From a virus: a DNA stretch of 35,183 nt. The DNA lies in IMG/VR virus record IMGVR_UViG_3300036772_000235, positions 1 to 35,183 of that record. The stretch is one strand, 5' to 3'. Positions 1 through 35,183 of the stretch are shown one piece after another (position 1 is the first letter of the stretch; each line of letters starts with the position of its first letter). Under the pieces are notes generated by a model. It saw only the letters and a program-made list of their open reading frames with translations. It did not search any database and was not told the DNA's origin. The position numbers and the translations under genes are program-made.

Positions 1-134
1 AATACTCCCAATTGGTCAAAATTAAAATATTAGACATCCTTTTTATTTAAAAAATAATCCAATGATTCAATTATTTGCATTGTGACTTCATTAAGGATCT
101 CTTGTGTGAGTGTTTTTCCGACGTGACAACATAG
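1..134. repeat. Terminal overlap of circular assembly (left copy)
   Basis: Bases 1-126 are identical to 35051-35176. The right copy then lacks the C found at 127 and matches again for the last seven bases. The repeat carries most of a small leftward gene (30-197). Because the early operon reads sensibly through the junction, I take this as the overlap of a circularly closed or circularly permuted genome rather than a functional end. A genuine short direct terminal repeat cannot be excluded from one sequence. Confidence 0.9.
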
Positions 135-197
135 GTTCGATCTCAATAAAGTAGCTAACGATTCCGTGTTTAATATCATTTTTATTTCTTCTCCCAT
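30..197 (-). CDS. Small early protein, 55 aa, unknown
   Basis: This 55-residue protein begins MGEEIKMILNTESLATLL. Its ATG is preceded by GGAG at six bases spacing, which fixes the start. It is the fourth gene of the leftward operon headed by the Cro-like gene and lies 24 bp after the 63-residue gene. It appears to have two amphipathic helices and a Cys-Cys pair near residue 23. I recognise no family. The copy in the right terminal repeat has lost one base, which would shift its frame, so this left copy is the intact one. In the circle, the next gene downstream is the O-like initiator. Confidence 0.6.
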   Translation of the reverse strand: MGEEIKMILNTESLATLLRSNLCCHVGKTLTQEILNEVTMQIIESLDYFLNKKDV

Positions 198-221
198 CAC
201 TATCTCCGATTCCCGATGCCG

Positions 222-413
222 TCATTCCACATCTTCCATAATCAATTTTAATATATGCCTGCATTCTTCAATCCCCATTATATACGATTGTGCAGCGGCC
301 TCAGTTTTTGGATAGGCCTTAACAGAATCGATAGATGCCTTAATTTCGATTTCAGTCAAAGTAAAGAATAAAGATTCGATGTCTTCTTTTCTTAATGATG
401 TTTTTATAGTCAT
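222..413 (-). CDS. Small early protein, 63 aa, unknown
   Basis: This 63-residue, Glu/Lys-rich and probably all-helical protein contains a run of alternating charged and aliphatic residues (SLRKEDIESLFFTLTEIEIK). Its ATG follows the stop of the 45-residue membrane-protein gene by 16 bp, in an operon led by the Cro-like gene. No conserved domain is recognised. The position, between cro and the replication genes in the circular map, corresponds to the small accessory genes found between cro and O in lambdoid phages. That is an analogy of position only. Confidence 0.6.
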   Translation of the reverse strand: MTIKTSLRKEDIESLFFTLTEIEIKASIDSVKAYPKTEAAAQSYIMGIEECRHILKLIMEDVE

Positions 414-429
414 AACTTTATGTCATCCC

Positions 430-567
430 CTAAAATTTATAATTGATAAGTCCAATGATGAAACAACAAAGCACCATAGTCATTGCTCGTGTCTTCTGAT
501 GCTCGCCTTTTATTTCTTCCTTAAGCTCAAGAAGCTCCAGCAGAACTTTTTCATATTGAGTATTCAT
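430..567 (-). CDS. Small single-pass membrane protein, 45 aa
   Basis: This short gene overlaps the stop of the Cro-like gene in an ATGA arrangement, which suggests translational coupling. The product has a charged, coiled-coil-like N-terminal half (NTQYEKVLLELLELKEEIKG) and a hydrophobic C-terminal segment (MTMVLCCFIIGLI, about residues 30-42) ending in NYKF. It looks like a tail-anchored or single-pass inner membrane protein made early. I recognise no family. Exclusion of superinfecting phage or modulation of the host membrane are possible roles, but nothing in the sequence decides. Confidence 0.55.
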   Translation of the reverse strand: MNTQYEKVLLELLELKEEIKGEHQKTRAMTMVLCCFIIGLINYKF

Positions 568-761
568 TCTTTATCCTCTAAATTAGCCTTCAACTTACCC
601 CCCGTATAGACTTCAATGATGCATTGCATTTTAAATGGAATGGGCTTGCCTATTACTTCATCCTTACGCCATGAATTGACAGTCTCACGAGCAACATGTA
701 ATGCTCTGACAATATTCAACATTTTATAATCATAGTACGCCATAACTTCACTGAACTTCAT
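564..761 (-). CDS. Cro-like transcriptional repressor, 65 aa
   Basis: This 65-residue protein resembles the phage Cro family. It has a short N-terminal helix (MKFSEVMAYY), a helix-turn-helix around residues 14-34 (recognition region around VARETVNSWRKD), and a C-terminal strand with the characteristic Y-TGG-LKA pattern at 52-59. Cro proteins bind operators in the divergent early promoter region and shut down early transcription. The gene is first in the leftward operon, 58 bp downstream of overlapping divergent promoters with dyads that are candidate operators. No CI-type repressor gene lies opposite it. The divergent neighbour is the leader peptide and exonuclease operon instead. Confidence 0.75.
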   Translation of the reverse strand: MKFSEVMAYYDYKMLNIVRALHVARETVNSWRKDEVIGKPIPFKMQCIIEVYTGGKLKANLEDKE

Positions 762-775
762 AAATAACCTTATTT

Positions 776-817
776 TTGTCTAAATTAGTTGACAAACTAT
801 AGCAGTTTAGGCATCAT
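776..817 (+). promoter_or_regulatory. Rightward early promoter with 39-bp operator dyad
   Basis: The -35 box TTGACA (789-794) and the -10 box CATCAT (812-817) are 17 bp apart. They are flanked by an inverted repeat, TTGTCTAAA (776-784) and TTTAGGCAT (806-814). The same layout, with identical offsets, occurs at 32113-32154. The promoter would drive the leader peptide, exonuclease, annealase and SSB genes. The right arm overlaps the -10 box, so binding there should block the polymerase. Confidence 0.7.
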
Positions 818-824
818 AGGTCAA
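796..824 (-). promoter_or_regulatory. Leftward early promoter (cro operon)
   Basis: Read leftward, TTGACC (819-824) and TATAGT (796-801) are separated by exactly 17 bp, a good sigma70 promoter. It overlaps the rightward promoter face to face, so the two should compete or be controlled from shared operators. Transcription would begin near 790 and reach the Cro-like gene at 761. Confidence 0.65.
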
Positions 825-825
825 T

Positions 826-838
826 GCCATCCGATGGC
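826..838. promoter_or_regulatory. Palindrome, candidate Cro operator
   Basis: GCCATCCGATGGC is a perfect 6-bp inverted repeat around one central base. It lies just upstream of the leftward -35 box and downstream of the rightward -10 box. A second dyad, GGCAT (810-814) with ATGCC (824-828), overlaps it. Short palindromes of this size are typical Cro operators, but the assignment is inferred from position. Confidence 0.45.
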
Positions 839-852
839 TAAAGGAGCAAAAT

Positions 853-900
853 ATGAAAAGGATTTTTCATTTTTTAATAAAAAATACTAGGAGTTTATAA
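853..900 (+). CDS. Leader peptide, 15 aa, coupled to exonuclease gene
   Basis: An AAGGAG site six bases upstream starts a 15-codon reading frame (MKRIFHFLIKNTRSL). Its TAA overlaps the exonuclease ATG as TAATG. The AGGAG for the exonuclease lies inside this frame, so translating the leader may open or re-initiate translation of the next gene. It could be a functional leader or a micropeptide. There is no independent proof that it is translated. Confidence 0.5.
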   Translation: MKRIFHFLIKNTRSL

Positions 901-1739
901 TGATTACATCGCAACAAAGAGAAGAACGACGTTTAGGAATTGGCGGCTCTGATATGCCCATTATCATGGGTTTTTCTGAATATAAAACGCCTTATCAATT
1001 ATATCTAGAAAAAATCGGACAGGGTAAATCTTCTGATAACCAAAATGAACTACAGTACTGGGGCTCTCAATTAGAAGGAGTTATTCGAGATGAGTTCGCA
1101 AAAAGACATAATGTGTCCGTTGAGACTCCAGATACACTCATCCATCCTGATTATCCTTTTCTACGTGGCAATATCGATGGCTTTGTCCCTGCTTATAATG
1201 CGGTCCTGGAAGTTAAATGTTCATCCGCTTATCGCGCAAGTGACTGGGGCGAAGATGGTTCAGATAATATTCCGATGCCCTATTTGGTGCAAGTAGCTCA
1301 TTATTGCACTATTTCTAACGCAGATTGCGCCTACATTGCAGTGCTCATTGGTGGCAATGAATATCGTGAATACAAGTATGAGCGCAACATAGAATTTGAA
1401 AATCATATCATAGGATATGCAAAAAGATTCTGGGATTGTGTGCAAAATAAAACACCTCCTAATCCTGAAGAAATTATTGATTTGCGACTTTTATTTCCAA
1501 AGCAACATCCAGGAAAGGTAAAATCAATAAATTCTGATATTGAAATGAAAATATCTTCTTTATTTGATACTCGACTTCAAATAAAAAAGCTTAGCGATAT
1601 GGAAGACCAATATAAATTCCACATTATGCAATTTATGGAAGATGCCGAGTGCTTAGTCAATCAATCCGGACAGCCTATCATTACATGGAAGGCTAATAAG
1701 CGTGGCAGCCGTACTTTTCTAATGAAAGGAGTGAACTAA
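900..1739 (+). CDS. YqaJ-family phage recombination exonuclease
   Basis: This 279-residue protein has the YqaJ/lambda-exonuclease fold signatures: GGSD at residues 15-18, a Glu in QLEGVIRDEF (59), the metal-binding Asp in GNIDG (93), E-V-K at 104-106 and a Gln-containing helix around 131 (LVQVAHY). Members degrade the 5' strand of double-stranded ends to leave 3' overhangs for an annealing partner. That partner follows directly, sharing the TAATG junction at 1739. The start is set by AGGAG six bases upstream. Together with the next two genes it forms a Red-like recombination module, probably used in replication and repair of phage DNA. Confidence 0.9.
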   Translation: MITSQQREERRLGIGGSDMPIIMGFSEYKTPYQLYLEKIGQGKSSDNQNELQYWGSQLEGVIRDEFAKRHNVSVETPDTLIHPDYPFLRGNIDGFVPAYNAVLEVKCSSAYRASDWGEDGSDNIPMPYLVQVAHYCTISNADCAYIAVLIGGNEYREYKYERNIEFENHIIGYAKRFWDCVQNKTPPNPEEIIDLRLLFPKQHPGKVKSINSDIEMKISSLFDTRLQIKKLSDMEDQYKFHIMQFMEDAECLVNQSGQPIITWKANKRGSRTFLMKGVN

Positions 1740-2587
1740 TGGGTAACGTAATCGCACTGAATACAAGACAAGACATGTGGCATGATAAAACTCAACTGGA
1801 TGAAATACGTCGAATGGTATCTGCCACACAATTAAGTGAGGTAGAATTCAAAACATTTGTAAGCATAGGCCGTGCCACAGGACTTAACCCTTTTATGAAA
1901 GAACTTTGGGCGGTAAAGTACAGCGCAAAGCAACCAGCACAAATATTTATAGGACTTAACGGATATCGTCTCGGCGCAACACGTCATCCTGATTATGAAT
2001 ATCATTCAGCTAATTCCATTTATTCAAATGATGAGTTTTTTATGGTTGAAGATGGAATCAAACACAAGGCAAAGATAATCGATCGAGGTAATTTGATTGG
2101 GGCTTATTGTATTGTGAAGCGAAAGAATTCTACACGTTATTCATATGTTGTTGTCACAATGAAAGAATACAATCAGGAACAAAGTTTATGGAAATCAAAA
2201 CCAGAAACAATGATTAAAAAAGTCGCTGAGTGCCAAGGATTGCGCCAAGCATTTCCTGAAATATTTAACGGAACTTATGTTGATGCAGAAATGCCAAGTT
2301 CCCAGCAGGTTTCAAAGGAAATCGAAGGCAACACAAAAACCGAAAAACTTCTGAATATTTTAAAACAAAGAGAAAGTATTGATGCCGAAACAGGCGAGGT
2401 CATAGAGCATGAAACATCTATGCAACGGATAAATCAACTCATGGAGGAAATCAATCTACCCACGGACCGGATAGAAAAGGCATTCGCTCATTACGAAATA
2501 AGTGCATTGCATGAAATGAATGAATCACAACAGGAATCTTTTCTAAATTATTTGGAAAAAATGAAAAAAAAATTGGGGAGTGAATAA
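1739..2587 (+). CDS. bet: Bet/RecT-superfamily single-strand annealing protein
   Basis: This 282-residue protein matches Red-beta-type annealases. The region IGRATGLNPFMKELWAVKY (about 43-61) is the conserved N-terminal motif, and the KPETMIKKVAECQGLRQAFPE stretch is the conserved C-terminal part of the core. The last 90 residues are a less conserved helical tail. Such proteins pair complementary single strands produced by the partner exonuclease. The gene is coupled to its neighbours by TAATG overlaps on both sides, with AAAGGAG upstream of its start. The Bet type is favoured over the RecT type on the motif, but I could not run a profile search. Confidence 0.88.
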   Translation: MGNVIALNTRQDMWHDKTQLDEIRRMVSATQLSEVEFKTFVSIGRATGLNPFMKELWAVKYSAKQPAQIFIGLNGYRLGATRHPDYEYHSANSIYSNDEFFMVEDGIKHKAKIIDRGNLIGAYCIVKRKNSTRYSYVVVTMKEYNQEQSLWKSKPETMIKKVAECQGLRQAFPEIFNGTYVDAEMPSSQQVSKEIEGNTKTEKLLNILKQRESIDAETGEVIEHETSMQRINQLMEEINLPTDRIEKAFAHYEISALHEMNESQQESFLNYLEKMKKKLGSE

Positions 2588-3006
2588 TGTTTTGTAGCGC
2601 AACGATATTAGGCCGTGTTGGCAAAAAAGATACATCTACTTTAAAAAATGGAAGTGAGCTGACCATGATTTCTGTGGCAACAAGCAAAAAGTTTAAAGAC
2701 TCACAAGGTACGCCTAAAGAAGTCACAACTTGGCATAGAGTGAATTGCTTTGGGAAAGTTCAAGAGATTGCGAATAAGTATGTGCAGGTCGGCGATACGG
2801 TTTTTGTGCGAGGCGAAATCAATCACACGCAAATTGAACATGGAGAGAAAGCCGGGCAGTGGTCTTACAATGTAAATGCTTCTGACATTCGATTCATACC
2901 GAAAGGAAAGAAGGAAGGCCAAGAAGAGACATCTACACGACAACATTCTACTTCAAACAATCAGAAGAATCATTTTGAATTTGAAGATGATGGCATAGCG
3001 TTCTAA
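2587..3006 (+). CDS. ssb: Single-stranded DNA-binding protein
   Basis: This 139-residue protein has an OB fold over about residues 1-105, starting MFCSATILGRVGKK and including TWHRVNCFGKVQEIANKYV and GDTVFVRGEI, as in bacterial SSB. A Ser/Gln/Asn-rich linker follows. The C-terminal tip EFEDDGIAF resembles the acidic DDDIPF tail through which SSB recruits partner proteins. It coats single-stranded DNA during phage recombination and replication. It is the third gene of the exonuclease-annealase operon and is followed by an intrinsic terminator. Confidence 0.93.
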   Translation: MFCSATILGRVGKKDTSTLKNGSELTMISVATSKKFKDSQGTPKEVTTWHRVNCFGKVQEIANKYVQVGDTVFVRGEINHTQIEHGEKAGQWSYNVNASDIRFIPKGKKEGQEETSTRQHSTSNNQKNHFEFEDDGIAF

Positions 3007-3014
3007 AAATAGTC

Positions 3015-3056
3015 AAATAAGGGAATTTCACGAAATGCCGGGAATTTCCTTATTTT
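3015..3056 (+). terminator. Terminator after ssb
   Basis: AATAAGGGAATT (3016-3027) pairs with AATTTCCTTATT (3043-3054) with one G-U pair, around a 15-base loop, and the right side ends TTATTTT. It closes the recombination operon nine bases after the ssb stop. The hairpin is nearly symmetrical, so it could act on both strands. Confidence 0.6.
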
Positions 3057-3284
3057 ATCATATCAACTTCACGGCTAATTACATTTTGTGAATTTGTGAA
3101 ATTAGCCATGAAGAAATCTCAGAAACCTCAGAAACCATTGATGAACCCAACCTTATTTGATACCCTTGCTCGAATTGCAAGCAAAAGGGGGCAATAAGGA
3201 TAAAATCAGGTAGATTTGCCCCTTTGCAATAGGATTATAGGGACATAGATTGACAACAGGAGTTGTAATTTATTGGAGTAGTCT
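3057..3284. other. Intergenic region with two further inverted repeats
   Basis: Between the ssb terminator and the first secreted-protein gene there is no convincing gene. GGCTAATT (3073-3080) and AATTAGCC (3100-3107) form a perfect 8-bp dyad enclosing two direct copies of TTGTGAA. A second imperfect dyad pairs GCAAAAGGGGGCAA (3181-3194) with TTGCCCCTTTGC about 20 bases later. An ATG at 3108 opens a 29-codon frame to 3197, but it has no Shine-Dalgarno site and I do not call it a gene. TTGACA at 3250 has no -10 partner. Confidence 0.45.
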
Positions 3285-3662
3285 ATGAAGAAAATAATAG
3301 GAAGTGGGTTAATGCTTCTCGCTCTTAACTCACATGCAGGTTTCAATGGTCCTACAGCCCACAGTCGTGGGAATTGTGTCAATAATGAATCGATTACATG
3401 GTCAGCCATAAGCTCTTGGCAATGGCGTGTTGTTAGCTTTCATAATCCCGATTGGAATCATCCCGGTGTTGGTTATCATTATGTTGATACCGGAATGGCC
3501 TATACATGGCGTCAAGCAGCTGTTCATTGGAATGAATCTTATCCTGGTGGTAAGTATCTCGTTGTTGGGTTTCATTATTATATTGATAAAGGACGCGAAC
3601 GTTTAGATACGAACACAGAAGCTACAGATTGTAGTATTTATGACGGATGGTGGGACGTATAA
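3285..3662 (+). CDS. Secreted Trp-rich protein, 125 aa, unknown
   Basis: The N-terminus MKKIIGSGLMLLALNSHA is a typical Sec signal peptide with likely cleavage after residue 18. The mature part of about 107 residues is rich in aromatics (eight Trp) and His, and has two Cys (31 and 116) that could form one disulfide. No transmembrane segment follows. TTGGAG lies seven bases upstream of the ATG. The gene ends one base into the next frame and is co-transcribed with a second secreted protein. Role unknown. A periplasmic or extracellular protein encoded near phage early genes could be a conversion, exclusion or lysis-related factor. Confidence 0.75.
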   Translation: MKKIIGSGLMLLALNSHAGFNGPTAHSRGNCVNNESITWSAISSWQWRVVSFHNPDWNHPGVGYHYVDTGMAYTWRQAAVHWNESYPGGKYLVVGFHYYIDKGRERLDTNTEATDCSIYDGWWDV

Positions 3663-3676
3663 TGGGAACTATAAAT

Positions 3677-4432
3677 ATGAAAAAGACAATTATTGCATTA
3701 AGCATGATTCCTGCATTAGCAGGTGCTGCCATAAATCAACAAAATGATTCCATTCCTAAAGAATATATTGAAGTGCTTCAGAAGAAAGGCTTACCAACGC
3801 CAGATTCCGGAGTGCAACTAGTCCCTCAAGCAAGCTTCAAAGTAAAAGGTTGGCAAGCACAGCAATATCTCGCAGAAGATAAAGAAATGAAGGAAAAAGG
3901 ATATATCAATCGCAACTCTGAACGAGCATATGATCTCCTAAATCTTCCTGAAGTCATGAAAAAAAGAAAAATACAACAAGCTAAATATTTCAAAGGAACT
4001 GATTCTCATCTTCGTACTAACCCACAAGATATTCCTTTTGCTTATACTTTTGTTGGCGTTCCTCTTGATGTTATGGAAGAATTTTATGGTATCGCACCGA
4101 TTGGAACTTATGTAACTAGAGAACCAAAAGGATGGACCGGAGCTATTGAATTCTTTAAATCTTCGTTCGCTTACTGTTCTTATTCCGAAAACAATATGAA
4201 AGCTGCTCGTGGAGCTGCTCGTATCGCTCAGGAACAGGCGTCTTATGATGTAAATGGTAAAATAACTTTAATTGATGTCGAAGGAAATGAGAGTTCTGGA
4301 TTCTTATATCATGTGAATTGGTATGATGATATCTTCATTCGTGATGTTGAATGTGCCAGCAGAGAATTCTCGAAGAAAACGCTGCTTAATACGATCGATC
4401 TCGCCCAAAAAATAGATAAAGCTTATTTTTAA
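3677..4432 (+). CDS. Secreted protein, 251 aa, unknown
   Basis: I start at the third in-frame ATG because it gives a clean Sec signal peptide (MKKTIIALSMIPALAGA, cleavage near 17). Earlier ATGs at 3647 and 3662 would add charged residues in front of it. The mature part is soluble and mixed alpha/beta, with two Cys (167 and 226) suited to a disulfide. It contains a helical KEMKEKGYINRNSERAYDLL region and a C-terminal helix rich in Lys and Asp. I recognise no family. It follows the Trp-rich secreted protein by 14 bp, and the pair is closed by a hairpin at 4444-4465. The two may act together in the periplasm. Confidence 0.75.
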   Translation: MKKTIIALSMIPALAGAAINQQNDSIPKEYIEVLQKKGLPTPDSGVQLVPQASFKVKGWQAQQYLAEDKEMKEKGYINRNSERAYDLLNLPEVMKKRKIQQAKYFKGTDSHLRTNPQDIPFAYTFVGVPLDVMEEFYGIAPIGTYVTREPKGWTGAIEFFKSSFAYCSYSENNMKAARGAARIAQEQASYDVNGKITLIDVEGNESSGFLYHVNWYDDIFIRDVECASREFSKKTLLNTIDLAQKIDKAYF

Positions 4433-4443
4433 GAATGTATTTG

Positions 4444-4465
4444 ATGCCGTCTCACTGGACGGCAT
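4444..4465. terminator. Bidirectional hairpin between convergent operons
   Basis: ATGCCGTC (4444-4451) and GACGGCAT (4458-4465) form a perfect 8-bp stem with a six-base loop, where the rightward secreted-protein operon meets the end of the leftward rusA gene. The rusA stop codon lies in the loop. Neither side has a strong T tract, so efficiency is uncertain. Confidence 0.5.
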
Positions 4466-4817
4466 TAATCGAAACAACGATGCATCCATCCAAAGGCTCA
4501 CAGCGTGTCACCACAATGCGATCAATCTGACAGTCATCTGGATAGACACCCGCATACATTAAGGAGTCTAAAAGAGATTTCAGTATGTTATCAAGGTCAC
4601 GCTTTCGTTTGTCTGGAGGATAAGCCAAAATAGTTACTTCCAAACGTTGGTTTTTATCAAAAAATCCCGAGGACTGCGTGCAGACTTGATAGACCAAATT
4701 TCTGTAATCTCTGCCTTTTTGGCCAATATAGTGCCCTTTAGAAGTATGACGCCAATATGAATTAACAGTCGGAGGCCATGGCAGTTTAATATTAAGGTTC
4801 ATTGAGAAATTGCTCAT
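4452..4817 (-). CDS. rusA: RusA-type Holliday junction resolvase
   Basis: This 121-residue protein matches RusA. It has KLPWPPTVNSYWRH near the N-terminus, then RDLDNILKSLLDSL, which carries the catalytic Asp74 and Asp76 and the conserved Lys80, then PDDCQID with the third acidic residue near 95. RusA dimers cut four-way junctions symmetrically. In phages this resolves recombination or branched replication intermediates before packaging. A second ATG at 4802 (MNLNIKLPWPP) fits E. coli RusA length better, so the start is uncertain. It is the last gene of the leftward late operon, behind the endolysin, away from the other recombination genes. Confidence 0.88.
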   Translation of the reverse strand: MSNFSMNLNIKLPWPPTVNSYWRHTSKGHYIGQKGRDYRNLVYQVCTQSSGFFDKNQRLEVTILAYPPDKRKRDLDNILKSLLDSLMYAGVYPDDCQIDRIVVTRCEPLDGCIVVSINAVQ

Positions 4818-5049
4818 CCTTTCTTAACAATTTAATTCCAAATTTCTTTTGATTAAGAAGATGGCCTTTTAGATTTTTATTACTCATTTTTTCCCATTTA
4901 ATTATAGGCTTTGGTTCTTCTTGAGAAATCATCCAATTGCCACAGGAACAAAATGGATGAAGATAACCACACTGACATTTATTGCGGTTGATATAAAGCC
5001 AAATAACTTTGGCATGAGCACCTTCTCCTTTACGGACGAGAACTTGCAC
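4792..5049 (-). CDS. Small Cys-rich putative metal-binding protein, 85 aa
   Basis: This frame starts with GTG and overlaps the end of the endolysin gene by 20 bp and the start of rusA by 26 bp, consistent with a compact operon. The motif CQCGYLHPFCSCG (25-37) offers four Cys and one His spaced like a small zinc site. A basic C-terminal helix follows. No family is recognised. AAGG lies 11 bases upstream of the GTG. A 28-codon hydrophobic frame overlaps it in another phase (4929-5015). Confidence 0.5.
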   Translation of the reverse strand: MQVLVRKGEGAHAKVIWLYINRNKCQCGYLHPFCSCGNWMISQEEPKPIIKWEKMSNKNLKGHLLNQKKFGIKLLRKDEQFLNEP

Positions 5050-5581
5050 GTCTTAGCCATCCTTTTAGGAATTTGTAAAGTTTGGGATCTTCTTCTGTAA
5101 TTGTTGCGTAATAGTTTGCCGCACCTTCACAAAGTTCAGTCATCAAATCGTCTTCACGCCCATGTAGCGTACATTCATTCGTTGCAGCAATCGTCTTTGG
5201 GCCAAGAATTCCGTCAATGGTCATCGTGCTATAGCCGCAACGAACTAAGGCTCTCTGAAGCAATTTATGGGCCTCACAGGCGCCGATGTTCACGGCTAGG
5301 TCAAATACTTTTGTTCCGATATCGAGAGAATTTATTGCTTCGTAGTGAAATCTATCCCACCACATTATTTTATAGAATTTGGCGGCATCTTCTCGGGTCA
5401 AGTCTTTGACGTTTGCAGGCAATCCTAATTTCTGATGGTAATCAATTAAGTCTTCTTGAGTGATGCCTAGATTTGTGGCGCCACCTGGATCATCGACATC
5501 ATCTGAATATCCCCCTTCGTCTTGAAGGAGGATGTTTAGGGCATATTCAAATCGCGCTTGAGGAGTGAGGATGGATTGCAT
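5030..5581 (-). CDS. Endolysin, GH108 muramidase with peptidoglycan-binding domain
   Basis: From the ATG at 5581 the product has 183 residues. The GH108 signature DEGGYSDDVDDPGGATNLGIT includes the likely catalytic Glu at residue 22. The C-terminal half (VRCGYSTMTIDGILGPKTIAA) matches the PG-binding domain that accompanies GH108. It cuts the glycan backbone of peptidoglycan for host lysis. The frame is open upstream to an ATG at 5650 with no Shine-Dalgarno site. That extension would overlap the preceding fibre gene and add a hydrophobic stretch, so I prefer 5581, five bases after the upstream stop. No holin is recognised nearby. Confidence 0.88.
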   Translation of the reverse strand: MQSILTPQARFEYALNILLQDEGGYSDDVDDPGGATNLGITQEDLIDYHQKLGLPANVKDLTREDAAKFYKIMWWDRFHYEAINSLDIGTKVFDLAVNIGACEAHKLLQRALVRCGYSTMTIDGILGPKTIAATNECTLHGREDDLMTELCEGAANYYATITEEDPKLYKFLKGWLRRASSRP

Positions 5582-5585
5582 GATC

Positions 5586-6593
5586 TCAGCGAGCCCTTCG
5601 TGCAAAAATAGAACCATAGCCTGCAAGAGTACCTGCACTATAAGTGACATTTACAACCAGATAGATAGTTGTGGTCGATGCTAAACTGAATCGTCGATAG
5701 GGAATGGGAGTAGAAGGAAAGCCCAAATTTGAGCCTGTTTCACTTGAGAAGGTAGATACTGGACCAAAAGTTACTGAGGTATCACTCGATCCTTGGTTGG
5801 TAACTGTAATAGGCCCAATACTTGGGGAATAAACTACATCTCCATAAACATCCCAATCACCAGCAGTTAAGGAAATGGAAGTAATATTAGCCGTTGTGGC
5901 TGACGTTAAGGCGACAGGACCAGCTGGTACAACCGAACTGACAAACTCTCCTACACTTCCAGCTGCTGCATTATCATTCGTTGTTGTACCTATAATTCCA
6001 GAGGTTGTAGAGAATGAAACGGAACCAAATTGTACGTTGCTACTCGTTCCAATAGATTGAGGAGTACTTAGCATTACTGCTCCGATTGATGCCGAAGCAA
6101 TTACTTGGTTCGCAGTTCCTGTTATAGTGCTTACGCCGGCCGTGTTATAACCATAATCAGAATTCCAACTTGCAGCTGTTGTTCCAGAAGTTAAGATGCA
6201 CGTAATGATTGCCTGTGTTGCAGGAGCCATAGAAGTAATCGTATTGCTTCCAGAAGATTGTACTGTAACAACTCCACTAGAGTTGTTAACGATTAACCAA
6301 GATTGGCCCAATACTAATGTACTTGTAACAGGCATTTGAACAGTCTGAGTTGTAGAACCAGTGAAAAATTGTTGGTATGCACTCGCGACCGTTAATGTGG
6401 TCGTTCCTGCTGCCGTGGCTGTCGTCGCATAACCCTCCAAGGCATTATTCATTGATAGATTTTTGTTTGCATCCCATCCTGCCCAAGCAGTTGCAGCTGG
6501 TGCAATAGTCACTGCATTAAATCCAGTCCCACCATCTATAATTGGTAATGGACTTGTTGTATTGGCGTTAATGGCATTGTTAATAGTAGACAT
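5586..6593 (-). CDS. Fibre/appendage protein, 335 aa
   Basis: A Ser/Thr/Ala/Val-rich, beta-structured protein typical of phage tail appendages. The N-terminal part contains PLPIIDGGTGFNAVT, a motif widespread in phage fibre proteins. The C-terminal domain (about 215-335) with LTAGDWDVYGDVVY and a closing IPYRRFSLASTTT ... FARRAR segment also recurs in appendage proteins of many phages. AAGGA lies seven bases before the ATG. It is the last of six consecutive fibre-like genes and directly precedes the endolysin. It probably sits at the tail tip or on head fibres; the exact attachment is unknown. Confidence 0.7.
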   Translation of the reverse strand: MSTINNAINANTTSPLPIIDGGTGFNAVTIAPAATAWAGWDANKNLSMNNALEGYATTATAAGTTTLTVASAYQQFFTGSTTQTVQMPVTSTLVLGQSWLIVNNSSGVVTVQSSGSNTITSMAPATQAIITCILTSGTTAASWNSDYGYNTAGVSTITGTANQVIASASIGAVMLSTPQSIGTSSNVQFGSVSFSTTSGIIGTTTNDNAAAGSVGEFVSSVVPAGPVALTSATTANITSISLTAGDWDVYGDVVYSPSIGPITVTNQGSSDTSVTFGPVSTFSSETGSNLGFPSTPIPYRRFSLASTTTIYLVVNVTYSAGTLAGYGSIFARRAR

Positions 6594-6603
6594 AATATCT
6601 TCC

Positions 6604-7242
6604 TTAAACTATGGTCAACATTCCTATTGAACCGATTACATTCCATGTTGTATTGGCTGAAACACAGACTAATTTGACATAGTCATTTTGATTCATTGAA
6701 GACAAACTTCCACTACTTCCTGTTGTTGAACTGACATTACCAAAATTTATGGATTGTCCAATTTCTTGTGTTAGAGTCCAGCCACCGCTTGAGACCCCAG
6801 AGATTTCAAGTGTAGTTCCAAATGCAGCAGTAGTTGGTAATGTAAACGTAGATAAAGTCGCGCCATTGTTTGTAACATAACTGTAATTAGGAAGCATAGT
6901 AATGGGCGTCGAACTGGCCAAGAGCCAGTTACTTTGGGCATTGATGCATTCAGTCCAGACCGCAGTAGAAGCTATACCACTAGTGGTACATACCCACAAA
7001 ACATTATCTACAGTATCCCAACATAATTGATATGTAGTACCAGCAACAAATCCATTTGGATTTCCTGGATAAGATAAAATTAAATTCGATTGGAATAAAT
7101 TATAAACTTGCTGTAATGTTTCTTGAACAGAAAGACCCAGGCTCAAAGGACTTGAAGTGTATCCTTGAACTGCACATATAATATCGGTCATTTGCGCTGT
7201 CCCAACTGTGGGCAGCGAAGTAAACATTTGTTCCGTAGCCAT
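6604..7242 (-). CDS. Fibre-like virion protein, 212 aa, shared C-terminal domain
   Basis: The last 90 or so residues (TFTLPTTAAFGTTLEISG ... VIGSIGMLTIV) are clearly paralogous to the end of the 362-residue protein at 8076-9164, including GGWT, the FGNV motif and SANTTW. The N-terminal half (TSLPTVGTAQMTDIICAVQG) differs and probably provides attachment or trimerisation. Composition is Ser/Thr/Asn-rich and poor in Lys, as in trimeric fibres. AAGGA is placed seven bases upstream. A structural role at the tail is likely from its neighbours. Confidence 0.65.
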   Translation of the reverse strand: MATEQMFTSLPTVGTAQMTDIICAVQGYTSSPLSLGLSVQETLQQVYNLFQSNLILSYPGNPNGFVAGTTYQLCWDTVDNVLWVCTTSGIASTAVWTECINAQSNWLLASSTPITMLPNYSYVTNNGATLSTFTLPTTAAFGTTLEISGVSSGGWTLTQEIGQSINFGNVSSTTGSSGSLSSMNQNDYVKLVCVSANTTWNVIGSIGMLTIV

Positions 7243-7265
7243 TTCAAAATCCTTTGATTAAATTT

Positions 7266-8048
7266 TTAAGAAAATTCCCAGACAATAATAAGGCCACCGG
7301 AACCATTTCCGCCTGGTTGATTTGATGCATTTCCTGAGCCTCCACTACCACCCGCGCCATATCCAGTCGCATTGAAAGATTGGTCGCTTGTGGCTGTTAT
7401 TCCTCCTTGGCCATACTGACTGTTGCCGCCTGCACCGCCAAAAAATGAATTCGCAAGACCTATTCCTGGGAAACCGGCGCCGCCTTGTATATTTATATCA
7501 CCGTTAGAACCCGTTCCTGGACTTTGCGCTGCACCTCGCGTCATCCCTGTAAAAGGAACAGCAATAGGTGAACCACCAAAACCAGAACTTCCTCCACTTG
7601 CTGATAATGATGACGCGCTAAAACTTGTCGTACCACCAGGTGATCCATTATTCGCACCAGAAGCTCCTCCAGCTCCTCCTGAACCTACCGTATAAGTATA
7701 GGTTGAGGCAGCAGAAGCTACATATAATCTAGCATATCCACCGGCATCTCCGCCCGAACCTGCTCCTAAATCTCCTGGACTTACAGCAGCGCCACCACCA
7801 CCACCTCCTCCTCCAACAACTTCAATTAAAATTGATGAAACATTTGCAGGTTTAGTATAAGTCTGCGCTGTCCCTGATGTGAACATTTGAAAACTGCGCA
7901 AGCCTCCAGTGATAGTGAGATTTGTAGCTACACCAGATGTAGGCGTGCCCAATGCAGGTGACACGAGAGTTGGTGATGTAGATCCAACAAATGTTCCTGT
8001 ACCTGTTGAACCGGCAAGCCCTACACTGACACTATTAATTGTAGTCAT
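7266..8048 (-). CDS. Glycine-rich tail fibre/adhesin-like protein, 260 aa
   Basis: The N-terminus contains the phage fibre motif TSPTLVSPALGTPTSGVATN. From about residue 55 comes FTSGTAQTYTKPANVSSILIEVVGGGGGGGGA, followed by about 170 residues dominated by Gly, Ser, Ala and Asn and closing with GGLIIVWEFS. This is the glycine-rich domain common at the tips of phage fibres, in which polyglycine loops display host-recognition surfaces. AGGA precedes the ATG. It is likely a receptor-recognition tip or a fibre accessory protein. Confidence 0.72.
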   Translation of the reverse strand: MTTINSVSVGLAGSTGTGTFVGSTSPTLVSPALGTPTSGVATNLTITGGLRSFQMFTSGTAQTYTKPANVSSILIEVVGGGGGGGGAAVSPGDLGAGSGGDAGGYARLYVASAASTYTYTVGSGGAGGASGANNGSPGGTTSFSASSLSASGGSSGFGGSPIAVPFTGMTRGAAQSPGTGSNGDINIQGGAGFPGIGLANSFFGGAGGNSQYGQGGITATSDQSFNATGYGAGGSGGSGNASNQPGGNGSGGLIIVWEFS

Positions 8049-8075
8049 TTATTATCATCCTAAATATAAGATTAT

Positions 8076-9164
8076 TTACACATACGTAATATTGCCGATG
8101 GAAGAGACAGCAATAAATGTTGTGTTTGCTGTGATGCAACGTAATCTAATGCAATCGTATTGATTTGAACTTGATAAACTTCCTCCAGTTCCAGATGTTG
8201 TGACCACGTTTCCGAAATGGATTTGCTGACCTGAGGCTTGAGCAATTGTCCAGCCACCGGATCCTTTTCCATTAATTTCCAACGAGTCTCCAATGGCAGC
8301 AGTGGTCGGCAACGTAAAGGTCACTAATGATGCACCAGCATCGGATGTATAACCTGTGTTTACTGCCATAACTACGGATGGTGTGGTTTGATCCACCCAA
8401 AGACTCGCGCCAGTTGCCGCAATGGTTATACTTCCAGCTCCATTGGTAATGGCGACACCGGTGCCCGCAGTCAATGTTGCCACAGCAGGAGTAGCGCCCG
8501 TACTACCTATGATTAATTGCCCATTTGTTAATGCTGATGTCCACTCAATATCACTTGCATTTGTTGTGATTAATACGGCACTTGCAGAAGGAGCCAATCC
8601 TGTAACTGTGTTTGCGCCATTGGAATATAAAATGGCATTTGTTACATATGTATCAGCGAACGTCGCAGTTGAGGCAACCCATCCAGTACCATTGGAACGC
8701 AAGACTGTACCGGTAGCACCTGCCGCTGTTGGAAATGTTGCTGTAGACCAGGATGGAGCTGCATTTGCGCCAGAGACTAAAACTTGGTTTGCAGTGGCAG
8801 TTCCGGCAAGTATAGCACCCGAACTTGCAGTAGAATAAAAGATACCGCCATTAGAAGCAGTAAGATTTGCATTGGTGCCGCCGCGCGCAAGACTCAATTC
8901 TCCAGACCATCCGGCCGTAATTGATGCTGCATGAAGAAGTGCTGTATTAGGCGTCCCACCAAGTGTTAGAGTGACATTGGTATCATTTGCAGAAGTTAAT
9001 GCAGCAGGAGTATAAGGAGTTCCAAATTGAGCAGCAAAATTCGCATAAGTCATTGCTGCATCATCACCTGCACCATAAGGCGATTGACCAAAATACATTA
9101 AATCAGTGGATACATTCGATGTAATTGGATTGGTCATATAGACCTGGTTAATATTCTTAGACAT
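8076..9164 (-). CDS. Fibre-like structural protein, 362 aa
   Basis: The N-terminal 50 residues (NPITSNVSTDLMYFGQSPYGAGDDAAMTYANF) look like a phage appendage attachment module. The middle contains LSLARGGTNANLTASNGGIFYS and several Ser/Thr/Ala-rich beta repeats typical of fibre shafts. The C-terminal 95 residues form a domain shared with the 212-residue protein at 6604-7242. AAGGA is six bases upstream of the start. The composition suggests a trimeric fibre. The shared C-terminal domain suggests two fibres with a common tip or chaperone-like end. Confidence 0.7.
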   Translation of the reverse strand: MSKNINQVYMTNPITSNVSTDLMYFGQSPYGAGDDAAMTYANFAAQFGTPYTPAALTSANDTNVTLTLGGTPNTALLHAASITAGWSGELSLARGGTNANLTASNGGIFYSTASSGAILAGTATANQVLVSGANAAPSWSTATFPTAAGATGTVLRSNGTGWVASTATFADTYVTNAILYSNGANTVTGLAPSASAVLITTNASDIEWTSALTNGQLIIGSTGATPAVATLTAGTGVAITNGAGSITIAATGASLWVDQTTPSVVMAVNTGYTSDAGASLVTFTLPTTAAIGDSLEINGKGSGGWTIAQASGQQIHFGNVVTTSGTGGSLSSSNQYDCIRLRCITANTTFIAVSSIGNITYV

Positions 9165-9174
9165 ATGTAATCCT

Positions 9175-9354
9175 TTACAATAAAGTTAGATTTTCCCCAT
9201 CGAGCAATAAAAAATCAGTTCCATCTAACAATAAAAAATATCCTTCAATCGGAGGAGGCAAAGTGCCTATTTCATCATCAATGACAGTAAATACGCTATC
9301 CCTTCCCAATCCATAATTAACATCAAAAAAGAACTGATCTAATATGCTAGGCAT
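9175..9354 (-). CDS. Small protein with FLLLDG repeats, 59 aa
   Basis: The start is the ATG that overlaps the stop of the preceding gene as TAATG. The 59-residue product ends with a near-tandem repeat, FLLLDGTDFLLLDGENLTLL, seven- to nine-residue units with a hydrophobic triplet followed by Asp-Gly. Such repeats suggest a small beta-solenoid or a strand that inserts into a partner. It sits between two fibre-like genes, so a virion role is likely. I recognise no named family. Confidence 0.6.
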   Translation of the reverse strand: MPSILDQFFFDVNYGLGRDSVFTVIDDEIGTLPPPIEGYFLLLDGTDFLLLDGENLTLL

Positions 9355-9704
9355 TATTGATTTCTCACAGGCCACATAACAATGCTGACATCGGCAGTAG
9401 TTTGAGCCGTAATGACGCTTATATTAGTGCCAGCAGCTAATGTTAAAGACGAAGGATTTAATTCTGAAGTACTGGGAGCCAATGTAGCACCCACTGGGAT
9501 TGCTGCTGTAGCTCCGCTAACATCAACCCATACATCATTAGGATAATACCTAAATGAAACAATCCATAAAGGAAAATTTGAAGGAACCGTAATACTTGTC
9601 GCAGCCCCATTTGTAATTGTAGCACTCCATTTGTTAGTGCTAGGAATTGGCGCATAAGCATTATAGCCCTGAACATCACGGCCAAACTGTAATTCTGTAG
9701 ACAT
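9354..9704 (-). CDS. Beta-rich virion protein, 116 aa
   Basis: I start at MSTELQFGRDVQGYNAYAP because AAGGA lies six bases upstream. The frame is open further to 9746 without a good site. The product is Thr/Ser/Ala-rich and beta-predicted, with PLWIVSFRYYPNDVWVDVSGATAAIPVGATLAPS in the middle and ending in MWPVRNQ. This composition is common in small head-fibre or tail-decoration proteins. It is coupled to the following 59-residue gene. The exact role is unknown. Confidence 0.6.
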   Translation of the reverse strand: MSTELQFGRDVQGYNAYAPIPSTNKWSATITNGAATSITVPSNFPLWIVSFRYYPNDVWVDVSGATAAIPVGATLAPSTSELNPSSLTLAAGTNISVITAQTTADVSIVMWPVRNQ

Positions 9705-9777
9705 ATCCTGTCCTTGTGTTAAAAAAATCCGTTTCTCTCGACACATTAATACATCATATTTATCATGTCGTCCTATA

Positions 9778-11856
9778 TTATAGCTTTATAAACATATGAT
9801 ATAAAGTTGCTGGCTGTACTACGTTGAATGGGGAACCATCGCTGTTTGCATTAACTACTGTCGTAAATGAACCTGAGGCAAAAGATGGTACGGTTACTGT
9901 TGCTGATGTTGCACTGCCTGCTACAAAATTCGTTAATCCCCCTGATGCCACATTGGATATATTTAATGCCATCGCAGTTGCCGCAGTATGAGTATGTGCT
10001 CCTACTTCAGCCGCCAATTGTTGATGCGCATATTCTCCTGGAGAAGCCCCATAAGAATCCAGTTTCATGATGATTGTACCAGACCCAGGTGTCGTATAAG
10101 AAATGAGACCTGTACCTGCTATAGCTCCGGCATACGTTGTTGATACTTGGAATGTATTTGCACCTGCGATGCCTATATTGGTCACATAATAATAAGCACG
10201 CCCAGATAAACCACCAGGTAAAATTCCGGAAAAAAAGGAAATTGGTTGGCCTTGGAATAAATAAGCCCCATTAGTGCAAGTAAGAATTAAGGTAGGAGAG
10301 CCACCGCCAGAACTACTTCCTGTTACCGTCTGACTGTAAGCACCAGCGAGGGCTGCAAATACTGATACTGTCCCCATCATTACTCGACCCATCATTCGAG
10401 TTAAAGATAATTGACGATTTGCATTAAAATCGCTTATGGCTGTTGTGGGAGCTGAAATGTATGGCCCATAAGCCACAGGAGTACCGGAACTATCATACAT
10501 TTGACATATAGGATTTGTCATTCCAGAAAATGAGCTGTAAGTAGCAGAGGTATGCCACAATGTTTTAAACAATGGCCATGTATCAGCATTTTGTCTGGTG
10601 GTAGCATTTGATGAAGCATTCCCAATAGTACCGTCATTCATCGCCAGCCAACCATAAGCCCAGGTAGGTATATATGGATAAGTTCCTGCAACAGAAGAAC
10701 GAATATCACCTGTTCTAGGACTATTGACGACTGCATCGACCTGTCCATATGAACTGAAATCATTGGTGGGCAATAAGTTTTGCGTTAAATAAACACTAGG
10801 TTTAGTAAAATTGATATTACAAGCGATATTCAAGGGCATTTGAACTTGGATATATAAGGCGTCGTCAGCACCTAAGCCTAAATTTAAACCAGCAGTTGAT
10901 GGAAAGACTCCTGTTGCGACATAAAGCTCCCAACCTGTTGTCAAAACAAATTGCTCCACTTCAATAGGCGCTACAGGAGAGCCGCCCGTTCCTGTATCTT
11001 GTAGAATAAAAATAGTAATGACATTTTGCCCTGGACTTGTGCCTCCTCCATTTTGCGCTTGAATGGAAAAGGTAAAGGGAACACTATCTAGTGAATTCAC
11101 ATGTAATGACACCGGAAAGTTATAACATTTAGTCGATTCATTTGTTCCAGGAACATTACATACATGATTCAAATAATATTCAGGAACTATATTATTGCTA
11201 ATCGGTTGTGCAGTTCCCAATGGGAATGGGATAAAAGTAACGACATCATTTCCAGATACATTATTTTTCAAAAATTGTATGTCATTCCATCTTAAACCAT
11301 CATGCTGACTTGGGGCGATAGGAGCCGCATATAAATTTGTACTTTCAGGAACTAACATAATATTATTTAATGTAACACTAGTATATGGGGTTACATTAAC
11401 GGTATTAGGCTGAATATTACGCCAAAATCCATTATTGATAATTAAATTATTGAATGTATTCACATCAGCTAAAGTGCCACCACCTGGCGCTACAAAAGGG
11501 AAGTTTTCGCGCGTGATTTGATTTGTTTGGGCATGATTCACAATAGTAATGTAATAAGGGTCTCGAATATTTTCATCGGTCTCATCGTAGGGATAAAAGA
11601 AGGGAATGGTATCAACACCATTTATATCGCAAATTGTTCCAGCAGCACTTAACGTAAGCGGGTTTGGAAGGGCAATATAAATATATGTGCCTCCTTGTCC
11701 AACTTGATAATACCAATTCTTAAGCGTCGTTCGGCTATTATCATGATAACAAGTCACTGTGCCGCCGGACATAGGTGTTCCATCTTTATCAACGAACGAA
11801 TCTTGCAGCATTGGTGCTGCTATGAGTAAATTTACATCCCCTGAAAATACAATCAT
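9778..11856 (-). CDS. Large tail fibre with HxH collar-like C-terminus, 692 aa
   Basis: This is the largest fibre gene. The N-terminal 100 residues (DGTPMSGGTVTCYHDNSRTTLKNWYY, then a PFFYPYDE stretch) look like a virion-attachment module. The middle is Asn/Thr/Pro-rich beta structure. The C-terminal part (607-692) contains GAHTHT with His621 and His623, and closes with NVVQPATLYHMFIKL. This is the pattern of tail-collar/short-tail-fibre proteins, where HxH pairs in a trimer hold a metal ion. It is therefore a good candidate for the main receptor-binding protein. AAGGA precedes the ATG at a five-base spacing. The ejection protein genes lie just upstream in the operon. Confidence 0.78.
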   Translation of the reverse strand: MIVFSGDVNLLIAAPMLQDSFVDKDGTPMSGGTVTCYHDNSRTTLKNWYYQVGQGGTYIYIALPNPLTLSAAGTICDINGVDTIPFFYPYDETDENIRDPYYITIVNHAQTNQITRENFPFVAPGGGTLADVNTFNNLIINNGFWRNIQPNTVNVTPYTSVTLNNIMLVPESTNLYAAPIAPSQHDGLRWNDIQFLKNNVSGNDVVTFIPFPLGTAQPISNNIVPEYYLNHVCNVPGTNESTKCYNFPVSLHVNSLDSVPFTFSIQAQNGGGTSPGQNVITIFILQDTGTGGSPVAPIEVEQFVLTTGWELYVATGVFPSTAGLNLGLGADDALYIQVQMPLNIACNINFTKPSVYLTQNLLPTNDFSSYGQVDAVVNSPRTGDIRSSVAGTYPYIPTWAYGWLAMNDGTIGNASSNATTRQNADTWPLFKTLWHTSATYSSFSGMTNPICQMYDSSGTPVAYGPYISAPTTAISDFNANRQLSLTRMMGRVMMGTVSVFAALAGAYSQTVTGSSSGGGSPTLILTCTNGAYLFQGQPISFFSGILPGGLSGRAYYYVTNIGIAGANTFQVSTTYAGAIAGTGLISYTTPGSGTIIMKLDSYGASPGEYAHQQLAAEVGAHTHTAATAMALNISNVASGGLTNFVAGSATSATVTVPSFASGSFTTVVNANSDGSPFNVVQPATLYHMFIKL

Positions 11857-11865
11857 AATAGTCCT

Positions 11866-13110
11866 TTAAAAGCCCAATATCTTTCTGATGTGATGAGGTA
11901 AGAAGTTTGCCGCTAATCCGCCTGCTGCTCCTAAAGCTACACCGTGTGCCAGTTTGCTTCCCTTTAATTTATTATATTTTTCTCGCGCTAATAATTCCGG
12001 ATGTTTTGATCCGGATTGAGTCAAAAATTCTTCTTCCTGTAGCAATTTATCCGCGAACTTATTGGGTCTTAATGTAGATATTCCACGGTTTCCTCGGCCA
12101 GTAAGTGCTTTAATAGAAGGGCTATTCAAGTATGGCCCTAATTCATTTGCATAATCAATTCGAGCATTTTGGTAGCCGGCCCCATGTGATGAACGTCCTG
12201 ATTTTTCAAAAGCATCTGATATTTGCTGTAATAGTCTATTCTTTGTCTTTAATGCTTCTTTGTAAATATCCCTGTCTACTTTGTTTTCTTTTTTGAAGGC
12301 ATATTTGGATAACAGTTTATTCAAATCACTTTGTGCTTCATGTGCATTCGATAAAGTAGGGTTTGCATTATACTCTTCCAATGCATGCAATTGCTTTGAT
12401 TCGCCGGCTTTTTTAAATAGAGATTGGTTAACGGGTTGATGTTTTAAGAATCGATTTGCGCCTGCTTGCTCGCCTTCATGTAAATGACTTGAGAACACCT
12501 CACCGAAATGACCTTTTAACCGATTCATTTCATCAGTGATGGATTTGGCTATATTCTTGGATTTAAGGCTTTTAGCAAAGTTTAGTCCCGATGCAATACC
12601 CTGGCCTCCAGCCCCTAATGCCGCGCCTATTTTAGCGCCAAGAGGTCTATTCTCTTCGTTGCCTAGATAACCTTCTGCAGCTCCGCCTAGTCCTGCTCCA
12701 ATCATCTTTCCTAAAGCTGGCAATTCACGTCCTGCTCTCAATGCTTGATATCCCTTTTCTGCAAGTTGAGCGCCTTTTAAGGCTGCACCGCCAGGAACTG
12801 CAAGACCGCCGAAGGCTTGGCCCAATGTTTGCCCTAATGATTCTCCGAATGATTCAGGATTTTTATTGATTAAATTAGGATGAGGGACATGTGGAAGTTG
12901 ATTCCCAGAAACTCGCTCAGCAAGAGATATAGGATAGTTAATAGCAGAGGACCCTATATCGCCAATCGCTTGCCCTGCGCCATGTAATACGCCTTTGGCA
13001 TAGTTTTTATAACCATGCCCCAAAGATTGTAATAATCCCTCTTGCTCCTGTTGTTCTGGAACACCTTCCAATAGGTCAATCCCATGTTCTTCAAATAAAT
13101 CTTTAGGCAT
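11866..13110 (-). CDS. Internal virion/DNA ejection protein, 414 aa
   Basis: I start at MPKDLFEEHGIDLLEG, preceded by GGAGG at six bases. The longer frame to 13143 begins with TTG and is not needed. The protein has Gly/Ala-rich amphipathic stretches (about 90-190, with repeated GLGGAA and GAALGAGG) that could insert in membranes, followed by a long charged helical region and another Gly/Ala segment at the end. This is the make-up of P22 gp16/gp20-like ejection proteins, released into the host envelope ahead of the DNA. It is third of three such genes downstream of the gp10-like gene. The exact gp7/16/20 equivalence is not resolved. Confidence 0.65.
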   Translation of the reverse strand: MPKDLFEEHGIDLLEGVPEQQEQEGLLQSLGHGYKNYAKGVLHGAGQAIGDIGSSAINYPISLAERVSGNQLPHVPHPNLINKNPESFGESLGQTLGQAFGGLAVPGGAALKGAQLAEKGYQALRAGRELPALGKMIGAGLGGAAEGYLGNEENRPLGAKIGAALGAGGQGIASGLNFAKSLKSKNIAKSITDEMNRLKGHFGEVFSSHLHEGEQAGANRFLKHQPVNQSLFKKAGESKQLHALEEYNANPTLSNAHEAQSDLNKLLSKYAFKKENKVDRDIYKEALKTKNRLLQQISDAFEKSGRSSHGAGYQNARIDYANELGPYLNSPSIKALTGRGNRGISTLRPNKFADKLLQEEEFLTQSGSKHPELLAREKYNKLKGSKLAHGVALGAAGGLAANFLPHHIRKILGF

Positions 13111-14401
13111 TTTTACCCTCCAATTTTCTGCGAACTTCTTCAATCGTCATCCCATGTTTTTTCGCTGTATATTCTAAATCTGGTTTGCTGAAATTCATTT
13201 TTTTAGATGATGCTGGATGAAGTATTTCTTTTATTTCTTTTTCAATAGCTTTAGGATTAATCCGCTTATTTGCAGCAATTCTGGCTTGCAATGGGCTCAT
13301 TGCCTGGTTTCGCATGAAATCTGCTTCAAGTTCAGCCCGCTGGGTCATGATTTGATTCATGTAAGTCAGGGCTTCTGCTTTTCCTTTCATTTCATCGATG
13401 GTATCACTAATATCAGGTTTCATTTCTCTCAAAAGAGCTTGCTCACCAACCCTGAATTGACCTTTAAAATCATTCGCAGCATCTTTAATGATGTTACCCA
13501 TATGAGTTTTAGCTTGACCAATCATTTCTTGCTGCTCAGGAGTTCCGAATTTTTGATAATAGCTAATTTCATGCTTTCCTAATATTGGATTTTGGCGAAT
13601 TTTTTCAAATTCATTACTTCCTAAAATAGTATTGAGCTTATCAAATGTCTCTTGCTTTTGAGAACCTGAAAGCACAGTGTCTTCTAATTGTGATATTTTC
13701 TTTGCATCTTCTTTTGCGAGATGTTTTTGTTGTTCTGTAAGCCCTTGAACTCCAACTTCACTCACTCCGAGCGGTCCTATTGCAACATAACGACCATTCA
13801 CATTTTCAACTTTTGGCATTCCCAATCCAAGAGCTTGAGATATGATGGCTTGCTGAGGGTAAGTTAATCCCTGCATCTGCCTTGGCGCTGACTGCATCTG
13901 AGGTTGATTCATTTGCTCTTGGTTAGGCATTCCTTGGCCCTGAAAGGATTGCATTTGTGGCGACATTTGTGATTGCATTTGAGATTCTAGCTGTCCTCCC
14001 ATTTGCTGCCCTGGCATCATGCCTCCGCCTAAGAACTGGTCTCGAATTTGTTGTAGTAGTTGAGCTTTTTGTGCTTGGGCATTGAGCTGTGCAATTTGAG
14101 CTTGTTTGTATTGAGGAAGATATTGGTTCTCAAGTCTTTGGCCTTTTGTTTGTTCGCCCAGAAGACCCGTATGAGCATTAGCTTGTTGTGTTTGCGCTCC
14201 TCTAAGACCAATCTGCGATTCCATGTTCGGGCCATAATATTGGTTATAAAGCTTTGCTTTTTTAAGTTCTTCTTCAAGACCAGGTTGTAAATATTTAGCT
14301 TTAGTGGCCTGCTCATAACCGCCTAACGTTTTTCCTAAAATGTCCTGAAAAGGCGATGCTTGAGGTTGAATGCCAGCATAATTAGTAAATGTAAATGCCA
14401 T
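13103..14401 (-). CDS. Internal virion/DNA ejection protein, Gln/Met-rich, 432 aa
   Basis: Residues 50-185 are strongly enriched in Gln, Met and Gly (for example GGGMMPGQQMGGQLESQMQS), with coiled-coil-like QAQIAQLNAQAQKAQ before it. The C-terminal half is charged and helical. Low-complexity Gln-rich helical proteins encoded between the gp7-like gene and the fibres are typical ejection proteins of P22-like podoviruses. AGGGA lies six bases before the ATG. The gene overlaps its downstream neighbour by eight bases. Role inferred from order and composition. Confidence 0.65.
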   Translation of the reverse strand: MAFTFTNYAGIQPQASPFQDILGKTLGGYEQATKAKYLQPGLEEELKKAKLYNQYYGPNMESQIGLRGAQTQQANAHTGLLGEQTKGQRLENQYLPQYKQAQIAQLNAQAQKAQLLQQIRDQFLGGGMMPGQQMGGQLESQMQSQMSPQMQSFQGQGMPNQEQMNQPQMQSAPRQMQGLTYPQQAIISQALGLGMPKVENVNGRYVAIGPLGVSEVGVQGLTEQQKHLAKEDAKKISQLEDTVLSGSQKQETFDKLNTILGSNEFEKIRQNPILGKHEISYYQKFGTPEQQEMIGQAKTHMGNIIKDAANDFKGQFRVGEQALLREMKPDISDTIDEMKGKAEALTYMNQIMTQRAELEADFMRNQAMSPLQARIAANKRINPKAIEKEIKEILHPASSKKMNFSKPDLEYTAKKHGMTIEEVRRKLEGKNA

Positions 14402-14410
14402 AATATATCC

Positions 14411-15034
14411 CTATTTCATTGCATTATAGCCGGCAAATGCGCCCCATGGCCCACCCACTGCGCCGCCTACTGCAGCACCACCCAATTTAAACACGTTATT
14501 CCACATGTCGCTTTTATTTTGATTTTGCTGCTGAGCGCCATTGAAGGCTAAATTACCTTGTTGTGCTAAAGTTTGCGCAAGCATATCTGCATTGGATTGG
14601 CCTGCTTGTTGCCCCATATTAGCTAGCCCTTGTTGTCCCGTCAGTCCTTGTCCATATAACCCAATGGCGTTTTTCATCCAATTATTATAATCTTGGCTGG
14701 CTATATTATTCGCCAATTGCATATTCTGTTGTTCATGCTGAGGACTTCCTGCCATACCTCCGGCGGCCGCTGCATTACCTGCACCACCCAGAGCTTGTTG
14801 TATTTGGAATTGTAAGCCAGGAGAGGACTGATAAGATTCACCAAACTTATTCATCATAGCGCCCGGGTCGTTAAGAAGCCCACCGTACTGTTCTTGAAGA
14901 CCAGGAAGAGCCGAAGTCCCTGCGTTAAAATAAGGCTGGTAAAATTGATTCGTTTGTCCTGGAATTTGATTTAAAAAAGGCATTGCAGCATCTGCAGGAT
15001 TTTTGCCGCCGCCAAACATATCGAAAAAGCCCAT
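14411..15034 (-). CDS. DNA transfer/ejection protein, P22 gp7-like, 207 aa
   Basis: The protein starts MGFFDMFGGGKNPADAA and contains YGGLLNDPGAMMNKFGESYQSSPGLQFQIQQALGG (about 50-84), a pattern I associate with the gp7-type DNA transfer proteins. Gln/Asn/Gly-rich helices follow, and the protein ends in a short glycine-rich hydrophobic segment (GGAAVGGAVGGPWGAF). Such proteins are packaged inside the capsid and leave with the DNA to help it cross the cell envelope. AAGGA is six bases upstream. It is the first of three adjacent ejection genes. Confidence 0.68.
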   Translation of the reverse strand: MGFFDMFGGGKNPADAAMPFLNQIPGQTNQFYQPYFNAGTSALPGLQEQYGGLLNDPGAMMNKFGESYQSSPGLQFQIQQALGGAGNAAAAGGMAGSPQHEQQNMQLANNIASQDYNNWMKNAIGLYGQGLTGQQGLANMGQQAGQSNADMLAQTLAQQGNLAFNGAQQQNQNKSDMWNNVFKLGGAAVGGAVGGPWGAFAGYNAMK

Positions 15035-15076
15035 GATTCATCCTTAAATCATTCGTTAAATCCATCATATAACGTC

Positions 15077-15457
15077 CTACGTTATAGTAAAAGTCCACCA
15101 GCGTGCACCCGTGACATTAGGTGGCGTACTTCCATCATAACTGATAATGAATATCTGTGGCACTGATGAAGTTACATTGTATATCATTTGACCGCTTATG
15201 TCTGGTATTCCAGGAGGTAATGGCACCGGTGTTGGCGTGTAATACTGAACATATAACCCTGCAATCTCGTTGGCCTGCGTTGTTGTCAAAGGAGGGATTA
15301 ATATACCTTCATTTTTATAATTGGTTTGCAAGGCCTGGAATAAGGATGAGAAGCCTAAGCTCCATAAAGGACTAAAATCTCCATTTTCATCAACAGCTGG
15401 TGTTGCTCTTGGCAGGTCTGGAAATATTGAACTTAAGGGTTCTGGGGTTGTGGCCAT
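15077..15457 (-). CDS. Virion-associated protein, 126 aa, unknown
   Basis: A Pro-rich 126-residue protein (TPEPLSSIFPDLPRATPAV near the N-terminus, YTPTPVPLPPGIPDISGQ in the middle) that ends in a beta-rich segment with WWTF. It is encoded between the gp10-like and gp7-like genes and preceded by AAGGA at ten bases. In P22-like phages this slot can hold small tail proteins. I see no sequence match that would make it a specific one, for example a gp26-like needle, for which it lacks heptad repeats. Confidence 0.55.
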   Translation of the reverse strand: MATTPEPLSSIFPDLPRATPAVDENGDFSPLWSLGFSSLFQALQTNYKNEGILIPPLTTTQANEIAGLYVQYYTPTPVPLPPGIPDISGQMIYNVTSSVPQIFIISYDGSTPPNVTGARWWTFTIT

Positions 15458-15667
15458 CTCATGTATATCCTTTTAATTTACTCTGATTAACTTATGGACA
15501 AGTTATGCTCGATAAGTTATCCAGATTTTATTAAGGCAGTTATGCCTTATTTATAAACATCCTTTAATATTGCTTAAGAACATGATTTATATGTATTTTT
15601 TTACACTATACATAAAAGCGTGCTCGCTAATAATAATAAATAATATATACTTATTTTATTGTTATTA
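15458..15667. other. AT-rich 210-bp intergenic region with hairpins
   Basis: No gene is visible. Just after the gp10-like stop, an AT-rich imperfect palindrome (about 15630-15670) could act as a leftward terminator. TAAGGCA (15532-15538) and TGCCTTA (15543-15549) form a perfect 7-bp hairpin. Three AAGTTAT/ATAACTT copies lie at 15488-15520. TTATCCAGA (within 15517-15526) is one base off a DnaA box. A promoter for the ejection and fibre genes could lie here, but no convincing -35/-10 pair is seen. Confidence 0.4.
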
Positions 15668-17383
15668 TTAGTTCCTTATATTTGCGATTCCATCAGTTAC
15701 AACAAAACGGCCCATGCCCCAAAATTTAAATTGAGGTACAAAGTCATTCGCAATGCCGCATTGCCACCATAAGAGACGATTCTTTCTATGGCCAATAGGA
15801 GGCAAGTAATAAGCCCATTGATTCCCGAAGGATGCACCACCATCAATTGAAATGGATAAGTCGACATGAGGTAGCGATAAATTACTTGTTCCTGTATTCC
15901 CTTCTTGTTGCGCAATAAGCCACGCTTCGGTACCTTGTGCATTTTGCTGATATACTAATAAATCCAAATCCTGTGTCTCTGCATAATTTGCATTTTGGTA
16001 GATAATTCCTTCGAAATCACCTTGCGTTTCTAATATATTTCCATCTTGCGTTATCAGAATGATTTCACCAAGAGACTGTTGCTGATAATCCGTTTCACCT
16101 GACTCTATCGTAAATCCTACATCATTAATGATGTGGTATTCTTGATCAGGAGTTCTGATGTTGCCGCAGGTTCTGATGCGAGGTATTTCGTGATTTTCTA
16201 AGATGCCATTACTGTTAATATCTTGATATGTATAAAATTGAGTATCGAATGCAAAGAGGTTTCCATTGTTTCGTGAAGCAAAATAATATTGGTTATTAAT
16301 GTAGGCCACTTCGGACGCAATGAAGTAATTGAGACTTTGGTCAGAGGCATGATAGAACTTTTGAGTGATGAAATCATAAAAAAGGGATAAATTATCGCTA
16401 TAGAAATTAATATGATAAAACAGATGGCCATCTTGACGATAAAGGAAGGCTTGAGAGTCCTGCGGGTTCTGTAGTGTAGAAAAAAGATAATCAATCCCAT
16501 CCGTAGTAATCTTCTGGGGCATTCCACCATTGGAATAAACAATAATTGGACCAGACTTCTCATTCTGAGCAAGCCAAACGACAATTTCATCCATGTAAGC
16601 AACTGTTGCAGGCTGTAGACATCCATAGTCAATATTAAATTGGTTGTTTCTTTGATAAGGGAAAAGCTGAGCACCTGTGTCAAACCATGCCTCCGTAACA
16701 ATGCTACCCATAACGAATATCATATTACCTTTCGATGGGAAACGAACCACTGCTTGCACATTATCGGGCTTCGTTTGTAACAATCCAATCTTGAATGAGG
16801 TCGAAGGCCAGCTCGTGCCATCATTACTATCCGATAAGCGCCATGTATTGTTTGCAGGAGGACTATAAAATGAATCGTTACTTGCCGCTAATATGAAATA
16901 AGTATCATGAAATGTGAGATATCCTGGAGTGAAATTTAGAGGAACCGTTTGGAAGACTGGCGTGAGCGTGGGATCATATATATAAAATGCGGTTCCGTCT
17001 GATATTCCAAGTTGTGGCTTATTATTTTCAGCAATGTAAACGACGCCAGTTTGGGTTTGTAGGCTGCCTATAAAGATAACTTGATCGTAAATGACGCGTT
17101 GTTTTTGCTGTGAAAAATTCACGGTCACTAAGTAAACATTAGCGTCAATGATGACAACCAATTTATCGAATTTGGTGCTCGTAAAAATCGCACGGCCTTC
17201 TTTTCCATTGTTGAATTGACTCGATGGAACTGCAACTTTGTAACCGGCGTAAGGCACCATAAAGTTATCGGACATAAACATATTGTAGGTCTTCTCAACG
17301 CTTATCTTTGGATATCGACCAAAGGTGCTTGAGCCTACTATATTTATTGGGAACTGCTTAAAGTTCTGTCCTCTGGTAATCAT
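15668..17383 (-). CDS. P22 gp10-like packaged-DNA stabilisation/tail hub protein
   Basis: This 571-residue beta-rich protein resembles the gp10 family. Its N-terminal region has FGRYPKISVEKTYNMFMSDNFMVPYAGY, as in gp10-type proteins (a statement of strain names followed by an entrance to a propeller). Repeated YxxDxxxW/F blades continue, and the C-terminal segment YYLPPIGHRKNRLLWWQCGIANDF ... RFVVTDGIANIRN is typical. In P22, gp10 follows gp4 at the portal and closes the neck for tail needle and tailspike attachment. The gp4-like gene directly upstream supports the assignment. It is somewhat longer than P22 gp10 (about 472), with an extra insertion around residues 400-490. Confidence 0.8.
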   Translation of the reverse strand: MITRGQNFKQFPINIVGSSTFGRYPKISVEKTYNMFMSDNFMVPYAGYKVAVPSSQFNNGKEGRAIFTSTKFDKLVVIIDANVYLVTVNFSQQKQRVIYDQVIFIGSLQTQTGVVYIAENNKPQLGISDGTAFYIYDPTLTPVFQTVPLNFTPGYLTFHDTYFILAASNDSFYSPPANNTWRLSDSNDGTSWPSTSFKIGLLQTKPDNVQAVVRFPSKGNMIFVMGSIVTEAWFDTGAQLFPYQRNNQFNIDYGCLQPATVAYMDEIVVWLAQNEKSGPIIVYSNGGMPQKITTDGIDYLFSTLQNPQDSQAFLYRQDGHLFYHINFYSDNLSLFYDFITQKFYHASDQSLNYFIASEVAYINNQYYFASRNNGNLFAFDTQFYTYQDINSNGILENHEIPRIRTCGNIRTPDQEYHIINDVGFTIESGETDYQQQSLGEIILITQDGNILETQGDFEGIIYQNANYAETQDLDLLVYQQNAQGTEAWLIAQQEGNTGTSNLSLPHVDLSISIDGGASFGNQWAYYLPPIGHRKNRLLWWQCGIANDFVPQFKFWGMGRFVVTDGIANIRN

Positions 17384-17451
17384 CCCTTTCAGATACCTCT
17401 AAAATTTCAGTGAGTCTGTAATTATCTTATTTTCAATAATACGCTATGCTA

Positions 17452-18234
17452 CTACGGCCTCCAGCCATGGCCAATATTCACATCACCCCAGTTGTAGCCT
17501 GGATTGCTATCCGCATAAAGAATGGATAGTTTCTTGCCTGTCACATCGGGCGGTCCTTCATACATCAATTTACGTTTGTAACTATTCAGAATCTTCTCTG
17601 ATTCTGGATTAAACATAACACCATATTCAGAACACATGTATTGTGCTAGAGCATAACGGAGGTACTCTATGTAAGCTGTATCGTAGCCCTGTATGCCATT
17701 ATTGAGAAATGTATAGGGCGTATAGTTAGCAACATCATACGTGTTCACAAACGAAGCCGTGACGTCCTGAAGGTCGGTCTGTAACGTGACATCGACCAAA
17801 AATATTTTAGCCTTCAATTTGATCGGGTAAGGCTGGTCAGGTATGAAATACATACTCATGGTTCCACCACCTATTGACCTCTCATAGTTCCATGAGAAGG
17901 GCAAAGTATAGATATTATCTACGCGTGAGGAGCCGAAGTAGTTTGTCCTGCTTGTAGAAACCATGGGATAGCGAACTGGACCAATGTTAAAGGTTGAGCT
18001 CTCAATCGCTGCTACATAGGGCAAGAAGTAATATTCTTGTGTCGAAACTGCATCAAAAGTGATGTATTGATAATAAGGAATTAAATCGGTTTCAATCTGT
18101 TTGAAATCCAAGAGATTGTTTAACATGGCAAGGCCATCGTAAATCTGGTCTCCTGTAGGCACTTGCAGATTTCGCGCTACGATTCCAGAAAGAAACCAAG
18201 AGCGAGTAATGAGTTCTTGCGCTGTGTAGGCCAT
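17452..18234 (-). CDS. P22 gp4-like tail accessory/head completion protein
   Basis: I start at MAYTAQELITRSWFLSGIVAR, preceded by AAGGA at nine bases. A longer frame to 18264 adds ten residues without support. The N-terminal helical part (TGDQIYDGLAMLNNLLDFKQIE) is the gp4-type pattern, and a Tyr/Pro-rich beta middle is followed by a helical EYLRYALAQYMCSEYG segment. In P22, gp4 binds the portal after packaging to keep DNA in the head and to start tail assembly. At 260 residues it is longer than P22 gp4 (166). The location between coat and gp10-like genes fits. Confidence 0.75.
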   Translation of the reverse strand: MAYTAQELITRSWFLSGIVARNLQVPTGDQIYDGLAMLNNLLDFKQIETDLIPYYQYITFDAVSTQEYYFLPYVAAIESSTFNIGPVRYPMVSTSRTNYFGSSRVDNIYTLPFSWNYERSIGGGTMSMYFIPDQPYPIKLKAKIFLVDVTLQTDLQDVTASFVNTYDVANYTPYTFLNNGIQGYDTAYIEYLRYALAQYMCSEYGVMFNPESEKILNSYKRKLMYEGPPDVTGKKLSILYADSNPGYNWGDVNIGHGWRP

Positions 18235-18294
18235 GATAAACCATCCTTGGTTTAAATCGACCATCCCGAGGATGAGCTCGAAATGGTCGTAAAT

Positions 18295-19161
18295 TTATAC
18301 GAGCGCTGGATAAGCAGTATTAGAAACACCAATCCATGAAGCAACAGCTACTGTTACAGCATCACTACTTGAAGTAACTTTATAATCAATTTCGGGCTTG
18401 GACGAACCTACACCGGCAATCGCTTGTATGTACTGAGTTTGAGCATAACCAGCAGCCGCTCCGGTGATAGTCACAAGTCCACCTGTAGCACTTGAGCCTG
18501 TCGGTCTAAATTGCACGATATCGCCAGCAGCAGCAGGCGTAAATGTCACAAATAAATCGACAATTACGTTAGGAAGTGTTGTTGTAGGGATTGCGGAATT
18601 TGTAGTCAAATCGATAGCGGTGAAGGTTGTCGCATTTCCACCGGTTAAAACAGTAATCGCAGGACTATTAACATACTGAAGTGCATATTTCATGTTTTGT
18701 GGCTTCTGAGTCGAATACACAAAATGAGATGAGCCATCAGTCGCAGTAAATCCAAGCAAGCGATAAGAGTCGTAACCAAAAGGTAAAGTAGGTGCTGCAT
18801 TCGAGGTTAAAGACAACAATCCACCAACTAAATTGTATCCACGGGAATCACCGATAACATAGATAGCATATTGAGTACTTGCTGCGATGGTTCCAGTATC
18901 AAGACCATTGATTCCATTAACCGTAGAGTTAATCAAAATTGGTTGCTGGTAATTTTGAAATAGAATAGCAGGATTGATGTTGTTATTAGCGTCAGGAAAA
19001 CTGATCGGCATATCGATGATGTCATTGCCATCACGAGCTTGACCGGGAGCAATAGCGATTACAGTTGTTGATGCATAAGAAATATTCATACCACTGATAT
19101 AAAGATGAGGCAGCGCATAAATAGGGTCGTTCTGTATGGATGGGGTAGAAAATGTAGCCAT
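18295..19161 (-). CDS. Head-associated virion protein, 288 aa
   Basis: This beta-rich Ala/Thr/Asn-rich protein has an N-terminal section (YISGMNISYASTTVIAIAPGQARDGNDIIDM) typical of phage virion proteins that begin by describing a repeated beta sandwich, and a compact C-terminal domain (VDLFVTFTPAAAGDIVQFRP ... GVGSSKPEIDYKV). It lies directly after the coat gene, separated from it by a hairpin. Head decoration or head-fibre protein is the likeliest role. GAGG is seven bases upstream. I recognise the type but not a named family. Confidence 0.6.
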   Translation of the reverse strand: MATFSTPSIQNDPIYALPHLYISGMNISYASTTVIAIAPGQARDGNDIIDMPISFPDANNNINPAILFQNYQQPILINSTVNGINGLDTGTIAASTQYAIYVIGDSRGYNLVGGLLSLTSNAAPTLPFGYDSYRLLGFTATDGSSHFVYSTQKPQNMKYALQYVNSPAITVLTGGNATTFTAIDLTTNSAIPTTTLPNVIVDLFVTFTPAAAGDIVQFRPTGSSATGGLVTITGAAAGYAQTQYIQAIAGVGSSKPEIDYKVTSSSDAVTVAVASWIGVSNTAYPALV

Positions 19162-19188
19162 GATAATTCCTCAATTTGTTATGATAAT

Positions 19189-19225
19189 CACCGCAATTAC
19201 GGTATTGCGTACCGCAACTACGGTG
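19189..19225 (-). terminator. Hairpin after coat gene, possible partial terminator
   Basis: Read leftward, two copies of ACCGTARTTGCGGT, each self-complementary at its ends, are separated by seven bases. CACCG/CGGTG and CGGTA/TACCG give a long stem. It follows the coat stop by ten bases and has no T tract. It may protect the coat mRNA 3' end or reduce transcription into the following genes. Confidence 0.45.
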
Positions 19226-19234
19226 GATTTACAA

Positions 19235-20551
19235 TTAACCCTGTGATAATGGGATGACGTAACGCATCGAGTACTCAGGCACAATGACCGAGCCGTGGGT
19301 TTCGTCATAAATCATTCCCGTTTGGTTTTGACCGAACAAAGAACCGTAAGTCAGACGCAATGAGCAACCAGTATCATCATCGTACTCATTTGCAGTATCG
19401 TAAGGACTTTGTTCTGGTAATTGAGGCATTGCTAAGTAGAACGCGTCACCACCCAAAATACCGCCGCAACGATGGCTTGGAAGGCCAAGGATTTGCATAC
19501 CTGCAACAATAGGATTGTTTAGGTTTTGGTTTTGGCCGCCAGCCCAGTTTAGTGCAGGGGTAATATTGATTGTTACAACACCGCCTGCATTAGAGGCTGC
19601 ATTGGCTGTAGCTCTGAATTGAACTTGGTTTGCAGAAGGGAAGTGACCGATGAAAGTTAAATAACGCATGTTAGGCTGACCGCTTACGCCGTCTTGGAAG
19701 CTAAATAAGTCTCCAGAAAAGACTGCATTCGCATCACTTGCAGAAGCACCGCTTACTGTGATTTGAGTTACGTTTTGACCTGTAGGATCGTTCACGGATA
19801 CGACTGTTAAAGCTTGCTGAAGAACCCCAGTATTACCGGAAACATGGATAGGCATTAAGTTAGATTGGTAATAATTTACACGAGGTGTGCCAAAATCACC
19901 CACTTCCCACGACATGGCAATTTCATCGTTTCTGTGCGGAACGAACTGATTTAGACCATTTCCTACAATACTTGGAACAACTGTATCGGGAAGATACACT
20001 TTTATACCTTCAGCAACAGAGCCGTAGTTCTTGAAGAACATGATGGCTTGAGCCAATTGCTGGTAGGATGTTAATGCTTGGGTTCCATTACCATAGAAAC
20101 GATAAGGACCTGAGAATGTATTGAGTGTATTGGTCAATTGAGAGCTGACGCCTGACGCCCAGTTTAGTGCAACGTTGCCTTCTACTTGGGTCGCAAGTTC
20201 TGCAATAGCAGATTTACCGAAAACACGCATGTAATCTTCTTCGCCTTTCTCTAAGTTGAAGATACGTTGTTGCGACGTAACGGCAAAAGAAGTGTTGTTG
20301 GCTTGGTCACACGCAAGAGTCTGGACTCTTTGTACGGCTGGCTCAAATGATGCGACTAAACTTGCAGTAGTGGTAAATCGTGGAGGCAAATCGAAGGTTA
20401 CAGTCGAGCCCAAGTTGGCTTGAATTTTGTCAAACTCTTTAAATTTTGTATTAGCTGTAGCAATATGACAACATAAGTTCTGTAAAAGTGCAAGACCAGA
20501 CCGTTGGTAGGTTTGCACCTGTTGTAATATATTCGTTGGGAAAACTGCCAT
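19235..20551 (-). CDS. Major capsid protein, P22 coat-like
   Basis: This 438-residue protein, close to P22 coat length (430), begins MAVFPTNILQQVQTYQRSGLALLQN. It then contains TVTFDLPPRFTTTASL and VQRVQTLACDQANNTSFAVTSQQRIFNLEKGEED, which follow the P22-type coat pattern. The central region has an inserted beta domain (about 240-350, VVSVNDPTGQNVTQITVSG), comparable in place to the P22 I-domain. It assembles the T=7-type procapsid on the scaffold encoded just upstream. AGGAG is eight bases before the ATG. An internal hairpin after the gene may stabilise its message. Confidence 0.88.
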   Translation of the reverse strand: MAVFPTNILQQVQTYQRSGLALLQNLCCHIATANTKFKEFDKIQANLGSTVTFDLPPRFTTTASLVASFEPAVQRVQTLACDQANNTSFAVTSQQRIFNLEKGEEDYMRVFGKSAIAELATQVEGNVALNWASGVSSQLTNTLNTFSGPYRFYGNGTQALTSYQQLAQAIMFFKNYGSVAEGIKVYLPDTVVPSIVGNGLNQFVPHRNDEIAMSWEVGDFGTPRVNYYQSNLMPIHVSGNTGVLQQALTVVSVNDPTGQNVTQITVSGASASDANAVFSGDLFSFQDGVSGQPNMRYLTFIGHFPSANQVQFRATANAASNAGGVVTINITPALNWAGGQNQNLNNPIVAGMQILGLPSHRCGGILGGDAFYLAMPQLPEQSPYDTANEYDDDTGCSLRLTYGSLFGQNQTGMIYDETHGSVIVPEYSMRYVIPLSQG

Positions 20552-20594
20552 TTTTAAAACTCCTAACTAGATTTAAGCTAGGACTCCGGCTGTC

Positions 20595-21308
20595 TTACAC
20601 CTGATACATGCGTTTATAGTCACGTACAGACAGAGCGCCGCCGGAATCCGTTCCGGTGTTAGAAGGTCTCTGTTGTGACAATGGTGATTTGGATGTTTTT
20701 AGTCTAGTCGTATCTTCATTTGCCTTGATGGAGTTAGACAAACGTTGAATCTCGTAGATTGCGTCTTGAGGGTTATGCTGACAAACAGACTCAATTTGAT
20801 GTAACTTAGTTCTGTTTCGTGCTAAGTCATAAAAGACATCAGCGGCGTTATCAACATGGTCAGCTAAAAGTTGAACAACATTTGGATAATATCTCATATC
20901 CACATTGTTCGTGACGGCCTCAAAGTCTTCGTACTTATCTTTACCCGCTGAAATCTTATCTTGATAAGAACTCACTATTCGTTTTGCTGCATCTGCCTGT
21001 TGACGTTCAAGGTTTTGCCTCTCCCAGTCTTCACGCTGACGATTCAGTTCTTCGGTAGTTAACCGCTTCACATCGTCTTCTGATAACGATTTGTGTGAGT
21101 GCATGGGCTCAGGAGCCGCCTGCTGTTGGGATGCTTGCTGCTGCGTGCTTTGTCGTTTAAAGGACTCTACTGCATCATGCTTTGCTCGGCCAACAATCTC
21201 ATTCAATTCTGATTGCTTGAACAAACGCTCATTTGATTGAGAAACTTGTTCTACGGGTGCCTGATTTGTATCAGACGCGGTGTTATCCATAACACTATTG
21301 TCCATCAT
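20595..21308 (-). CDS. Scaffolding protein, 237 aa
   Basis: A highly charged, Gln-rich helical protein with KRQSTQQQASQQQAAPEP in the N-terminal third and long coiled-coil stretches (QREDWERQNLERQQADAAKRIV). It ends in a short basic helix, SVRDYKRMYQV, as expected for a P22-type coat-binding C-terminus. It sits immediately upstream of the coat gene, where scaffold genes are found. Two adjacent ATGs exist (21308 and 21305). AAGGA spacing slightly favours 21305. P22 scaffold is longer (303 residues). No protease domain is seen. Confidence 0.82.
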   Translation of the reverse strand: MMDNSVMDNTASDTNQAPVEQVSQSNERLFKQSELNEIVGRAKHDAVESFKRQSTQQQASQQQAAPEPMHSHKSLSEDDVKRLTTEELNRQREDWERQNLERQQADAAKRIVSSYQDKISAGKDKYEDFEAVTNNVDMRYYPNVVQLLADHVDNAADVFYDLARNRTKLHQIESVCQHNPQDAIYEIQRLSNSIKANEDTTRLKTSKSPLSQQRPSNTGTDSGGALSVRDYKRMYQV

Positions 21309-21320
21309 CGTTCCTTCTAG

Positions 21321-21420
21321 CTATTGCCCCGCCACGGTAAACGCCACTGCCTATCGAACAGGTCTCGGACTATTACGCCGTCACGCTAAAATCTATCCCC
21401 GCATAACGCACGGGTCTCGA
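21321..21420 (-). repeat. Two imperfect ~48-bp tandem repeats in scaffold mRNA leader
   Basis: On the + strand both units run CTATTrCsCCGyCACGsTAAA, then C- and TA-rich bases, then ACrGGTCTCG. Unit 1 is about 21321-21367 and unit 2 about 21370-21419. Read leftward, each starts GAGACC and can fold a small hairpin (CCCGTGCGTTATGCGGG in one). The segment is more GC-rich than its surroundings and has no open frame. It lies in the untranslated leader of the scaffold/coat operon. Confidence 0.55.
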
Positions 21421-21609
21421 TGTGGGTCGCAAATCCTTTTGCTGCCAATCCTTGGCCCCACGGATTAAATTTAGTGCATATCTTTAATGCTCTCGATGGA
21501 TAATGGTGTATATGGATGAAATGGTTTGATGTGGTATAAAAAGGATCGAGACTGATTGCTTAGGTGGGTATATAGTTATGAAGGTAATAAATGGTTAAAA
21601 GGGAATAAA
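21421..21609. promoter_or_regulatory. Divergent promoter region of late operon and HTH cassette
   Basis: No gene is seen in 21309-21609 on either strand. For the rightward cassette, TGGTATAAA (21532-21540) is an extended -10 without a good -35. For the leftward late operon, TTAACC (21593-21598 read leftward) and TATATA (21569-21574) are 18 bp apart. Both assignments are weak, but a leftward promoter is required because the block further right ends in a terminator at 22143-22183. Confidence 0.35.
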
Positions 21610-21798
21610 ATGGTATTAGATGGAATCACTTATTTTACGGAAAAAGAATTGGCGGGTCGTTATGACCTATCGCTAAGATGGCTTCAACGGACAAGACTGA
21701 CTTCTAAGGACATGCCTTATTATAAATTACATGGACGTGTTTATTATAATGAAAAAGAAATCGATAAATGGTTTAAGGATAATCTAAAGGCAATGTGA
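21610..21798 (+). CDS. Small helix-turn-helix DNA-binding protein (excisionase/AlpA-like), 62 aa
   Basis: Started at the ATG preceded by AAGGG at six bases. The earlier ATG at 21556 lacks a site. The sequence YFTEKELAGRYDLSLRWLQR, a short wing, then YKLHGRVYYNEKEIDKWF matches the winged HTH of the excisionase/MerR-like family (HTH_17 type). With no integrase in the genome it is more likely a transcription regulator than a true excisionase. It is on the opposite strand from the flanking late genes and could control them. It is followed within 12 bp by a DUF551-like gene. Confidence 0.75.
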   Translation: MVLDGITYFTEKELAGRYDLSLRWLQRTRLTSKDMPYYKLHGRVYYNEKEIDKWFKDNLKAM

Positions 21799-21809
21799 AG
21801 GAGGCTTAA

Positions 21810-22040
21810 ATGAAATGGTATAACGTAAAAGAATATGACCCACTAGAGCAAACAATCTATGTTGTTAGACGAAAAGACGGCCAAATATTTATTGCACTTG
21901 CCGAGTATCCGATAGTGGCAAAAGATGGCCCTTACATGTGGATCAACAATGCATATTGCCGTGAATGTATGGATATGGATAATGAAATTAAGGATGTTAC
22001 ACATTTTTGTACGATTGAGCCCACGGGAAAGCTAACGTAA
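21810..22040 (+). CDS. DUF551-like small protein, 76 aa
   Basis: The pattern MKWYNVKEYDPLEQTIYVV, an aromatic-rich middle and a closing VTHFCTIEP is that of the DUF551 family, small proteins frequent in phages and of unknown function. A perfect AAGGAGG precedes the ATG by five bases, so strong translation is expected. Three Cys lie in the second half (AYCRECMD, HFC). It forms an operon with the HTH gene, ending in a hairpin at 22045-22084. Confidence 0.6.
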   Translation: MKWYNVKEYDPLEQTIYVVRRKDGQIFIALAEYPIVAKDGPYMWINNAYCRECMDMDNEIKDVTHFCTIEPTGKLT

Positions 22041-22044
22041 CACT

Positions 22045-22084
22045 ACCCGGCGCTTTGAGGTGCTTTCGCATAGCCTTGCCGGGT
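22045..22084 (+). terminator. Hairpin after HTH cassette
   Basis: ACCCGGC (22045-22051) pairs with GCCGGGT (22078-22084), and an inner TGC-TTTC-GCA stem-loop sits in between. It begins four bases after the stop codon. No T tract follows, so it may be a factor-dependent terminator or a processed 3' end. Confidence 0.5.
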
Positions 22085-22142
22085 CACTATAGAATATAGG
22101 ATACAAAACATTTAAATAATTTGCAATTTATACAAAATGAGT

Positions 22143-22183
22143 CTCAGGCTTAGCTTAAAAGGAAGGAAAAAAGTAAGCCTGAG
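22143..22183 (-). terminator. Inverted repeat closing the portal/small-gene block
   Basis: CTCAGGCTTA (22143-22152) and TAAGCCTGAG (22174-22183) form a perfect 10-bp stem with a 21-base loop, just after the stop of the leftward fibre-like gene. GTTGTACAAC, a perfect 10-bp palindrome, lies next to it at 22187-22196. The downstream T tract is short (ATTTTG). Confidence 0.55.
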
Positions 22184-22200
22184 AGTGTTGTACAACTCTA

Positions 22201-23496
22201 TTATAACACTACATAACCGATGAAAATTGTACCATTTAGCGCTGTTGCAGCAGTATTGTTATAAATGGTTAATGTTGCTGTGCCTGAGCCAGGAACGCAG
22301 CTAAATGTAATGTTTTGAACGGTATTGGTGCCACCTTGAATGGTTAACGCAATCACTGATGTAGCTGTGATGTGCGTGTTAGTCCAAGTGATCGCATAAC
22401 TTGCTCCACCTGCAGTTGTTAATGAAGATGTAGTGATTACACCCGCATTACCACTTGCAGTTACAGCATTGGCCGCTTCCGTTCCATTTACCTTCGCGAG
22501 ATTTAATTGGCTTCCTGCTGCCATCGCGGTAGTTCCCGTGTTCAGCACAAAACTCGCTGTACTTGCACCTGGATCTGGAATGCTTACTACAGAAGCCTGT
22601 CCCATGGCTGCATTTGAAATAGTGGTATTGGTATTACCGGTATTGGCAACGCCGGCTAATACCAATGAGCCTCTTGCGGCAGTACTTGGGAAGGATGCAA
22701 CTGTTCCTGCAGTGCCCGAGAGACCGGCCTGAATATTGCCACCGTTGATTGCTGTAGCAGCATCTTCGCCGAGGTTTCCTGTTGTATTAGTAAAGACAGC
22801 AAGATGATTCGCAATAGTGGGGGATGTGAATGTTGGAACACTTGCAGCTGCAATTCCAGAATCTGCAATAAGCCCAGCTGTACCACTTGCTTTGATTAAG
22901 TTATTGTTCACGAGAGCAGCAGGAGCTACTGCAAAATTAGCCGTTGCGGCCGCAGGATCTGGAATACTAACCACTGAAGCTTGACCCATTGCAACATTAC
23001 TGATGGTTGTATTTGTGTTTCCAGTATTAGCCACACCTGCAAGAATCAGAGAGCCTTTGCTTGCTGTTGCTGGAAAAGATGCAACTGTTCCAGCTGTTCC
23101 TGATAATCCTGCAGAAATATTTCCTGGTTGAATCACATTTCCCGCAGCGGAAGAAATTGTTCCTGTTGTATTAACGAAATGGGCAAGATAATTTGCTGTA
23201 GTAGGAAGTATAGCATCGCCGGGATTGCCCCATGTAGTCAGTGTTATTTGTCCTGTTGCGGGAGCAATATTTACTGTGAAAATACCGAATGTACCCGATT
23301 GAGTTTGCTGATTGTAACTATAAAGAGCCATGACCACGTCGGCATTGGACAGAGGGAATCCAGAAGCTATATTGCTGTTGGTCAAATAGCCCGCTGTTGT
23401 GACAGCCGTAAGATTGTCGCTGAAGACAGCGAATTTGAATTGTGGAAAGTTCCCATTAGTTACAGGAATAGGAACTGGCGATTGGAGAATACCCAT
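22201..23496 (-). CDS. Fibre-like virion protein with duplicated repeat, 431 aa
   Basis: An Ala/Thr/Asn/Ser-rich beta protein. A unit of about 56 residues occurs at 126-181 and again at 254-309, containing AGLSGTAGTVASFP, GVANTGNTNTTISN and MGQASVVSIPDP. The copies differ at about seven residues, whereas their DNA differs at many silent positions. The C-terminal 80 residues (ASYAITWTNTHITATSVIAL ... FIGYVVL) form a separate domain. AAGGA precedes the ATG. It is the last gene of the portal block, far from the other fibre genes, which suggests a head fibre or decoration role. This is inferred. Confidence 0.65.
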   Translation of the reverse strand: MGILQSPVPIPVTNGNFPQFKFAVFSDNLTAVTTAGYLTNSNIASGFPLSNADVVMALYSYNQQTQSGTFGIFTVNIAPATGQITLTTWGNPGDAILPTTANYLAHFVNTTGTISSAAGNVIQPGNISAGLSGTAGTVASFPATASKGSLILAGVANTGNTNTTISNVAMGQASVVSIPDPAAATANFAVAPAALVNNNLIKASGTAGLIADSGIAAASVPTFTSPTIANHLAVFTNTTGNLGEDAATAINGGNIQAGLSGTAGTVASFPSTAARGSLVLAGVANTGNTNTTISNAAMGQASVVSIPDPGASTASFVLNTGTTAMAAGSQLNLAKVNGTEAANAVTASGNAGVITTSSLTTAGGASYAITWTNTHITATSVIALTIQGGTNTVQNITFSCVPGSGTATLTIYNNTAATALNGTIFIGYVVL

Positions 23497-23519
23497 TTTG
23501 ATGTCCTTATTATTTAGGG

Positions 23520-23538
23520 GAGCTTATTCATTAAGCTC
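23520..23538. other. Intercistronic hairpin
   Basis: GAGCTTA (23520-23526) and TAAGCTC (23532-23538) form a perfect 7-bp stem with a five-base loop, between the 73-residue gene and the 431-residue gene. It could modulate leftward read-through or mRNA decay. On the + strand it is followed by TTTGTTATT. Confidence 0.4.
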
Positions 23539-23545
23539 TTTGTTA

Positions 23546-23767
23546 TTAAGCTTTTCTTGGCGTTAATGAATCGCCTTTTCGTGACCACTGAGCTTTATCT
23601 CCTGGTCCCATTTTCCCATGATGTCCTGCAGAATCTTTAGGATTACGTTCGCTTTTACGCTGCATTACCCGTCCAATGCCTTCTTGATGATTATCATGAA
23701 CCATACGATTGTCAATCATGCCGCCCATAGGTTTAGAATGTTTGTTATATCCGCCACTTTGTTTCAT
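23546..23767 (-). CDS. Small basic Gly/His-rich protein, 73 aa
   Basis: I start at MKQSGGYNKHSKPMGG because GGAG lies six bases before it. An ATG 12 bases earlier overlaps that site. The product is rich in Lys, Arg, Gly, His, Met and Asn (GHHGKMGPGDKAQWSRKGD) and probably disordered. It ends the run of tiny basic genes downstream of the portal. It may be a DNA- or RNA-binding or virion-internal peptide. No family is recognised. Confidence 0.55.
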   Translation of the reverse strand: MKQSGGYNKHSKPMGGMIDNRMVHDNHQEGIGRVMQRKSERNPKDSAGHHGKMGPGDKAQWSRKGDSLTPRKA

Positions 23768-23778
23768 TTTTAGCTCCA

Positions 23779-24009
23779 TTAAAAAAATCCATACTTGTTT
23801 TCATCAATAAGGTAATCACTTGAACTACGATGATTATACCCCGTTATAGCGCCCCTAAACTCATTGGGCAATTTTGCCTCTAAAACTTTATCATAATCTT
23901 TTAATAACTTCGTCAGCCATACAGGATAGGCTTCTCTAGCGTTATGATTTGATTTCTTTTTTGCCTTAATTGCTTTTACTTCGGCTGCATCTAATAAATC
24001 CGGATTCAT
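23779..24009 (-). CDS. Small helical protein, 76 aa, unknown
   Basis: The start overlaps the stop of the preceding gene as ATGA. The sequence begins MNPDLLDAAEVKAIKAKKKS and continues with an amphipathic region (YPVWLTKLLKDYDKVLEAKLP) and an aromatic C-terminus. The N-terminal part is very basic. It belongs to the cluster of ten tiny leftward genes between the portal and the 431-residue fibre gene. No function is recognisable. Confidence 0.55.
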   Translation of the reverse strand: MNPDLLDAAEVKAIKAKKKSNHNAREAYPVWLTKLLKDYDKVLEAKLPNEFRGAITGYNHRSSSDYLIDENKYGFF

Positions 24010-24191
24010 TTTGATGACCTCAGTTTTTTAAGCGTGTGTGCAAGATTTGCTTCACGTCTTATTGTGGGGTTCTTGCTGTGCTCTGCTTTGGCAAGTTTCT
24101 TGGCAGGTATTTTCTTGCCTTCAGGAACACCGAGTTCCCGATGCAGTTTGCCTGGATGTTTGATAGCGCCTTGAATCCATTTCTCGCTCAT
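24006..24191 (-). CDS. Small basic phage protein, 61 aa
   Basis: The sequence KWIQGAIKHPGKLHRELGVPEGKKIPAKKLAKAE ... IRREANLAHTLKKL matches a small basic protein I have seen widely in phages and metaviromes, usually next to portal or capsid genes and without known function. A near-perfect AAGGAG lies six bases before the ATG. High Lys content and predicted helices suggest binding to DNA or to an acidic partner. The gene overlaps its downstream neighbour by four bases. Confidence 0.65.
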   Translation of the reverse strand: MSEKWIQGAIKHPGKLHRELGVPEGKKIPAKKLAKAEHSKNPTIRREANLAHTLKKLRSSK

Positions 24192-24204
24192 TGGTATCTC
24201 CTTA

Positions 24205-24450
24205 TCAACAACATCGTTTGGACGCTTTCGATAAAGCCTTTTTAAGACTCACTACAGGCTTTTCTGATTTAACTGTATCTCCGACTTTGCGCGCTTTAGT
24301 TTCCTTTCTACGCGTCTTATTCGTGTCTTTGGCAACGGGTTTTACAGACTTCCCTACAGACTTAAATGCTTTATCTGTGTCTTTTTCTTCACGTCTTAAG
24401 TACGGGCTTTTGTCTTTGCCAACTTTAACTTGTTTTTTTCTGCCATCCAT
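24205..24450 (-). CDS. Lysine-rich protein, 81 aa
   Basis: The product is about one quarter Lys, with few hydrophobic residues until a short C-terminal helix (VVSLKKALSKASKRCC). The composition is histone-tail-like and suggests nucleic-acid binding or capsid-internal condensation of DNA. It overlaps the preceding gene by 55 bp. AGAGGG stands seven bases before the ATG. No homologue is recognised and the function is open. Confidence 0.5.
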   Translation of the reverse strand: MDGRKKQVKVGKDKSPYLRREEKDTDKAFKSVGKSVKPVAKDTNKTRRKETKARKVGDTVKSEKPVVSLKKALSKASKRCC

Positions 24451-24587
24451 CTCTCAACCCTCTCCAGTCGTTGACTCATGCCATGAAATGCCTCCACGCA
24501 TAACTTAGCTGCTTCTTCAAATTCATATTTCTGTGCTTCTAATGATTCACATACTGCATCCAACCGTTTTTCTAAATCACAATTCAT
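24396..24587 (-). CDS. Small coiled-coil protein, 63 aa
   Basis: I start at MNCDLEKRLDAVCESLEAQ, with AAGGA nine bases upstream. An ATG three codons earlier overlaps less favourably. Heptad-like hydrophobic spacing (L, V, L, Y, F, A, L, V, F) over residues 4-50 suggests a coiled coil, followed by a basic end. Its ATG overlaps, as ATGA, the stop of a possible -1 frameshift extension of the His-rich gene upstream. Confidence 0.55.
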   Translation of the reverse strand: MNCDLEKRLDAVCESLEAQKYEFEEAAKLCVEAFHGMSQRLERVERWMAEKNKLKLAKTKART

Positions 24588-24651
24588 TTTAAACATTCCT
24601 TTTTAACCATTTTTTTTATTAAAACTTTATCTTCCTTTTTATCTACATGGA

Positions 24652-24840
24652 CTACTTTTTTTTTGTACCTTTGTGGTGGTGGTGCATCATCTTTTCATGG
24701 TGTTTTAATTCCTTCATGTGATGCTTGTGCATTTCTTTGTGGTGATGGTGCATGTCTTTGTGAGCTTCATGCTTTTTTGGATGAGCTTCTTTTTTATGAT
24801 GCTCTTTTTTATGATGTTCTTTTTTCTCTTCGTGTTTCAT
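24652..24840 (-). CDS. His/Lys-rich protein, 62 aa (85 aa if frameshifted)
   Basis: The product has 21 His and 19 Lys in 62 residues, in clusters such as MHHHHKEMHKHHMK. GGGAG precedes the ATG by seven bases. Such composition can bind divalent metals or nucleic acid and is surely disordered. The frame ends AAA AAA AAG TAG, a nine-A run with the A AAA AAG slippery heptamer in register. A -1 shift there continues for 23 codons (VVHVDKKEDKVLIKKMVKKE ...) to a TGA at 24584 that overlaps the next gene's ATG. Either a programmed frameshift or a homopolymer base loss in the assembly is possible. Confidence 0.6.
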   Translation of the reverse strand: MKHEEKKEHHKKEHHKKEAHPKKHEAHKDMHHHHKEMHKHHMKELKHHEKMMHHHHKGTKKK

Positions 24841-24863
24841 TGTAACGCTCCCTGTTGTTTAAG

Positions 24864-25013
24864 TTATTTACGTTTCTTTTTTCTGGATTTTTCGCCAGAT
24901 TCGCTATAGGCAATGGCTACTGCTTGCTTCTGAGGCTTCCCTGCAGCAATTTCCGCTTTGATGTTATCTTTAAAGCCTTTGCTCCCTGGCTTTGCACCTT
25001 TTTTAAGAGGCAT
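24864..25013 (-). CDS. Small basic phage protein (MPLKKG family), 49 aa
   Basis: The sequence starts MPLKKGAKPGSKGFKDNI and continues with AAGKPQKQAVAIAYSESG, closely matching a small, very common but uncharacterised phage protein pattern (MPLKKG ... KPQKQAVAIA). It ends in a basic tail (KSRKKKRK). GGAG is six bases upstream of the ATG. The start overlaps the end of the preceding coiled-coil gene by 11 bp. A packaged, DNA-associated role is plausible but unproven. Confidence 0.7.
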   Translation of the reverse strand: MPLKKGAKPGSKGFKDNIKAEIAAGKPQKQAVAIAYSESGEKSRKKKRK

Positions 25014-25185
25014 CCTCTGCTCCTTCGATTAGACTATCCAATTCAAGAATTGCGCCACGAATGTTTGCAATTTCTTGTTTAATTATCTTGGCACGTTCTT
25101 TGATAGAAGCCAATGTTTCTTCGCTACTGTGAAGTGTTGTAGCCAGAATATCGCGTCTTTTTTCTAAATCATCTATTGTTATCAT
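25003..25185 (-). CDS. Small coiled-coil protein, 60 aa
   Basis: Heptad repeats run through nearly the whole protein (MITIDDLEKRRDILATTLHSSEE, LASIKERAKIIKQEIANIRG, ILELDSLIEG). Its ATG overlaps the stop of the upstream gene as ATGA. This type of short coiled coil is common in phage operons and could be a chaperone or a dimeric adaptor. Function not identifiable. Confidence 0.6.
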   Translation of the reverse strand: MITIDDLEKRRDILATTLHSSEETLASIKERAKIIKQEIANIRGAILELDSLIEGAEDAS

Positions 25186-25358
25186 TGCTTCTTATCCCAT
25201 ACCGTTTTATAAAGTTCGCGACGTTCTCTGTTGTCAGCGCCGTGCATATGACTTCTGACTTGAGTTTCAAGTTGTCGGTCACTAAGCTTGTATGTTTTTT
25301 TCAATTCTTTAAATGTTGCAGAATGTAAATCATTCCACGTTACTTTTCCTTTGCTCAT
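25182..25358 (-). CDS. Small charged protein, 58 aa
   Basis: I take the ATG at MSKGKVTWNDLHSATF, with GGAG six bases upstream. A GTG four codons earlier is less likely. The helical sequence (ATFKELKKTYKLSDRQLETQVRSH) followed by a basic stretch suggests a small folded helical bundle, perhaps nucleic-acid binding. It overlaps the 42-residue gene upstream and is coupled to the coiled-coil gene downstream. No family is recognised. Confidence 0.55.
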   Translation of the reverse strand: MSKGKVTWNDLHSATFKELKKTYKLSDRQLETQVRSHMHGADNRERRELYKTVWDKKQ

Positions 25359-25458
25359 CTTTTTCTCCACATAAATAAATTAACTTATTATTGTAAATGA
25401 CTTCGAATTTCTCGCCCGTAACTTGTTCAATGAACTCTTTGAAACTAATAGAATCCAT
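25330..25458 (-). CDS. Small protein, 42 aa, unknown
   Basis: A frame of 42 codons starting MDSISFKEFIEQVTGEKFEV, with AGGAAC four bases upstream of the ATG and 16 bp after the portal stop. It begins the run of tiny genes downstream of the portal and overlaps the next one by 29 bp in another frame. Predicted as a helix plus two strands. Placement and ribosome site support translation; function is unknown. Confidence 0.45.
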   Translation of the reverse strand: MDSISFKEFIEQVTGEKFEVIYNNKLIYLCGEKDEQRKSNVE

Positions 25459-25474
25459 TTTTGTTCCTATTTTT

Positions 25475-27559
25475 TCAGTAATGTGAGTGCTCGTGTCCAT
25501 GTGGCTTCCTTGTTTTGTGATGCGTTTCGATAATTTCTCTGATATGACGATGACCCATATCTTTACGTTTTAAGGTCAAATCTACTTCTTTAGAGAACTT
25601 TTCGGTCATTGCTTTTACTAATTGCACATTCGCGGACTGCTGACCCAAATGCAAATCTGCAATAACCTTGCGTTCATCTTGTTGCAATTTCGCCATATCG
25701 ATTTGGAATTGTTGCTGAGCCTTTTGCTGATCGTGTTGAAGGCGTGCCATATCTACTTGCGCTTTCATTGCTGCAGGGTTTTGTTGTTGTGCTTGGACTT
25801 TCTCTTGCTGGTATTGCTGTACCCACTCATTGATTAGGGATTTCAGTTCTTCAACCCCTTTTCCTTCCATGTTATCAAGGATAAAGTTCAGTCCTTTTTC
25901 TGCCATGAATTGAGCTACAAGAGGCGACATACCCATAATTTCTTTGACCATCATAATTGTTCTAGACTTCTGAACTTGGAAGCTTGCGCCTGCTTTCAGC
26001 GATACATTTAATGCATTCGTATCAAAGTCCATCGGCATTCCATCTTCTGAATTAATTCGGACAAAATGACGTCTTCCTTCATCATCAAGGATAGGAATAG
26101 TACGCGGCGTTGTAAAGTACTTCGGCATCAGGTCAACGTAAATTTGAGCCACACGCTGGAAGCCTTGCATACAACCAACAATGTACGGCATTGCAGTGGC
26201 ATTTGACTGACTTGCAGCTTCAACAATGGCAATTCCAGACAGCTGGTTGTTATTAATGCCAAGACTGGCATCATAAGAACCGAGCACGTTTTGTATGAGT
26301 GAATCAGCTCCCGTAAATGCTTGCGCAATCTCAGGTGGTGCCGGCACACGTTGTATTTCTCTTATTGGATTATTAATAGGCAAATCAGGGTTAGACTCAT
26401 GAACAGAATTGTATACAAGAACTGCTTCCTTCTGAACGTCCCGGTAAGCGTCAAGAAACTGCTCTTCTTTTGGCAGAGCTTCTTTTGCCACCATGAACTT
26501 ATGCTGGACCGTATTTTCAATTTCATTTGCAAGGGATATTCCAGCGTAGTTCTTAAGGCGTTGCGCACCTTTCGCATGATATACATAGGGTCTTGTTACC
26601 TGTCTGATGTTGCCATTTCTAGGAGTTTTGATGAGCAATGAGTTGCCGTCTACAAAGACCAAAGGCAAATGGCTGTAATCGGTTTCTTCATATTCAAGAA
26701 CTTGGTTTTCGATAACTCGATAACGATTGATGGAATCAATCATCGTTTTTCTAGGCTTGCCAATGAGTGATGGTGGAACTGTAATGTCATCCCATTCATC
26801 CACCATCTTCCGATATTTACGCATGGTCATAACACCACCATCGCGTAGTTGAACTATGGTTTCTTCTTTGCGTTTCTTCTCATAATAATCACCAACAACA
26901 ACAATTTTACTATTGTCATTAAGGTAGGACCAATTGAAGCCTGCGAAGTCTCTTCGAAAACTTAATGCATTAATCGGAGTATCTGGATATTCTTCTTGGA
27001 ACTCATCGGCGTCTTTGGGGAAAAGTTGAAAGCAAAAGTTACCATCGCCTTTATGGGAAAAGCGTGCAAGTTTATCAAAACCACATAGAGTCGGCTCTTC
27101 CCGGCTAATTTTGATGGTTTGATTCATCGACATAGGATGTTCATAGTCGGTGAACACTTTCACAACACTAAAACCACCCGATAAGAGGTCTTTATAGACT
27201 TCATAACGCGTGTGTTCGTTATTTGAATCCATGAACACATGTTTTAGATGTTGCTCAACAACCTTAATCGTAGCAGGATCGGCTAATTGTTCATCGAAAG
27301 CATTGACCTCAATATCGGGCTCTTGCTTCGAGAACTCACCGAGCAATCGACTGATATAAGCTTCGAGAACATTAAACTCCAATTGAGGACGGTTCATGGT
27401 CATCAACAGAGTGATTTCATCGTTGGTTAGCGATGACTCAAAGACAAACTTCCGAAAATCATTATAACGGTCGTAATTGTCCCTGAAATAGTCATGCGCA
27501 TTGCGTACTTTTTTCTTGATACGCGCAAGATTATCTTGATAGCGTTTCGCTACGTCCAT
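25475..27559 (-). CDS. P22-type portal protein, 694 aa
   Basis: The sequence fits P22 gp1-type portals in length and pattern. The N-terminal helical region leads into SLTNDEITLLMTMNRPQLEFNVLEAYISRLLGEFSKQEPDIEVNA, and the core has the YDASLGINNNQLSGIAIVEAASQSNATAMPYI segment. The C-terminus is a long Gln-rich coiled coil (QQYQQEKVQAQQQNPAAM and on), as in the P22 barrel, followed by a His-rich end. Twelve copies form the DNA channel, dock the terminase and later bind the gp4-like protein. AAGGAG lies five bases before the ATG. It follows the large terminase gene, the usual order. Confidence 0.92.
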   Translation of the reverse strand: MDVAKRYQDNLARIKKKVRNAHDYFRDNYDRYNDFRKFVFESSLTNDEITLLMTMNRPQLEFNVLEAYISRLLGEFSKQEPDIEVNAFDEQLADPATIKVVEQHLKHVFMDSNNEHTRYEVYKDLLSGGFSVVKVFTDYEHPMSMNQTIKISREEPTLCGFDKLARFSHKGDGNFCFQLFPKDADEFQEEYPDTPINALSFRRDFAGFNWSYLNDNSKIVVVGDYYEKKRKEETIVQLRDGGVMTMRKYRKMVDEWDDITVPPSLIGKPRKTMIDSINRYRVIENQVLEYEETDYSHLPLVFVDGNSLLIKTPRNGNIRQVTRPYVYHAKGAQRLKNYAGISLANEIENTVQHKFMVAKEALPKEEQFLDAYRDVQKEAVLVYNSVHESNPDLPINNPIREIQRVPAPPEIAQAFTGADSLIQNVLGSYDASLGINNNQLSGIAIVEAASQSNATAMPYIVGCMQGFQRVAQIYVDLMPKYFTTPRTIPILDDEGRRHFVRINSEDGMPMDFDTNALNVSLKAGASFQVQKSRTIMMVKEIMGMSPLVAQFMAEKGLNFILDNMEGKGVEELKSLINEWVQQYQQEKVQAQQQNPAAMKAQVDMARLQHDQQKAQQQFQIDMAKLQQDERKVIADLHLGQQSANVQLVKAMTEKFSKEVDLTLKRKDMGHRHIREIIETHHKTRKPHGHEHSHY

Positions 27560-27573
27560 TGTAGCTCCTTAGA

Positions 27574-27590
27574 AGAGAAATCCTTTCTCT
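27574..27590. other. Hairpin before portal ribosome binding site
   Basis: AGAGAAA (27574-27580) and TTTCTCT (27584-27590) form a 7-bp stem with a three-base loop, about ten bases upstream of the portal AAGGAG. It could modulate portal translation or processing of the terminase-portal message. Confidence 0.35.
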
Positions 27591-27618
27591 CTGGATTTAT
27601 TTAGTGTATCTTATTTAC

Positions 27619-29163
27619 CTATTTTGTATATGCATTTTTCCTTAATCGATTTAAGTTTATTTGATTCATTGTTAAATTCTTAGCCATTTGATTGTAATCA
27701 GTGCCTTTAACATAGGCTGCGATTAGCACCTTATCAATCAGAGCAATCCGAATAGCATCCGCGCATGTATCTGCAATGTCATCCCAACGATGCGTTTCAT
27801 TTGCGGTTATCTTACTCATGTGCTCCATGCACAATTTCACGTGACGACCATATGCAGGAAAGGATATTCTTCTCTCCGCCATGTATGGTTGTACTTCTAA
27901 GAATCTTTTTGTCTTGTTGCCTTGCTCTCTTGTCCTAGGAATGTCCATAAGCTTCGCTGTGCGTATTTCATCTAGGAGACTAAGCAATGTACCACCAGTT
28001 GATTTCTTTTCAATAGCAATCATTTGTGGAGGCTGTTTGTATCGCATGCATTCTTGCCAGAAGTCTAAAAAGGTCGGCTTTAAGTCTTTTGGTTCAATCC
28101 GGGTTTCTAAGGTATCAATCCAGTGAAGACCATATTGACCCGTCTTAATTCCAAAAGACTCAATTTCATAAACACCCCAGAAACTGAAAACAGTTGCATC
28201 ATTGTAACTCTTTGCCGTTTCCGCAGTGTCTGCCGTAATAAAACTATACAAGACATTTGGTTCATCTTCCAGCATTACGAACCATTCTGGCTTGAATAAT
28301 GCGCCGCCTGCAGGTATCGGGTCTTGTTGGTATTGGCTTGCAAAAACATATGGGTCTGTTTCTTGTTTCTTTAGAAGCATTTCCCTTGGATTTACTTCAG
28401 GGTACATCGCGTTCCCTGCTTCATCTAGGCTCTTCAGAATGACCTTATGCCACTCATAGCCATCTCTTCCTGAGATAAGATAGGCAGCTAGGTCGTCTTC
28501 ATGGAGTCTTTGACCGAGAAATATCGTAGGTACGTTGATTCCGCGGGCACGCTGCTGGATGGTTTCTCTGTAATTATCGATGACTGATGTTCTAATTGTA
28601 TCGCTATGGACTTCATCCGGTTTATGAGCATCATCAATGATAACTGCTCCGGACATTCGGTCCAATCCAGGAAGACCGGCATCTTGTCCAGTGATTGCTC
28701 CACCGCTTCCAAAAGCTGCCACAGCTCCTCCAGCAGTCGTTTGAAAATATTCTCGTGCTTTCGAGTCATGTCGAATCCTTACGTCAAATAGAAACCCATA
28801 AGTCGATAATTGCATAATGCGCTTAATCGTCTCTGTGTGCTTTGCTGCCAGTACTTTGGAATATGAAATATAAAGGAACCGTGAATCAGGATGTTTGGCC
28901 ATAACCCATGCAACCCACATACAAAGCAGTGTCGACTTCCCAGAGCCTGGACTAACATTGATAAGAAGTTTGTGATTAGGTATCTCAAGGCGCGCTGCTT
29001 GGGTCAAAGCTTCCGAAATGACAAGATGATGTGATTCACGGCCAATGGGCTCTGATACGATGAACTTTCGTCCTGTAAGCAGAGGATAGAAGTATTTCGT
29101 AAACTCTATAAGACTGCCCAAGAGCTTAGCTCTCAGGCGTAGATGTTCTTCATCAAAGTCCAT
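27619..29163 (-). CDS. terL: Terminase large subunit
   Basis: This 514-residue protein has a Walker A motif SPGSGKST at 71-78, Walker B VIIDDAH at 174-180, and a C-terminal RNase H-like nuclease domain with acidic residues in ITADTAET (Asp312), MIAIEKKSTGG (Glu385) and WDDIADTCADA (460-470). It pumps DNA into the procapsid and cuts the concatemer. The length and the DD Walker B form are those of terminases of phages with P22-like or related heads. Its start overlaps the upstream 171-residue gene by 11 bases. The small subunit gene is separated from it by about 2.1 kb of small genes and a tRNA, which is unusual. Confidence 0.93.
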   Translation of the reverse strand: MDFDEEHLRLRAKLLGSLIEFTKYFYPLLTGRKFIVSEPIGRESHHLVISEALTQAARLEIPNHKLLINVSPGSGKSTLLCMWVAWVMAKHPDSRFLYISYSKVLAAKHTETIKRIMQLSTYGFLFDVRIRHDSKAREYFQTTAGGAVAAFGSGGAITGQDAGLPGLDRMSGAVIIDDAHKPDEVHSDTIRTSVIDNYRETIQQRARGINVPTIFLGQRLHEDDLAAYLISGRDGYEWHKVILKSLDEAGNAMYPEVNPREMLLKKQETDPYVFASQYQQDPIPAGGALFKPEWFVMLEDEPNVLYSFITADTAETAKSYNDATVFSFWGVYEIESFGIKTGQYGLHWIDTLETRIEPKDLKPTFLDFWQECMRYKQPPQMIAIEKKSTGGTLLSLLDEIRTAKLMDIPRTREQGNKTKRFLEVQPYMAERRISFPAYGRHVKLCMEHMSKITANETHRWDDIADTCADAIRIALIDKVLIAAYVKGTDYNQMAKNLTMNQINLNRLRKNAYTK

Positions 29164-29668
29164 TGCAGGTAATTTCAGTTATTCGTTTCAAAATACCACC
29201 AATTGCCTTTCGATAAGTCGGGAAACAATAATTCATACTTATGTTAGATAGTTGCTCTTTATTTTCGATAATAAAAGTATTCAATTTTAAATTATTGACG
29301 TTGAGATATCCAAATTCATCGACAGGCCAACTAAAACTCCAAGCTCTATCGCCGAGCAGGAATTTAGTTGCTTTTTTATCGTCATCAACTTCTACCTCTA
29401 CTTTCGGCTGTATTTTTTGCAATTTCCAGAATGCTTCAAGCCCTTTACGATAACGCTCGCAGATAACTTCAAACCCATATTCAGCCACTAATTCTTTCTT
29501 TCCAAAACATGAATGGAACGGGTTCTTTACTTTGAGTATTTCTCTTAATTCATGTGTAAAAAGTCCTTTCGGGTGTTTTGCTAAGGCTTCAAGACCATTT
29601 CTAGTGCGTTGAGGCAGGTCTCTAACTAGTTCTTCCGGTAAAACAATTTCAGGTACAATCTCTTCCAT
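29153..29668 (-). CDS. Unknown protein upstream of large terminase, 171 aa
   Basis: An acidic N-terminus (MEEIVPEIVLPEELVRDLPQ) leads to a basic helical middle (LFTHELREILKVKNPFHSCFGKKELVAEYGFEVI) and a C-terminal part with SFSWPVDEFGYLNVNNLKLN. AGGGAG stands six bases before the ATG. The end overlaps the terminase start, so the two are translationally coupled and may work together, for example in packaging control. I recognise no domain. Two Cys are not paired in an obvious motif. Confidence 0.65.
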   Translation of the reverse strand: MEEIVPEIVLPEELVRDLPQRTRNGLEALAKHPKGLFTHELREILKVKNPFHSCFGKKELVAEYGFEVICERYRKGLEAFWKLQKIQPKVEVEVDDDKKATKFLLGDRAWSFSWPVDEFGYLNVNNLKLNTFIIENKEQLSNISMNYCFPTYRKAIGGILKRITEITCNGL

Positions 29669-29680
29669 TTTAATCTCCCT

Positions 29681-29878
29681 TTAAAATCCTTTTAATTGAA
29701 GTGAGGGGCTCTCACCCTCTCCAGCCCCTATTACTGCCGACTCTTGCAGAGCACTTAATGAGCATTTACTTACCGAAAGAGGCAAAAGCTCGTTTATGGC
29801 GCAGTGCTTACGCCCATCAGTCAGCGTTTTAAGTTGACTGAATTCTGGTATCTTTTTGGTAAGGGATTCTGAGCTCAT
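29681..29878 (-). CDS. Possible small protein, 65 aa
   Basis: The frame begins MSSESLTKKIPEFSQLKTL and ends just before the Shine-Dalgarno of the next gene. Its composition is less typical of neighbouring genes, and a GC-richer hairpin (AGGGGCT ... AGCCCCT, 29701-29730) lies inside its end. The AGAGG before the ATG has no spacing. It overlaps the preceding frame by 50 bp. The alternative is that 29690-29860 is an untranslated structured spacer. Confidence 0.35.
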   Translation of the reverse strand: MSSESLTKKIPEFSQLKTLTDGRKHCAINELLPLSVSKCSLSALQESAVIGAGEGESPSLQLKGF

Positions 29879-30029
29879 CCTCTTCCATATAAAGACATTT
29901 AATTTTATTTTCTTCTATATTATAGAATTCGCACACTTTGCGCGCTTGTAAAAATGACTGGAACCCTATTTCTCTAGGCCAGAAATTTTTATGGAATTTA
30001 ACGACATATATTATCAACATCAACTCCAT
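29829..30029 (-). CDS. Small protein directly after tRNA, 66 aa
   Basis: The ATG stands one base after the tRNA-Asn CCA end, so the tRNA 3' acceptor sequence GAGGAG also provides its Shine-Dalgarno at four to five bases spacing. The product contains an aromatic basic middle (YVVKFHKNFWPREIGFQSFLQ) and a helical acidic end. No family is recognised. Expression might compete with tRNA maturation, because 3' cleavage would remove the ribosome site. Confidence 0.45.
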   Translation of the reverse strand: MELMLIIYVVKFHKNFWPREIGFQSFLQARKVCEFYNIEENKIKCLYMEEDELRIPYQKDTRIQST

Positions 30030-30030
30030 A

Positions 30031-30105
30031 TGGCTCCTCGTGATGGATTCGAACCACCGACCACTTGATTAACAGTCAAGTGCACTACCGCTGTGCTAAC
30101 GAGGA
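30031..30105 (-). tRNA. tRNA-Asn (GTT)
   Basis: Read leftward, the acceptor stem TCCTCGT pairs with ACGAGGA, followed by G and an encoded CCA. The D arm has GCAC/GTGC, the anticodon stem CTTGA/TCAAG encloses CTGTTAA with anticodon GTT, and the T arm is GGTGG-TTCGAAT-CCATC. All parts of a canonical tRNA are present. It resembles bacterial tRNA-Asn but is not a fragment, so a functional phage-borne tRNA is likely. It lies in a leftward transcript between small genes and is probably cut out of it. Confidence 0.95.
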
Positions 30106-30109
30106 ATAA

Positions 30110-30307
30110 CTAATAATTTCCTTCTTCTAAATGATTCTTTATTTCTTCTAAAAAAAGATTTATACGAGCAAGAGAACCACCAAACTCATCTAGATATTGT
30201 TCATAACGATCAAAAAGTTTATTTTGACTGTCTACGTATGTAGTCATCATTTCTTGGAGCTTCAATATGACATGATCTGTGCAAGAATTTATATACACTT
30301 TATCCAT
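30110..30307 (-). CDS. Small helical protein, 65 aa
   Basis: This frame shares TAATG with the gene upstream. The sequence MDKVYINSCTDHVILKLQEMM, then SQNKLFDRYEQYLDEFGGSL and INLFLEEIKNHLEEG, looks like a three-helix or coiled-coil protein. It ends four bases before the 5' end of the tRNA. The operon position is within the small genes that separate small and large terminase. Function unknown. Confidence 0.55.
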   Translation of the reverse strand: MDKVYINSCTDHVILKLQEMMTTYVDSQNKLFDRYEQYLDEFGGSLARINLFLEEIKNHLEEGNY

Positions 30308-30537
30308 TAAAAAGATTCCATTTCTGATTGTGATTGATATATTTGAGTGAATGCTGGAGGATATCCGTCTGCGCTGTCTAAAAGTCTTTCGAGTTCTTTT
30401 TCCAAGTCCAGAAGAGCGCTTTTGTAGCCCACATTATAGCCACAGGAAAAGCTTGCTGGGTCTTGGTGTATCGAGGAGGGTAGTGATGTCGCCACTTGTG
30501 CCAATTTATTATCAATCCATTGATTCAGAAGAGCCAT
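30307..30537 (-). CDS. Small protein, 76 aa, unknown
   Basis: I start at the ATG of MALLNQWIDNKLAQVATSLP, which has AGGAG five bases upstream. A GTG six bases earlier overlaps that site. The sequence contains FSCGYNVGYKSALLDLEKELERLL (about 30-53), a Tyr/Gly pair followed by a leucine-rich helix, in a pattern also seen in small phage proteins that count oligomers. No named family. It overlaps both neighbours, as expected in a tight operon. Confidence 0.6.
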   Translation of the reverse strand: MALLNQWIDNKLAQVATSLPSSIHQDPASFSCGYNVGYKSALLDLEKELERLLDSADGYPPAFTQIYQSQSEMESF

Positions 30538-30724
30538 TTTCACTCCTAAATTGAATTACTTCTTTGAGTTCTTGGATCTTAATAGCTAAATATTCAATGG
30601 TATCGATTAATTCAGCTATTTGGTCATTATGTGGAGGAACATAATTTGTAACCAATTCTTTGATTTCATCCATACAACCAATCGCGATTTCATTAATAAA
30701 CTTCTTTGTTTCGTTGTTTAGCAT
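30512..30724 (-). CDS. Small helical protein, 70 aa
   Basis: The start MLNNETKKFINEIAIGCMDE has AAGGGAG seven bases upstream. A longer frame to 30784 begins with TTG and runs through a region that looks non-coding. The product is an acidic helical protein with IKELVTNYVPPHNDQIAELIDTIEYL and a possible coiled coil. It overlaps the next gene by 26 bp. Function not recognised. Confidence 0.6.
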   Translation of the reverse strand: MLNNETKKFINEIAIGCMDEIKELVTNYVPPHNDQIAELIDTIEYLAIKIQELKEVIQFRSENGSSESMD

Positions 30725-30931
30725 ATTTAAACTCCCTTTAAATAAATTGCCCCTTGCGCACACCATAGGGCCGATGGCTGACAAGTCCTGTCAAGGACGA
30801 GTGCTGGTGCCCATTCTAGTACTTTGCAGGGCTGGCAAACAACAACCAAGGAGATTGGCGGTACTACACTCATTGTACAATGGACCCAGATTCAGTATAT
30901 TAGGCTCATTGTTCGTATACAGTGTTACATC
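30725..30931. other. 207-bp spacer with structured GC-richer segment
   Basis: No leftward gene is seen here. GTCCT-GTCA-AGGAC (about 30788-30801) is a compact hairpin, and 30770-30860 is more GC-rich than its surroundings. It does not fold as a tRNA (no T-loop consensus). The region also carries the promoter for the rightward lipoprotein gene. Confidence 0.4.
30873..30901 (+). promoter_or_regulatory. Promoter of lipoprotein gene
   Basis: TTGTAC (30873-30878) and TATATT (30896-30901) are separated by exactly 17 bp. Transcription would start near 30908, 24 bases before the lipoprotein ATG. It faces against the flanking late operon, so the gene may be expressed independently of lytic growth. 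No operator dyad like those at the other two rightward promoters is present. Confidence 0.55.
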
Positions 30932-31066
30932 ATGAAAAAAGCGTCATTCATTATCGCCTTAATCACATTTCTTACTTCGTGCAATGTTCCTCCGAGCCAA
31001 AATTGCAAACCTCGCGGCTCGGGAGAAATCGAGCGTTTATTCTTTAGTCGCTGTCCTGAGAAATAG
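30932..31066 (+). CDS. Small lipoprotein, 44 aa
   Basis: The sequence MKKASFIIALITFLTSC is a short lipoprotein signal with lipobox LTSC, leaving a mature peptide of about 28 residues, NVPPSQNCKPRGSGEIERLF and on, with Pro and two more Cys. It would be a periplasm-facing lipoprotein. The Shine-Dalgarno is weak. It lies on the opposite strand from the late genes, with its own promoter, and its tail overlaps the end of the leftward 53-residue gene. Exclusion of superinfecting phage or an o-spanin role are possible. No i-spanin gene adjoins it, which argues against the latter. Confidence 0.6.
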   Translation: MKKASFIIALITFLTSCNVPPSQNCKPRGSGEIERLFFSRCPEK

Positions 31067-31205
31067 CATCTATTTTTTGCATCAAATTATAAATTTGGAT
31101 GCCATGCGAATCGCAGCGCGTGTTTACTTCTTTTAACCCTTCGTTTAATTTCTCGCCAACTTTGATAAGACGATCAAACATATTTATTAGTGTTTCACTG
31201 TCCAT
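31044..31205 (-). CDS. Small coiled-coil protein, 53 aa
   Basis: I start at MDSETLINMFDRLIKVGEKL, with AAAGGAGA about ten bases upstream. A TTG seven codons earlier overlaps that site. The sequence has heptad-like hydrophobics throughout and ends in QKIDAISQDSD. It resembles short helical phage proteins of unknown role. It lies between the small terminase and the lipoprotein gene, whose end it overlaps by 23 bp on the other strand. Confidence 0.55.
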   Translation of the reverse strand: MDSETLINMFDRLIKVGEKLNEGLKEVNTRCDSHGIQIYNLMQKIDAISQDSD

Positions 31206-31230
31206 ACCTGTAATCTCTCCTTTCAATTGA

Positions 31231-31291
31231 ATACCCGCACGATTTAAGCTTGTCTGGAATGTGTGTTAACGGACAGAGGCTTGGCGGGTAT
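31231..31291 (-). other. Structured leader/intercistronic RNA candidate
   Basis: ATACCCGC (31231-31238) and GCGGGTAT (31284-31291) form a perfect 8-bp outer stem. Nested inside, AAGC/GCTT and TGTC/GACA form further helices in the same order. The element lies between the small terminase stop and the next gene and reads the same stem on both strands. It may be an attenuator or processing site. Confidence 0.5.
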
Positions 31292-31296
31292 ATTCT

Positions 31297-31788
31297 TCAA
31301 CATTTCTTTTTGTATTCTTCTTCTAATTTCTTTTCATGTTCCAGTGCTTTATGGCCTTCAACATTCTGCGTATCGGCCTCTTCTTTTCGCTCACCATAAA
31401 TCTTTGGAGCTAATCGTGAAGCCTCCCATTTGCGGCTATTTGCACGTGCAATTCTCATGCTGGCTGAAGGAGGATCGATTCTCTCTTGGCCATTCGCATC
31501 TTTGATGTATAACAGAGGGCAATCGAGCATATCATCGACTTCTTGCACCTTCAAAATCGCTTGTAAGGCCTTGGCTTTTAAATATTTATCTCTGAACTCT
31601 GGGTGTTTTGTATGCCAAGTGTATATTGTTGAAGGAACTGGAAAATCATTGTACAGTGAAGCAATGGTATAAAGTCCAACAGGATTGGATGCAACTATTT
31701 CACAAATCCAATCGCCTAATTCCGGCGTGTAAATAGTAGGCCGTCCTGTTTTCAAATAATCCTTAGGGTCTTTTCTTGGCGTTGCCAT
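31297..31788 (-). CDS. terS: Terminase small subunit, Sf6-like
   Basis: This 163-residue protein has an N-terminal helix-turn-helix (GRPTIYTPELGDWICEIVAS, then TIASLYNDFPVPSTIYTWHTK) and a central helical part (YLKAKALQAILKVQEVDDML). DPPSASMRIARANSRKWEASRLAPKIYGER is the pattern of the Sf6-type small terminase. Its ring recognises the packaging site and activates the large subunit. The C-terminus is highly charged. GAGG is placed seven bases upstream. The gene for the large subunit follows only after 2.1 kb. Confidence 0.88.
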   Translation of the reverse strand: MATPRKDPKDYLKTGRPTIYTPELGDWICEIVASNPVGLYTIASLYNDFPVPSTIYTWHTKHPEFRDKYLKAKALQAILKVQEVDDMLDCPLLYIKDANGQERIDPPSASMRIARANSRKWEASRLAPKIYGERKEEADTQNVEGHKALEHEKKLEEEYKKKC

Positions 31789-31796
31789 AATTCACC

Positions 31797-32036
31797 TCAA
31801 ACCTTGTTATACGTTTCTTCGAATAGCTTAACAGCTTCTTCGCGTGTTGTTTCGGGATTTAAGGCCATTATTTCTTTTATCGCATCTTTGTAAGCCTTGC
31901 TCTTCTTATCAATTCTTACGGGTTTTACAACTTCTTTTTCTTCGTAGGAACCATAACCATCACAGGTAGAGCAATCTATCCTAACCATTCCATTGCCATA
32001 AAGCTCGCCAGTACCACCGCATCGACTGCAAAACAT
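31797..32036 (-). CDS. Zinc-ribbon protein with DnaJ-like CxxCxGxG, 79 aa
   Basis: CSRCGGTG (3-10) and CSTCDGYG (22-29) form a DnaJ-type zinc-binding pair. A basic linker (KEVVKPVRIDKKSKAYKDAIKEIM) and a C-terminal helix follow. AAGGA lies six bases before the ATG. It is the first gene of the leftward packaging operon, right behind an extended -10 promoter, which is where a regulator would be expected. Such small zinc proteins are common in phages and their role is usually unknown. Confidence 0.65.
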   Translation of the reverse strand: MFCSRCGGTGELYGNGMVRIDCSTCDGYGSYEEKEVVKPVRIDKKSKAYKDAIKEIMALNPETTREEAVKLFEETYNKV

Positions 32037-32065
32037 CCGCTATCCTTAGCTTATTACATGAAGCA

Positions 32066-32074
32066 ATCATAACA
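32066..32074 (-). promoter_or_regulatory. Extended -10 promoter of packaging operon
   Basis: Read leftward, TGTTATGAT includes TG, one base and TATGAT (32066-32071), an extended -10 box. The -35 is weak (TTTATT). It lies about 30 bp before the zinc-protein ATG and diverges from the operator-controlled rightward promoter at 32126-32154. Confidence 0.45.
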
Positions 32075-32112
32075 TGCTAATTTAATTGAATAAAGAAGAA
32101 AATAACACTTTA

Positions 32113-32154
32113 ATGTCTAAAATACTTGACATGCATAAGTCGTTTAGACATAAT
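32113..32154 (+). promoter_or_regulatory. Second rightward promoter with 39-bp operator dyad
   Basis: TTGACA (32126-32131) and CATAAT (32149-32154) are 17 bp apart. The perfect 9-bp inverted repeat ATGTCTAAA (32113-32121) and TTTAGACAT (32143-32151) flanks the -35 and overlaps the -10. A nested ACTT/AAGT dyad lies inside. The arm positions and offsets are identical to those at 776-817. It drives the four small rightward genes. Confidence 0.75.
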
Positions 32155-32183
32155 GACTACTCAACAAAACAAAAGGAACTATT

Positions 32184-32456
32184 ATGGCACAACAAATTTA
32201 TGCCTATGAAACACATAGAACACCGAAAAGCTTATGGATGTCTCATGTATTTTATGGAGATTGGTCAAATAACACCACAATCGCTGCGCGCTCGTTCATG
32301 ACCTATGAAGAAGCAGAAGCCTGGGGACAGGGCTTTATTAGCTGCATTGAATTACATCAACTTATGGAGGAAGACATTAAAGAAGGCAGATGGAACCCAA
32401 AAGATGATGATAGTCAACAAGAGATGCCCGACGATACAGAAGCTAAAAACGCCTAG
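32184..32456 (+). CDS. Small protein, 90 aa, unknown, first gene of operator-controlled operon
   Basis: Started at the ATG with AAGGAA seven bases upstream. The sequence begins MAQQIYAYETHRTPKSLWMS, continues with an aromatic region and a helix (TYEEAEAWGQGFISCIELHQLMEED), and closes with an acidic disordered tail. No family is recognised. It begins the four-gene rightward operon driven by the promoter at 32126-32154, the twin of the recombination-operon promoter, so it is probably made early. Confidence 0.6.
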   Translation: MAQQIYAYETHRTPKSLWMSHVFYGDWSNNTTIAARSFMTYEEAEAWGQGFISCIELHQLMEEDIKEGRWNPKDDDSQQEMPDDTEAKNA

Positions 32457-32501
32457 TAGCGTAGGTGATGTAATTTTAAAATAAAATAACAGGATAATAA
32501 A

Positions 32502-32708
32502 ATGAATTTCGCAGACCTAACTGATACGTGCTTTACATTCCAATGTGACTTGGCCAATGATAGATGTGACCACTGGGAATATGATTTCTCAGTGGAGCGA
32601 TGGGATGATAAGTATCATCGTAACTTGAGCCAATTGGAAATCGAACAACTTAAAATTAATTGCAAAGGGATTTTACAAGCAATTAATGCAATTCAAGGAG
32701 GAATATAA
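32502..32708 (+). CDS. Small acidic protein, 68 aa, unknown
   Basis: The sequence MNFADLTDTCFTFQCDLAND, then HWEYDFSVERWDDKYHRNLS, and a C-terminal helix (LEIEQLKINCKGILQAINAI) suggests a small mixed alpha/beta protein with several Cys. AGGA stands seven to eight bases before the ATG. It is the second of four genes and ends one base before the next ATG. No named family. Confidence 0.6.
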   Translation: MNFADLTDTCFTFQCDLANDRCDHWEYDFSVERWDDKYHRNLSQLEIEQLKINCKGILQAINAIQGGI

Positions 32709-32709
32709 G

Positions 32710-32829
32710 ATGAGTTACCGTGGCATGATGGAAGGATGGAATGAAGACGAAGTTTATGTAACTTCAGATGATTACGGTTATTATTATAAATGCGATGCTG
32801 ACTATGAAGCCAGTAGAGATGAGGATTAG
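32710..32829 (+). CDS. Very small acidic Tyr-rich protein, 39 aa
   Basis: A 39-codon frame with AAGGAGG eight bases before its ATG, the best ribosome site of the operon. The product MSYRGMMEGWNEDEVYVTSD ... YGYYYKCDADYEASRDED is strongly acidic and rich in Tyr. Acidic mini-proteins of this kind can mimic DNA and inhibit host enzymes, but that is speculation. The stop is followed by GGAG for the next gene. Confidence 0.6.
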   Translation: MSYRGMMEGWNEDEVYVTSDDYGYYYKCDADYEASRDED

Positions 32830-32838
32830 GAGAATAAC

Positions 32839-33033
32839 ATGGATGAAATAGCGAGCTTGATACCGAAGTTGTGGGCAATGGCTAAAGACCATACGAAGTT
32901 TAATGTTAATTTAATTTCCAAGGACGATGAAATCACTATTAGTATTTTAAAGGGCAAGCGCTGGAAAAGGTTTAAGAATAAAGATACGGATAAGTTGCTT
33001 GAAGATATTGAACAATCTCTTTTGTTAGCCTAG
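32839..33033 (+). CDS. Small basic protein, 64 aa, unknown
   Basis: MDEIASLIPKLWAMAKDHTKF opens with an amphipathic helix. A beta hairpin with basic residues (ISILKGKRWKRFKNKD) follows, and the protein ends in a leucine-rich helix. GGAG is six bases upstream of the ATG. It is the last gene before the terminator at 33039. Its TAG and the stop of the leftward 78-residue gene share the palindrome CTAG at 33030-33033. Confidence 0.6.
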   Translation: MDEIASLIPKLWAMAKDHTKFNVNLISKDDEITISILKGKRWKRFKNKDTDKLLEDIEQSLLLA

Positions 33034-33266
33034 TCGTCAGGAGTCTGCAAAGGCTCCTTTTTTTCAGAAACATAATCCGGCATTCCGTTATCGCGCCAAA
33101 CCTCCATATGAGCCCGTAGAGACGCGATCGGCAAATCACCATTCAACATATCGGTTTTATCGAGATCGTTCAATAGACGCAAAGCTACGAGCTTTGGCGA
33201 TACTCCTAACTCGAATCCGAGCCTGCTTATTATCTTTTTGCATTCATCTTTGGTTAATAACGACAT
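33030..33266 (-). CDS. Small protein at end of replication operon, 78 aa
   Basis: A helical protein (MSLLTKDECKKIISRLGFEL, then SPKLVALRLLNDLDKTDMLNG) closing in a disordered acidic tail. It overlaps the end of the P-like gene by 23 bp. The pattern of a short HTH-like helix pair is visible, but I do not recognise the family. Position after O and P suggests a replication or regulatory accessory role. It ends on the shared CTAG with the opposing operon. Confidence 0.55.
   Translation of the reverse strand: MSLLTKDECKKIISRLGFELGVSPKLVALRLLNDLDKTDMLNGDLPIASLRAHMEVWRDNGMPDYVSEKKEPLQTPDD
33039..33064 (+). terminator. Intrinsic terminator of four-gene operon
   Basis: AGGAGTC (33039-33045) pairs with GGCTCCT (33052-33058) around TGCAAA, and the stem runs into seven T. 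It is a textbook rho-independent terminator placed six bases after the last stop. It lies inside the end of the opposing leftward gene. Confidence 0.85.
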
Positions 33267-33969
33267 CTTCGTCTAATTTCATCCCAAGAATTTGTTTCAT
33301 GTAATTTATATTGGATTGATAGCCTTTTAAATTCTCAAATCCTTTTTTGATTTCATCTTGTTTTTTTACTTCACCTGTTTCATCCGTCTTGTCTTCAATC
33401 GCTTTAGGAATGTGTTTTAGTTTTCCTGAAATGAAGTCTCGAACAGCAATTTCATAATTACGATAAAAAAGAGGTTGTGTTTTAGTCGTTGGATTGTTTT
33501 TTAAAAAATACTTATCTGATTCGTGAATGGCATGTTCCAAGATCATCAATTGCTCAGGAGACATCCCGTCAATGTCGCCGTCCCTCATCAACTGATAAGC
33601 TCGATTGTATGCGTGTTCTTTGGGAAGAAAGTTATAGTCCTCTAGAGTGGGTTCGTTCCAATTTAAAAATTCACCTAGCTGAGGAGGTTTTGCATATTTA
33701 TGACGTTCCAATTGTCGGAGCGCTTTTTCTATTTGCTTTCGACTAACGAATCCTTTTCTGGAAAAGCATACTTGCCATTGCGTCTTCTCTGCTCTCTCCC
33801 GAGACTTATCTGAAAATAATTCATCAGTCCCTCGGCAATAAATATAAAACATAGCAAAGACGGCTTCGACCAATTTAGCGGACAATGGATTGATGATATT
33901 CAGATGCTCTTCTTCATTCTCAGATTCCGGGCGTGCATTAAGATTTATGATGTTGCTTATATGCTTCAT
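33244..33969 (-). CDS. Lambda P-like helicase loader
   Basis: This 241-residue protein begins with an acidic linker and a helical domain (AKLVEAVFAMFYIYCRGTDELF). RKQIEKALRQLERHKYAKPPQLGEFLNW (about 77-104), with the PPxxxEF motif, matches the lambda P family. The rest is helical and acidic. Such proteins deliver the host DnaB helicase to the phage origin bound by the O-like protein. Its start overlaps the O-like gene as ATGA, the typical O-P coupling. The assignment rests on the motif and order. Confidence 0.78.
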   Translation of the reverse strand: MKHISNIINLNARPESENEEEHLNIINPLSAKLVEAVFAMFYIYCRGTDELFSDKSRERAEKTQWQVCFSRKGFVSRKQIEKALRQLERHKYAKPPQLGEFLNWNEPTLEDYNFLPKEHAYNRAYQLMRDGDIDGMSPEQLMILEHAIHESDKYFLKNNPTTKTQPLFYRNYEIAVRDFISGKLKHIPKAIEDKTDETGEVKKQDEIKKGFENLKGYQSNINYMKQILGMKLDEDVVINQR

Positions 33970-34856
33970 AGTACGCCATCCATAATCGAGCTTGTAATCT
34001 CATCCCAGCTTTTGATTTTAGTTTTCGAAGAGGGCGCAGTGTTTTTATATATGTCTCCTTCCCATTCGTGCGCATTTAAGTAGGTTGCTGGAAACGGAAT
34101 CTTATTCTTGTCTCGACCATTCCAGTTGTTCTCCATTCGATTCTTCACATCTGCTACAAGCATCGCTACAAAGTCAGGCGTGGGTTTCAATTTCAAAAAC
34201 GCTTTATAAGCCACTCTAGGTTTTTCTTTGTTTGGGTAGTTCCCGTAAAACTGCATGAAAAGTAAATCAGACTTGTATGAGCCACCTTCAGTCGATTTCT
34301 TGGAATCGACATAAGGGTTTTTATCTTTTTCTATGTTATTTACTATATATGATATATAAGGGGCCGTGTTTTCCGGCGCCTGAGATTCCGGCGCCGGAAA
34401 ATCAGGCTCCGGGAACGACTCAGTACTGGCGTGGGTTTGAGACTGGTCGATTCCAAAATCGACTAAATTCCGACTATCCGAAAATCGACTAAGATGGACT
34501 CGATAATGAGGCCTAGTGAATAGATTGTTTTTTTTTATCTTTGTGCAAGTAATGAACTTTTCATTAAGAAGGAAATTAAGAATATCTCGCATTTTATCGC
34601 GGCCACATTGAAAATGTTCTTTGAGCTGTTTTACATTGATTTTCCAATCTTTTGGGCGACTCAAGAGATAAACATAAACGCCCAAAGCAGCCATGTCTCT
34701 GATTTCATTTATTGTTTTTGTGGGAATAATCGCAACACCGAATTCTTCTTTATCAAAGGTGCCTTCAAATTTTTCTATGTTTGCTTCATTATTGTTGTTG
34801 TTATTAACAGAAGACATAGTGTATAATTTCCTTGTGAAGTTGTTATTATTAGACAT
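33966..34856 (-). CDS. Lambda O-like replication initiator
   Basis: From the ATG at 34856 the product has 296 residues. A second ATG at 34817 with an identical leader gives 283 and cannot be excluded. A basic N-terminal winged helix-turn-helix region contains INEIRDMAALGVYVYLLSRP and VKQLKEHFQCGRDKMRDIL. A Pro/Glu/Ser-rich linker (PEPDFPAPESQAPENTAP) follows, then a C-terminal part with FYGNYPNKEKPRVAYKAFLKLKP and FPATYLNAHEWEGD, as in phage replication initiators and DnaT/DnaD-type proteins. It should bind the iterons that lie in its own linker region and recruit the P-like loader. Reading further upstream to 34991 adds residues unlike the family, so I reject that start. Confidence 0.78.
   Translation of the reverse strand: MSNNNNFTRKLYTMSSVNNNNNNEANIEKFEGTFDKEEFGVAIIPTKTINEIRDMAALGVYVYLLSRPKDWKINVKQLKEHFQCGRDKMRDILNFLLNEKFITCTKIKKNNLFTRPHYRVHLSRFSDSRNLVDFGIDQSQTHASTESFPEPDFPAPESQAPENTAPYISYIVNNIEKDKNPYVDSKKSTEGGSYKSDLLFMQFYGNYPNKEKPRVAYKAFLKLKPTPDFVAMLVADVKNRMENNWNGRDKNKIPFPATYLNAHEWEGDIYKNTAPSSKTKIKSWDEITSSIMDGVL
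34291..34490. other. Candidate replication origin inside O-like gene
   Basis: Palindromic iterons GTCGATTTCTTGGAATCGAC (34291-34310) and GTCGATTCCAAAATCGAC (34446-34463), and a related copy near 34471-34489, lie in the gene segment coding for the linker. A GC-rich cluster has 12-bp inverted arms TTTTCCGGCGCC (34369-34380) and GGCGCCGGAAAA (34390-34401) around a 14-bp perfect palindrome. An AT-rich stretch lies at 34311-34360. The order along the gene (iterons, then AT-rich DNA) mirrors lambda ori. Inferred from sequence only. Confidence 0.6.
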
Positions 34857-34875
34857 AGTGTATAACTTCCTTGTT
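34812..34875 (-). repeat. In-frame tandem duplication of translation start region
   Basis: A 24-25-bp sequence recurs 39 bp apart with one mismatch (34812-34836 and 34851-34875). Read leftward, each copy contains AAGGAA, about ten bases, and an ATG followed by TCT, so the O-like gene has two equivalent start sites in the same frame. Both may be used, or one copy may be a recent duplication. Confidence 0.6.
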
Positions 34876-34917
34876 GTTGCGGTTCTTGTCGCAACGCAGA
34901 TTTCCATTGGCGGTTGT

Positions 34918-35049
34918 ATGGACGTAATAAAGCCCAATGCGAAATCATTGTTACTTAAGGTAAAGAAAGGAGCGCCTGTCAAAGCATACATTTCTTACCG
35001 ACGTTATTCAGATGAAAGAGGCAGGATGCCTCAATCTCTTTTCAACTGA
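34918..35049 (+). CDS. Possible small basic protein, 43 aa
   Basis: If the O-like gene starts at 34856 or 34817, the region to 35050 is free. The + strand has a 43-codon frame, MDVIKPNAKSLLLKVKKGAP, rich in Lys and Arg. In-frame upstream starts (GTG 34834, 34858) would add a hydrophobic stretch ending IGGC, lipobox-like, but have no Shine-Dalgarno. The site before 34918 is weak too. I regard it as doubtful. Confidence 0.25.
   Translation: MDVIKPNAKSLLLKVKKGAPVKAYISYRRYSDERGRMPQSLFN
35018..35032 (-). terminator. Hairpin in leader of O-like gene
   Basis: GAGGCA (35018-35023) and TGCCTC (35027-35032) form a 6-bp stem with a three-base loop. Read leftward, TTTC follows. In the circle it lies between the 55-residue gene and the O-like gene, where an attenuator would set the ratio of cro-region to replication genes. 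Confidence 0.4.
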
Positions 35050-35050
35050 T

Positions 35051-35183
35051 AATACTCCCAATTGGTCAAAATTAAAATATTAGACATCCTTTTTATTTAA
35101 AAAATAATCCAATGATTCAATTATTTGCATTGTGACTTCATTAAGGATCTCTTGTGTGAGTGTTTTTCCGACGTGAAACATAG
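35051..35183. repeat. Terminal overlap of circular assembly (right copy)
   Basis: Identical to 1-126, then one base shorter. It contains the 3' part of the 55-residue leftward gene (stop at 35080-35082) cut by the window end. The missing base would shift that gene's frame, so this end is probably less reliable than the left copy. Confidence 0.9.

Follow-up and report, generated by a model that had tools for sequence, protein, structure and literature searches.

A candidate Cro-controlled early operon of small proteins in an apparently undescribed podophage lineage

Why would a phage keep four small genes, with one promoter and one intrinsic terminator, on the strand opposite to the genes around them? 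Such a cassette lies at 32184-33033 (+) of the 35,183-nucleotide stretch of viral DNA analysed here, called the window below. The initial annotation had suggested that cassettes of this kind often carry host-takeover or anti-defence factors. To what extent does the sequence of the phage and its relatives bear this out?

The phage and the coding content of the cassette

The window is a 35-kb phage which, by profile searches, encodes a P22-type portal (PF16510) and an Sf6-like small terminase. Its other genes include a YqaJ exonuclease, RecT, SSB, lambda P-like and O-like replication proteins, a GH108 lysozyme and a P22 Cro-like protein. An exact 126-bp repeat (1-126 = 35051-35176) stands at both contig ends, with about 35,050 bp of unique sequence; it is probably an assembly overlap, the contig being circular or circularly permuted, and could also be a true terminal repeat. 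The large terminase matches 54 viral-contig loci at 59-91% identity, while its best named-phage matches reach only about 33%, so the podophage lineage appears to be undescribed; a nucleotide search of named phages with the window gave no match. In a search of metagenome-assembled genomes (MAGs) for relatives just two contigs (L056 and L057) were found, with the MAG labels Bacteroidetes and Mucilaginibacter. A Bacteroidetes host was considered on these labels and set aside as a likely effect of binning errors: sigma-70 promoters and Shine-Dalgarno sites speak against it, and the two are therefore probably misbinned phage contigs.

Some other features of the genome may be recorded here. Two proteins encoded at 3285-4432 (+), 3' of SSB and on the same strand, have signal-peptide-like starts and no Pfam match, and are possibly part of the same early operon as SSB. 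The annotated start of the O-like protein crosses a repeated stretch (RKLYTMSNNNN..., about 34790-34900, -), and the alignment with the related contig L003 begins at residue 53; the protein may in fact begin further on, and the repeats could belong to an origin. A 431-aa protein at 22201-23496 (-) has internal repeat segments (VASFP.TA..GSL.LAGVANTGNTNTTIS), and low-complexity tail-like proteins are also found at 5586-9164.

The cassette genes, c1 to c4, and the genes adjoining them are as follows.

31797-32036, - strand: flanking gene for a DnaJ-type zinc-finger protein; synteny anchor, present in 27 of 29 relatives
32184-32456, + strand: c1, 90 aa, acidic, pI 4.45; variable first position; codon usage z 5.0
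32502-32708, + strand: c2, 68 aa, acidic; 13-member family A6
32710-32829, + strand: c3, 39 aa, acidic, Tyr-rich; degenerate member of the Cys4 family A8
32839-33033, + strand: c4, 64 aa, final cassette gene; family A5; predicted alpha-beta-beta-beta-alpha
33030-33266, - strand: flanking 78-aa gene adjoining the P-like helicase loader; synteny anchor

Are these open reading frames real genes? Each is preceded by a Shine-Dalgarno-like sequence (AAGGA for c1, AGGA for c2, AGGAGG for c3 and AGGAG for c4), and codon usage favours the reading frame over shuffled sequence in all four (z 3.0-5.0). The four short genes with ribosome sites proposed by the initial annotation are thus borne out. Against L003, dN/dS is 0.10 for c2 and 0.15 for c4; family pairs in which synonymous change is unsaturated give 0.03-0.16 for c2, c3 and c4, where the c3 ratio is measurable between relatives only, with the window's own member excluded. 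By these ratios the c2, c3 and c4 families are under purifying selection, and on conservation together with dN/dS the three are certain as genes; judged by their sequences they are new protein families. For c1 there is nothing credible among viral contigs and named phages. Taking this evidence together, all four open reading frames are real genes.

The 39-residue product c3 is acidic and Tyr-rich as described, with pI 4.05 and 7 Tyr. Its relatives are Cys4 proteins with the motif C-x3-CG-x-C-x2-C, which has been lost in the window and in L003. Another product had been called small and basic; this holds for most relatives of c4 (pI 9-10), but hardly for c4 of the window, with pI 8.0 and a charge of +0.6. 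The strand claim also stands in part. The 78-aa, P-like and O-like genes on one side and the zinc-finger and small-terminase genes on the other all lie on the minus strand, opposite to the cassette, but the exo-RecT-SSB operon (900-3006, on to 4432) has the same strand as the cassette.

Regulatory sequences of the cassette and of the cro region

What controls these genes? The following elements bound the cassette.

32114-32121, + strand: left operator arm TGTCTAAA, pairing exactly with 32143-32150
32126-32154, + strand: cassette promoter TTGACA-17-CATAAT, 11/12 consensus; at the same place in most relatives
32143-32150, + strand: right operator arm TTTAGACA, overlapping the -10 hexamer
33039-33064, + strand: intrinsic terminator, 8-pair stem and T-run

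The promoter is the top-scoring one within 31000-35183 and sits inside a perfect 8+8 bp inverted repeat, TGTCTAAA-N21-TTTAGACA (32114-32150), in agreement with the earlier description of a near-consensus, operator-flanked promoter. The terminator is likewise confirmed, but it falls within the 3' end of the 78-aa gene, which runs towards the cassette. A hairpin with a T-run follows the last gene in many relatives, though not in all. When the window was scanned for the same architecture of operator and promoter with at most three mismatches, 0.41 sites were expected and two were found, with 0 and 1 mismatch; there is no third such site in the window. The second one lies in the cro region.

564-761, - strand: P22 Cro-like regulator; PF14549 at E 1.5e-5 (below the gathering score), phrog_409 at E 4e-11
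777-813, + strand: second operator copy, 1 mismatch, surrounding the exo-RecT-SSB promoter (TTGACA 789-794, CATCAT 812-817)
900-3006, + strand: YqaJ exonuclease-RecT-SSB operon, the other operon with the cassette-type operator

Read from the sequence, the cro promoter (TTGACC 824-819, TATAGT 801-796) runs in the opposite direction and overlaps the exo promoter. The Cro-like gene is kept in 24 of 29 relatives. Is the link between the two sites a general one? For comparison of the arms, both the cassette and the cro-side promoters were extracted from relatives. Across 21 cassette promoters the complementarity of the arms is 5.29 of 8 positions, against 4.60 for shuffled ones (10 of 10,000 shuffles reach 5.29), and the paired arms covary, with AT, TA and CG exchanges at single positions. 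The arms vary from phage to phage, and in 17 genomes the cassette and cro-side copies match better within than between genomes: for the left arms the match is 5.18 within a genome versus 4.22 (1/10,000), and among 12 representatives 5.92 versus 4.71 (0/20,000). In comparison with the three nearest relatives, a genome's own arm pair is the better match in 13 genomes and the poorer one in 3. The sharing of arms appears to be partly explained by relatedness, and in G028 and G001 the cassette and cro-side arms differ.

Which protein reads the operator? Cro-like proteins whose helix reads RQYV[SA]LW occur with TGTAAA-type arms, and other arms are found where the helix is RxTVxxW. That helix type tracks arm type is consistent with Cro as the reader, and the Cro-like protein (564-761) is likely the operator-binding protein. 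One might suppose instead that the inverted repeat is read by a regulator of the host, as SrpA, a host protein, is reported to bind a palindrome 5' of a promoter of phage K5 (PMC5945682). However, the arms vary among phages, and in each phage they agree with the operator next to its own cro; a host reader is unlikely.

The cassette promoter thus has the operator architecture of the cro side, as would a member of the Cro-controlled early operons, and from the operator match within genomes we infer that the cassette belongs to the phage's Cro/early regulon. Early expression would follow from the same comparison, since the architecture is common to the cassette and to the recombination promoter beside cro, and their arms diversify together.

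The cassette in relatives and the predicted folds of its proteins

With the zinc-finger gene as anchor, an opposite-strand cassette was found at the same site in about 30 distinct contigs of uncultivated podophages. c2, c3 and c4 recur in it, between the P-like helicase-loader side and the zinc-finger/terminase gene. The usual order starts with variable first genes; c2 or an alternative 79-aa protein comes next, followed by c3, in some cases by a fifth gene, and by c4 just before the cassette end; the cassettes have 2-12 genes, compared with four in the window. In L013 and L015 the cassette is absent: the same-strand operon runs on uninterrupted, with one small zinc-ribbon-like gene between the anchors. 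This synteny, the turnover of first genes and the empty site bear out the idea of an isolated cassette.

Some relatives carry genes of recognisable families here. The L010 cassette includes an LPD25 protein. CsrA is encoded in the corresponding region of L039, which has a c2 homologue and no matching promoter, and a second copy is found in L040, where the promoter fit is weaker. In L021 and the near-identical L022, c4 stops after about 14 conserved residues (MDLITKIMAVLWAIN...), and this last gene appears to have been lost in the L021 phage. Profile scans with c3, c4 and the c2-type protein returned mostly contigs already in this lineage, and the zinc-finger anchor was checked in part of the new ones. 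The P-like loader as bait among viral contigs gave no match. Nothing, or chance matches, came from searches with c4 against named phages, with a c4 relative against named phages and plasmids, and with a c2-type relative against named phages. The alternative 79-aa protein was compared with c2 and with c4 as a possible member of one family; neither grouping is supported (probability 0.2% for c2).

Do the predicted structures give a hint of function? The c4 model (pLDDT 80.7) has the order alpha-beta-beta-beta-alpha. Its best structural match is the hibernation factor HPF of V. cholerae, with all 64 residues aligned at an rmsd of 1.9 A and a Z of 8.0, a borderline value, as Z under 8 may reflect a common arrangement; over the whole length double-stranded RNA-binding domains (dsRBDs) give Z 4.7-6.5 and T7 Gp1.2 gives 6.4. 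The model covers all but the first strand of the beta-alpha-beta-beta-beta-alpha fold of HPF/YfiA (Ribosomal_S30AE). In predicted fold c4 may resemble the HPF/YfiA ribosome hibernation factors and dsRBDs, but it lacks the first strand of the former and has no detected sequence or profile similarity to them: homology to HPF by profile is unsupported (hhalign probability 0.5%), and none of 20 c4 family members matches the HPF family in Pfam. A Foldseek search of the PDB with the model gave nothing under E 0.001, and the viral structure matched at 43% identity belongs to an uncharacterised protein of a phage. For c2 the model, beta-beta-beta-alpha, is of low confidence (pLDDT 62), and its structure matches, with Z at most 4, were set aside.

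It may be speculated from the c4 model that this family is a new phage early protein that copies the HPF/RaiA or dsRBD core, binds the ribosome or structured RNA and redirects host translation. The cassette would then be a post-transcriptional takeover module, as some cassettes without c4 carry CsrA, another RNA regulator. We regard this as quite improbable.

Possible roles and comparison with known systems

No cassette protein of the window has a Pfam match above the cut-off, a PADLOC match or a solved-structure match, and PHROGs gave only sub-threshold, weak matches of unknown function. Among these proteins no known anti-defence or takeover protein was matched (Pfam, PADLOC, PHROGs). Homology to virion proteins was likewise not found with Pfam and PHROGs, and the cassette is not co-oriented with the structural genes; the late genes lie on the opposite strand. 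Judged by its place and regulation, the size of its proteins, turnover and the genes found beside it in relatives, it is plausible that the cassette is an early, exchangeable host-takeover or counter-defence operon, as the initial annotation had supposed. The best explanation as a whole, to which we give a probability of roughly 0.6, is an accessory early operon, controlled by Cro, whose small proteins act on the host.

How might such an operon work? In this apparently undescribed lineage of podophages with a P22-type portal, the host sigma-70 RNA polymerase would read the cassette and exo promoters right after infection. As the Cro-like protein builds up, it would occupy the half-site pairs that surround the -35 and -10, turning both operons off, while the terminator would hold the cassette transcript back from the opposing replication genes. 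The cassette proteins would act on host targets in this short early period. For c4, with its dsRBD/HPF-like predicted fold and its basic charge in most relatives, the target would perhaps be RNA, the ribosome or an enzyme of the host; c1, c2 and c3, all acidic, would work through protein-protein contacts. The site 5' of c2 may be a position of gene swapping, occupied by c1 here, by LPD25 in L010 and by other genes elsewhere.

A narrower version of this explanation, whose confidence overlaps with it, is a dedicated anti-defence island, whose proteins would inhibit restriction, CRISPR, toxin-antitoxin or related systems and whose turnover would follow the defences of the host. The variable first genes, the strongly acidic small proteins and the early-type promoter would fit, as would the LPD25 protein, of a domain family known from polyvalent proteins of phages; moreover, searches guided by regulatory sequence in archaeal viruses have yielded such genes (PMC11065993). 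However, c2, c3 and c4 are conserved and not rapidly exchanged, and no anti-defence family was matched in Pfam or PHROGs; the lack of a PADLOC match says little, as its database holds defence rather than anti-defence models. Such an island is possible but tentative.

Is it the transcription rather than the proteins that matters? Lying precisely where the replication genes give way to the packaging genes, the cassette points against the leftward operon; 32037-32183 shows no good leftward promoter, and in L013 and L015, which lack the cassette, the operon is continuous at this place. Convergent transcription of the cassette might then oppose leftward cro-O-P transcription and delay the zinc-finger/terminase late genes until Cro closes the promoter, the proteins being secondary. 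Yet the low dN/dS argues for selection on the proteins, the terminator limits the transcript, and relatives without the cassette appear viable, so that this regulatory role is a rather unlikely one.

A classical moron is a cargo operon of a prophage, expressed constitutively for the benefit of the lysogen, as in lambdoid phages. It would also have its own promoter and terminator and lie between conserved genes that in relatives are immediate or near neighbours, as the cassette does. But the promoter here bears the phage early operator, and 21 related, possibly incomplete records, in which controls were detected, yielded neither an integrase nor an S24 repressor, which makes this reading very unlikely.

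For the accessory early operon, the cro-side operator offers a way to find early accessory genes of the lineage through their regulation. One further operon bears this operator, and it contains new small families under purifying selection and a swap position. Host-takeover or counter-defence candidates are thereby narrowed to a short list open to testing, from a lineage to which no named phage of the collection searched is close.

How does the cassette compare with known systems? Phage PTXU04 encodes CsrA and a polyvalent protein (PMC11879866); CsrA (L039, L040) and the polyvalent-type domain LPD25 (L010) are paralleled in the cassette region of relatives, while both are absent from the window's own cassette. 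The anti-defence genes of archaeal viruses (PMC11065993) are small as well, and what groups them is likewise an early regulatory sequence that is conserved, but the present cassette belongs to a bacterial phage, with a sigma-70 promoter and a Cro-type operator, and its role is proposed from sequence. No cassette gene matched a characterised takeover protein. The host-takeover module of the Bacillus phage SPO1 is a cluster of 26 genes (PMC6873191). There, as proposed for the cassette, small genes are thought to act early on host targets; the cassette differs in its 2-12 genes, its single promoter of its own and an operator common with the recombination operon.
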